This document shows positions 1 through 64,000 of a DNA stretch of 64,000 nucleotides, one piece after another. Positions within the stretch are counted from its first letter, which is position 1. Each line of letters begins with the position of its first letter. The translations under genes and the position numbers were made by a program. The DNA is taken from NCBI GenBank assembly GCA_963402885.1, contig OY727093.1:24923409-24987408 (forward strand). Reading direction: 5' to 3'. This DNA comes from Antedon bifida. Lineage: Eukaryota; Echinodermata; Crinoidea; Comatulida; Antedonidae. The notes beneath the pieces are model-generated. The model was not told where the DNA came from and did not search any database. It worked only from the letters and a program-made list of their open reading frames with translations.

Positions 1-519
1 TCATAAAATAATGAATTTCTACATTAATTGTTCATAAAATGTTGTTGTTTTCACAAAATTCACAACAAATCTATAAATATTACACATTAAACTGCAGGTC
101 GTAAAATAAATTTCATATTTTTCTAATAATCAACTACGATTAGTGATTGCAGCGAAGTATTTTGGAATAATAATTATATCGTCTTTAACCTTGATTGATC
201 AAACAATCACCATGAATGTTAGAAATGCACATGAAGTCTATTCAATATGACTGATCGGCTTACTTAATTAACAGCGAGATCCGAAGTGCGCTAAAGACAA
301 ACAAACATATGATACAGTACAATAACAAGGTTTCTGAACAGATCCAATAAACTTCAGTCGCTTGTTTGTTAAAGTAATCAACTTCGTAATAAAGTTTCAT
401 TTCATTAGAAAAATAAACAGTATATCACTATTGACATAGGTTTAAGCGAGATTATTCATTAAAAGTCCATTTCAAACTTCATAGCATATTTTGATACAAT
501 CTAATCATGTACTGTAAAG

Positions 520-610
520 TTGTAGTGAAGCTGTAGCTTGTTGGTTAACATGCTTGCCTTCCAATCCCAAGGTTCAGTGTTCAATCCTGACCTAGTGCCA
601 GGGTTGTAAC
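520..610 (+). repeat. tRNA-derived SINE head fragment
   Basis: The segment has an A-box-like stretch (TAGCTTGTTGGTTAAC) followed about 35 bases later by a B-box-like GTTCAATCC, the spacing of a tRNA-type Pol III promoter. It does not fold as an intact tRNA, so a decayed SINE head is more likely than a gene. Confidence 0.4.
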
Positions 611-2865
611 TCACAACTTTTCAACTCCACTCCCTAAGCGTCAGTTTATAAGCAAATTATAAAATAATTTATCCATCTTGTAATTGGCGAGTTTCACCAC
701 TGTTTGATGTGTATGTAATAAAAAAATGTGTTCTTCTAGAAATGGATGTCCAATATGGAAATCTTGATTAAACATTACAAAATGATATATAGCATCTTTT
801 CTTAAAACTGTGGATCCAAGTTTATATGAAATAAATAGAGTACAGCACTGATAAAAGAATTAATAAGTAATAATAAATAAAACTGGTTATTACCACAATA
901 TTAATAACTAAAATAGCAACAGAATGATTTAATATCAAAAGAATCTGTAAAACTGTTTGCCCTCCCACATCCTTTACCAAAAATTTAATTTTGAAAAGGC
1001 CCTGCTCCTTCTATCCAACATAATATCAAAATCCTCAATCCACCACTGTGTGTGGCAGACCTAAAATTATTTAATATTCTGTGGTGGTATATTCATGTTC
1101 AATTAATAAATAATTTGTTAACAATTATTAAATAATAATGAATTATAAAGTTGTAATATATTCCTTCACAACTCATCCTCCAAAAGACTTGTTTTCATCA
1201 TTGCTTTTCAACATTCTACAATAATAATGCTACTGTGAATACATTTTAAATAGCCTATTGTCAGTCAACGAAAAGCAGCTAATTCAAATAGGTGATCCAC
1301 TTCATTTTCATAATCTCTCTATCCACTACATGTTTAATGTTAATTACAAATTAGTGGTTTTTTCAGGGTTAAGTGAACTAAAGCCATGGACATATGAATA
1401 TTATAATTGACAAATGAAATTGTTAATATAAAATAATTGCATATTGTTTGGTGCGTGGGTGGAAGTAGCATAAATTGTTGTACCTTGTTAAATATGTGAC
1501 TTGAATACTACTGTAATATACAGCTACAAACCATCTTTTTTTTAAATGATTTATATACTTTTATTTTCCAAGAAGTGGCCCAGTTAAAGCAAGTAACAAC
1601 TAGGAAGGGTGAGGGCTCAGTACAGCAGCACTGTTTTGTGGGGGTTCAATCAATTCTAGGGAAAAGAGTGCATAAAAACTGTACTTGCTTTCTAAATTCT
1701 GCACACTACTTTGGCTTAGACAATTATTGTTGAGGTTACATTATGTCATTTTGTATTTTTGAATACTTTGAATAATTATAATCATGTTTTTTGTATACAA
1801 ACATATTTCTTAAAATCCAAAAATGTGGATGAAGATGCACTGAAGATTAGCAGACTATACCATTATTGGATAGGGATGTTCAAATTAAAATTCAAATGTT
1901 TGTATTATATTACTCTCTTCAGAGAGAAGGGTTACTGTTGGTTTATCCAGGTATACTAGGAACAAAAATTGACTGATAATGATACTGAATATTATAGAAG
2001 GAATATTATATAACTTGATTATCATTTTGTCAATCATAGATTATGATGCTTCAAGTGGTTTATAACTATGTACAATGAGATTCCTGTTGAGAGCCCCTTT
2101 AATTCATTAACCATATCAATATGACTCAAAATTATAATGAGGTTTGTATATCCATATCTTGACTGCATCAGCTACCTGATGATAATGACCCTTTTGAAAT
2201 AATGGCCAATTTAATCAATTATCAAGTGTATAGTATCTCTAACAATTTTGTTCAGGTCTATTCTCTATAATGCCTTTGAGTTAAAAGAGCTGCAAACATT
2301 TATTATTGCAAAACCTACAAATATTTTTTTTTTATTTTGAAAATTTAATGTAATTCAGTTAATGATTACACAAAATTAATTATCAAACGTAAGGTATTTG
2401 CAGATTCTACATTTTTGTAATGTTTAAACAGCACTTGGAAGCAAATTGAATAACGAGAAATGATATGGTGGGTGTTAATTTCTAACAACATTAGCCGTGT
2501 AGGTGTATGATGGGTTTAATCTTACTAAGTTAGAGTAGCTATTCATTAACCCGTTATTACTACTATAATGAATCGTAAACAAACTGGTTGGTACATTGAT
2601 TGCTGGTGACTATTGCATGGGAAAATGTCCTTGTGTTGGCGTTGTTTCTCAAAAAATTATATGGTATTGATCATGACTTTGGATCTGATAGGTATACAGT
2701 AGGGACCCAACAAATTGTCCCTATTCAGGGGACACTAACCAAAAAATTGAATTATTGCATTAATGGGAGTTTTAATAGGAAAAAACACTTCATGAACATG
2801 TACAGATTGTACTATTGTAATACTAGTATATTTAATATTCATGAATGTTGGAGTTTACCTTGTTG

Positions 2866-2960
2866 CACTGTGGCACAGTTGTTAGAGTATTGGACTGGCA
2901 ACCAGCGGTTGTAGGTTCAAGCAGTGTTAAATCCTTGAGCAAGATTATTTTTCCACCTTG
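2866..2960 (+). repeat. tRNA-derived SINE head fragment
   Basis: An A-box-like TGGCACAGTTGTTAGAG and a B-box-like GGTTCAAGC lie at tRNA-like spacing, and the downstream text (ATCCTTGAGCAAGAT) resembles the post-head region of the SINE at 26763. No cloverleaf is evident, so this is read as a truncated tRNA-type SINE. Confidence 0.45.
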
Positions 2961-3239
2961 TTTATCTCCATTAAGGTAACAAAACTTGGTACCGGTAGTT
3001 TTTTGTTTGTCTTGTGTGAATTTTTGTCTTGTGTGGGACCGGTAGTTAATAAATATTTTTATTTAGAAAGTACTGGAAGGTATTGCTGACTTGTTAGTGA
3101 GGGAGTGGTGTACAACACACACAAACATTTTTTTTTACAATACACTGGGCCTAATGCTGAGGAAGCGGAGACAGGAATCACAGGGTCGACTTTACATTTT
3201 TACTTTGATATATCTATGTATATATACATCACAGGCACA

Positions 3240-3605
3240 GAATAAATTCTAAAATGATATACTGAAATTTAATAATTAATTTGAAATGATAAAGATGAGG
3301 AAATCTGTGAAAATGAGAAAAGTCGCCCCAACCGAGATTCGAACACGAAACCTGCTGATTGATATGCAGATGTCCTAACCATTAGACCACAGGGGCTTTT
3401 AAGGTATTGTTCCAACTCGGTTGGAACACTCTCGGCGTGGTACGGCGGAACAGCACTAGTCCCTCAATTGTATGCACGCGCACCAGAGATCAAATTTATA
3501 CGGCCTCATCTTTCAGATATATACAGATTTCCTCATCTTTATCGCTTCAAATTAATTAATACATTTTCAGTATATCATTGGAAGGTTTAGAATTCACTGT
3601 TGATC
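3240..3605. mobile_element. Foldback element carrying a tRNA-like core
   Basis: Two inverted arms of about 55 bp flank the element. The left arm (about 3250-3310) reads GATATACTGAAATTTAATAA onward to GATAAAGATGAGGAAATCTG, and the reverse complement reappears at about 3521-3580. Between the arms is a minus-strand tRNA-like sequence. A diverged relative lies in dbr1 intron 6 (about 30805-31200) with the same order of arm, tRNA-like core and arm. This points to a mobile inverted-repeat element that has captured a tRNA or SINE head, or whose mobility module is tRNA-derived. No transposase is encoded. Confidence 0.55.
3325..3396 (-). tRNA. Degenerate tRNA-like sequence (pseudo-tRNA)
   Basis: The minus strand begins GCCCCTG and ends TTGGGGC, giving a five-pair acceptor core with weak inner pairs. 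It has a D-arm/A-box (TGGTCTAATGGTTAGGAC) and a T-arm/B-box (GTTCGAATC). The anticodon stem (TCTGC/GCAGG) closes a loop of 10 rather than 7 bases and the T stem has a mismatch, so it is unlikely to be a functional tRNA. It sits inside the foldback element at 3240-3605, and a more decayed copy lies near 31045-31115. Confidence 0.45.
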
Positions 3606-3813
3606 TATATTATACATTAATTATATCATACAGAATTCTGCTAGAGAATTGATCCAGCATAATCCTGTAATCTAGTATTAATTTATTAGATAATATTTCA
3701 ACTATAATTTGCACAAATTCTCCCAGAAAGAGCACTACCATTTCACAAAATAGAAGTAAATTGAAGTAAACAAAAATTAAAACCACAAAAATAATAGACG
3801 AATATGTACTTAC

Positions 3814-3864
3814 TATCGGTAGTTCCATTCTTCATGATGGCTGCTAATTCTAAAGTGACAATGC
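3814..3864 (-). CDS. Candidate short exon of an unidentified minus-strand gene
   Basis: On the minus strand a 51-nt segment is bounded by a pyrimidine-rich acceptor (TTTCTTTCATAG) and a consensus donor (GTAAGTAC). It contains an ATG in good context (GCCATCATGA) that opens MKNGTTD and then enters the intron in phase 1. Alternatively it is an internal exon read in the same frame from upstream. About 800 bp upstream on the same strand lies a CpG-richer block with a possible donor at 4618. No further exons are recognisable before the left edge. The product is unknown. Confidence 0.3.
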
Positions 3865-4618
3865 CTATGAAAGAAATTATATGATTACAAAACGTAATAT
3901 TACAAGATACCAATTTCGATCAGTGGTGTAAATTACACGTGGTAGAAATTACCCTGGTACTTGACCTAGCATGAAGGTATAATGTATACCTCATTAAAAA
4001 TACAGTATTACCTATACAATTGTCTTAAGTTGAGAACAGACCACTTGACAGACCACAGACAATTTGTAAATAAACTATCAAAAAGTAGGATTCACCTTTG
4101 ATCATTTCAATTACAGGTAGTCGTAAAGACAACATTTAGTTTAAAAATCATGCAGAATACTTATTATACTATAATAATTTAATAATCCTTTGCATAAGTT
4201 CTGAAATGTTAGTTATAAGTATAAAGGTGTTACAAATATACTTACTAAATGTGTAAACATCCACTATTAATTCAATATAAAATAAATTTTTTTTTCTAAT
4301 ATAATGCAATTTTACAAACTGGTTTAGACAGGGAAGTGAAGAAAGAATGTATATGGTTTAGATAGGAAATATATAATTATTATATTGTTTTACTGTGCCT
4401 TCCTGGTAATACTAAGTATGCAACATATGCTGTAATAATGTACAGTAGATAGGTGTGTGGATAACACCTGAACTTCAACATCGGATAGCCAGTGATCTAG
4501 TTAATATTTATTATTATTTAATCCATAATGAAAGGTATACGTTATCTAACTAGCAATACAATGTAATATATATAGATACAAAATAACTTAAAATAGGGAG
4601 CGTCTAATGATTAATTAC

Positions 4619-4990
4619 CAGTTCCGACAACGTTGGTCCGGCTTCCTCTCCTACGTAACGCTTCACTAGACGCCGCAAACGCCAGGTATATCAAAAGAGC
4701 ACCGCACTTAAATTCATGAACAACAGGTTGTTTTCTTCCAACAGTTCATAGTTTCACCCAAAATACAACTCATCCATAATTCCCCGGATATTCACGAGGA
4801 GCGTAGATTTTTTTTGTTTAAGTACGAGTAAAAAAAGAACTATGAATGCTTTCGAGAAAGCCCACCATCATTTTTTAGCCTGCTCAGTCTTCTTTCCGTC
4901 GGAGTTTTCGTAAGATGTTTATTGACAGACTGCCTTTTGGTTAGTAATGTGGAAGGAGGTTGATTAACGACCGCCCTCTATATATTTCAT
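4619..4990 (-). promoter_or_regulatory. CpG-richer block, possible promoter and 5' exon
   Basis: This stretch is noticeably richer in C, G and CpG than the surrounding AT-rich DNA. On the minus strand it ends in a plausible donor (GGAACTG then GTAATT), which would suit a 5' exon of the gene suggested by the short exon at 3814-3864. No long ORF starting with ATG is open across it, so it would be mostly untranslated. The reading rests on composition and splice signals only. Confidence 0.25.
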
Positions 4991-5892
4991 CCTATTGTAC
5001 TGTAAACTGGTACCAGCAGAGGCGTCATTTAAAAAAATAGTTTTTAATAGAAACCCTTCTTTGGGACACACCTATTCAAGAAACACCCCTCGGACACTTT
5101 ACTATGAAATGAATGAGGAGAAAATATAATATTTTGAGATTTTTATTATATGCAAAGCGGTTGTCTATACTCGATATGCGACGGCCTTATTGGCTTTAAG
5201 TGTAAGAATATACAAATTAATAGCATAAAACATATTCAATAAAACAAATTTTATGATAACAATAAACGAAATACGATAGACCATTGGGTAGCGTCACCAA
5301 ATTAACCCCAAACCTAAAAATCAAACTTCTTTACAACCGTTTTATGAAGATTAATAGCGTATTAATAATATGTTATCGATTTATATGATGACCTTCAAAA
5401 TTTAGGTTATTCAATAAAACGTTGGGGATTCCCCATTTTGACTACTAGTGGTAAATGATTTGATGTAATGAAGATAGGCGGGATATAACTGAAAGAGACA
5501 ACATGTTGACAAAACGAGTTACAAACTGGACGAAAAAGCCGCGGCCTCGCAGACGACAAAATAAGTGGAAAGATTCATGACGAAATATTGTGGAACGTCG
5601 GAGAAGAGAACACTAATGCATGGAGGATGGGATAGGCGCGCCTACATTCACCTGTATGACATAAACCATTAACCAGATGATGTCGTCACGATGGTGGTGA
5701 TTGAATTATGCGGACTCACTACGTATTCAATACGAATAGTTTATATGACAAGGAACATAATATTTAATACTGTATTTAAATTTCACTACAAATTGAGGGG
5801 GTGAGTGACGAAAATGATGTTATTGTGAAACGATATAAACATGTATTTTCCTCCCTTGTGCTGTACCTTTTCTGTAGGCCATATTTGTCAAA

Positions 5893-6018
5893 ATGGGTGA
5901 AGATGTTGGGGAAGAAGATTGGATTGGTTTTTACAGACATTATACAATGGGGATATTTACGATAAATTGGACAATATTTAATATTATTTTCTGGTCATTT
6001 TACTACGTGAAGTTATAA
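5893..6018 (+). CDS. Candidate 41-residue small membrane protein ORF
   Basis: The ORF starts at ATG in favourable context (AAAATGG) and ends at TAA. The peptide has an acidic start (MGEDVGEEDW) followed by a long aromatic and aliphatic stretch, about residues 16-39 with ITINWT, FNIIFW and FYYV, compatible with one membrane helix. A good splice acceptor (pyrimidine-rich tract ending CTGTAG at about 5878) lies 14 bases upstream, so a spliced 5' leader is possible. I do not recognise the protein, and its length allows chance occurrence. Confidence 0.28.
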   Translation: MGEDVGEEDWIGFYRHYTMGIFTINWTIFNIIFWSFYYVKL

Positions 6019-6674
6019 CTTTTTAGGTATTTTTCTTGGCAGCAGCAGTGAAACGGGTCCACAAAGCACCGATTTTTAATTAAGGTTTTTAAAAAACCCC
6101 TAATTGATACTGGTCTCGGTCGTTAAATAACCGTGGAGAAATTTAGCTGAACGCGATCTTTTTTAACGGTTTAGCAGAAAACCGTACTTTTGAATTCAGC
6201 AGAAACAGGTCCTAAAAGGTCGGAACAGCATGTAAAATGGTACCGTACGGTATGTAACATAGTGTCTTGTAAACGTACACGTGTAACTATACAAAAGGGT
6301 AGAACATGTTTACAACGGCGCACCTCTTATACAATCTAATACATTTTGTTCTAGGCCTATACTATAATACACACCTTGTCTTTTCATTTGTGATTCCATT
6401 TAAAGACCAACACCTGCAGAAGCTCTTGTTGACCTGTATTATTGTTCTAATCCGGCTTTTTACATGAGGCATTTTAACATTTTTGTTAGATCTATATTAT
6501 TACCATCTGTTACACATTTTAATTACTTGTAACACATACACAAATCAATGCTTTGAATAGATAAATGTTATTTTAGAGAAAGGTTACACGTGAAGTGGCG
6601 GACCGTCTTTGAGGAGGATAGATATTAAATAATAAATAAAATAAAGTTTTATAAAATGCTATTGATTGATGTCG

Positions 6675-6877
6675 CTAAAGCTTGGTTCTCACTAGTGACG
6701 CAACGTAACGCAACGTAAGAAAATGCCCTTCCAGTCATTGTGTTTTCCCCCGCCTGCGTGAAATCAAACCTACATGTTTGCATCACTATTGCGTCGTCGG
6801 TTCCCACTTGAGATTACGCAATACAGCACTTTGCGTCGATACGTCGTTGCGTGCGTTCTAGTGGGAACCACGCTTTA
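6675..6877. mobile_element. MITE with TAAAGC-type terminal inverted repeats
   Basis: The left end reads TAAAGCTTGGTTCTCACTAG and the right end is its near inverted complement (CTAGTGGGAACCACGCTTTA). Subterminal ACGCAACG-type motifs are also inverted. The 200-bp interior has no ORF. A related copy is at 52688-52842. Non-autonomous DNA transposon by structure; superfamily not assigned. Confidence 0.65.
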
Positions 6878-7579
6878 AAGACCAACAAGAATGATTGAAA
6901 TGGGTGAGATTTTAGTGGCTTGAATTGCTTAAGAGACACATTGACGGATATGGAGTGGATGCCGGTTTCAAACTAGTGGCGCTTGAGCAAAAAATCCCCT
7001 GGGGCAAGATTTTTGGTACCCTTTTTAAACATGCGGTGTCAGAAAAATAACAAAAACAAAACATAACCTGAGTAGTTTTATTTAAACTTCTTATTTATGT
7101 TTCTCACGATTCACATTAAAATAATGTTAATCGATGTTTAAAGTCTGCGTATGATGATTAGTTACCATGGTGAATATATCGTCATCCACATCCATCCATT
7201 ATCGTCAATCGATCATTCATTGATACCATTTGTCATGATTCTCTTCTAACTAAGTACACTCATGTTTTATATTAAGACGACTTTCGATAAATGATCGAAG
7301 ATTACGTCACCTGCTGCCGCCATTTTACTCCGATTGTCAATCTAGATCTATCGTTGGTTGAACAGTATCAACTATCATTCATGTCATGATTGCATATTAT
7401 TACAGCCACATATATAATAGTAACACACAATTCGATAAATTGTTTTATATATTTATCCTTTATTTATGATATTGATAATGTTAATTTAATTGTTACGGCC
7501 ATAGGCCTATATTAATTATATAGGCTATCCTCGATTCCTTACTTACGTTAGTACTCGCCTAGTAGGCCCTAGCTAGTCC

Positions 7580-7605
7580 TAGCTAACCCTAACCCTAACC
7601 CTAGA
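7580..7605. repeat. Short interstitial CCCTAA tract
   Basis: Three consecutive CCCTAA units occur inside a stretch rich in CTAG and TAGGCC motifs. Three units are too few to indicate a telomere or a fusion point. Confidence 0.5.
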
Positions 7606-7828
7606 AATCATGCCTAATAGCTAGGCTAAGCCTTCCTACTAGGCCCTATAGCAAGCTCATGTCATGGAGCCATACTGATAGCCTAGCTAGGGCTAGGCTA
7701 GTCTAGGTCTAGGCCTAGAATATTTTAATAAACCCGCCTACTAAATCATCGAGACTAATAATGCATTTATGAAAACATGTAACCATGTAGTAGTATGCCT
7801 ATCAGCAGTATACTCAATTCTAGGGCCA

Positions 7829-9689
7829 CGCCGTGGTTAGGATTCCGGCACCGGAACTCAACTGCCCACTGTTAGGGAATCCGACACGCTATTGCGCATG
7901 CCCAGAGCTCTGGGAAGTGAATTATAGCTAGTGCCACACACACCACCGAGAGTCGGAGTGTTAAAATGGACCTGAAATGGATTTTCGATTTTTTTCATTT
8001 TAGAATGACGTTTTGGGGGCTATTAGGTGTTGCTAGAACGTATATTGTTACAAAATATAAATTCGCCCTTTTGGGGAAAGCCCCATTTGAAAATCAAAAA
8101 AATTCGCGGGTGACGTCACTTTGCGAATATATTCCTATCCCTCCAATGGACAATTTGCAGTTTTTTGGCTATAACTCTTGAAATCTTTGGAGTATTTTCT
8201 AAAAAATGCTTGTGCTTTTGCAGAAACATATTTAGAATTTTTTTATATAAAATTATTACCGTATAAACGGTTATTTATCGAGTAAATGACGATTTAAAAT
8301 CTCCAAATCGACGGGTTTTTTCTGGCAATACCGACGTTAGCCTGGCAACGTTGTCCATGATACAGCGCCGTGTGCAATGATGCGTATCCATATTTTTCGG
8401 TTCGTGTATTTTCAAAAATAGAATTTTGTATATCGTTCGTAATTTAAATGTGTTAGTTTCTTTAGTTTTTAGTTTAGCAGAATTAAATTAGTAATATGAG
8501 ATGGTAATTTATTTGTCACGAATAAGGCAGTTCGAAAACGAATTTGATTCATATTTTACTTTGGCTTGACAATGAGCAGCAAGTTGTTGATATCGCTTTG
8601 GATGCACATGAAACGGAGCCTCGCATGTGGGTGGGTGGAGGATCGACTCCGCGCGCTGGGGCCTAGGCCTAGTAAAGGTTTGGGAGGTAGGCCTTCTAAA
8701 TTCGGGTTTTAGAACAAAGTACATTTTAGGGCACTAAATTTCAACAACATTATATATTGAATAAATTAGTATTAGTGTCAGCGCTTCGCGTATCTTTCCT
8801 GGCCGTCGATCATTCACGGACTATCGGGCGGCATACACGCTCTCGATCGTCGTGTGTATATGTGACGTCGTGAATATAGATGCTCCCGACGGCCGTTGAA
8901 ATAGAATATTGCAATGGCGTGAGTAATTTTCGCTAATTTACCAAGGTATCTTAAAATTTCGTTTTTTCTCAAAATACTATACATTTTGTTTTTATTTGTA
9001 TGGGTTTGTGTTAATTTGATACATTTAAATAACATGTGTGAATTTCTTGAAAATCGAAAGTCCATTTCAGGTCCATTTTAAATAGGGATTTACTGTAGCC
9101 CTAGATAGTCGTTGCGCGGGGGGAGCGAGCGATGGATGAAACTTGGCCTATGCCATACATGAATTAATAATTAAAATACGACTACGCCACGCGTTAAAAT
9201 AATTATAATGATATTAATAAGAATCAGTATCTATCTAAGAATCGTAATGCTGTTTTTAGCGTTGCGACCCTGACTTCCCGAACAGTTTTTTGACATCCAC
9301 GCGGTGGCTGCCGTCAACAAATCAACTTGTGATTGCATGTTGTTATGTACACAGTAAAATGCGTTATGAACAATCATAAAACTAGTCATGTAATTATATA
9401 ATTCATAATGATATGAAGTTTATATATGAATGAAGCAACCACTTTTTAATTACAAAATAAATAGGCCCACTGGTCACGTCTAACTGGTAGCCCTAGCCTA
9501 GATTAGTAGATAGTATTAGTAGGCACCTAGGCTAGGCTAGTGTTCGCCGTGTGGCGCAGCTATGAAATGATCCATCGCTGTTGATAAGTATAGAGTCGCC
9601 GATAACCTCGCTCTGGGCATGCGCAATAGCGTGTCGGATTCCCTAACGCTGGGCAGTTGAGTTCCGGTGCCGGAATCCTAACCACGGCG
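7829..9689. mobile_element. 1.86-kb non-autonomous DNA element with long inverted ends
   Basis: The left end starts CGCCGTGGTTAGGATTCCGG and continues through a CGCTATTGCGCATGCCCAGAG block. The right end (about 9608-9689) is the inverted complement of this roughly 80-bp block. A second, inner inverted pair (AAAATGGACCTGAAATGGA at 7964 and its complement near 9060-9080) suggests one element nested in another. A third partial copy of the right end plus about 130 bp inside it is at 21063-21251. Internal ORFs are short and match no transposase I recognise. Confidence 0.6.
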
Positions 9690-9963
9690 AATTATTCGGC
9701 CTACCTGATTATAATATTATTATTAATAGGCTTATTGATGGAAATTCTTCTGTTAATTTAAACGACCTAGGCCTAAGTGAATATTTTATTGCCAAGGAAT
9801 CATTAATTAGTAATTATCTGTATATTATTCTTCGCAAGGTAAGGTGTCTAGGCAGGAGGCTTGTTTACATACAATACAAATACTCTACCCTAGGCCTACT
9901 AACTATAGAATAGGAGGCCTAGCCTGGCTTCACCCAACCCAGCAGACTTGTTCTAATCTTGGC

Positions 9964-10170
9964 TATATAATATAACAGATATCGCCTTTTATATCGGTAA
10001 AATATAAGATTTAACATCCCCTCGGGATGATATTATGTTCTCGGGGAATTATATATCCCTCAGCTGCCGCTTCGGGATATATATATTCCCTCGAACATAA
10101 TATCATTCCCTCGGGGATGTCAAATCTTATATTTCACCTCTAAGCAGGCAATATCTGTATATAATATAGA
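9964..10170. mobile_element. Palindromic foldback MITE, copy 1
   Basis: Two arms of about 80 bp are inverted around a short centre. Both arms contain the ATATAAGAT and ACATCCC motifs and a GATATTATGTTC-type core. The same structure recurs at 34929-35097 in dbr1 intron 7. No coding capacity. Confidence 0.65.
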
Positions 10171-10421
10171 TTTATATATTGTCATGCCGCTGGTCGGTAG
10201 ATAAAAAAAACAAGATTATAATACTGTAATTAATAATAATAAAGACATTTAATTATCAAAATACAGAACTTACACAAATGCAGGAAGCCTCAAATAATTT
10301 ACATATAGGCCTAGGCCTAGTTAGTATATATTATTATGTATTTCAGTTTTATTAATAAACCACTAGGCCTAAATGATAAAATGGAGGGAAAAATAATGGA
10401 CACACATTAAGGCATTGTAAT

Positions 10422-11054
10422 TACCCCTTTTACACCGCCGAGCTTATAACAAACCCGGGTCGTGTCCGGATAAATTTCCTTTTTACACCTGATTCAAAAC
10501 CCGGGAATGACACGGGTTGCGTGTATTTACACTGCAAAATACCAACCCGTGTAAATGTTCTAGATCAATCGAAATATCGCCCTCTCGCGCATGAAGAGAC
10601 ACCATAGTAACGGTCTGCTCATTATACCTCCTACAATTTTGTTTTATGGCAATACACACACAAATTAAGTCTACTCGTGAAGAATATTATCTTGAAATAA
10701 AAATGAATAACAAATAACCATAAGTTTTATTTATTAAATAAGCGAATAAACAAAATCAATCTTATCCTAATTTTATGTAAATTAAATACTATAGTGAGCG
10801 AGGATAGTAAACAAACGGGTAAAAAGATACGCTGAGCGTTTTACACCGCAAACACGGGTTCATCCCGGGTGCGTCCCGGGTTGACTTGACGCTGAATACA
10901 TTCCGCATCACTTACCCGGGTGATTCAGCGACCCGGGTAACTTTTTACGTCGTTTACACCGGCCTACATTTCCGCATTTTTGCGTCCCGGGTACGACTCG
11001 GGTTATACAATTCCGGATCAACTCCGCATTTTTACTGGCGGTGTAAAAGGGGTA
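10422..11054. mobile_element. 633-bp inverted-repeat element rich in CCCGGG
   Basis: The ends are perfect 18-bp inverted repeats (TACCCCTTTTACACCGCC at 10422-10439 and its complement at 11037-11054). The interior repeats CCCGGGT-type motifs many times in both orientations near the ends, which could be transposase-binding subterminal motifs (inference). It lies 70 bp beyond the stop codon of the GT31 gene, and the nearest canonical AATAAA signals for that gene on the minus strand (10726-10735) are inside it. Confidence 0.65.
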
Positions 11055-11124
11055 TATGACGGTCTCATTGTTATCAACATAGAGGTATTAGGAATAAAAG
11101 TTATTCATCAATAATGGCCGCTTT

Positions 11125-13044
11125 TTAACATTTAACGGACGCGTCTGTAAAGTTGGTCCACACTTTAAATATTCCAACTGGTGATTTATACGGACCATGG
11201 ACAACCATGCTATTTAAAAGATCACATTTATCTGAATCACCACCCCAGTTTTTAAAACCATCATGATGCATTGGGATCACGCCTTCTTCTTCTGCTAAAA
11301 TTCCTTGAAACGCGTCATCAATTGGTATAAGGGGTGTTTGTAACGCTTTTAAATACATTCCGTGGATGACGTCACTGGATAAGATGTAACCACCACCAGA
11401 ACAATATGGCGGAAAATATTTCCCACTATACTCCTTGTGAGATACGTAATATTTTGAATATTCTCTTCGTACAATTGGACTGCGGCGTAAGACGGAACCC
11501 ATGTAGAACTTTTCTAACGCTCTACCTTTCGCTCTAAGGTTTAGTATATAACTGATAATGTTTTCAAAATTAACAAATATATCATCATCCCCTTTAAACA
11601 TATACTCAGCGTTTTGGCAATTTTCTGATACCCATTTTAGTCCTAGAGCGACTTTGAGTGTCAAATTGTGAAAACTTTCAATAAAGTCTGCCTGTATTAT
11701 ATCTCCATATCTAATTTGTTCGTTTTTGACAATTGATTTGTATTGTTCATCTTCATTTTTTTTTAGTTGGCGTCCCATTACAAACAGAAATCGGATAGCC
11801 ATTCCGATAACGTTATGAGATTTTGCCCACGTTTTTCTGATTATGTCACGTTTACCGACATGCATTGGGAGTGTACTAATAAGCACAACCATAAATATAT
11901 CATCTGGTTTTCCTTGGTCGTTTTTACAAAGATCAGGACTATTAACAAGAAGGTAAAATCCTCTATCAAACAAATCAGCATTCAAAACACTATTCGTCTG
12001 CATTATTAAATCCACTTCAGAATGTTTACACTTTTTAAAAAATTCGGGATTGGAAACATTCGCCCACAATTTAGCTGTTAAAAGTGATGTATCAAAACCA
12101 CGAGCTGTAACAATGTTACGAAATAAGCAAGTATCATGGTTTAAATTTCTAAGCGTGAATCTTTTATCGTTAATAACTGTTACTCCAGTCTTTTCTGCTA
12201 ATATTGAAATGAACACATCTGCAATTGGGATAAAAGTTGAATTGAACGCTTCTTTCAAAATAATATTTGCACCATTTGTTGAAAGTATTATTCCAGAATC
12301 AAGTGTACAAAATGGCGGGAAATATTTGCGCCCGAACTGCTTACGAGATATATAATATTTTGAATTTGGTTCTCGAATTGGCACGCGATTTGTTATTATA
12401 TTTCCCGATACAAACGTGGATTCTTTCTCTTTTTTTTTTACAAATATTGCAAAGAGAACATCATAATTTACAAAGTTTTGATCATTCACCATAAAAATAA
12501 ATTTGGCTTTAGGACAAAATGTTTGTGCCCATTTCAATGCCATAAACACTTTTAAACTTGATGTTCTGAAGTTATCTTCAAACCTCCCTTGGAGCAAATC
12601 TCCATGCTTTTCATTCTCCGTTGAAAGAGATTCATCATATTGGAAGTTCGCATCCCTTCCTAAAATAAATAAAGTAACTATTCGTTTAAGTTTTCCGTGT
12701 TTTCCCCAAGATCTTCGAATTGCATTTCTCAAGTCAACATTTTTAGGACTTGAGTTAATAAATGTTATACCAAGAACTGATTTAATTCCGTGGCAAATGC
12801 TAACACCTTGATCAAGTTTCCGTGTCAGCATAACATCTTTAAGAACTTTTATGTTTAGCAACAAGTTTGGCTCAACATTATTTTCACTTTTACTCAAAAT
12901 CGTTTCCTCTATTTCAATCGGAGAATTTCTACTCAGTCTTGGTTCTTCGTTTTCTTCCAAGTAAAACACGAAAAGTAAAAATTGTAAAACAGTAAAAGAT
13001 ACAATTGCTCCAACACCCTTTTTAATTGCATTTCGTAATATCAT
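11125..13044 (-). CDS. Tandem two-domain GT31 beta-1,3-galactosyltransferase-like protein
   Basis: The 639-residue product is a predicted Golgi type II membrane protein: short basic cytosolic start, signal anchor at about residues 12-29, stem, then two GT31 domains (about 82-330 and 365-635). GT31 enzymes add galactose or GlcNAc in beta-1,3 linkage from UDP-sugars and need a DxD motif for the metal. Domain 2 has IRKTWA (402-407), GDDD (485-488), YCSGGGYILS (547-556) and PIDDAF (574-579), so it looks competent. Domain 1 keeps the fold landmarks (AIRRSWG 108-114, YFPPFC 241-246) but has VNDQN (186-190) in place of DDD, LDSG for SGGG and PIADVF for the acidic motif, so it is probably not catalytic. 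Typical family members have one domain of about 300-400 residues. The whole CDS is one exon; a minus-strand acceptor (TTTTCTTTTCAG) ends at 13069, implying an upstream 5'UTR exon. Donor and acceptor sugars cannot be read from sequence. Confidence 0.9.
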   Translation of the reverse strand: MILRNAIKKGVGAIVSFTVLQFLLFVFYLEENEEPRLSRNSPIEIEETILSKSENNVEPNLLLNIKVLKDVMLTRKLDQGVSICHGIKSVLGITFINSSPKNVDLRNAIRRSWGKHGKLKRIVTLFILGRDANFQYDESLSTENEKHGDLLQGRFEDNFRTSSLKVFMALKWAQTFCPKAKFIFMVNDQNFVNYDVLFAIFVKKKEKESTFVSGNIITNRVPIREPNSKYYISRKQFGRKYFPPFCTLDSGIILSTNGANIILKEAFNSTFIPIADVFISILAEKTGVTVINDKRFTLRNLNHDTCLFRNIVTARGFDTSLLTAKLWANVSNPEFFKKCKHSEVDLIMQTNSVLNADLFDRGFYLLVNSPDLCKNDQGKPDDIFMVVLISTLPMHVGKRDIIRKTWAKSHNVIGMAIRFLFVMGRQLKKNEDEQYKSIVKNEQIRYGDIIQADFIESFHNLTLKVALGLKWVSENCQNAEYMFKGDDDIFVNFENIISYILNLRAKGRALEKFYMGSVLRRSPIVRREYSKYYVSHKEYSGKYFPPYCSGGGYILSSDVIHGMYLKALQTPLIPIDDAFQGILAEEEGVIPMHHDGFKNWGGDSDKCDLLNSMVVHGPYKSPVGIFKVWTNFTDASVKC

Positions 13045-13244
13045 TCTGTGTTAGTTGTGCCAAGAAGTCTGAAAAGAAAATGAGATAGACAGTTGTGTTC
13101 ACCAACATTTCGACAAAAATGCTTCCTATAATGGTACTTTTCGACCAAAAAGTGTACGTTGTAATGTAAAATAACACATAATAGTTACCGGTAATAATTT
13201 AATTAAATTTTCATATTAGTGATTATTAAATTTAGGCCTACAGT

Positions 13245-13285
13245 GTTCCTCAGTTTCCAGTTAAGCTTGAGGAAAAATATGAATA
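13245..13285 (+). repeat. 3' tail fragment of the 5S-derived SINE
   Basis: The segment carries TCCTCAGTTTCCAGTTAAGC followed by TTGAGGA, the shared 3' tail of the 5S-derived SINEs at 24991, 25931 and 38089. Only the tail is present. Confidence 0.55.
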
Positions 13286-13540
13286 CGTTTACCTTTCTTT
13301 ACCTTTCTTTTAACTTTACTTATTATTGATGAGTCTTGGCAAACTTAGAAATACTTAACTTAAAACTAACCTTAACTGAATTTAATCCAATTGGGTCCTT
13401 TTCTGTAAGTAATGTCAGAATGCTTTCCTTTTATATTCCTTTCATATAATACAGCATGCTGCATAATCACCGACCTTCACAATCATACACAAAGTTCATT
13501 CATTCATATTGTGTGATTGTATTGTAGTTGTAATAGGGAC

Positions 13541-13722
13541 AAACACCTACTCGTTAAAATATGACATGCTTGTCCCAAGAAGCCATTACCTACCAGGCCT
13601 CATTGGTCAACAAAATACTTGTTTATATTTGATTATAGTCGAACACCTACTCGTTCAAATATGACTATTCTTTGTCTCCTAATGGCATAAACCCCTCCAC
13701 ATTTGGTCACAAAATGGATGAA
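13541..13722. repeat. Diverged 100-bp tandem duplication
   Basis: ACACCTACTCGTT followed by AAATATGAC occurs at 13542 and again 100 bp later at 13642. The text after each (TTGTCCCAAGAAGCCAT versus TTGTCTCCTAATGGCAT, then CATTGGTCAACAAAAT versus CATTTGGTCACAAAAT) is clearly related. It lies upstream of the GT31 gene and could hold duplicated promoter elements, which is inference. Confidence 0.5.
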
Positions 13723-13783
13723 ATAAAAGAGTTAGGCCTAATAGCTAAGGCTAGAATTAATATTTGTTTTCCTTTTTTTTTAG

Positions 13784-13884
13784 AGTTTGACAACGAAATA
13801 CCTGAATTAAAAGATGGAGAAAAACCAAAGGGTGTTTATAATGGAAATGGCATGGTGAACCCTGGCGCTGAGATTGAGTTTTAA
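13784..13884 (+). CDS. Candidate 3'-terminal coding exon, protein unknown
   Basis: A strong acceptor (pyrimidine tract ending in TTTTTTTTAG at 13783) is followed by an open frame of 33 codons to TAA at 13882-13884. It encodes a hydrophilic acidic tail with EIPELKDGEKPKGV and then YNGNGMVNPGAEIEF. The composition resembles the cytosolic C-terminus of a membrane protein rather than random AT-rich translation. The upstream exon would lie to the left on the plus strand, which would place the minus-strand GT31 gene inside its intron. I cannot name the protein and saw no partner exon. Confidence 0.4.
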
Positions 13885-14520
13885 TGAAACCATCAGGCGC
13901 TAGAGTATGTCATCTCTGTCTTGCTGCAGGTGCAGACCACCACCGTTGGGGGCGCGCATAAGCAGAGCGGGAGTTCTGCACTTACCGATTGAAAATTGTT
14001 AATGTGACCAGGGCCGTAGCCAGGATCTGTCAAGGGGGGGTTCGGACAATAAGTATTTGGGTCACTGCGCCGCGGGTGGGGTCTGAGGTGAATTTAGTGA
14101 CACCCCTTGATGGCCGGAAATGGTACTCTCGTACATAACATTCATGATAAATGGCACCTCTAATTGGCCGGAAAAACACTCTCATGCAGCATGCTACGAT
14201 TGAACAAAACGATCGTACTTTTTTCCTCCTCCTCACGATAACATTTGTTGCCGCCGTATGTTAGATGCGCGTGCTCTGTGTGCGGAACCACCGCCGATTG
14301 TTTGATCATTCGGTATTTTGTTTTGCGTTCAAGTTACAAGCCCTCCAAAAAAAGCACAATTTGGGTGAGAAGGCAAATTCAATGCTTATTAAAGCCAGGG
14401 GCGGACCCAGGGGTGTTTCCCTTGTGGCCCGGGCAACAGCCTTAATTTCATACTAAATGTTGTTTCTGCCACTAAATTAAAATTGAGTTCCATTTCATCG
14501 TATACAATATCCATCCGGAC

Positions 14521-16211
14521 CAGTGGTGGCGCCAGCGGGGGGCCAGGGGGGCTAGGGCCCCCCCCCCCGTCGGGGAAAGCTGGCCCCCCTGTCGGGGAGT
14601 ATTGGCCTTATTGTCGGGGAGAAAAATATGACCATTATTAAGTGTACTACTATATATTGTAAGTAACTGCGGCATTCTATTTTTGACGTACATACGATAC
14701 ACTGACAGCGAAGTAAACAGTATGTGGTACGCATTTGTCTGGCGGTGTCTCTTTGTACGAATCTTTCATGGCCCGGCCGGCTCACTGCGGTATACGCGTC
14801 GACATATCTGGGCTGTATCATATTACATCCAGGGACCAAAATGTGTATTTTCCAGATTCCAGGCGAAAATCGGAGATTCATTTGCAACTACGCATCGACG
14901 TACGTTCATACAGGGATAAAGGTACGAGTTATGTTCTCACGGTTGAGTTTACGAATTGTTTCAATTTACCAATAACCATTGGTGTACCGCGTGTATGTTC
15001 GCTGTCGATTAAAGGGGTTTGGGTGGGGGTTCGATTTGGAAAGAGGAAGCGGTTGGCCCGAACCATAAAACAGGGTCTGATCACGTTTCTTTTCGCGCAT
15101 AAATCTCGATCTAGGGGGTGAATAGGGTGGCTAGCCACCCACCTTAATTCTAAAGGGGAAAAAAGATGCACCAAACCCGCGACCGTCGCTAAACGCAGAT
15201 TCGACGCACTTGACTCTTTTAATTAAGAAGAGTAGGCTAGAGCTATAGTTGTGTAAATAGGCCTACTTAAGTGAAAGAGCTAAGAGTTTAATTACTATTT
15301 ATGAATTCAAGAGTTTAAAAAGAAAACGTGATTTAAAATCTTCGGAAAATACCCACAACCGAGTTATTTTCAAAACACATGCACTCCCACTACCAGCATC
15401 ACGTTGTCTTAGCTTGCTCCTCGTGTGAATGCTGACGTCATCACTCTCCAAAAATACACCATTTTCCGCCCTGGTCCGTGTGCAAGCGTTAGCGTGGACC
15501 TGTATATTTACACCCCCGTACAGAGTAGAGTGTAATATCGTGAACTTTTTTCTCGCGTATGAAGATTTTTTATATAATGGTATGCAGTATAAACAATAAA
15601 AAACGAGAAACATGATGTTCTTTTATTATTATTTCATAGACATAACATAAACATGAAATGTCTTGTTCTATGTACACGGCCGAAAAAACGTGTGTGGTGA
15701 TTTGGCATTTTATTGATTTGTGTTATAGACACGGCGATTACGGCAATCATTGTATACTAAATTACATTGAGTTATTCACCCGGCTATAGGGTATATATCT
15801 GAGGTTAACAGACCACCAAAGCACAGTCGTACACTAAACACATGCACTATCGAGGCATTTTCGGAGTGCCGCATTACCAAATGTTCATTTCGTTTGAAGT
15901 GTTTTTCGATCAAAGTTTATTATTAGTTCGTCGAAAAAGATCCGTATTAGAGTATTTAGGAAGGATTTATTTAAATTTACATTATGTAACATTGTTATTA
16001 AATGTAATGGAAACTAGTTGCTCTAGCCTATTAAACAGTGTGTAAGCATCTATTTTTTCAAAATTTTCTGAGGCTCAGGAGGGGGATACCCCCTCCCAAA
16101 CCCACCCCCTCTTTCGCGCGTACGGCCCCGCCCCCCTACCCGGTCGGGGAATTCGGCCCCCCCGTCGGGGAATTCGGCCCCCCCGTCGGGCAAATCCTGG
16201 CGCCACCACTG
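14521..16211. mobile_element. Non-autonomous hAT-type transposon with 8-bp target duplication
   Basis: Perfect 15-bp terminal inverted repeats (CAGTGGTGGCGCCAG at 14521-14535 and its complement at 16197-16211) are flanked by the direct repeat ATCCGGAC at 14513-14520 and 16212-16219. An 8-bp duplication with CAG-type ends is characteristic of the hAT superfamily. The related unoccupied sequence at 18716-18723 reads ATCCGGAC then CCGGAACTTGATAGG, the same as the right flank. Both ends carry short GTCGGGG-type tandem units. The 1.7-kb interior has no long ORF, so it needs a transposase in trans. Its interior (about 14655-15090) is related to 17885-18310. Confidence 0.85.
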
Positions 16212-17101
16212 ATCCGGACCCGGAACTTGATAGGCTTAGTCATAAAGTAGTTACAGAGTTGCAGGGCATTTTATTATTGTTGAATGTTTTGATATTTTTA
16301 TTGTTAAAACGACCTTCACAACCAACATATTTCTTCTCATTTTAAATGGAACGCTACAAAAATAATCCTCTGCTTCATCGGAGCATGAATACCTAATAAC
16401 CAGACAAGAACGTATCTTTGTTACGTTTTACTATCAATCCATTTTCATGTCACGCAATCCATTTTTCAAAAATATAGTAGTATAACAATAACATTTTGAT
16501 TGAATAGTGAGGGATTAGTTACAGTTTGAATAAACCATTGGCAATTTACTGAAAATCCAAAATTATTCAATTAAAGAAACGCTCAACACATGAGAAATAG
16601 ATGTCGGTCGATAAACTTCTGACGACGACTAAAACAACGACAATCAGCTAAATGTTAGTGATTTTATTTCATCTCTGGCTTGTTACATTTTTCATGACAC
16701 ATTACCGGACTTCCCCCTCCTCTCGCAATGAACGACAGTACAGATCTTCCCTATCTAGGCTCGTGTATGTAGCATACTACGTTATTCACAAATTACCCAC
16801 GCATAGCAGTGTTACTAGAGCCATCACATATTACCTCTAATGGATCAATCATTCATACATGAATTCAAAAATTCATCGACAAACGAAATATAGCCTATAT
16901 TCATTCCTTTTAAATATTAGGCATATTGCCAAGGCTAATAATCGATTTGTCCATAATTATTGCGTTTTGCCGGGGGTTTTCCATAATCTAAGGCCAATTT
17001 TTAGGCCAAATCATAATTGTGCGTATTCTGTATTTCCGATGCGTGTAGTACCATATTTATCTTCATTTCCGTACGTTCGTAAATATTAGGCCGAATTTCC
17101 G

Positions 17102-17871
17102 TAGTAATTTATAGACGTTCCGAAATTTGAACCGTGTTATACCGGTAGCAGAGCAAAGTTTGCTTCTTTCTGCAAAAGTCCTATCATTCTTTTCTATGTT
17201 TTATTTGGAGTGTGGTTTAAAACAACACTTTTGTAAAGTTTATAGTGGATAAATAAAAATGAATTTTTGGAAATGGTGGTTTTAACATCTGACTTTATTT
17301 AGCATTTTTAAATGAATTAAAATTCCAAATTATACAATTTAACCTTTTGCTCAATATATTTATAGCAACAGCTTCATATTTTTTGTATAACTTTTTAAAA
17401 TTATTAATTGATAATTAATTTACATTAATTGAGTACAGTTATTAGAATGTATTACCGTACCAAAAGTACCTTCATCGGGGACCTCCCCGTGACGTTCGCA
17501 TTGAACGAAAAAAAAATTATCATGAATTTTACGTGCGAGAGTACCATTTGCGGCCATCTAGGGGTGTCATTTAACAATTTTCTTGCTCAAATACTCAGTG
17601 TCTACAGCCCTGGAGTCTTTGGGCAACCCTCTTAAAATAGTCCTGCGACCGCCCCTGATAGCTCTATCTATATTTATTTACAGCAATTTGTTGAGGAAAC
17701 TAAATATATCAATGTAAATAGGTGGTATTGATACAGTTGAGTAGGCCTACGTATCGGCTGGTGGTCTAGAAAAAAATAATCGAATGCTATAGGTGTAAAC
17801 TACAGTACATGATACCATAGATATTATAGTGTAATATATTAAATTTACTATAATCCACTATACTTCATAGC
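17102..17871. repeat. Left arm of a 770-bp inverted duplication
   Basis: This segment is present in reverse orientation at 20289-21067, with long near-identical stretches such as CGTTCCGAAATTTGAACCGTG. It contains the element end GTCCTGCGACCGCCCC (about 17639-17655). An ORF at 17429-17635 is part of the repeat and shows no domain. Confidence 0.7.
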
Positions 17872-18631
17872 CACACATACATATTGTAGGTAACCGCAGC
17901 GTTCCATTTTTTGATGTACGTCGGAAGGCTATATATGCATGCTGACTGCCAGTGATCGAAACAATAGGTACGCGGTTGTCTAGCGGTGTCCTTTGTACGA
18001 TTCGTTCGTGCCCAAGCTCACGTCAATATCATGTTACATCCTGGGACCAAAAATTCGTATTATTTTTCGGCAACCAATTCATTTGTTTAACAATAAGGTA
18101 TGAGTTATTCACGAACGAGTTAACGAATTTTTCAATTTACAAATAACCTTTTGTATTGTGGGGCACGTATTTGGAGGATTTTCAGAGATGAGGGTGGTGA
18201 GGTATTGGGGATGTCGGGGATGGGGGTTCGCAGTCGGTTAAGGGGGGTTCGCTGTAAAGGGGGGGGGGGAGGGGGGTTCGCCCGAACCATAAAACCCCCC
18301 CTGACTACGTGCCTGTGACATTATTGTCTAAAATTGTTTTATGCGAAATTTGTAAATATATATATATTATTTTTCCTCCTGCCAGGGAGATTACTCAAAT
18401 ACATAGAATTGCAATAAGTAGATTTAAATAAGTATGCATGTTTGGGAATGTAGTACTTAGTATAGTGTATAAAAAAAAAACATAATACTTCTTATTCACG
18501 TGTGTCCTACCTATTGTAAATTATCCATGGCCAATTATACCCTCGCACACATCGCTGATATTAAGAGTTTAAAATAAATGTATAGAATAGAATTCTCATT
18601 TTTCCAGATTTTAAAATCAATCTTAAGCCAC

Positions 18632-19629
18632 CAGGGCCGTAGCCAGGATCTGTCAAGGGGGGGTTCAGACACTAAGTATTTGGGTCACTGCCCCGCACCA
18701 ACCCCCAAACACCCCATCCGGACCCGGAACTTGATAGGCTTAGTCATAAAGTAGTTACAGAGTTGCAGGGCATTTTATCATTGTTGAATGTTTTGATATT
18801 AGCATAATTGTTAAAACGACCTTCACAACCAAAATATTTCTTTGTAATAACATTTATTTTAAATGGAACGCTACAAAAATAATCCTCTGCTTCATCAGAG
18901 CATGAATACTCAATAACCAGACAAGAACGTATCTTTATTACGTTTTACTATCAATCCATTTTCATATCACGCAATCCATTTTTCAACAATATAGTGGTAT
19001 AATAATACCATTTTGAGGGATTAGTTACAGTTTGACTTTGAATAAACCATTGGTAATTTACTGAAAATCCAAAATGAACTTGTGTTATAATACAAACAAC
19101 ATTATTCAATCAAAGAAACGCTCTACTACACATGAGAAGTAGCCTACCCACGCATAGCAGTGTTACTAGAGCCATAACAGATTACCTCTAATGGATCAAT
19201 CATTCACACATGAATTCAAAAATTCATCGACAAACGAAATATAGCCTATATTCATTCCTTTTAAATATTAGTACGCGGTTGTCTAGCGGTGTCCTTTGTA
19301 CGATCGTTTGTGCCCAAGCTCGCGTCAATATCATGTTACATCCTGGGACCAAAAATTCGTATTATTTTTCAGGTGAAAATCGGCAACCAATTCATTTGTT
19401 TAACAATAAGGTATGAGTTATTCACGAACGAGTTTACGAATTTTCAATTTACAAATAACCTTTTGTATTGTGGGGCACGTATTTGTTGGAGGATTTTCAG
19501 AGATGAGGGTGGTGAGGTACTGGGGATGTCGGGGATGGGGGTTCGCAGTCGGTTAAGGGGGGGGGGGTGCGGTTCGCTGTAAAGGGGAGTTCGCCCGAAC
19601 CATAAAAACCCCCCCTGGCTACGGGCCTG
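18632..19629. mobile_element. 1-kb relative of the 14009-18315 transposon, unoccupied by hAT
   Basis: It begins CAGGGCCGTAGCCAGGATC and ends CCTGGCTACGGGCCTG. GCCAC stands immediately outside both ends (18627-18631 and 19630-19634). From 18724 it matches 16220 onward, and from 19271 it matches about 17967-18310, so it is a shorter version of the same family and shows the empty ATCCGGAC site. Non-coding. Confidence 0.65.
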
Positions 19630-19727
19630 GCCACGTTTACACTGACAAAACATTTGCTTGCAATTTTTTGTTGTTGTTGTAAAACACTGATTCCAATTCG
19701 TCAATGTGACCCCTGGTATATATCTTG

Positions 19728-19866
19728 TAAAGCCTGGTTTCCATAAAATCGCAGACAAAATCGGCAAAGTTAAACTTTGCAGATTTGACTGCGATGAATC
19801 GGGGAGCCTTCCCGATTGCGTCGGCGACATCTGCGCGTGTAGCGATTTTATGGAAACCATGCTTAA
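19728..19866. mobile_element. Short MITE with TAAAGCCTGG ends
   Basis: Left end AAAGCCTGGTTTCCATAAAA and right end TTTTATGGAAACCATGCTTA are inverted complements with one mismatch. The interior has GCGATGAATCGGGGAG-type palindromic motifs. A longer family member is at 22565-22864. Confidence 0.7.
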
Positions 19867-20223
19867 CAGAATGCGCACAATATTTGTTCAGTATTTGTTT
19901 TGTGTAAATTAATGTACTGTATATAGAATCATGATATTATGAATTTGTTAATAAAGTTGTTTTGCTTTCTTCTTAAATGTTTTGTATCCCCTATTTATGT
20001 GTTTGTCAAAGATCAGCTGATGATATACAATCTTTGGTTATGTTATAACCACGCCCACTGATAAAGCACGTGACGATAACTTTGAACCAATGAAGTTTAA
20101 GGAGATTACGCGAGACGTTTTCTGACCATATTTGGTATGAATTTGACAGTAAAAATATAGGGCGCGCAGAGCTGGAACCACGACGCGCACATTTTATGTT
20201 TCACACACACCACGTACCACATG

Positions 20224-21067
20224 CAGGCCCGTAGCCAGGGGGGTTTTTTATGGTTCGGGCGAACCCCCCTTTACAGCGAACCCTGTTCTATGAAGTATAA
20301 TGTATCATCATCATCATAGAGGATTATAGTGAATTTAATATATTACACTATAATATCTATGGTATCATGTACTGTAGTTTACATTAGGCCTATATCATTC
20401 GATTATTTTTTTCTAGACCACCAGCCGATACGTAGGCCTACTCAACTGTATCAATACCACCTATTTACATTGATATATTTAGTTTCCTCAACAAATTGCT
20501 GTAAATGAATATAGATAGAGCCATCAGGGGCAGTCGCAAGACTATTTTAAGAGGGTTGCCCAAAGACTCCAGGGCTGTAGACACTGAGTATTTGAGCAAG
20601 CAAATTGTTAAATGACACCCCTAGATGGCCGCAAATGGTACTCTCGCACATAAAATTCATGATAAATTTTTTATCATTCAATGCGAACGTCACATGGAAG
20701 TCCCCGATGAAGGTACTTTTGGTACGGTAATACATTCTAATAACTGTACTCAATTAATGTAAATTAATTATCAAATAATAATGAAGCAAAAAAAAATATG
20801 AAGCTGTTGCTATAAATATATTGAGCAAAAGGTTAAATTGTATAATTTAGAATTTTAATTCATTTAAAAATGCTAAATAAAGTCAGATGTTAAAACCACA
20901 ATTTCCAAAAATTCATTTTTATTTATCCACTATAAACTTTACGAAAGTGTTGTTTTAAACCACACTTCAAATAAAACAAAGAAAATAATGATAGGACATG
21001 AAAGAAGCAAACTTTGCTCTGCTACCGGTATAACACGGTTCAAATTTCGGAACGTCTATAAATTACT
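20224..21067. repeat. Inverted copy of the 17.1-18.3 kb transposon segment
   Basis: Reading the minus strand from 21067 down reproduces 17102-17871. At 20224-20288 the terminal GCAGGCCCGTAGCCAGG and GTTCGGGCGAACCCCCC blocks match the complement of 18250-18315, with the intervening roughly 370 bp deleted. Together with 17102-18315 it forms a large inverted repeat with a spacer of about 2.4 kb. Confidence 0.7.
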
Positions 21068-21251
21068 AGTTACTAGTAGTATTATTTAGTAGGCATCTAG
21101 GCTAGTTCGCCGTGGTGCAGCTATTAAATGATCCATCGCTGTACGTTAGTTATGGAGTCGCCGATTACCTCGCTCTGGGTATGCGCAATAGCGTGTCGGA
21201 TTCCCTAACGCTGGGCAGTTGAGTGCCGGTGCCGGAATCCTAACCACGGCG
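21063..21251. repeat. Partial third copy of the 7829-9689 element end
   Basis: This block matches 9485-9689, including GATCCATCGCTG, TCTGGG.ATGCGCAATAGC and the terminus CCGGAATCCTAACCACGGCG. The opposite end is missing, so it is truncated or solo. Confidence 0.6.
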
Positions 21252-21589
21252 TATAATTTATATTATCTAGGTGCCTACCAAAAAATTAAATGCAAATCCT
21301 GCTTTCATCAGAAGCCCTAGAGATGAGTAAAGTTGAGGCGCGTCATCAACTACTTTCAACCAATCAAGAAGCATTATTTTTATTGTAGAAAAGTTTATAC
21401 CCAGTAAATAAAATATAGGGCATTCAATTCAAGCTATCAAATCATCTAGGATCCTAGATAGGTAGAGTTTCGCCTTATGCCAAAATAAGGCATTATTAAT
21501 GTTTAAAAGTGTATATTTTAAGATTGTTAATAAATAATAGCTACAGCATTTTATTATAGAGGCCTATTCATTTTCCAAAATAACAAAGT

Positions 21590-21809
21590 AAAACGCTTAG
21601 TGCGCCACCATCGAGTGTATCCGCACGTGCGTCTGTTTGTTGTGTTTTGAATGTCTTCTACACCACCAATCATGTAGCACCTGTGAAACTGTTTTACCCT
21701 GTGACAGTTTATGTACTTGTGGGCCTAGACTTAGGAAGGCTTATTAATTTGTTGTACAGTTGTTCAACTGTACAGTATTTACTAACTGATTGTATAATAG
21801 TATATTAAC
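21590..21809 (+). promoter_or_regulatory. Probable dbr1 promoter and 5'UTR
   Basis: The 200 bp upstream of the dbr1 ATG contain a CpG-richer patch (GTGCGCCACCATCGAG and CCGCACGTGCGTCTG at about 21600-21640) that contrasts with AT-rich flanks. No TATA box is clear. Assignment rests on position. Confidence 0.35.
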
Positions 21810-21891
21810 ATGAAGGTTGCTGTAGAGGGTTGTGCCCACGGAGAGCTCGATAAAATATACGAAACCATTCAGTACATCGAGAAGAAAGAAG
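21810..21891 (+). CDS. dbr1 coding exon 1
   Basis: Encodes residues 1-27 and the first base of codon 28, with metal-site residues C8 and H10. The ATG is chosen because [19 protein letters not shown] aligns with the known N-terminus of the family. Donor is GTAGGC. Confidence 0.95.
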
Positions 21892-24800
21892 GTAGGCTAG
21901 GCCTACTATCTAAGTACTATAACTAGGCTAGGCCAAGCAGGGCCTTGGCAAGGCTTATTAGAGAGTAGTTAGGCTTACTGCTGCAGCTAGCCTACATAGC
22001 CAGACTAGTTAGGACAGGTGACACTGTAGGCCTACCTAGTTAGGCCTTCTAGGCCTAGGCCTACCATTAAAATAACTAGCCTACCTAGGCCTATACTAGT
22101 ACTATAGGCTAGGCTAGTAGTACTACAGTACTAGTAGACCCTCGGTCTAACCATCATTCAATAGGCCTATCTAAATAATTTGTACAGAGCACAGGATTTG
22201 TTTGTGATATTTTAGTTGATAACTAGCCTAGTTGTGCATTAAAATTTGTGCACAAAGGAAATGCATGCCATAACAATAAAACACGGTCAGCCTAATTACC
22301 GAAAACAACCGTAAACAACAATCAAAATAACAATCAAAATATGTTTACAGATTTTGTAAGTAATGTACGGTGTTATTGAGTTTGTATGCTTTTTAGTTTG
22401 TATTTTGTGAACACTACCATTTCGTAGGGTCTTCCTTGGCATTTGTGCGCACGGTCTCTCTGTCATGGTCTTAGCTTTTCAGTAGAAGGCGACATTAATA
22501 AAAATATAAAATTTGTATTTAGATTTTTAAAATTTTGTTTTCGGTTTGTTTAGAGTAGGCCTAGTTAAGCCTGGTTTCCATAAAATCGCTACACCGTTTC
22601 CATTGAAATCGCTACCCGCGCAGATGTCACCGACGCGCTTCGGGGAGGTCTCCCCGATTCATCGCAGACAAATCAGCAAAGTTCAACCATGTTCAACTTC
22701 GCCGATTTTGTCGGTGATGAATCGTATATGCGTGTACCAAAGAATGTTTAGCGCTCGCGTACTAGATCCCCGATAAATTCTAGCGTTTCCATAGAATCGC
22801 TACGCTCTGTCGGCGACAGCAGTCGGCGACACAGTGTAGCGATTTTATGGAAACCAGGCTTTAGAATAGGCCTAGTACCTATAGTAATTTAGAGATACAG
22901 AAACGGTAATTATAGAGGGTGCTATGTAAGCATGTAAATGAAATAGGTTATGTCAATGCTTCTACAAGCCAGCTGCGTGGCCGAACGGTGTAGTGTTAGA
23001 CTGGGGAAACGTAACGATGCCATGAGTTCGAAACTTGTCTTTCATTTTGTCAGGTTTTGAGAAGGACTGAGGCCCAATCTTCTCAATACCATACCTTTTA
23101 GCATCCAGAGAAAAAGATACGGTACCATATCCCTGGCCACGGCGTTTAGGCTTATCTAACTAGTTAAAAATAAAATAGAAACGAGAATGGAAATATAATT
23201 ATTTTTTACAGGCCTACTCTACCACTACTACACTAGTAAGTTACTAGCTAGGCCTAGCTAGTACTACTTCTAGTAGTTAGCCAACAGTACCTATAAAGAA
23301 GACTGTACAGGACTCCAGGCATGGTCATTTGTAATTTATTGATTTTCTATAGTCTCAGTTAACATGTGCAAAGCCAATATTTAGTGCAGATACAGTTTTG
23401 CAAATTGTAAATTTTGCAAGAATGTTTTACATGCACCTGTAGTCATCTGGTTACATGTCACTTTCTCTATTAATGTTGTACACAATTTTATGTTTTTTAT
23501 GTTAGATATAAAGGTTGACTTACTGCTGTGTTGTGGTGATTTTCAATCTGTAAGAAATGAAGCAGACTTGCAATGTATGGCAGTGCCAGATAAATATAAA
23601 ACAATGAACTCTTTTTACAAGTAAGTTTTATGAATAATTGCTTATTGTTTCTAAGAAATGTTTCTGAGAAAGAGTACATTTTTCTTTAGCTCAGACAAAA
23701 AAAAAAGAAATTAGCCTACATAGACATAATATTTCTGCAAAATGGCATAACAATTTCATTGTGTTGGTCATTATATCAGATTTGCTATGTTATTAGTATA
23801 GTATGTTAACTATACTAACTATTAATTATTAACAATACACACATAAAAACCTCTATGTAATATAAGAATTCCATCCATCAAACTACCATCCTAATTACAA
23901 AGAAAACACAAGTCTTTTTTTATTAGCAATAACATTTTAATATTTTTATATAGATATTATTCAGGTGAGAAAAAAGCTCCAATTTTAACATTGTTTATTG
24001 GCGGTAACCATGAAGCATCCAATTATTTACAGGAGTTGCCATATGGAGGATGGGTGGCACCCAATATTTATTACTTTGGTAAGTATTTAAGCAGGTAACA
24101 TGGAAAAATGTCATTCTGCTAAGTAGATTGTGAACATATTTAACACAATATAATTTAGTTGTATTAGCAACCATTGCAGAATAACATTAACATTTACCCC
24201 TGTAAATGTAAGGAAAGAGAACATTCTTGCCTCATATTATTTCCAAATATTTATGTTGAATCCCTGGGAACTATATGGCCTGTTATCTTCCAAATTGTAA
24301 AGTAAAATATTTGCCTTAATATAAAGATGTATTGTCCCCCAAAAACATGAAAAATGAATAATAATTAAATCAGATTTTGAACATTTTATTTTGTAGTTTT
24401 AATATAGTTAATCACTTCCATAGAAAAAAAATGAAAAAGAATAATGTTTTCACTTATAAAATGACAAAATAAATTGTTAAATTCAACCAAAAATCCATTG
24501 GCTGCCAGCCAATTTGACCATTTTTTGCTTTAAATTACATTTTTTCAGGTAAATATATTTTTTTTAGATCCAATTTTTGGTCAAAGTGGATAACTATTAT
24601 GTTACATTAAAATGAAATATTAAAAAAAAAATGTTTTTGAGAATTATTCTTCAGGGGGAGCAATACATCTTTAAATATGCACCTTTTTCAACCAAGCTTT
24701 ACAATTCCCTTAAATTTTTCCTGTAACTGTAATATTTAACAAACCAACTGCCCTCACAAAACATGTTCATTTTTTAGTCTGTTCACATTTCTATCATTAA

Positions 24801-27800
24801 AGGGTATGCCAATGTGTTAAACTATGGTGGTCTAAGGATAGCAGGTTTATCTGGCATTTTCAAGCAAAATGACTACAAGAAGGGTCACTTTGAGCGACCT
24901 CCCTACAATCGTAGCACATCTCGTAGCGCATATCATATCAGAAATCTGGAAGTCTTCCGCTTGAAACAGGTAATTTTATTAAATTATATATACGGGCATA
25001 CACCGGTTGCGTTCTTGGATGGGGACCATTTGGGAATAATCGCATTGGGTGCTGTATAGACGGGAGAGTGATGATATAATGATAAGGGAATCCGACTAGC
25101 ATTTCAGCATGGGTTCCATACTGATTGTATCTTGTCATTGACTCATTCCTTCAGATAGGATGTAAAGCAGTTGGTCCCATGTACATATTATAGTGTATGT
25201 TAAAGAACTTTGTACAATATTCGAAAATAGTAGGGGATCGTCTCCCGGTGTGCTGATCTAAGTAGGCGCTGCACTGCTCGGTCCCGTGGGTCAGTAGGCC
25301 TACAGTAATCCAAAATTTCCAGTTAAGTTTGAAGAAAATAATAAATAATTTTACATTTAAAATTACTGCTACAGTTCTATTGTATACATTATACTATTTT
25401 ATGCTATTCAACTGGTTAAATCTATCATGGAACGACAGTAACACTAACTTAATGTAAACTGCCATAATTACGCTTCTCTCTCTTCCATTTGACGTATCCA
25501 AATATATCTGAAATGATATAGATAAGTAAATCAAGTAATGTTATTATGATATAAATTACTATAAAATACATGTTAATAATAGACTACAATGTTAAATTTA
25601 ATTATTTATTTATTCTACCTACCAGAAACAAGTTAAATATTGAAATATTATTAAACTAGCCTTCGTGAAAACGTGTCAACAACAACGCGCCCCGTAGTTG
25701 GCACGAACTGACTATTTGGTGGTTTTTTACTAAATAGATTGCACAAAACGAACAAATATATCCAAAAATATCTAAATAGCATTGAACATGATGTCAGCAT
25801 GTAGTTGATAACATTTTTTTATTATAAAAACCTTCCGTCTGTTCAGGCTTAGATTAGTATGACCGTCACAAAAAGTTATATACATCCCAACGTATGCAGT
25901 GCCCTACCACATGGAAAAGATTACAAACTGCGGCGGGTGCTGTATATACCGGAGAGTGATGGTGTAATGATAATATCGGACTAGCATGTGGTAGGGCAAG
26001 CTAACTGTAGTGTAAGGCTAAATGCTTTAATCCCGTTGCCTCGTCCTTTGGATGAGACATAAAGGTCCTGTGTGCCTAATACAAATTTCCTCAGTTTCCA
26101 GTTAAGCTTGAGGACAAATATAAATTTTAAAAAAAATTTTCTTTGATATAATCCAAGTTTAAGGATGCACACAATATGGCCTTTTATAAAATTGCTGACT
26201 ATAACAAACACGCAGGGTTGGTTTAAATTGTTGATATTTTTGTATCCCAGATGATTTATCTTTGCTGAAAGTTTAATAATTAGTTTGTAAATAAACAGGA
26301 TGTCTAATGTAATAGTAAAACTGATGGATTAGTTTATTGATAAATGTTATATCAATGTTATGATAAAGAATTATGTAAACCTCCATGACCTAGCAGAAAA
26401 GTTTAAAGGACATTATTGACGTAATATGAACAATTTATTTTATTTTAAAGCTAAATAAAGATGAAATGTATTATAAATACCTGCTCAATGTATAAACATC
26501 CTGCTCTTATTAAGGACAATGATGTCATAATATAGACAGGCAGAATTTAAAAATGTTGCCATATTGGATTCGGACCCGAGATCTCTCATTTACTAACAAA
26601 CTACTGTAGACCACAGAGTACATTATATGTATACTTGTTTGTCATTGGGCATGACTGTCCTGCTGTTAAATTCATAGGGCAACGTGTGTACAGTATATAT
26701 AGTTAAAATGATAAATTTAATTCTACAGTTTGTGTGGGTATATAGTAGTAGGTTATTATTGTGAGGGCGTGTGGCGCAGTGTGTTGGACGTTGGACTACT
26801 GATCGTGAGACCGAGGTTCGAATCCAACTCTCGCCGCATTGCTTGTATCCGTAGGCAAGATACTTTACTTACGTTTGCCTCTCTCCACCCAGGTGTATAA
26901 ATGGGTACCCGGTTAGATCAAGACAAAACTTTGCCCTGATTACTAGCTGCATTATGGAAGCATGTTTCCATACGTGTTTGATAAAAAAAAATGACTGGGG
27001 TAATAATGTTCAGCGCATTGAGAGCTTGCTTATATGCGCTATATAAGAATGAACTATTATTATTATTATTACCTCCGCCAAGGAGGTTATGTTTTCACCC
27101 CTGTATGTTTGTGTGTGTGTGTGTGTTTGTGTGTCTGTGAACAGCCTGGAGGCCACAGTTTTTATCCGATCCTCACCAAATTTGGCAACAATGATCTATG
27201 CCCCAAAAGCTCGGACGAGTTCGAATTTGAGGGGAAAAGGTCATAGGTCAAGGTCACAACTAACAAAAAACTATTTTACTGCCTAGAGACCACAGTTTTT
27301 ATCCGATTCTCACCAAACTTAGCCACAATGATCAATGACACATTATATAATTGTGGTTAAATTTTGAAGGGTCAGGGTCAAAGATCAAGGTCCACAAAAA
27401 ATAAAAAATAATAAAAAAAAAAACCTCAGTGGGACTTGAACCAGCGATCTCAACTGTGAGAGGCTGGATACATAACCATTACACCACACTGTCATCCACA
27501 ACCTTGTAGTGTGCAGTTAACATATTTACACTTAGAACTAATAAAAAAAAATGTTAAAAAAAAATATTCAGGGGGCATTTTATGTAGGGAATTTTACAGT
27601 AGGCGGAGGTTTGTACTCTCGGAGTACCCTCTAGTTATTATTATTATTGATGATATTGGCTTCATGCTGCTCTTGAATCTTCCTGATGCTCTGTCTACAC
27701 TATCAAACTAATTTGACCAAAAAAGTGTGATGTTCCCAAATATGGTAGTGATATGACATCAATCATGTCCATATATGGGCACATCACATTTGATAGTGTA

Positions 27801-30800
27801 GACAGAGCTTAAGATCTACCATTTATGTGTATTGTTTTGTTATTTTTTCCTGAATAAATAATAATTTGAAAAAATCTGGAATTTTTGCTGGAAAGTAACC
27901 ATTCCTGTACAGTAGTCTAAGATAACATTTCAACCATAACCATCACCCAGGGACCACTTATATGATGCAAAACATGTTACCATGGCAACACGTTGCTTAG
28001 CTGAGTGAACACAAGCAGTTAAAACGATGTCCATGATCAATCAATCTGCATACATTAGTATTATCATTGATTATTAAGAGTTAATGTTGACACAAGACAT
28101 TCAAATTATGTATCATTTTATTTTATTTTAATTGATGAAAAGTCATAGAATTCAGCATTGACTAGTGAAACATTAATGCATGCCTCCAAGACGATGATGA
28201 ATTTCAAGAAGTATTGTTAGCAGAAACGGAGTACTAAAAAATACGGTATAAAAAATACCGTATTTTTATACCGTATTTTGAGCAGTTGCAGCAGAAACAG
28301 GCCCTTTCTTGAACTACAGTTACTTGATATCTATACCTGACTCATTGTAGTAACGGATATATAAAGTTATAAACGCAGTAACATTTTCTATTTTGTTAAT
28401 GGTGGTCTCTGCTTAAAGTCTATTTCTAGACTTATTTTGACCACCATCCACCATGTATATACTTAATGATTTCTAAAAAAATATATGTATTATTTGTGGA
28501 AAATCAATAAAAAACAAACAACAACAACAACATCTCCCAATTACAAATAATCTTATTTTACCAGCTTTTATTTATTTACCATCTTTAAAGAGGATACCCA
28601 ATGCAGGTTCCTCATTAAAAGAACTGATTTTAAGAATCAAGAACTATTTATTTGATAAAAAAATTAATAAAACAAATATCATCAGTTTAAAAATGAGAAA
28701 GGAGGTCTTATAACAATAATTATATACCCAAACAGTCAAAAAGTACAGGGTATTTTATTTCCTGTGGGCAAGACAAGTCTGGCATTAACCAAAAAAAATT
28801 CTTGTCTGTATCAATGGTAAAGTTTGCCTCTTTATAAATTACAAACTTACAATACATATTTTTTTAAATAATGAAACTATACATAATCTGCTTATAATAA
28901 TAATATTTTCTTTCTAGTTCTCTGTATCATTCTTAAACAATTAACATTTTATTTTTTTATAATTACAGCTAAATAAATCACCAGATATTATTCTTTCTCA
29001 CGACTGGCCAAGGGGAGTTTATCACCATGGTAACAAAAACAAAATTTTCCGTTTTAAACCATTTATGAAGGAGGAGATTGAGACAACAACATTAGGTAAT
29101 CTGTAAAAGCAAATTTATTTTCTTACATTTTATGTTGTGTTTATTCTATTGGGCATGGGTTCAAGGCCGATTTGCTTGGTGGTGGAACAAGTCTTCTCGG
29201 ATAAGGACTATAAACCGTAGGTCCAATGTACATAGTTTGTCCATGTTCACTTTAAAGAACCTAGTTCATCATTCGAGATGAGTAGGTTATCCCGGTGAAC
29301 TGATTCACAAAATATGATGGTAGGATTAATTTAATTGGTAATCCTTGGCCATGTACCTAAAGACATTAAATAAATATATTCTTAATGTTTAACTTGATCA
29401 AGACACAACTTTGCGCTGATTACTAGCTGCATATATGGGAGTATGTTTCCATAGGTGTTTGATCAGGAAATGACTGGGGTAATAATGTTCATCGCATTGA
29501 GAGCTTGCTTATATGCGCTATATAAGAATGAACTATTATTATTATTATTAACTTGGGATATAATTAATTAAAGTAATCAAATAAGCACAAGCCTACATTG
29601 TGCTGCACACTGAAACAAAACACCCTGGGTTCAAGTTGAGGGATATTGTATATTGGTGTTCAGATGGGCTATAGTTTGTAATATTAGCAATTTATTTATT
29701 GCAATAGTAAACATTGAATACAGATTGAAGTTGAACAGAGAAAAGCCCTATAAAAAATGGAAATTTAGAAAACCAGTCTTCCCAGCTGCCTACACTGGCC
29801 TAATCAGTTTCTCATTACTAATACTACCTACATTAAATGTAGATATGCGCCCTCTATAAATGGTTGGAAATAACCAATCAGGTGGCATGCATTTAAATAA
29901 TGTGGAATATATTTATTTAATGGAAAATATTAAACTATCGATTTCTAAATGTTGTTGACACTCTAGATCTGTGCTGAATATTGCCGACTTTATCAATTCA
30001 TTAACAATTTCATGTCTGAAAGTGTATAGACAAGCTTAACTTCAATCTTCACTTGGATTTAGCTCTAGTGTGTATAATATATAAGCTAGAATTTTGTCTT
30101 TAAAGTTTCTACCATGAACTGGCCTACTTTACATGTATTCTTACAAACAATTTGCAGCAATATTACATTTTAATAGTAGAGAATGTTATATATATATAGT
30201 TTGACCGGTTTTTTTTTTCCTACCTATACCTCCATAAAAAAACTAATATCATTTTGTTTTATCATGTTGATTTTTACTACTTTGGTCTTTTAAAATAATG
30301 TTTATACATATATTTATTGATTAATTTCCAGTCACTTTGGAGAGTGGGAAACCTGCCAATAACAGAATGGATTAAAAATATTAAATAATAAAGTATTTTA
30401 AAATAATATGAAAACAATATCACAGATGTTATTACATACTCTATACTGTTTAATTTCTAGAACATGCATTGGAGTTCTGTTCCATATTTTTGTGCCTATA
30501 GATACAACAATGGAACATTGTAGTCTTTCATTTCTGTCTGGTTTTATGTGGTTTTAAACTACATTGAAACCCATCCTCTGGGTATCTTTATATTTTCATC
30601 TAATTTACTATGTAATTTTACACTTTCAATTATTTATTATGTTCTTAGGAAGCCCTCCTTCTGAAGAGTTACTCCACTTCTTACAACCTGAGTATTGGTT
30701 TTCAGCTCATTTGCATATCAAATTTCCTGCTATAGTTCGACATCAGGTATTCATTTTATTTCTGATTTCTTAATACTCGTTTGAATAAATGTATTATTAC

Positions 30801-33800
30801 AATTAATTTCCTCCTCATCTTTATCGTTTGTAAATTAATTAATTCATTTTCAGTATATCCCCGGGCGATTTAAAATTGCCTGTTAATAAAATATGTAAAA
30901 GTATCTCTTTGAAGTTTCCACTTTGTTAATTAATATACCGAAAGATGAAGGTGTATCATTTTGACATTTTGAATTCTGTACTGCCGCACCACATCAAGGG
31001 TGTTAAAGAGTTGCTACCAAATCAAATTTGAACAATACCATGAAAGCCCCAGTAGTCTAATGGTTAGGATGTATGCATATCATGTAGGTTTCAAGTATGT
31101 ATCTTTAGTTAGGGTGGCTTTTTCTCATTCTCTTTATCGTTTTAAAATTAATTAAATGAACATTTTTAAAATAAATGTTCATGAATCTTATTCTGTGCAT
31201 TTTTAATATAATATAATATATCATGTAATATAGTCAACTCTCCCAATACCGGAATACCTTTGGGCTGGTCAAATATGTCTGGTTTTCCAGAAAGTCTGGT
31301 ATTTGGAATGTGTTTTTAATGGTAAAAATGAATTTGGGACTGTTTAGACTTGGTATTGGAAGAGTTTCCGGTTTTCAGAGAGTGCGGTATTTGGAGAGTT
31401 GACTGTATTAGGTAGTTTATTTATTCAGGCTGGCAACGTTATTTGTGTAAGATTTTATAAAGATTATTCAAAAACTATTAATGATGTATACATGTTATAT
31501 AAAAAAGAGTTCTAATTTACTAAAAAGGTTCAAGTTAAGCAATTTACTAAAAGGTTTTAAATTTAGCATACAGTAAATTGTTCATATTCACTATTATATA
31601 ACATAGACATTATTGGCTTTGTTTGATTCCCATGTTTGTTTTTAATTGAATAGAATGCATGGATGTAGCAAATTACGTTTAATTAGGCAGTTTTTAGACA
31701 GATCAAGGATTTTAAGAAATATCACTGGCCTGAGGTGCTCTAGGCTTCTGCTCTTGGCCTCTCTTGATAGTACACAAAGTTTTAATAGATCATGGAAATC
31801 ACTGGCCTGAGGTGCTCTAGCCATCTGATCTTAGCCTCTCTTGTATGGCCTGAGGTGTTCTATGCATCTGCTCTTGGCCTCTTTTGATAGTACACAAAGT
31901 TTTAATAGGATCATTGGAATCACTGGCCTGAGGTGCACTAGGCATCTGCTTTTGGCCTCTCTTGATAGTCCATAAAGTGTTTTCTAGGATCATGGGAATC
32001 CCTGGCCTGAGGTGCTCTAGGCATCTGCTCTTTGCCTCTCAAAGATAGCCCACAAAGTGTTTGCTAGGATCATGGGAATCCCTGGCCTGAGGTGTTCTAT
32101 GCATCTGCTTTTGGCCAATCTTGATAGTACACAAAGTTTTAATAGGATCATGGGAATCACTAGCCTGAGGTGCTCTATGCATCTGCTCTTGGCCTCTCTT
32201 GATAGTACACAAAGTGTTTGCTAGGATCATGGGAATCCCTGGCCTGAGGTGCTCTAGGCATCTGCTCTTGGCCTCTCAAAGATAGCCCACAAAGTGTTTT
32301 CTAGGATCATGGGAATCCCTAGACTGAGGTGCTCTATGCATCTGCTCTTGGCCTCTCTTGATAGTCTACAAAGTGTTTGCTAGGATCATGGGAATCCCTG
32401 GCCTGAGGTGTTCTATGCATCTGCTCTTGGCCTCTCTTGATAGCCCACAAATTGTTTGCTAGGAGGATCATGGGAATCCCTAGACTGAGGTGCTCTATGC
32501 ATATGCTCTTGGCTGCTCTTGATTGTCCACAAAGTGTTTGCTAGGATCATGGGAATCACTAGCCTGAGGTGCTCTAGGCTTCTGCTCTTGGCCGCTCGTG
32601 ATAGTACACAAAGTTTTAATAGGATCATGGGAATCCCTGGCCTGAGGTGCACTAGGCTTCTGCTCTTGGCTGCTCTTGATTGTCCACAAAGTGTTTGCTA
32701 GGTTCATGGGAATCACTAGCCCGAGGTGCTCTAGGCTTCTGCTCTTGGCCGCTCGTGATAGTACACAAAGTTTTAATAGGATCATGGGAATCCCTGGCCT
32801 GAGGTGCTCTATGCATCTGCTCTTGGCCTCTCTTGATAGTACACAAAGTGTTTGCTAGGATCATGGGAATCCCTGGCCTGAGGTGCTCTATGCATCTGCT
32901 CTTGGCCTCTCTTGATAGTACACAAAGTGTTTGCTAGGATCATGGGAATCCCTGGCCTGAGGTGTTCTATGCATCTGCTCTTGGCCTCTCTTGATAGTAC
33001 ACAAAGTGTTTGCTAGGATCATGGGAATCCCTGGCCTGAGATGCTCTATGCATCTGCTCTTGGCCTCTCTTGATAGTACACAAAGTGTTTGCTAGGATCA
33101 TTGGAATCACTGGCCTGAGGTGTTCTATGCATCTGCTCTTGGCCTCTCTTGATAGTACACAAAGTGTTTGCTAGGATCATGGGAATCCCTGGCCTGAGGT
33201 GTTCTATGCATCTGCTTTTGGCCGCTCTTGATAGATACACTTTAGAATCCTCTTCATTGCAAAGTTCGTCAGTAAAAGTGCAGTTAGAAATAGCATTCCA
33301 TTTGTTGGAGTAGCCTTGTACTGTGTTTTATTGTTAATCATTTTGTATTTTCCATTTTTTTTTTTCAGAACAGTGATGGAAAAGAAAAGAAGACAAAATT
33401 TCTTGCCTTAGACAAATGTTTACCAAGACGTCAATTCCTTCAGGTCTCATTTCATTTGTTTTGTAACAGTCATAAAAAGATGATTTTCATGATTATGATG
33501 AAAATCATGTTTATGAAGAAAATTACTGACAATAGAGTAGATAGTGATTGATTAACAATGATAGTGGTGATGACAATCACTTGCCTAATAATCAACTAAT
33601 ATACAACTAATGAATGTTTATGAGTGGAATGGTACAAATAATTTAATGAGATGAAAACCCGGATGAAAATGAAATTTCATCTTTCTCCTTATGAAAGTAT
33701 TTGTACCATGAATAAAAAAACATTCATTATTTGTTTCATGTTACATCTAATCAGATTCTTGTCATTTCATTCTGATTGAAGGAAAGGTACATTAAGATTG

Positions 33801-36800
33801 ACCTAGGCCTAGAATATCGTTTTTTTTTTATAACATCTAAAGAAGGTGTTTATAGGATTTATAACCTTCTTTGAAGTCCTTACTTGGAGTTATATTCACA
33901 TTATTTTCAGCTTAGTCCATGTATTAAATTTCTTGCACCAAATTCTTTGTGTACAATTCTCCATTCTTGTGTAAAATTTTCCATTCTATCCATACATTTT
34001 CTTAGTTTGGCTTTCTACATCCACCAAAGTTTTACCTGAAGCTTTTGAAAAGGCCTCTAGCCTACTGACCACATATTTTTTGTGTGCGTTTTTTTAGTCT
34101 ACATCATCATGTAATTTTTATCGTCATTCAACAAAGAAAAATTTCAACGAAGGCGCCATTGTTGTTTGTGATGTGGTCAAGGCCGTGTCGATTGTCGATT
34201 GCTTCCAGCACATTGAATATAACACCTGTGAGAGTGGAATAGTGCACTTATTTAATATCATGTGACTTACAATCTTCCGTTTAAATGACAGGAATCTATT
34301 TAGGTATTACTGTATAAAAATATAAAACAAAAAAAAAACACCATAAATATAAATGTTAAATTCCATATGAAAAATAGTTCATTCAAATAGAATTTTTAGT
34401 AATTATTATTCACATACTTGATTACATGAAGAGAGGCCATAAATGACAATTAGAAGAATGATGGAAATAAAAGATATAGATAGAGTATCCTCAAGGACAA
34501 AATCAACTCTCTTTACTAGTTACTAAATTAAGAACATACACTTGAGATTTAGAGCATACATTATATTCATTACAGCAAAGTTTCTATATTTACAATTTAT
34601 ACATATTTTAAAACAATATCTGTATGGGTAAATGTAAATATATATTGCCATGACAAATTAACATTTATGCTTTATTTTGTTTTTACTATAAAATTTGGTC
34701 TACTAATACACTACATTCATTATATTATTTATTCATTGTGTCCTTGCTATTTGAAAAGATTGGGGTACATTTCACATTAAAGTTTGTATAAAAATGTTGA
34801 GATGGTGTACTATGAATAATACACTCAAAAACTAGCCCGTAGAACGGATCTACTCGTAATAAATTGCATTATATAATGCCTAAATTAATTCCTGCCATTT
34901 GATTGGTCGATTCAGAGTCACATGCAATAGTATATAGATATTGCCTGCTTAGAGGTAAAATATAAGATTTGACATCCCCAAGGGAATGATATTTTGTTCT
35001 AGAGAAATATATTCCCTCGAACAAAATATCATTCCCAGAGGGATGTAAAATCTTATATTTTACGGATATAAATGGTGATATCTGTTATATTGTATAGCTA
35101 ACAACAAGTTGAATATCTACTGGGTCGGGTAGCTAGGCCTCCTTTATGTAATAAGCCTGCCTAGTTACCTCCGCCAAGGAGGTTATGTTTTCACCCCTGT
35201 ATGTTTGTGTGTGTGTGTCTGTCTGTGAACAGCCTGGAGGCCACAGTTTTTCTCCGATTCTCACCAAATTTGCCAACAATGATCTATGCCCCAAAAGCTC
35301 GGACGAGTTCGAATTTGAGGGGAAAAGGTCATAAGTCAAGGTCACAACTAACAAAAAACTATTTTACTGCCTAGAGACCACAGTTTTTATCCGATTCTCA
35401 CCAAACTTAGCCACAATGACAATGACACACCATATAATTGTGGTTAAATTTTGAAGGGTCAGGGTCAAAGATCAAGGTCCACAAAAAACAAAAAAAAAAC
35501 AATAAAAAAACAATAAAAAAACTATTTAATGATCGTGTAATGATACTTTTTTTCAATTTTGTTATTTACTAAAAAAAATATTCTCGCTTACAAACAAAAA
35601 CTCTGTGTGGAATCCAATAGCAGCATCGTCTGTTGTTCTAACGGTAACAGTGACTTACACGATGCAATCTGTCCTTCATAACAACAAGATCAGAACAATG
35701 GCAATGACAAGAATCTATTTAGATATTATATAAAACAAATAATTTCATTCGGTGAAATATTATATCATATTTGCACCTCATGAAATTATTTGTACCATCG
35801 CATTCATAAACATTAAAAAATCATTATTTGTATAATAATTAATAATGAAACGAAATGAATATCAATTTGAAAACTTCTATCGAAGTGTGATCTATTTATG
35901 TCTTGTGATTAGTCACTGAAGGATAAACTTGTCATGTTTGTATTATTTGTTAGTAGAAGTGCAGATTAGTGATGTATTACTTCCCTCCAGCAATCTCTTA
36001 TACAAGATTTATATATTTTCTTTGGATATTGTTTCCTAAAAAAGAAATTTATTTAAAGAATGTTTGATGTGTAAATGTAAACTTGCTTTCTTATTTGAAA
36101 AAATTGTCTCCTGGCATGCAATTTATGCTTTATGACAGTCCATACTGCATACAGTTGGCACTGTCATGATCTGCTGTGGGAATTAAAATTAAGTCTATTT
36201 CGTGCCTAGCTTACCTGGATAAACCGACAATAGCCCTTCTCCTCCAAGAGCGAGATAGACATTTTCATTGAACACTCCTCTCCACAAATGGTATAGTGCA
36301 TGACTGAAATTAATATTTGCCTATGTGGCATTGTTCTACTGAGTCTATTCTGAGATATGAAATAACAAATAAACATTTTATTATAATGTTTTAAGAAACA
36401 GGCTAAAATGTGAAATAATGTGACTGTTTTTTTTTACTTTTTTTAGATATTGGACATACCTTGCAAGGAAGATGAGCCATATACACTCTGTTACGATGTG
36501 GAATGGTTAGCTATCTTACAACTAACTAATGGCCTGTTGACCGCATCACCAAATCAGGTACATATGCCAGCTAAGGGATACAACGCAAAGTAAGTGATCA
36601 CCTTGATAAACCAGTTAAAAACAATAGATTTTATAACGAATTCGATCCAACTCAGCCCTAAACCGTCTCGGCCAAGTCAAATCGGCCCCTAGTCAAGTCG
36701 GCCCCTAGTCAATTCGGCCCCAAGTCAACTCGGCCCCACGTCAACTCGGCCTTAAATTAACTCGGCCTCAACTCGGTCTCACATCAACTTGGCCAAAAAC

Positions 36801-39800
36801 TAATCACCATTAAATGGAACGCAAAAAGCGAAGTGCATTGATAAAAGAATAAAATTTTAAATACATTATATAGTTTTTATTAACATTTTTATTTTACTGT
36901 AATAATCTAATAATATCTATCTAGGCTAGGCCTACATCTAAGAATATTTCGATTCATTCTGTGAACATCAAAATATATACCTAACAAAAACATACTGTGA
37001 GACTAACATTACAACTAATAATGTTATTATATATAAATACTAGGCTAGGGGGCTACCTATCAATAAAAAACGACCGAGTGTGTTATAATTTATATTGAAA
37101 TTTCCGTTTTATTTTTCTAGGCCTATGTGTAGGCCTAACCTTACTTATCCTGCCATTATAATATTAACTATTTGCACTTTTTGCGTTTCATACTTTAATG
37201 GGGCCTAGTTGATTGATTAGTTTTTGGCCAAGTTGACTTGAGGCCGACTTGACTTGGGGCCGAGTTGATTTTGCGCTACTCCATTATTGACTTATTGTTT
37301 GACATCTGTAGTGTGCGGGAGCCGTCTTTTATTGTTTTCCTCCGCATATAAAATTGAAAATAAAAAATGCTGCCGCTTCGAATGTTTTAGACTTTTCGTT
37401 AAAAGTAGGTGTGTTATACAGGATTTTTTTACTGATTTTGTTGTTTTCTTGTGTAGGCTTTGTATTTATCAATCTTCAAATTGTAGAGAATCATTACATG
37501 AAATAAAAAATAAATTTTTCTAGGAGAAATATCTTTTGATATTTAGAATAGAGTGAACAATAACAAGCATTGTAACTCACACTTGATAAGAAGTATGTGT
37601 AATTTCAATCTGTCGCCCTGTTTCAAAGATTTTCTTTTAGTTAGAATTTTGCATTAATATGATGTTTTATAGTCTAGAATATATATGCTAAAATCAGTAT
37701 ATGTAGGTCAACGTGTCGATTCAGTTGTACCCTGTCCATGAAGGCATTGCCATTGTTTTGTTTTCATGTTATATGAAGCTGTTATGTCAATAATACAGCA
37801 CTTAATGTTGTACTAAATGCCATTTAGGTATCAAATAATGTAGACAGTATTTGTGTTGCTTGCTAAGACAACTATGTCAAGTCTTTTAACTTTTGTCTTT
37901 TCAACAGTAATCTGCACTTCTACATATATTTGTCATAGGTTTTTATAATAAATCGATCATTAATTTAATTTTCAATTTGTAAGAATTGAAAAACTAAAAA
38001 CAAAATTTTGTACCAAATCCAAATATGTAGTATATTGTACATACTTGTGTAAAAATACATAAACAAAACCAATTAGTTTTTTTTTTTATACGGCCATACT
38101 ACATTGAAACACTGGTTCCCATCAGGTCACCAAAGTTGGCAACGTTGGGCCCGGTTGCTTTCTGGATGGGAGAACGTCTGGGAATCGCGTTGGGTGCTGT
38201 ATATATTAGAGAGTGATGATATCGGACTAACATGTGTTAGGCATGGGTTCGAGCCATACTGATTGCATCCTTAGGCAAGATGCTTTACTGTCATTACCTC
38301 GTCCTTCAGATTGGATTTTTAGCCATTGGTCCCATGTACATATAGTGCATGTTAAAGAACATGGTACATATACTATTTAAAAAGAGTAGGAGATCGTCTC
38401 CTGGTGTGCTGTTCTGCGTAGGCGCTGCACTGCTGGCTGCCGTGGCTCCGTGGAGGGCCTGATACAAATTTCCTCAGTTTCCAGTTAAGCTTGAGGACCA
38501 GAATAAATAAATTTATATTTACATTTATGTTTGCCTCAAAATGATACATGAAATTATGTATTAATACTGTACATGGATGAGGAACAAGAAAAAAAAAAAA
38601 AAAAAAACACACAACCAACAGACAGGATTCCCAAAAAGCGCACCTAATTAAATCACTATCTAGTAGATCTCCTAATGCACTGATTGGAGAAAAAAAAAAT
38701 ATTTAGAATTTAAAAATATTTAAATGTTCTCATTTTCTGTATTGCCATATTAGCATAAATGTTATGATGAAATCTGAAATTACTGAATGTGCAGTAATCA
38801 CATATTGATCCTTTGTTAATGTTTGTATTTAGCCGACAATTCAAGATGACAGTATGTAAATGTTTAATAGTAAATAAAAATACAGTTGAAATGTCAAATC
38901 ACTAAAATATCCTATCAAAGACTAATCCTGTAGTTTTATTGTTTAAGGCAGCAAAAAGGTAAAACAAATCAACATCTTTTTAACGATTTTATATTTTGAA
39001 ACATTGAGACCATCAATAAAAGACAGACAGTATAATTCGTCTGTGTTTTCTGTTCTGACAATTTCATTTGTAAACAGAACAGTTTTTAACAGAATGTGAA
39101 TAAGCATGACTGTAGTTTTTATGTTATCTGTGAAAGCACTCGTTCACACAGATAGTCTTTTCGATTTGCACGCCCATTATGTAGTCTGATACCCTATGAT
39201 GTTATTTATCTGATTTAAGTATGTGCCACTGGCATGTCCACTGCTAAATTTGAGAGTTTTCAGTGGCATTTTTCTGTTCGCTCTCTGACTTAGTACGAGT
39301 GGACATATGACATCATAGCATTGCAAATGTTTATCAACATCATGGCCGGGAATGATCTTGCAATGATTTTCTGGGGATATACAGTAGTAAAATGCATTTC
39401 AGTGGTTATTTTAAATAAACATTTTAATAATACAGGTTAGGGCCTAGATCCTAACACCAATCTTTACTTAAGGAATTTAGGATATAGACCAAGTTACAAA
39501 CACTATGCCTATGCTAACACCGGCCCAGTGGAATAGCACCACGCACACTAGATTACAATGGTCATTACATCATTCGTTCACTGGCTTGTCAACATGACTA
39601 TCCACTTCAATCAAAATGTTCGTAATATGAACATGCACTACATACAGGTATATTATACCTGTGGACATGTACGTACATATGCACTTTCATTCAAATCGAA
39701 AAGTCCCTATCCATGAATTGAAGAATTCAGCTTTCAGCTGTTGTTGTATTTGACCTTTGGTGAGGAGCTTGGATATTCATAATCTGGTTATCCTTATGTT

Positions 39801-40646
39801 TTATTAATATTTTGTTTTAGGTATGATTATAGTGTAACTGAAGATCAGATTGAGGCTGCCAGAAAGGCAATGGGAGACAGTGTACAAGTACCGGACAATT
39901 TTACAAAAACGGCGTCTGCATATAACCCAGGGAACTCTAAGGGTAGAGCACAACAACCAAGTGCATGCGTGAATCCACAAACCACAGAATTCTGCGCTAA
40001 TCTTGGTCTTACAGATCCATTTTATCTCATAGATGGAGACGCTAATTCAATGCCTGATGATAATGTTGCAGAGATTTCAATCAATGATGACTTTATTGAT
40101 GATACGATTTTAGAGACATCTGTAAATCCTGATGAAATCTCTTTAGAAGAAGAAGATGATGACGATGAGGATGATGACGATGAGGATGATGACGATGAAG
40201 ATGATGACGATGATGATGATGAAGATAATGAAGTTAAAGAAGAGGTAATAGAAGAGAAGAAAATTTTATTTTTGGAAGATGAGTTTAAAGATGAAGAGGA
40301 AGAGATATTAGCAGCAATTAAAAAAAGAGATGACTCAAAATCCTGTAAACATCCACTGTTATTGGATTCGAGTAGTGATGTTATCTTGCATAGCGAGGTT
40401 GATAGTGACATTGGAAACACAACAGATACTGGAAAAACCTCTGCTGATACAGACACTGATCATTCTACGTCGTCTTCTCTTGAAAAATTTAAAAGACGCA
40501 ATGAAAGCATATATTCATCACAAGAGGAGGATACAGACCATACTGACTCGCACACAGAGACAAGTTCAAGTTCAACAAGTCCAGGAGCAAAGAAATTCAA
40601 ACGTCGTAATGTTAGTATGTATGAAAACAAAGATGAAGATATGTGA
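21810..40646 (+). CDS. RNA lariat debranching enzyme DBR1, complete, nine coding exons
   Basis: DBR1 hydrolyses the 2',5' branch bond of excised intron lariats and acts mainly in the nucleus. Coding exons: 21810-21891, 23506-23620, 23954-24078, 24803-24969, 28969-29095, 30649-30746, 33369-33443, 36447-36589 and 39821-40646. All introns are GT-AG and the exons join in frame to 585 residues. Metallophosphoesterase residues are present: C8 and H10 in GCAHGELD, D39 in CCGDFQ, N84/H85 in GGNHEA, H174 in SHDWPR, H226 and H228 in [10 protein letters not shown]. The conserved DBR1 C-terminal region follows ([26 protein letters not shown]), then an acidic tail and a basic KRRN motif near the C-terminus. 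Length is slightly above the human protein. The introns hold many transposons and a 79-bp minisatellite, with no break in the coding frame. Confidence 0.96.
22565..22864. mobile_element. 300-bp MITE with TTAAGCCTGG ends
   Basis: Ends TTAAGCCTGGTTTCCATAAA and TTTATGGAAACCAGGCTTTA are inverted. Several internal ATCGCTAC and GTAGCGAT motifs are also inverted, making nested palindromes. Same family as 19728-19866. It lies in dbr1 intron 1. Confidence 0.75.
22976..23045 (+). repeat. tRNA-derived SINE head in dbr1 intron 1
   Basis: GCTGCGTGGCCGAACGGT (A-box region) and GAGTTCGAAAC (B-box) have the spacing of a class II tRNA promoter, recalling Ser/Leu tRNAs. The acceptor ends do not pair, so it is a SINE head or a pseudogene. 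Confidence 0.5.
23506..23620 (+). CDS. dbr1 coding exon 2
   Basis: Encodes residues 28-65 and two bases of codon 66, including D39 in the CCGDFQ motif and the [12 protein letters not shown] block. Acceptor TTAG, donor GTAAGT. Confidence 0.95.
23954..24078 (+). CDS. dbr1 coding exon 3
   Basis: Encodes residues 66-107 and one base of codon 108, with the GGNHEA metal-binding motif (N84, H85) and [13 protein letters not shown]. Acceptor ATAG, donor GTAAGT. Confidence 0.95.
24323..24674. mobile_element. AT-rich MITE (AAAGATGTATTGTCC family), copy 1
   Basis: The ends AAAGATGTATTGTCCCCC and GGGAGCAATACATCTTTA are inverted. The interior contains CCATTGGCTGCCAGCCAATT, itself a palindrome. Copies are at 44196-44504 and, in opposite orientation and incomplete, about 44786-45075. 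This copy is in dbr1 intron 3. Confidence 0.75.
24803..24969 (+). CDS. dbr1 coding exon 4
   Basis: Encodes residues 108-163 with [10 protein letters not shown] and [10 protein letters not shown], the conserved lariat-recognition region of the family. It ends in phase 0 at LKQ. The acceptor (CATTAAAG) has a weak pyrimidine tract. Confidence 0.94.
24991..25352 (+). mobile_element. 5S-rRNA-derived SINE, internally deleted
   Basis: It starts with TACGGGCATAC and TTGGATGGGGACC, then GGGTGCTGTAT, a 5S-like head lacking its middle. The body matches the copy at 38089 (GAGAGTGATGAT, CCCATGTACATATTATAG, GTAGGCGCTGCACTGC) and the tail is the shared TTTCCAGTTAAG. It begins about 20 bp inside dbr1 intron 4. 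Confidence 0.75.
25931..26130 (+). mobile_element. 5S-derived SINE, 5'-truncated
   Basis: Begins within the 5S-like head (CGGCGGGTGCTGTATATACC), continues with the family body (GAGAGTGATGGTGTAATGAT, TTGCCTCGTCCTT) and ends with TCCTCAGTTTCCAGTTAAGC. Intron 4 of dbr1. Confidence 0.7.
26566..26622 (-). repeat. tRNA-like SINE fragment
   Basis: On the minus strand TGTGGTCTACAG (A-box-like) precedes GGGTCCGAATCC (B-box-like) at tRNA spacing. Short and unpaired elsewhere. Confidence 0.4.
26763..27068 (+). mobile_element. tRNA-derived SINE with TTA-repeat tail
   Basis: The head has A-box TGGCGCAGTG and B-box GGTTCGAATCC. The body contains CACCCAGGTGTATAAATGGG and the 3' part reads TTGAGAGCTTGCTTATATGC then CGCTATATAAGAATGAACTA before a (TTA)n tail, the kind of 3' end shared with LINE partners and Deu-type SINEs. 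A 5'-truncated copy is at 29391-29553. Located in dbr1 intron 4. Confidence 0.8.
27069..27640. mobile_element. CCTCCGCCAAGGAGGTTATG repeat element, copy 1
   Basis: Starts with the palindromic ACCTCCGCCAAGGAGGT and a TG-rich tract, then GAGGCCACAGTTTTTATCCG and AGGTCAAGGTCACAACTAAC. Its far end reads GGCGGAGGTTTGTACTCTCG up to CTAGT. Ends of this kind recur in many animal genomes. A tRNA-like minus-strand segment (27424-27495) interrupts it. A second copy starts at 35164. Inserted directly next to the SINE tail in dbr1 intron 4. Confidence 0.65.
27424..27495 (-). repeat. tRNA-like (SINE head) segment
   Basis: The minus strand shows AGTGTGGTGTAATGGTTATG (A-box) and GGTTCAAGTCCCACTG (B-box) at tRNA spacing. 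The acceptor arms do not pair well, so it is a SINE head rather than a gene. Confidence 0.5.
27688..27808. mobile_element. 121-bp MITE in dbr1 intron 4
   Basis: Perfect 20-bp inverted ends: GCTCTGTCTACACTATCAAA at the left and its complement at the right. The interior has inverted CCCAAATATGG and CCATATATGGG motifs. Non-coding. Confidence 0.75.
28969..29095 (+). CDS. dbr1 coding exon 5
   Basis: Encodes residues 164-205 and one base of codon 206, with H174 in the SHDWPR metal-site motif. Acceptor ATTACAG, donor GTAATC. Confidence 0.95.
29391..29553 (+). mobile_element. 5'-truncated tRNA-SINE copy
   Basis: From AACTTGATCAAGACACAACT to the (ATT)n tail it matches the 3' half of the SINE at 26763-27068. 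The preceding 29150-29300 carries SINE-like body text (GGTCCAATGTACATAG, TTAAAGAACCTAG), suggesting a second degraded SINE. Intron 5 of dbr1. Confidence 0.7.
30649..30746 (+). CDS. dbr1 coding exon 6
   Basis: Encodes residues 206-238, including [11 protein letters not shown] with metal-site H226 and H228. Acceptor TTCTTAG, donor GTATTC. Confidence 0.95.
30805..31200. repeat. Diverged copy of the tRNA-containing foldback element
   Basis: Starts with CCTCATCTTTATCG and ATTAATTAATTCATTTTCAG, like the arm at 3521-3580. It contains AAAGCCCCAGTAGTCTAATG, the decayed A-box region of the tRNA-like core, and ends with an inverted arm remnant. Intron 6 of dbr1. Confidence 0.45.
31231..31405. mobile_element. 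pogo/Tigger-like MITE with TA target duplication
   Basis: Left end TAGTCAACTCTCCCAATACCG and right end (complement) CAGTCAACTCTCCAAATACCG are near-perfect 21-bp inverted repeats flanked by TA on both sides (31229-31230, 31406-31407). TA duplication and CAGT ends fit the Tc1/mariner-pogo group. No ORF. Confidence 0.7.
31690..33236. repeat. 79-bp minisatellite in dbr1 intron 6
   Basis: About 19 tandem units of 79 bp, each containing CATGGGAATCCCTGGCCTGA and TCTGCTCTTGGCCTCTCTTG. Two unit types occur: one with GTTTTAATAGGATC and ATCACT, the other with GTGTTTGCTAGGATC and ATCCCT. The first units (before about 31870) are more diverged and one is truncated. The array ends about 130 bp upstream of dbr1 exon 7. 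ORFs here are by-products of the repeat. Confidence 0.92.
33369..33443 (+). CDS. dbr1 coding exon 7
   Basis: Encodes residues 239-263, with [18 protein letters not shown] joining the catalytic domain to the DBR1 C-terminal domain. Acceptor TTTTTTCAG, donor GTCTCA (weaker than consensus). Phase 0 on both sides. Confidence 0.94.
33605..33740. repeat. Foldback repeat in dbr1 intron 7
   Basis: TGAATGTTTATGAGTGGAAT...GGTACAAATA is followed by the inverted GTATTTGTACCATGAATAAA...ACATTCA, with ATGAAATTTCAT-type sequence in between. A related foldback is at about 35728-35835. Confidence 0.45.
34929..35097. mobile_element. Palindromic foldback MITE, copy 2
   Basis: Same structure as 9964-10170: inverted arms with GATATTGCC and AAATATAAGATTTGACATCC, ending GGTGATATCTGTTATATTG. 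Intron 7 of dbr1. Confidence 0.65.
35164..35530. mobile_element. CCTCCGCCAAGGAGGTTATG repeat element, copy 2
   Basis: Near-identical to 27069-27400 over about 330 bp, including TATGCCCCAAAAGCTCGGAC and the A-rich end after GATCAAGGTCCAC. It lacks the far end. Intron 7 of dbr1. The minus-strand ORF 35133-35354 lies within this repeat. Confidence 0.7.
36447..36589 (+). CDS. dbr1 coding exon 8
   Basis: Encodes residues 264-310 and two bases of codon 311: [20 protein letters not shown], the conserved C-terminal domain core. Acceptor TTTTTTTAG, donor GTAAGT. Confidence 0.95.
36645..37275. mobile_element. Element with inverted TCGGCCCC tandem arrays, dbr1 intron 8
   Basis: At the left, units of about 17-18 bp (TCGGCCCCAAGTCAACT-type) repeat about eight times (36670-36790). 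At the right, the complementary array GACTTGGGGCCGAGTTGA-type lies at 37212-37270, and TTGGCCAAAAACTAATCA is inverted at the inner border. The AT-rich centre has no ORF. The arrangement looks like a transposon with repeated subterminal binding sites. Confidence 0.55.
38089..38510 (+). mobile_element. 5S-rRNA-derived SINE, full length
   Basis: The first 113 bp (38089-38201) follow 5S rRNA from TACGGCCATACTACATTGAA through GTTGGGCCCGGTTGCTT and CTGGATGGGAGAACGTCTGG to GGGTGCTGTA, so the internal Pol III promoter region is recognisable. A 260-bp body and a tail (TCCTCAGTTTCCAGTTAAGC) follow, as in SINE3-class elements. It is the best preserved of four family members here. Intron 8 of dbr1. Confidence 0.88.
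39821..40646 (+). CDS. dbr1 coding exon 9 (terminal)
   Basis: Encodes residues 311-585 and the TGA stop. It starts [18 protein letters not shown], continues with [12 protein letters not shown] and [10 protein letters not shown], an acidic run at about 420-448, a Ser/Thr-rich stretch and a final [11 protein letters not shown] tail. The acidic run is a GATGAC-type trinucleotide microsatellite in frame, so its length may vary between alleles. The antisense serine-rich ORF at 40022-40456 is a shadow. Confidence 0.95.
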
Positions 40647-40723
40647 AATGTGTGGCCTTACAGGTAGAACACATCATGTTGTAAGGAGGTACTCAAACCC
40701 AGTATAATGTTAGCAGGTGCTGA

Positions 40724-40729
40724 AATAAA
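40724..40729 (+). terminator. dbr1 poly(A) signal
   Basis: A canonical AATAAA lies 78 bp beyond the dbr1 stop codon and is the first such signal downstream. Confidence 0.7.
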
Positions 40730-40895
40730 AACAAAATGATTTTTTTAGAGGTGGGGATTTGTGTACATATATGAAAGTTGTTCTAGATAAAGATTTGACA
40801 TTAACCAGTTTAATGAATTGGTAGAAGTTTTAATTAGCAAAGGGCACAATTATGCAATCCTACACTGAAGCCAATGAAAATGCCAAGGGTAATGT

Positions 40896-41485
40896 CTTAA
40901 TGATGGTGTCATCGATGTCTTTAATTGTGTCATTGATGTCGTTGATGGTGTCATCGATGTCGTTGATGGTGTCAATGTATTTGATGGTGTTATCGATGTC
41001 GTTGATGTTGTCATCGATGTCTTTAATTGTGTCATTGATGTTGTTGATGGTGTCAATGTATTTGATGTTGTCATCGATGTCGTTGATGGTGTCAATGTAT
41101 TTGATGGTGTCATTAATGTCTTTGATGGTGCCATCGATGTCTTTAATGGCGTCATCGATGTCTTTGATGGTGGTTTCATCGATGTCTTTGATGGTGCCAT
41201 CGATGTCTTTGATGGTGCCATCGATGTCTTTGATGGTGGTTTCATCGATGTCTTTGATGGTGTCATCGATGTCTTTGATGGTGTCATCAATGTCTTTGAT
41301 GGCGTCATTAATGTCTTTGATGGCGTCATCGATGTCTTTGATGGCGTCATCGATGTCTTTGATGGTGGTTTCATCGATGTCTTTGATGGCGTCTTTGATG
41401 GTGTCATTAATGTCTTTGATGGTGCCATCGATGTCTTTGATGGTGGTTTCATCGATGTCTTTGATGGTGTTATCGATGTCTTAAT
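40896..41485. repeat. 21-bp minisatellite downstream of dbr1
   Basis: About 27 units of ATCGATGTCTTTGATGGTGTC with variants. Several units are 24 bp (extra GGT) and some are shorter, but most length steps are multiples of three, so frames stay open on both strands, giving KTSMTPS-type and SLMVSSM-type translations. The minus-strand ORF 40850-41629 has unique sequence before the repeats but no domain. Regarded as non-coding satellite unless transcription is shown. Confidence 0.88.
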
Positions 41486-41489
41486 AATG

Positions 41490-44190
41490 CTGTCATGTAT
41501 TTGAGAAAAGCTTTCGGTACACCAAATCAGTTTATGTAAGCTTTTGAAAAGAAAGGTGGACACTAGAAAATGTAAACACTGTATAATTATGAAAAATACA
41601 TTTTTATCATTGCATCTAGATATAGACAACCCCTCGTGAACATAATGGTAAATATCTTCTTTTATAAATTTGATTGTAAAAAGAAATTGTTATTTATTTA
41701 ATATGTATCTTATGGACTTCATAATAATTAATTTTAAAAGACATGCTCATGATATTTTAAATATTATTTTATGTATTTCTCTATTAACACATTTTAAAGT
41801 TTACTAATCCACTGGTGACTGACTAAAAAGTTGTTTAAAGAAAACTTCAATTTTATTCAGAAATGCCTCCATAAATGGAGAGAAGAACCTACGAAAGTTA
41901 CAATAAAAGAACAATACAGTGCATAATATTATCAAAAACAATTTTTTAAAATCGAAAGTAAAAAACTAAGATCGTGAATATGATCGCTATTTTTAAGTGT
42001 GGAGGCAAAATAACCTTTCTCAATGAATATACTAATAGTTGTAACTTTAACACTGATACCTGTGTAAAATACCTCATCTTGGTTAATTTGCATATATTAA
42101 ATTGGTTTGGTATCTAAATTTCACATTTTTATTTAAATGATATTTACGTTGTTCATAAATAAAACATCAGCCGAATTTGATCCCAGCTATACTGCTTCAA
42201 TAAAAAATCTGATCTTGTTAGAGCAATTAAGTGTTTAAATGCCGAGCAGGTTGAATTAGATTCACTCTGCTTCTTATCTTAACACAAACCTACTAAATAG
42301 AACATATTTACACGTATTAACATTTTGCTTTGTTTCGTGGATTCGATGAGATTACGTCGTTTTTATTATTCCTGTTTATAAAGGTTTTATGATATGTATT
42401 ATTACATTTTACAACCAAATGCCGTCAAGTATTAATTTATTTCTAAATGTTTATTTTAATAAATGTTATCGCGTTTATTTTACATGAATCGGATTGTACC
42501 TTATTAAAATCTAAATCCCAAGCCCTCCCCACCCTCCCAGTTGTAAAAGTACGGTAAATATTATTATTACGTAATTTATTGCAATAACGGTCCTATTAAC
42601 AATCATTATTATTTCAAAGCATTTAATTCATGAACACAGCTTGATTTATTTCGGTAAACGTTTTTATTTCAACATTTACATTGACACTATCCGTATAAAT
42701 GAAGTGACAAACAAAGTCATCCCGCTAAAATGTAATCGTGCGCATATGTTGACATCGGTACCACATGATACCATAGGCGTATCTAGATTTCACAAATTAC
42801 AATGCAAAGGATATAACATTAGATTATGTTCAGTAGTTAAGTTTTAAGCCCTTCTTTTTGTCAGAGGTTGATTTTGATATTTTATTACTCTGTAAAATAT
42901 TGATTTTCACAAGTATTTATGCAATAAAGTGTCGATTTTATTAGATGATTTGTTTATATCTTTATGTATTCTGTCTGGTTGACTTGTGATCGTACTTTTA
43001 TTTATTCATTCAACTTTCTGCCATATACAATACAAAGAAGACTTCAGCAGGGTATGTTTGTTTACATTTTATTAAAATAATAAAAGCCTATGACATGTGT
43101 TGCTTTGAATACAGGAACTCCGCTGCCTCCATTGATACAATAACTATACACAAACTTGACGTGGCTTCATTTTGTCAACTAGAGTGGGAGCGAGCAAACT
43201 CTAGGAAGTGTAGACCTTGCAAGGTGATTGACACATCTTACCGTGAACCCGGAAATTACTTACCGCGCGTAGAGTTAAAATTTACCGATTGAAATCAGAA
43301 AATGTCTTATAAAACCCTTTATAATATCTTAAAGATAGAAATATGGAACAATAGCGTAGTACTGAAAACTAATGTTATCAAATCTACGTTTCGCGATACA
43401 TCTGAGATAGAAAAGGTAGGTATCCAAGGCGGAGATTGGTACCGAAGGTTTTCCATTGTGCTCGCCTGTGTCAGAATTAACCATAATTTATATATAGATG
43501 ATGTAATCATGTCGCATGAATACAGCAGGAAAACAATGCATTTACTCTGATGAGCTGGCATCATTAAAGCAACATTGTACTATTGCATTTATTGTCGAAG
43601 ATACCCGAGTAATTCAGCCTTTTTTGCATTTTCTACTGAAAAGTACATCACTCTTATTATTGGTTATGCGATACTGTCAATGTATAAATATAATTGAGAA
43701 AATACGACTATGCTACCCATGCTCCATTACAGGAATAATACCAAACAAATAATAGGCTACTACAGTTACATTAATAAATGTAATTTCCAAATAGAGCTGG
43801 GTTAACAGTGTGTCTCATGAATTCACTTGCCTCCCGTCAGCGTCATTCAATCCGTCGATATTTCATGAAACATAACGAGAAATAGGTTAAACACTCAATA
43901 CTATGAATTAAGACCGTAGATTATGACTATTACATTAACGTAAGAAGTTCTGAGAAAATCATTGGCATCATTTGTGAATTTCCATAAAATCTTCATTATA
44001 TACCGTTTTCTATGATTATTGAAGATAATTAGAATATTTGTAATTTACCAGGTTGTGAACTTTTGATTATAATGCCTAATTAAGATTGAGAATCAATCAA
44101 ACTGGTCTGATTATTATTGTCATACATCAATATCGGCTCGGTGTGAATAATATGTGTGTTAATATGGGCTACCTTACCTGTAATCAAACC
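41490..44190. other. Unassigned intergenic DNA
   Basis: AT-rich with no recognised gene or mobile element. Three ORFs of 65-82 codons lie close together (43095-43292, 43302-43550, 43516-43752). Their translations show no domain, and flanking splice signals are not convincing. Confidence 0.5.
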
Positions 44191-44195
44191 CTTTG

Positions 44196-44504
44196 AAAGA
44201 TGTATTGTCCTCCAAAAACATGAAAAATGAAAGTTAATCACTTCAATAGAAAAAAAAACACGAAAAAAATCTGGTTTTCACTTATAAAATGACAAAATAA
44301 ATGGTAAAATTCAACCAAAAATCCATTGGCTGGCAGCCAATTTGACCATTTTTTGATTTAAATTACATTTTTTTCATGTAAATACATTTTTTTTTTCGAT
44401 CCTATTTTTTGTCAAAGTGGATAACTTTTATGTTACATTAAAATGGAATATTCAACAAAAAATTGTTTAAGAATTATTTTTTCAGGGGGACAATACATCT
44501 TTAA
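44196..44504. mobile_element. AT-rich MITE (AAAGATGTATTGTCC family), copy 2
   Basis: The inverted ends and the interior motifs CCATTGGCTGGCAGCCAATT and GTCAAAGTGGATAACT match 24323-24674 closely. No ORF. Confidence 0.75.
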
Positions 44505-44785
44505 ACTGGGGATATGTTTGTATATCTTAACCTAAATGTGGAGGAACCTAATGTAGCAGGTTCACAACACACATACACACAAACAAGCTCATATCATGTT
44601 ATGGTGACTCTGTTGCTTTGGGGTCTCGTGACATTTTTGATGTCGAAAAAATAAATGAAATGAAATAGCCTACTCAACATGATTTTATCATCTGTTCTAA
44701 ATGTATGTGTTTCTTAATTATGATATGTATTATCATATACGGAATGTATCAGGTAGTAGGCCTACACGTTCTAGTACTAGTAATC

Positions 44786-45075
44786 TTAAAGATGTATTGT
44801 CCCCTAAAATTGTTTTTTTGTTTAATATGCCATTTTAATGTCACATAATAGTTACTCACTTTGACCAAAAACTGGATAAACAAAAAATGCTTTCCTTAAA
44901 GCAAAAATTACCTGAATTGTCTGCCGACAACGGTTTTTGGTTAAAATTAACCGTTTCTTTTGTCTTTTTATAAGTGAAATCATTAGTTTTGTTTTTTCTA
45001 CAGAAGTGAATAACTTTATTAAAACTGAAAAAATGGCCTATTCAAAGTCTGATTTTTATTTTTCAAGTTTTATTT
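44786..45075. mobile_element. AT-rich MITE (AAAGATGTATTGTCC family), copy 3, incomplete
   Basis: Starts TTAAAGATGTATTGTCCCCT and carries the family interior in reverse orientation (ACTCACTTTGACCAAAAACT, TTATAAGTGAAATCATTAG). The second terminal repeat is missing. Confidence 0.6.
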
Positions 45076-45079
45076 TCTT

Positions 45080-48000
45080 TTCGAACTAATCGAAAGACAT
45101 TTGCTGACCACTCGTTGTCGTTGCTGGACCAAGAATCTGCAACAATTTACCAAAAGTTACATTAATCATTTGAACGACTATAATCAGTTTAAAAAAACAT
45201 TTAAAGACTTTTTATTTTTAACCAATGTTATGCGAGTATGTTAGCTTTTCATAGAAATGAGCGCTACATAAATGTTAATGTATTGTAACAATCTTAATTG
45301 TACTTATACTTTTTAATATAGACAGGTTGGCGCGTAGTCAAAAATAATGGTAATATTTTCTATTTTTCTGGAGTGTAATCATCATAATTTTTATGGTTTC
45401 ATAATCCTTTTTTAATGATCTCCAACAATATTCTCGTTAGAAATGTTACATTACATTTCCCTGATGAGTGTCTATTCGCATTCCCTGTTGAATGACATAT
45501 GTCGTTTTTTTTCAATTATTGAACAATTTATTTATTACAATATTTGAAATTTGTAAATGTCCTTCGAGTATATTTATTTTTATATATATTTATGTTTGCC
45601 TTTATTAGAACAAAACAAATTTAAGTTTAATTTACTTATTCTGCGTTATGTCACTATGGCACTTAAGTATGTGAGAACGGAACACTCACACTAAGAAAGA
45701 TTTTGTCCACCAATGGATGACGTCAGGTGTTATTGTTGTTACATCCGTGTTTACAACATAGACCATAGAAAAAAACATTATTTTTACAATACTTGTGTAA
45801 TTTAATTAACACTAATTCATGGTTTTTGCTAAAAAAAAAATAGGCCTATATAAAAGATTTAAGCTCTTACTGATATCACGTTACACTGGCAGTACAGTGG
45901 ACGTTTACCCGCACACGACCAATTGATTCAGCGTTATTGAGCGTCAAAATGATACGTGTCACTGACCATACCCAAACATATAACGTGTTAAACATAACTC
46001 CAACTGCTGCTTGACACGTCTATCACCAGGTGACATAACATGAAAAGGGTTTTAATGGACATTCTTCAATGAGCATATTCCATAATAACATTAATTGTAA
46101 ATACATTTTCATGTGACAGACTATCACCCAACATATCACGTCTGTAATTTCGCTATGAATGCTGATAAAACTATAGTGAAGTAAAATGTTCAATCAAACA
46201 AGCTATACCGTAGGCCTACACGTAACGTAGGCCTACCATGCGGATGCTTCTATCGTTTGCGACTCATCGGCTTTGATAATCATTATCGTAATTAAATTAT
46301 AATTAAGTATTAGAACAAGGTTAGTGTACGGGTTGTTCCGATTGAGGTTAGTTTGTTGTAGGCCTATTGAAGTTAGAAAGGAAAAGAGGTACAGTAACCA
46401 TACCACCGCGGCGGTTATTCGACCCATTTGAACAGTGAACAAAACATCGAGGAAATCATTTACGGTATGAGGGCGTCGTAATTGATACACGTGTATGCAA
46501 ATGTTCTAGCAGCCCAACCTTAAACTGAATTCACTATCTCTGAACTATACATTGTTCGAGATATACTGACACCGTGTTTCATTTACTGAAATTCTAATAA
46601 TTGTGTATTAAGATATATAAAGTACATTTGAAGGTAGGTTCATTATACATCAGTTACTAAAGATAGAGTTGTTCCTTCTACTAAACGACTACTATATATA
46701 CGGCACATTATTTAACAGTTATTCGTCGTGTATTTAGACAATTTAATGTGTACTTTAAGTTGAGAGTTCATTAAAGAATGTATTTAAAATTTGTAGAGTT
46801 AGGTACATCCATAGAGCTATTATAGAATATCTCTATGGTACGGTACATCACACATAATTCGTAACATGGTATTATTTGGGTACCGTAATTTCGTAATAAA
46901 TAATAATAAATATTGCATTTAATGCACATTATATGCATTAACCAAGTACATTTTGCATGGGTTATAATGGATTACTAATATCTACAGTACGTGTTACTAT
47001 TTAAACATTTTTAATTTATTCTGTACAAGATCTATCAAATATGGACAAACGCAGAGTGCTGACGTCAGCATTTGTATTTTAACATAACGATGCCATATAT
47101 CATAGCCTATCCGAATGAAATGTGGAAACAATTGTACTCTAGACAAAAAAACTCTAGGTCGTTGTTTGAGATATTGTTCGTAATTAAGAATAATTCGTTC
47201 AATGGGCTTTCAGTGCCTCTGTCCCCGTATCACAGTCTCTTACACACAGATGCCCATTAGGCCTACTAGGTATACTTTACTTTAATTGGCAAAATGCTTG
47301 CTTGTTTTATGTTTATCAAAGTTTGTTTATGTTTGTATGTAAGTTTGTTTGCAGAATAACGTCCGCAATTTTATAGAACAAAATACCAGCAAACCATTTT
47401 TAAAATCAGGCTCGAGTTATCTTTATTTACCATAGGTGGAACTATTAGATAGCACGCCCTCTGTCGCTTTAGTTTGTGTTATGAATTGTTCGTATGATTT
47501 TACGCAAAAGATATCACATTTACACAACGTTTTGCGTATTTTCAAGCGTATAATTTGGCTTACACGTCCATTGCAATTGTTGCTGCTCCTTTGGATAGAA
47601 CATACAAAAGAAAAAATACATATAGGCCCTATAGGCCTATTAGCCTTTTCCGCATCTTAACCTCATCTAATGTTAGATTATCACTTTAGTTTAGACTCCA
47701 TGCCTGTGAATGTATATATCTATATGTACAAAGAGTTTTAAATTTTTAAATTTCAATTAGTGTGTCAGATCAAAGAATATAAATAGTTTATCTTTGGTCA
47801 GATATAATATTATGCAGTCAAACATCTGTAAACTACTACCCATACCTCCTACGTGCGGCTTACGAGGGATAGCAATATACGACCTTATTTACTCCTTTCC
47901 TACTAGTAGGAGGCCCTCATACTTTTTATAGCCGATGACACCGTAAAATATCTCCATTAATATTTAAAACGATTCAGCCCAATTAAAATTATATTCCCAA

Positions 48001-49233
48001 AGTACGCATATATCCTCAAATGTTTCCCCTTATGATTTGGTTAATTAGCAGCATTGATTTTGAAAAAAATAAATGGTAATCTAAATTAACAATAGGGCCT
48101 ACAACGTTTGTATTAATAAATAAGTAATGATTAATGAATATCTCAGATGTAGTTATTTAAAATCAACGTATTATTATTTTATTTTAAAAAAAGCATAGGC
48201 CTATTTGGATTCAGACCATTATTCTTGTATTTCAGATTTACGGAGTAGGCCTAAGTTGTTATATCTGATGAAGAACAAAGCTGTTCCCACTCTTGGACTG
48301 TAGTAAAAAGTAGCAGATTCGAATCGATTTTGTAAAAATGTTGTCTTAAGACCGTGCTTTTGTTTTTGGCCCGTTTTGTACCATTATACCAGATGTAAAT
48401 AATGAATGATGTAGGCCTACAGTAATATAATACATGTAGTTTGTAAAAACAATAAATGCCTCGACTTAGGCTTTCTTTTGATCTTGTTACACGGCAGTTT
48501 AAGCACTGACAGTTATGGTAATGTATAGCTAAACAACCCTGCTTTGACAGTACACCATCTATTTAACCGATCTAATTATACGGTTCTTTATTCAACCACC
48601 TGATGGATTAAACACATAATTCGAGTAAGATAAGGAGTCAGCTAGTTAATATGCCGGAATATTGGAGAATGATGAGAGTGCTCGGCTGGACTGATGCGAC
48701 TGATCTAATTAGGCTGAACATATGCGATTGCTGAAACCATTCTATGACTTTTCAATGGAACGACACGACGAATAAAAGCCTGCACGTTAAAAGTCGAGTT
48801 CTAATATTCAGAATACGATATGCTTTGTGATCAATCGAGTGTTGTACATGGATTTGAAATATTCAATAGCCAGACAGTCAGATTTGGAAATCACCGATAT
48901 TAATTAACAGAATAAACAACAATGTACTACTTGGTGTATCATTGTATCTGATCTGATCTATTGATGGCTGAGCTTTTCTTTTACTGGTTGTTACGTTAGT
49001 GATGGGAAAAATTATTGTCTGTACAATGCTTTACAATTCACTTGAACTTTTTGACGATTGTCTGTGCCATGGAAGCATCCGGCCCCAGCCGATCTGTATT
49101 GGATGTTAATGAAAATTGATTTTAGCCAGGAGATTTTAATATACCAGCTATTTAATGGCCGATAAATGGGATTAGGATAAAATATGATAATGTTGATATC
49201 TGAATTGGCAATAAATACATAATATTATAAACA
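45080..49233. other. Intergenic DNA upstream of the ELK channel gene
   Basis: No coding exon is recognised. The last kilobase should contain the 5'UTR and promoter of the channel gene, but I see no clear TATA box or CpG cluster. A possible 5'UTR acceptor (ATATACCAG) lies at about 49147. Confidence 0.5.
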
Positions 49234-49309
49234 ATGCCAGTTCGGAAAGGCTTGCTAGCTCCCCAAAATACCTTCTTGGATACCATAGCAACGAGATTCG
49301 ATGGAACCC
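49234..49309 (+). CDS. First coding exon of an ELK-type voltage-gated K+ channel (KCNH)
   Basis: The exon encodes 25 residues plus one base: MPVRKG then [19 protein letters not shown], followed by a consensus donor GTAAGT. This matches the start of vertebrate ELK channels (KCNH3/4/8), which begin [24 protein letters not shown], and is clearly closer to ELK than to ERG (whose corresponding block is [18 protein letters not shown]). The segment is the N-terminal cap of the PAS domain that regulates gating in the EAG superfamily. The rest of PAS, the six membrane segments and the cyclic-nucleotide-binding homology domain must lie beyond the right edge, since no further exon is seen in the next 14.7 kb. 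Known long first introns in this family are compatible with this. The ATG context is acceptable (AACAATG). Confidence 0.88.
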
Positions 49310-52300
49310 GTAAGTACATTATTTTGTCTACATTTTTTTTTAAACTGTTATTTCATTTTTTTCGTAATTTTACACAATCATCAAGCTCATTACGAGTTTG
49401 TATGTGTTTCCTGTCCATCTCTTTATCGACTTGTTTTTATTATACTGTTTTCTTTGTATTTTGATTTAAAATTTAAAATTAAAATTAAGAATATTTTTAT
49501 AAATTTCGACACTGTAGTTTCATCGCACAGACAGAAACAGAGCAATGTTAGATGGCATACTATATTATTATTCTATTGTTTTTATTAGTAGGTCTAAATT
49601 AGCCTTAGATATCAAACTACGGTATAACATTTTATAGTTTTTAAAAAACTGTGTTTAGAAAAACCTTACTTTAACAATTAACACAACGTAATCATTTTTA
49701 CTTATTTAAAACACCGTAAATAATATTACCACCGACGTTTCTAAAGTATTCTAAAATGCTGTTTCAATGGTTGGTCTGACCAATGCAGTAAAATGGAACA
49801 ATTTAATAAACAATCCTAAAACATGTCCACATTTTAAATTGCCTTTTGCCATAATATGGTATTCCACATGACGACATAACATATTTGTGTTGTTTTCATA
49901 CCATTTTTTATCTTGTCTATAAATATCAAGATAATGTAAGAATTGCATATTGTTAACTTCTACCGTGGTTTATACATATACAATTCATTTTCATCGATGA
50001 AGCTAGTCCTTGCTTTTAAACATACATACAATACTTCATAAATAAATGGCAAGGTCAGGGTACGTGGATGACCATCAGCATAATGAGAAGTGTTTATAAA
50101 AAAATTCATGAGATTGTTATCAGATAGTTTTCCTAAACGTTGACTATACACTATTTACAGAAAAATAATTTAGGCCTCCTGATTAATGAATTCGTGGTTA
50201 TATTATCAGTGCCTATAAACGTTATTGCTATTTACTATAGATGGTATGGACAATAATTCACAATGGATATTTCATTGTACAGCAAATGCTTTGAATTTGT
50301 TGTTGAACTCGGCCAACTGTCATATTTATAATCCCTGTAGTAAATCCCAATGGCTTTAAATGCGATCTTTTGTTTATTTTTAGTGACATTAATAGCGAAA
50401 TAATGCATAAAGTGGCCGATGTTAACAATCTGTAGACGTTTATTAAAAACAGATATCTGTCTCTGTATGGACGTTTTTGTAAACTAAGCACGGTACGCAA
50501 TTATTTAATTAGTAATTTCAGGATGTAACCTCAATAAAAAAAACCCCAGTACAACCAATCGCTCTCCCCACCCCGTTGGGGGGACGGCTCTGTTCAGGGG
50601 AAACGCCTATTAAGAGGACACTTTATTATGAACTGCACGAGGGGAAATACATGTTTTCACACTACTGTCTCCTTGGACATCCTATTATTAAGGTGTCCCC
50701 TTAATAATAGGGGTTCTGTATTAGTTTTCGAATGTTTTTGGTTTTTTTATTTAATATATCTGTAGGCCTATTGTAGACAAAATGAAATAAATTCTGAAAA
50801 AATGTACTGTGGCTAATCGCACTAATGTTCATTTTAAAAATACACAATTGCATAGTAGGCTATGTAGAATAGTTTGACCTGCTCTTTGGTAGCATAGTGA
50901 TACCAAGAGGTTTCTATTTAATTCGTTAGACCTATCTCATCTTTCCCCCGCTGACATCACCTCACTGGTACTTTAGGCCTATATATTGTTAGGCACCAAA
51001 ACTAAATTAGAACCCCTACCTTTGGACTCCTATAGTAGTAGTGAAAGGAAACACCCAGCCAACACCTCTATTAAGGATACTATTTGTTGGGTCCAAATAG
51101 TGTTTCTAATGTCCAGCCAATATATACTAGATTTGTATTGAGCTCCAACAGCTTTGCATCATATATTATAGAGAAACACCTTTCATTATTGTGGTCTCCA
51201 CCTAGTAACGTGATTACCAGGCGCTTTTCGACAGGAAGGGATGTCTATAAAATGCTTCTGAATGTGTACAACCAGTAGGCCTATCTTGACAATTTTTTTA
51301 TTCTTCAATATTCTTACAACACATTTACTGTACATTCCAAAAATATATGTATTTTTTATAAAATTCAGAGTATAAATCAATGAAAATTACAATTTTAGGA
51401 ACTTGATTAGAGTATGGCAAATATAGACCTTTAGTAGCTCATCAGTTTGTCTTGTTTAATTCTTCCGTACAGCTAGTAAACATTAATTCGGATGAATATC
51501 CATGATGTAAATGTTTCAATCATTTCTTTTGATAATCTATGTAGAACAATAAATGATATCATAGCTTTCTTCTTTGTATTGATTCCTTAATGATTACTGA
51601 CGACTAAATGAGCGACATTCATAAATTAAAGTTAAAATCAATAGCAAGATAAAATCACTATTTTAAAGTAATTCTAATAATGACATCAACACATACGCTA
51701 GACAAGGACAGAGTAACAGACTGAAAAGAAAGGCATGTTAAGTAAGCACATATCGGCTAACGGTCATTTCGGTAGAAAGAGAAGTCTGATGATGACTATA
51801 AAGATTTCATTACACAAATTACCTATTCAACCATCAACAGACTTATTCGGTGGAATAGCATAATCCACTTGATATAAAGATTGTCAACAATGGTGTACAC
51901 GCATCTCAAAGAACAAACAGTGTCATGTTAATGAGTCAATGTGTAGGCCTATAAAGATTGTTTACGGTGAATTCTGTCATTTGTCTATATAGGTTTTAAT
52001 ACCTGTTTGCATGTTCCATGCTATATACTATATTTACAACTGTTAATGACCGACTAAGACTTCTTTGCAATGTTACTACATTAAAGACAATTTATCTATT
52101 TTCAAACTCTAGCGTTTGTTTTACATTGAACTTTTCCTTCAATATTGAATGTAATAGTCTCTACTAAATAAAATGAACGCAAGATCTTATTATTAACAGT
52201 TACATTTCAAGTAATAGGCCTATAAATGTTATTTTGTAGGTCACTCGCCATTCGATGATATTTCCAATCCAGCTACCGCTTTCAGTAGTTTTTTTTGATC

Positions 52301-54740
52301 AATAAACAAATGCCCGCGGTAACACTAAAGATCTAATAAAGAACTTGAGCAAATGTCTCGAAGCTTCGACCGACTTTTGGTCTGGCTGCTGGAACTGTTT
52401 ATCGTGTCGTAATTCGTCACAATTCATAACTTCAAACAGTGCCATTGTTATTTAGGCATATTTCAAAAATGTTTACTCCAGCCTATAAATCTCGAGTCTA
52501 AAAAAAGTATACAAACATCTCTCTTATATAACATAAATAATTTATTTAAAAAAAGAAAACAGTTGATAAAGTAATTTTATTCCCTTTTCAATAAAACACG
52601 AGTGCTAAAATAGAAAGGTATTTGTTCGATAAAATATGTACAATTTTTTCAGTGACGTCACGAAAAAATCCTGTGAAAGTAACTGTTTAAGCTTGGGTCC
52701 CTTTTGGACGCAACGTAAAGACGTAAGCGCACCGTAAGTAACTTGACCAATCCCGACGCGATGGATCACCCGAACTGACGTTTGTGATTGGTCAACTCAC
52801 GTTTGCCTTGGTCGAGGCGTACAAGTGGGAACCAACCTTTTATTTAGGGATCATCTGTGCGCACAAAGTGCGTCATCAAATTGTGTGCTTTTGTGGCGTT
52901 AAGAATACAGGTATATTAATTTGGGTTTTATTTAGTTGAGTTCAGTTCTATTCATGCCAATTTTAGAACGACGTATATGCCACTTTTACATTTGAAACTT
53001 AGTGCAACTGGAAGGATGTACATGTAATAGGACAAATGTTTTTCTATTGTTCCAAGGTTTCAAGATTTTAATTTATTTTCAAAATTGCATAAGATTATTT
53101 GATACGGTAAATAGTTAGGCCTAAAATAATGTAAAAAGGGAGGAAAAAAGCAAATGCTCGTTTTTATGGCTACCCTTATATAAGAACCATGAAAATAAAA
53201 ACATGACAATGACAGAACAAATACATAAACAAATAAGATTGTATAGGCCTAAGTTCTTTTTCACAGAGGAAGAAAACATTAAGAATGCTGTTTAAACACA
53301 GTAGTTTTTAGGAAATTGACCAGATTGACTACAATAGATGTTTAGTCTTTCTTTGCAATCTTTAGATGTAAATTGTGAACAAAACTGAATTCGAATATAT
53401 ATAATGCGTTTAAAATCTTACATAATTAAAAACTATAATTATAATTTAGGCTATAGTTTTCCGTTTTATTCTTTTATCAAGGTGTTTGGTCAAAATACAA
53501 ACGCATTATATAGTGAGAAGATTGGAATATACTCTAGGCCAACATGTAAAATATCTCTAATACATCTCCGCACACCTACAACATATTACCGCTTTTAGCA
53601 GTTTGATTATGTGTATTCCAATATGTGTTGATGTTACCGCTAATACATCTTAAGTGGCTAAATAATCGAATATTAGCTTTGTTTGGAATGTACGAAAAAA
53701 AAACTGTTTTGAATAATGGAATATACGTAGATTATGATAAATAATGTGTGGTACAATTCACATTATAGGAAAATGCCTTTGTGACCAGATTAGCATGTTT
53801 TTCTACTTGACTTTTTCTTCTTTATCATGTACATTTCTAACAACCATGGTAATGATGCTCAGCTAGCACAATGTTGTACGTAGCTAAACCACGTAATTTA
53901 GTTTTGACATTTTGTTCAGAATATTGTGCAAATTGCTGGAGCAAGCGCAGTTCCATATGTGCAGGCCTATTGCTTGCTGGCACGAACTTGATAACATGCC
54001 GAATAAATAATATTATCATCATTATAAATATTTAAAAGATACAGAAAATCAATTTGGTCCCATAATGTTCATGGTCATAAATAAATAATTATCATTGGAT
54101 GATTTGTGAACGCCACAGAATGATATTCTAATTAGCCTAATGAATATCATTCAGAATAAACAATTTGTGAACTCGTAGCTTAGTACCTTCTTCCTTATTA
54201 TTCTCAATTGCATGTTTTGAGCAAACCATAGGTTGCCCGTTTTTTGTCCAGCTCATTACCTGGATCGTATAGGCTAATTTAACAATCATAATACTATTTG
54301 CCAAATAGTTGTAGAAAATGAGTGTTCAAAAAAAATTACTCGCTACTAATAACAGATCGATGTGCAAGCGATAACTTTAACAGTGTCGTGTTTTGCATTG
54401 TCGCTAATTATAACGATACAATAATAGTTTAGCCATTTCCAAATATTGATTAAAAATTAGGCTTTATATTCTAGTTGAATATGATATTTTTGATGATTTA
54501 ATAATTATGACTACTCATTGAAATGGTAACAGCTGAAGTGTCCTCATTATTTGCGTTGGATGAAGCATTCATGATAATAATATAACATAATTAAGGATTT
54601 TTCTAACATTATATTTTTCCATAGGACAATACCCTACATAAAGTCTATACAAGGTACGCTGAACAACCTTATATCAATATTTTATGTCCTAAACCAGTGC
54701 GTTTCTGGTTTTTTTTTATGGAATCGTACATACAGGAAGT
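49310..54740 (+). other. ELK intron 1, proximal part
   Basis: No exon with PAS-domain similarity is found. It contains a MITE at 52688-52842 and diverged repeat text at 50535-50720, where a block with AAACGCCTATTAAGAGGACAC is partly palindromic and resembles 5045-5110. The rest is AT-rich unique-looking DNA. Confidence 0.55.
52688..52842. mobile_element. MITE related to 6675-6877
   Basis: Ends TTAAGCTTGGGTCCCTTTTG and ACAAGTGGGAACCAACCTTT are inverted with mismatches. The interior shares ACGCAACGTAAAGACG-type motifs and an inverted CTTGACCAATC / GATTGGTCAA pair. Confidence 0.6.
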
Positions 54741-54744
54741 TCTT

Positions 54745-56240
54745 CTATGCTTTTACTTCCCAATCTTCATGCTTTTACTTCTCAATCTTCATGCTTTTAC
54801 TTCAATCTTCACGCTTTTACTTCAATCTGCATGCCTTTACTTCAATATCCATGCTTTTACTTCAATCTTCACGCTTTTACTTCAATCTTCACGCTTTTAC
54901 TTCAATCTCCATGCTTTTACTCCAATCTTCATGCTTTTACTTTAATCTTCATGCTTTTACTTCTCAATCTTCATGCTTTTACTTCTCAATCTTCATGCCT
55001 TTACTCCAAGATTCACGCCTTTACTTCAATCTTCACGCTTTTACTTCAATTTTCACGTTTTTACTTCAATCTTCACGCTTTTACTTCAATCTGCATGCCT
55101 TTACTTCAATCTTCATGCTTTTACTTCAATCTTCATGCTTTTACTTCAATCTCCACGCTTTTACTTCAATCTTCACGCTTTTACTTCAATCTGCATGTCT
55201 TTACATCAATCTCCACACTTTTACTTCAATCTTCACGCTTTTACTTCAATCTTCACGCTTTTACTTCAATCTGCATGCTTTTAATCCAATTGTCACGCCT
55301 TTACTTCAATCTTCATGCTTTTACTTTAATCTTCATGCTTTTACTTCAATCTGCATGCTTTTACTTCAATTTTCACGCCTTTACTTCAATCTTCATGCTT
55401 TTACTTCAATCTTCACGCTTTTACTTTAATCTTCATGCTTTTACTTCAATCTTCACACATTTACTTCAATCTTCATGCTTTTACTTCTCAATCTTCACGC
55501 TTTTACTTCAATCTGCATGCTTTTACCTCAATTTTCACGCCTTTACTTCAATCTTCATGCTTTTACTTTAATCTTCATGCTTTTACTTAAATCTGCATGC
55601 TTTTACTTCAATCTGCATGCTTTTACTTCAATTTTCACGCCTTTACTTCAAACCTCATGCTTTTACTTTAATCTTCATGCTTTTACTTCAATCTTCACGC
55701 TTTTACTTCAATCTGCATGCTTTTACTTCAATTTTCACGCCTTTACTTCAATCTTCATGCTTTTACTTCAATCTTCATGTTTTTACTTCAATCTTCATGC
55801 TTTTACTTTAATCTTCATGCTTTTACTTCAATCTTAATGCTTCTACTTCAATCTTCACGCTTTTACTTCAATCTTCATGCTTTTACTTTAATCTTCATGC
55901 TTTTACTTCTCAATCTTCATGCCTTTACTCCAAGCTTCACGCCTTTACTTCAATCTTCACGCTTTTACTTCAATCTTCATGCTTTTACTTCAATCTTCAT
56001 GCTTTTACTTCAATCTTAATGCTTCTACTTCAATTTGCATGCTTTTACTTCAATCTTCATGCTTTTACTTCAATCTTCATGCTTTTACTTCAATCTTCAT
56101 GCCTTTACTTCAATCTTCATGCCTTTACTTCAATCTTCATGCTTTTACTTCAATCTTCATGCTTTTACTTCAATCTTCATGCCTTTACTTCAATCTCCAT
56201 GCTTTTACTTCAATCTTCATGCTTTTACTTCAGTCTTCAT
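54745..56240. repeat. 20-bp satellite array in ELK intron 1
   Basis: About 74 tandem units of CTTCATGCTTTTACTTCAAT with single-base variants (CTTCACGC, CTGCATGC, CCTTTAC); a few units have TTCTCAAT insertions of 2-3 bp. The unit contains no plus-strand stop in any frame, so all three frames stay open over long stretches and produce spurious ORFs up to 274 codons. A and G are confined mainly to one strand, giving strong strand asymmetry. Confidence 0.95.
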
Positions 56241-56244
56241 GCTG

Positions 56245-58075
56245 TTAAATTATTCCATCTTGAATCCAAGAACATATACCTAAATTCACAATAGAAAATT
56301 AAACAATGGTAGGCCTAATATATACAATATATTCAAAATATGCTTTTTCTATCTGATTAAATTTGCAATTGTTATAACAAGAGAAATTATTATAGCAGTT
56401 CATAGGGATGCAATGTTGATAATCATTATGATACCATAAAAGCTAATGATATCTATTGTGTTCAAATTCGATAAAAAATATGGCTTCAGAAACTATCGTA
56501 CCGTGCTTTCCTCATGATCAAACCGTCCGAAAAAACACCAGATATTTAACCCAAATCTAACATTGGTTTTTGTGACACGATAGTTTTGAATATTTCTTAG
56601 TATTCTTTAGTTAAGGTATATTAACCTATTATTAAATCTCCCTCTCATTGTTTTTTTTTGTGTGTAAAAAAATGTAATCGGGGGTGGGGGGGGGGGGTGT
56701 CTCTCACACATTCCTGGTTTTATGAGACCCTTCATATTTGGGCTAGTGATCAGGCCGTGGGTTCGAGAATTACTACTGATTATTTTTCGCGAGTTTTCTC
56801 AATGTACTTAATATAAAGTACAAACAATAATTGAGTAGGACAAACATCTTACCAATTGTACATTATTTTCACTATGATTTATTAAAATATTCGTATTCGT
56901 AAAAAAAACATTATTCGTGTGATGTTATTGTACTAAATTCACTTGTTGTATAGTTTGCACGGGGTATATAACTGATGTATTGGTCATTAAGAAAGCAATT
57001 GATTTAGCATGACAGAATTGTAGCAATCCCTATATTTCTTTACCTCCTCATTCGTCCAATGTTAGTTTTTAGCAATGTATTATCGAGAAAAAAAAGCGCT
57101 CAAGCTAGGAAATGTCAAATCGCGGATGTAATCAGTTTCTGAAAATCAGCCCCGAGATATTTTTACTAAATAAAGGAAAAGGTTTAGGCGGGGTTAAGGC
57201 AACATGATATTTTTCGGAATGTTATGATTTAAAAAATTAGTTTGAGGATATTATTGTGTTACCACGATAACTCGACGGCTAAATTTGTTTTCTAATTAGC
57301 ATTATATGGTTTCATTCTTGTCACCATTATTTATGTATAGCGTAATTAGCAAAGAGAAGGGGAGGGGGTTAATCAACCCCTTCTGCCTACGCATTCACTG
57401 TCATTATTCATTTGTATTTGTATAAAAAATTCTTCCATAATCCTAATGATTATCTGACAATGATAAACTGTAAAACTATTTACTCACTAATAATAATTCA
57501 AACGAAAAAGGTGATAGTTGAAATCCTTTTGTATTTGGACGTAATACAGTACAAGACGTATATCATTACATTTACCCAACGAATTTTGTATTTAAAATTC
57601 CAAAGATGATATATTATTGTATTATGAAATGCAAAATATAGATCTGAAAAGGCAATGGTTTCCAAGCATTGCCCGTAGGCCTGGAGTAATTACTTGCCTG
57701 CGATTAATCAAACATGCTAGACTCTGTATAATGCAAAAACTCATTATTCGCAAATCAGGACTGATATCAACCGAACATTTCGTACGTTTCAATTACTTAA
57801 AAATAAGTTTCACGTTAAAAGATTACCGAAGATACTTTTATCACATTTGCACAACGAACGCATTTATGTTATATGTTTGAATTCATGCCGTTAAAAGGAA
57901 TTTAAATTACATAACAAAATGTATGAAAAGATTGACTGCAACACACTTAATACGTGTGACATACAACTTTATAAAAAAAATGGTACTGCAGGTTACCTTG
58001 TAGGCATGTATATAGTTATTTAATAATTTAATTATAATTATTCTATATTTCATAAACGGATATTAATATAATTCG
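56245..58075. other. ELK intron 1, unassigned
   Basis: AT-rich with a G-run (about 56679-56698) and no recognisable exon, RNA gene or element. ORFs at 57412-57609 and 57617-57880 have no domain. Confidence 0.5.
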
Positions 58076-58077
58076 AA

Positions 58078-58248
58078 GTAGGTTTGCGTCAGGGAGGTAA
58101 GTTAATTGGTCAGATGTTTTGCCATTCTGGCGGAACTTAGTATAAAGTACAATTGAGAATTCTTTGGTGAAACGTGAACCCAGTATTCTCAATTGTACTT
58201 CGTATCAAGTAAACGTCAGAGTATGGAAACTATATGACCAATTAATAT
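58078..58248. repeat. Long foldback sequence
   Basis: Arms of roughly 60 bp are inverted: TTAATTGGTCAGATGTTTTG...AGTACAATTGAGAAT on the left and ATTCTCAATTGTACTT...TATATGACCAATTAA on the right, with a 16-bp perfect innermost stem (58145-58160 with 58185-58200) and a 24-base loop. A related single block (GGTTTGCGTCAG to CTGACCAATTAATT on the minus strand) is at 63245-63308. Confidence 0.55.
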
Positions 58249-58249
58249 A

Positions 58250-58407
58250 AATCCAAAGGCAAATTACTGAAAAAAAATGACAATGCTGTGGGTATCAGTG
58301 GCTGAATCTTAAAGGAGATACAAAAAAGCGAAAAGCTAAATCAAAACGATAAAGTAAAACAGCCAGAAAAGTTAGCAGAGCTTTCGGGCAACACTAGCCC
58401 TTCATCA
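58250..58407 (-). mobile_element. 158-bp retroelement-like insert with hammerhead ribozyme
   Basis: The insert is flanked by perfect 14-bp direct repeats GACCAATTAATATA (58236-58249 and 58408-58421), a length typical of retrotransposition target duplications. Read on the minus strand it begins with a hammerhead core, runs through GCTGTTTTACTTTATCG and ends CAGTAATTTGCCTTTGGATT. A second copy lacking the ribozyme core is at 62763-62923 (+) and a short third fragment is at 62929-62964 (-). It has no ORF. Penelope-like elements and retrozymes carry such ribozymes, so this could be a remnant or non-autonomous derivative of one. Confidence 0.65.
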
Positions 58408-58421
58408 GACCAATTAATATA
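58362..58421 (-). ncRNA. Hammerhead-type ribozyme core
   Basis: On the minus strand CTGATGA (58408-58402) is followed by stem-loop II (GGGC, loop TAGTGTT, GCCC), then GAAA (58385-58382), a 3-bp stem III with loop TCT (AGC/GCT) and the UA cleavage dinucleotide (A17 at 58373). Stem I would pair GGT with ACT before diverging. This follows the type I hammerhead order C3UGAUGA, stem II, GAA, stem III, UH, stem I. One unpaired A lies between CTGATGA and stem II and stem I is weak, so activity is uncertain. Confidence 0.6.
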
Positions 58422-58539
58422 AGATACTTAATTTAAATTAAAACAAAAACTAACAGCATTTTAATTTTTTGGACCATTTAAATTTGACAAACAAAAACAA
58501 TCTGTTTATTAAATTATTGAAATGATAAACGTTAAATGT

Positions 58540-58588
58540 ATTTCATCCAGTACAGTAGTACTTTTAAGTACTACTGTATGGATGAAAT
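58540..58588. repeat. Near-perfect 23-bp hairpin
   Basis: ATTTCATCCAGTACAGTAG continues to an AGTACTT tip, a 2-base loop and its complement ending GTATGGATGAAAT; the only defect is one bulged G. The tiny loop argues against a miRNA precursor. A short palindromic insertion is the simplest reading. Confidence 0.6.
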
Positions 58589-59714
58589 CATTTAAATTTA
58601 ATTCTCCCTAACTAAATAATTGAGAATAGATCTAAAAAACGTCAAATAGTTCTTTAAATGAACTAACGGGATTAAGATTGTCGCAGTAATGGTGATAAAT
58701 TGACAGAAACTGAAGTTAGAAAACCTAAAGAAAATTAGCAAAAGGATAAATTGAATTTGAGAATTAATTAAACTACCAGTATGTCTTCATTTTTAACATA
58801 CTTTATATAGCGAAAGGCCCACCGAAATCTCTTCTCTTAAAACTCTTCTTTTTTAAAAAACTTCAATGTATCAAAAAGGCAATTTGATAGATATGATAAA
58901 ATATAATAAATAACAAGATGGTATCACGATTAACCATAAACATTAGTTTAAAAAAAAAGATTACTATGGAAAAAATTCCGATCATGTTTATTTTAACAAC
59001 TGTACTTTATAAATGTTTACAAGATAATTTTATAATAAATTTGAATGTGCTGTAACTTTATTCTTATAATCATATTGATATTTATTAAACAACATATCTA
59101 GGTCAATCCCTACGCTAAGATGTAGTTAATTAATAACATGTATTTTACACCAGCATAATTCTAAATCAATTATGTATATTGACACACACGTCAGGCAAAT
59201 AGTTACAGTAGAACAAACAGTAAAGTTGTAAGGTCAAAATGAACGCAATAAGTCTTATATCTTAAATCTTATAATTTACTCTTTTCTCTGTATCTTAAAA
59301 TACCACCCCTCAATGGATTCACGTATTTTAAATGGGAATGTATTGAAAATCATGTAGTGTAGGGTTCCCGGATGGATAATGAGTAAAAGTTCTTACACTA
59401 AGGCAAGACAACAGTGAACGATTATTCAAACCGTGAGCTATTTCCCCACAATGTTATGTTGTTGTCAGAATTAACAAAATATGACATATAATCGAAAAGC
59501 ATTATCCTTATGGTTTATATTACACATTAGTAGCATGCATGTTTTAAGACTGTGTGCTATCATGTTCAGCACACAAATTGGCATTTTTTCTGCACACATA
59601 ACTATTTGACATCCATATCATGAAATTGGGTTTTTTTTAAAATTCGCCTTGTAAGGAATGCATTAAGTAACGGCAACTGTTACAAGCATGATAAATGATC
59701 GTTAGTATCGCAAT

Positions 59715-60540
59715 TGTCATCATCATCACATCGTCATTGTTATATCGTCATTTCTATTATCGTCATATCAATATCATTGTCATCATCGTCGCCATTGACA
59801 TCATCATCGTCATTGTCATCATCATCGTCAATGTCATCATCACCGTCATTGTTATATCGTTATTGTCATTATGATCATCATTGTCATCACCATCGTTATT
59901 GTCATCATCATCGTTATTGTCATCATCATCGTTATTGTCATCATCATCCTCATTGTCATCATCATCGTCATTGTCATCATCATCGTCATTGTTATATCGT
60001 CCATTATCGTCATTGTCATTATCATCATCATCATCATTGTCATCGTCATTATCATTATCACCATCGTCATTATCTTCATCGTCATTATCATCATCGTCAT
60101 TATCATCATCGTCATTATCACCATCGTCATTATCACTATCGTCATTATCATCATCGTCATTATCATCATCGTCATTATCATCATCGTCATTATCACCATC
60201 CTCATACTCACCATCGTCATTTTCATCATCGTCATTATCATCATCGTCATTATCACCATCGTCATTATCATTATCACCATCGTCATTATCACCATCGTCA
60301 TTATCACCATCGTCATTATCATTATCACCATCCGCATTATCATCATCGTCATTATCATTATCACCATCGTCATTATCATTATCACCATCGTCATTATCAC
60401 CATCGTCATTATCATCATCGTCATTATCACCATCCTCATTATCATCATCGTCATTATCACTATCGTCATTATCATCATCGTCATTATCACCACCACCGTC
60501 ATTATCATCATCGTCATTGTTACTATCACCATCGTCGTAA
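59715..60540. repeat. ATC/ATT-type satellite (TCATCATCGTCATTATCA)
   Basis: More than 800 bp of imperfect trinucleotide repeats, with 18-bp higher-order units such as ATCATCGTCATTATCACC in the second half and a TCATTGTCATCATCATCG version in the first half. Because every unit is a multiple of three, long His/Tyr-, Ile/Val-, Ser/Leu- or Met/Thr-rich ORFs appear on both strands. None is likely coding. Confidence 0.93.
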
Positions 60541-60544
60541 TATT

Positions 60545-62760
60545 ATCGTTATTTCCGTCTGAATATCAACTTCGTTTATCGTAATGGTCATTTTATATCC
60601 TATCTGCGTCTTCTATCCTCTTCTATACGGTAGCCATCACCACACCGGTTATCACAGCACGAGTATTCAGGCTTTAATTATTTACCCGGGCAAGTTAATG
60701 ACCTGAATGGGCCAATGTTGTTATTAATGTTATACCATGGATGGAAATAGGGACATAATAATTGCTCCTATTATCATCTATTACTATCGCCAGTATAGTA
60801 ATGTATAATGAGTATAACTTATATTTATATTAATTTTATTATTATTATTGATATTTATTTTCATAAAATGAATCATGAAACATAATAATACGGTTAACAT
60901 CTGAGTTTTAGCAGGATCATTATATTACATACAAATCCTTTTGTACAATTCTTAGAATCATAACTATCCATCTAATGTATACTCATATTCAATGTTTAGT
61001 CTTTTCATATTACTCCTTTGTTCCCATCTTAACATATGAGCACGTGTGACATCATCTTTATTGCTTGGCAACAACGTAACCGTGCATGAATGCTAGAAAA
61101 CTAGTTAGTGGTTAATGATTGTTGAATGGTTGTCATGGTGAGGGGACTCGATTCTCGGGCCCTCAATTACTGTCAATTTGTTACTCGTATTGAATAATAA
61201 TCTATTATAATATTAATCTATAAAATGTTAAGAGCTTTTTGAAGGTAGCAGTCCGCCATCTAATTTAATTACCATAAATACTATTTCTATAAAGTATAAT
61301 AAAGTTAAAATATTTTGCAATTATCAAGCATGTTATGTATTTAAGGGTGAGTTGTAAATGTATAAGAGAGGCCTTAAAATGCAAAGTTGATGAAGTGTCC
61401 TATACCCTCTGCAATATACTTTGGCCGCATTGTAGACAAAAGTAAACTACTAAATTATGATTAATATTACATTTGGTCGATAGGCCTATATCTTTAAATT
61501 GTAATAAAAAAAATAAAATGAAATAAAAAAAAATGAAATAAAAAAATTATACCGTATTTTATACAACTAAATATAAAAATATCACCGATTACATAGTCAT
61601 AGAATAATCTTTCTCAATAATAATCGGGAAAAAAAATTACTAAACAGATGGATATTATTAGAAGATTGTATGAGAATAGATAGTATTGTACCACTCTGTC
61701 AACAACAAGGAGACGTTCACATAATAATACGAAGTTTTAATTTCTCTCAAATCTGAAGACATTTTAATTTCTTTCCAATATATGGAAATGTTTTAATTTG
61801 TCTTCAATATGGAGACGTTTTAATTTCTATTTGCAATATGCATGAATGTATGTCTGGCGGGTCGGCTTAAAGTATTTGATTGCCATCATGCTGTAATGTA
61901 AAATTCATATTTGTAAAGGTAGAGTGATCGATAAGTCGCTAGAAGACGTGTCAGAGGTGACTTAATATAAGAATTTGCATTTAAAACACGTGTATGTATT
62001 AGGAATAGGTTGTAATTATAGGAACGCGAAGATATAACGTAATAATAATGCTACATCTGACGTTAGAATCTTACACTGTGATGCTGAAATAAAAATATGA
62101 ATAGAGGACTTCTTACGTTTTTTTTAAATTTTTTGTAACGGTTGCACTGCTTCGGATAATCTTCGAGGGCATAAATGACAATATAGGGCTAAATTTTGCA
62201 AAAACCAAAGGCCATAAAGTTGCATAAATACAATACCTACAGAATTTAAAACATTTGTGTGTTAGTTTTCAATACCTCAATTTTTTAATTATCAAAGTTC
62301 ACACAGCAGAACAGGTGACAGAAAAAGATATTGAATATAAAAACAAACATTCCATTACTTACATTACAACATACAATTTTCCACTGGTGTTTCTTTGATA
62401 AATCGTATTGGAATAAGCTGTAAGAATTATTAAATGCATTCATATCTTTAGTAAACATATGTTAGCTTCAACATAAATCAATGCTTTCAATGTAAGGACA
62501 TTACAATTGATTATCGGTTCAGAAAAGCATTTTCGGCAGGTGGACTGAGAGTTTAAGCAGGTGGTGAGTCTGACAAAATGTGTTGTATAATGCGTTGATT
62601 CGTATAGCGTTATCGTTCTGTTTTGTGTCACTGTATACTATAAATGGTTTAAGAGTATGATTTAGGCTAATAACATGTACTAAATATTATATCATTATAT
62701 GATTATCTCATTGAAACATGGTTTAAATCAATTAAAACAGCACAATGAGGTTAAATTATT
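60545..62760. other. ELK intron 1, unassigned
   Basis: AT-rich DNA with no exon or mobile element I can support. Short direct repeats of a TTTTAATTTCT-type phrase occur at 61737-61830. Confidence 0.5.
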
Positions 62761-62762
62761 GT

Positions 62763-62964
62763 TAGTGTTGCCCGAAAGCTCTGCTAACTTTTCTGGCTGT
62801 TTTACTTTATCGTTTTGATTTAGCTTTCCGCTTTTTTTTTGTATCTCCATTGAGATCCAGCCACTGATACCCACAGCATTGTCAATTTTTCAGTAATTTG
62901 CCTTTGGATTTATATATATATATATATATAAATCTAAAGGCAAATTACTGAAAAAAATGACATA
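62763..62964 (+). repeat. Second copy of the 158-bp unit plus an inverted fragment
   Basis: From GTGTTGCCCGAAAGCTCTGC to GCCTTTGGATTT it matches the insert at 58250-58407 in the opposite orientation, but the CTGATGAAGGGC part of the ribozyme is missing. A (TA)n tract and an inverted fragment (AAATCTAAAGGCAAATTACT) follow, forming a palindromic junction. Confidence 0.7.
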
Positions 62965-63394
62965 TATATATATTAAATATAATATAATTATTGTGATTGT
63001 GTTTCTATACAGGGATATAAATGATGAAGTCGGTATGAAAAATTATTACCGATCTTAAGCCCACCTCTTCTAAATTTATGACTCACTACTGCCAAGATTA
63101 TAATTATCGTTAAAATGGCGTTTCACTTAAAACCAATGTTTATTAAATCAGGCCTAAACAGTAATATTTATATTATGTGTATCGATAACTACAAATGTGA
63201 CGAATACTTGATACGACAAAAGAGAAAAAACCACAATACAAACAAATTAATTGGTCAGATGTTTTTCCTATTCTGACGTAACTGTTAACTCACTGACGCA
63301 AACCTGCTTTGCAGTAGATATAAAATTAATATAAAACAATAACTAGCTTAAGTCAAAGAAACACCATACTTTTGAGTTCTTATTTAATGATAAC

Positions 63395-63560
63395 AATAAT
63401 GATAATAAACATTTATGCAGCGCCAATTCCAAACAAAGGATAAAGGCGCATTGTATTTTTTAGTTTTTAAATTAATCTTAAATGAGTCAACCGTGGATGA
63501 AATGTTTACAAAAGGAGGGAGTCCGTTCCAAAGAGAGGATTCAACAAAAGAAAATGAAAA
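63395..63560 (-). repeat. Dispersed-repeat remnant (LINE/SINE 3'-end type)
   Basis: GATAATAAACATTTATGCAG followed by CGCCAATTCC resembles the inverted form of CGCTATATAAAT.. TTATTATT-type retroposon 3' ends, and GGAGGGAGTCCGTTCCAAAG resembles text that commonly follows it. The identification is by pattern only. Confidence 0.35.
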
Positions 63561-64000
63561 TCCGGAAAAAGGGAACAGATAGTAAACACCACTTATTTAT
63601 TATATATCATACAATACGTTTTTGTATACTGCCTTATTTATTTATTTATTTACTTATTTATTCACTGTTTTTATATTTATTGTAATTATTATTATTGCCT
63701 AAGGTTGCTTATTAGCTTAAAATGCTCTGCACAGATCTTAAAATATGCATCCTCCATGTGCTAGGTTGTAGTAGTTGTAGTATGTGGAAAATAAATTGAA
63801 TTGAATTGAATGATTCGTCAGAGGAGCAGCGAAGGCGACGAGATTGAACGTATCGTGGAACAAGTCGAGTGATAAAAGATGGACGGATAAAAATAAAGCC
63901 TTACGTTGTTTAATGTCCATGAAGGTCGATGGTAACAGGAGTGATGACGGCGTTGAGTAGTGGACACTAAGGGCATCTTAAGTGTTTGGAACCGGACAAG

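Follow-up and report, generated by a model that had tools for sequence, protein, structure and literature searches.

Very probable origin of a short insert with a hammerhead-type motif in Antedon bifida: the truncated end of an endonuclease-bearing Penelope-like retrotransposon

The stretch of DNA analysed here (the window) comprises 64,000 nucleotides of contig OY727093.1 from the crinoid Antedon bifida. It carries a short insert that is bordered by an exact direct repeat, GACCAATTAATATA, at 58236-58249 and 58408-58421. The repeat is 14 bp long, hence a unit of 158 bp; the exact match extends to 15 nt, and the start-to-start spacing is 172. On the minus strand, one end of the unit reads CTGATGA, a hairpin with the arms GGGC (58400-58397) and GCCC (58389-58386), and GAAA (58385-58382). 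The features of this insert and of a second, related site are listed below, where L047 denotes a copy retrieved from elsewhere in the genome and PLE a Penelope-like element.

58236..58249, no strand: target-site duplication, copy adjoining the 3′ end of the element; exact direct repeat
58408..58421, no strand: target-site duplication, copy adjoining the truncated 5′ end; base 58408 is common to it and CTGATGA
58245..58408, minus strand: very probably the 3′-terminal piece of an endonuclease-bearing PLE, 5′-truncated at CTGATGA
58402..58408, minus strand: CUGAUGA, putative hammerhead core strand, from the letters and the family copies
58401, minus strand: extra unpaired A between core strand and stem II; CTGATGAAGGGC in 39 of 45 unit copies
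58386..58400, minus strand: stem II with GGGC, loop UAGUGUU and GCCC; all four pairs in 41 of 44 copies, three of four in 3
58378..58385, minus strand: GAA, palindrome AGCU (diminished stem III) and C; GAAAGCTC; register taken from published minimal PLE hammerheads
58372..58377, minus strand: UGCUAA, stem I 3′ strand of the family; the 5′ partner UUGCA is replaced by target DNA here
62763..62919, plus strand: second copy of the PLE end, 95.6% identical to L047, 5′-truncated inside the stem II loop
62922..62962, minus strand: short inverted 3′ fragment of the PLE, 92.9% identical to L047

An earlier sequence-only reading of this DNA had described the 14-bp flanking repeats and the 158-bp spacing, and both are present. 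It had also taken the unit for a retroposed insert with a target-site duplication, and this holds: the 14-bp repeats are the target-site duplication of that one insertion, 14-15 nt long and including GGTC. The inserted piece (58245-58408) is 94.6% identical to the 3′ end of the L047 copy, and its 3′ border is ambiguous within a shared TTATAT. The window copy carries no open reading frame, and its membership in the PLEs rests on its identity to the end of the family. The CTGATGA, the GGGC/GCCC hairpin and the GAAA had been recognized correctly on the minus strand, and the extra unpaired A at 58401 had been missed. In 200 first-order Markov simulations of the window, a pattern of CTGANGA, 0 or 1 nt, a stem of at least 4 pairs and GAA is expected 0.015 times per window on both strands together. 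Since this number is so low and the stretch recurs in the genome, the motif cannot be put down to chance. The PLE insertion lies at the end of an imperfect inverted-repeat element (58095-58250) with TTAATTGGTC ends that matches its own reverse complement at 71.6%; a further 40-nt match to this element is found at 63244-63283. A 55-nt palindrome at 58535-58592, 91% self-complementary, is possibly a small MITE.

The second copy at 62763-62919 had been noticed before as a copy that has lost the core, which is confirmed: it lacks the hammerhead core because it is truncated inside the stem II loop. The inverted fragment at 62922-62962 lies tail-to-tail with it across a TA run, and the junction of the pair forms a palindrome of 35 nt that is 97% complementary.

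The stretch 58200-58450 was compared with the genome from which the window comes (315.6 Mb, 27 contigs). At least 53 matches were obtained, with the best 40 of 2,164 candidates scored, and the best matches below the window itself are 88-96% identical. This search proceeds best-first and so favours young copies. An even sample of 20 stretches of 10 kb at round-number positions yielded 2 further copies; both start downstream of the motif (reference 202-203), and one is only 76% identical. From the genome search, 38 places were retrieved. The unit copies have a recurrent 3′ end, GGATTTATAT, in 40 of 45 cases and at TA-rich sites, and CACTTGCACTGATGA is contained in 28 of 45. Direct repeats of at least 8 nt flank 34 of 42 copies and are mostly TA runs. 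A G or C is present in 9 of these 34 repeats; among the nine, that of L017 is an artefact of the cut end of the query and that of L041 lies between adjacent copies. L021, L025 and L027 are examples of copies with their own flanking repeats. The boundaries described for the window insert are thus no trait of the family, as neither the 14-bp repeat nor the exact length of 158 bp is common to its members. The earlier reading had pointed to the genome for full-length copies and tandem dimers. Longer copies are indeed there; adjacent unit copies in a row are seen at L041, and a longer tandem array was not seen among the 38 retrieved places. At L009 (340-482), two 5′-truncated unit pieces lie head to head, an arrangement that would be consistent with both strands of a break serving as primers. 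No published description of the unit family was met in the literature searched.

Longer copies reveal what the unit belongs to. In L044, the sequence upstream of the unit runs into a frame with a GIY-YIG domain. L047 is a wider locus of the same place; here a 444-aa frame precedes the unit, and its matches are above the cut-off for GIY-YIG and below it for reverse transcriptase (RT). In L068, the unit (3755-4065) lies downstream of a 786-aa frame in which Pfam recognizes both RVT_1 (38 bits, cut-off 29.6) and GIY-YIG (29.1 bits, cut-off 22.6). The L068 element thus has RT and GIY-YIG in one open reading frame, and the family shows short target-site duplications at AT-rich sites, as in endonuclease-bearing PLEs. 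The L068 frame is itself 5′-truncated, because L082 has further N-terminal sequence. A search with the ORF part gave 319 candidates, of which the best 40 were scored; 19 of 48 matches are 99-100% identical. Upstream stretches of the ORF were examined in 15 copies (12 + 3). N-terminal ORF sequence was found in five of them (L072, L073, L075, L081 and L082) and was not seen in the other 10. A PDB sequence search gave no match at E up to 0.01. We are highly confident that the window insert is a short 5′-truncated copy of the 3′ end of such an endonuclease-bearing Penelope-like retrotransposon. Taken alone, it is an ordinary PLE remnant, a fresh example of an already described kind.

Unit sequence directly before the start of the ORF was seen in L082 only, and L068 has the unit only on the 3′ side. 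In L082, a 5′-truncated unit (reference 200-313) with GGATTTATAT, a TA run and AATT stands directly before the ATG GAG GGT of the ORF. Given its truncation and the TA run at its end, this unit may have inserted into that run as a nested element. None of the copies examined had the ORF enclosed by two complete units. An open frame that crosses the unit and continues into the ORF, as L072 had suggested, was rejected: the L072 junction is inverted and palindromic, and L082 shows an ATG start instead. The order pLTR-ORF thus rests on L082 as one truncated case.

The copies also allow the register of the motif to be compared between family members. The sequence-only reading had placed a hammerhead with a tiny stem III (GC-UCU-GC) and a cut after UA. 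In this register, 42 of 43 testable copies form no stem I pair, and three pairs are formed in the window copy only, through letters of the target site. We therefore rejected this register, since its stem I pairs in the window come from target DNA. Of that reading, the PLE-type motif and the link to Penelope-like hammerheads stand; the tiny stem III and UA as parts of a working hammerhead do not. For the family we infer a register with the extra A before stem II, the palindrome AGCU in place of stem III and a cut after GCUC. Here, three consecutive stem I pairs are found in 39 of 44 copies, two in 3 and one in 1, and none in the window copy. These 44 copies were chosen by a pattern that already demanded CTGANGA, the extra A, GAAA and TC. 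What can be learned from them is therefore limited to the pair counts, which are not independent because the copies are related. From these comparisons, the motif is best read as a published minimal PLE hammerhead in another register than the one first proposed. CUGANGA, stem II and GAAA are all present in the window, together with a diminished stem III with a palindrome; this AGCU would need a second copy to pair with. The cut is predicted after 58378 in the window copy. This copy is probably inactive, as its first stem I strand is lost and replaced by target DNA, so that cleavage is not expected. The case also holds a lesson: when one copy is read by itself, a spurious stem I formed by the target-site duplication can lead the reading astray.

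Could the likeness to hammerheads be coincidental, or the hairpin have another role such as protein binding? We consider this unlikely, and several observations speak for it. The Rfam covariance models, by which the motif was originally meant to be checked, gave no hammerhead match in the window (gathering threshold), in 58200-58450 (E up to 10) or in L044, L041 and L016; the matches up to E of 10 are unrelated and all below their own gathering scores. The motif has an extra nucleotide after CUGAUGA and only three consecutive pairs in stem I, and there is no covariation within the young family. Folding is no better than that of shuffled sequences in any of four stretches (z -0.40 to 0.92), and in one of them, a 57-nt family stretch, stem II is not formed. 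On the other hand, the unconstrained fold of another 57-nt family stretch forms stem II and GCA/UGC at -11.1 kcal/mol, compared with -8.3 kcal/mol for a hand-drawn stem I of 5 pairs, and an unrelated family has a like architecture. At L078 (300-440), an inverted pair carries CUGAGGA, C, GAUC/GAUC, GAA, the palindrome ACGU, C, and a stem I of CUC/GAG. We take it as a candidate second PLE-type hammerhead family, unrelated to that of the window. It was found by scanning the retrieved sequence with relaxed rules, which were written after the first family was known. By simulation, the relaxed pattern is expected 0.025 times per 264 kb, and it occurs 0 times in the window and the 20 sampled stretches; L078 lies outside this 264-kb test because it was retrieved as a neighbour of a PLE copy. 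Both families carry the extra nucleotide after CUGANGA, which is A in the window family and C in L078.

Known systems agree with the preferred assignment to an endonuclease-bearing PLE in several points. In the PLE PAc of Anolis, reverse transcription has an internal start and AT-rich targets are preferred (PMC11167929). Its hammerhead cleaved only with the PLE protein and was dispensable for insertion in vitro (PMC11167929). A study of Adineta vaga describes TATATATA and an Inr-like TCACT in the pLTR of Pen2a (PMC3846280). Common to these elements and the window family are RT and GIY-YIG in one frame, AT-rich targets, short target-site duplications, 5′ truncation, and inverted and adjacent pieces; the hammerhead-type motif is shared with PAc and the Inr-like TCACT with Pen2a. 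In PAc, the start codon coincides with the beginning of stem II and precedes the cut by 26 bp (PMC11167929); in the window family, stem II begins 23 nt ahead of the cut. The ORF of PAc begins at stem II, whereas the unit of the window family follows the ORF, and in L082, unlike PAc, the truncated unit is separated from the start codon by a TA run.

In two reviews, minimal type I hammerheads without helix III are described in PLE pLTRs and as dispersed in animal genomes, where they number thousands (PMC7761336, PMC6155905). According to a further source, PLE hammerheads work as double structures, and they have palindromic stem III loops and lie in tandem (PMC6466107). Set against these descriptions, the window family shares CUGANGA, stem II, GAAA, the lack of a helix III of its own and a palindrome for a dimeric stem III. 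The one extra nucleotide between CUGANGA and stem II would set the window and L078 families apart from the minimal PLE hammerheads as reviews describe them. Minimal type I PLE hammerheads were reportedly described by Cervera and de la Pena in 2014 and by Lunse, Weinberg and Breaker in 2017. Animal non-LTR retrozymes are described as non-autonomous tandem repeats with canonical hammerheads (PMC7229834, PMC7761336). Like our family, they consist of small repeated units that bear a type I hammerhead, whereas the window unit is one end of a PLE.

To examine the relation between short and long copies, 47 sequences were compared, among which L044 and L047 represent one place; pieces that began beyond reference 165 or stopped short of 300 were left out. 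Two subgroups of the unit were seen, and both hold long and short copies. Several short copies show zero substitutions compared with long ones. Short copies share their subgroups with long copies and would therefore be products of the same elements, and a separate short lineage was rejected. The 38 places and the window supplied 57 aligned pieces for a count of 5′ ends. The 3′ end is reached by 53 pieces; 42 of them reach the first element base of the query and were counted, and the other 11, more truncated, were left out. In 34 of the 42, the copy starts within 11 nt (reference 139-149), at an initiator-like TCACT, and 8 of 42 start further upstream.

We tentatively propose, on the letters of the copies, that reverse transcription with an internal start gave rise to the short copies as leader-only products, a reading we rate just short of probable. 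It is drawn from the clustering of 5′ ends at TCACT together with the internal start and AT-rich targets of PAc. The initiator-like TCACT that shortly precedes the motif would be where the RNA of the element starts, with the predicted capped end at TCACTTGCAC. The endonuclease would open a TA-rich target, and the UA stretch after GGAUUUAUAU would pair with the opened target, where reverse transcription would start. A start in the 5′ leader, at the stretch that precedes the start codon, would leave about 175 nt to the 5′ end of the RNA and result in a leader-only copy; a start at the downstream stretch instead would give a long copy.

The main rival for the clustering of 5′ ends keeps the PLE origin and has the reverse transcriptase leave the template just past the folded motif. 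It would account for the location of the ends, which coincide with the 5′ strand of stem I and precede CUGAUGA by 0 to 10 nt, and for the 8 of 42 copies that run past the motif. However, a structural block would rather be expected 3′ of the hairpin, before it is copied, and the ends coincide with an Inr-like TCACT as named in Adineta Pen2a. We regard this explanation as possible, if somewhat doubtful. It is scarcely credible that the short copies owe their 5′ ends to cleavage by the hammerhead, even though the motif adjoins these ends. The cut between GCUC and UGC would be 31 nt downstream of the first base of CTGATGA, whereas the ends cluster at or upstream of it, and the two copies of the even sample start at reference 202-203; this comparison is partial, as copies starting at the predicted cut site are hardly detectable with the 58200-58450 query.

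The first reading had suggested a very short non-autonomous retroelement with a ribozyme. Such a distinct unit, a retrozyme monomer or something like a SINE, would carry its own hammerhead and be moved in trans. The short unit gave 2,164 candidates against 319 for the ORF part, albeit with queries of different length, and clustered 5′ ends with a recurrent 3′ end would also suit such an element. It is nevertheless very unlikely: both subgroups mix long and short copies, several short copies are without substitution relative to long ones, 8 of 42 copies continue upstream, and the 38 places show adjacent copies at L041 and no longer tandem array. The claim is unsupported, as the longer copies continue into frames with GIY-YIG or with RT and GIY-YIG. 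Nor is this an independent small unit in the sense of a non-LTR retrozyme, since the parent bears an ORF and the short copies form no separate lineage.

If leader-only insertion is true, a PLE deposits far more ribozyme-bearing leader copies than copies of itself, which would explain the thousands of dispersed minimal hammerheads in animal genomes. Genome sequence alone would then suffice to locate, from the ends of such copies, where a PLE begins transcription and where its reverse transcription starts internally. The value of the family itself is modest: its clustered 5′ ends and recurrent 3′ end allow sequence tests of where PLE reverse transcription starts, and it also serves the question of why minimal hammerheads lie scattered across animal genomes.

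Other features of the window were noted in passing. An Rfam tRNA match at 3324-3396 (minus strand), within 3250-3500, looks like the head of a tRNA-derived SINE. The 3250-3500 stretch recurs in L028, L029, L039, L046, L068 and L082 at 85-96% identity, with one at 69%. In several loci the TA tail of this SINE-like sequence adjoins a PLE copy; the loci were chosen for their PLE copies, so this gives no rate. A long tandem array occupies 54581-56294, with frames that translate into repeats such as LLLQSSCFYFNLHAFTS, and at 59699-60584 and 40834-41689 simple-repeat regions leave several frames open on both strands. The minus strand holds a 641-aa frame at 11125-13050, which we take to resemble a duplicated beta-1,3-galactosyltransferase. 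A 5S rRNA match above the gathering score lies at 38086-38205.
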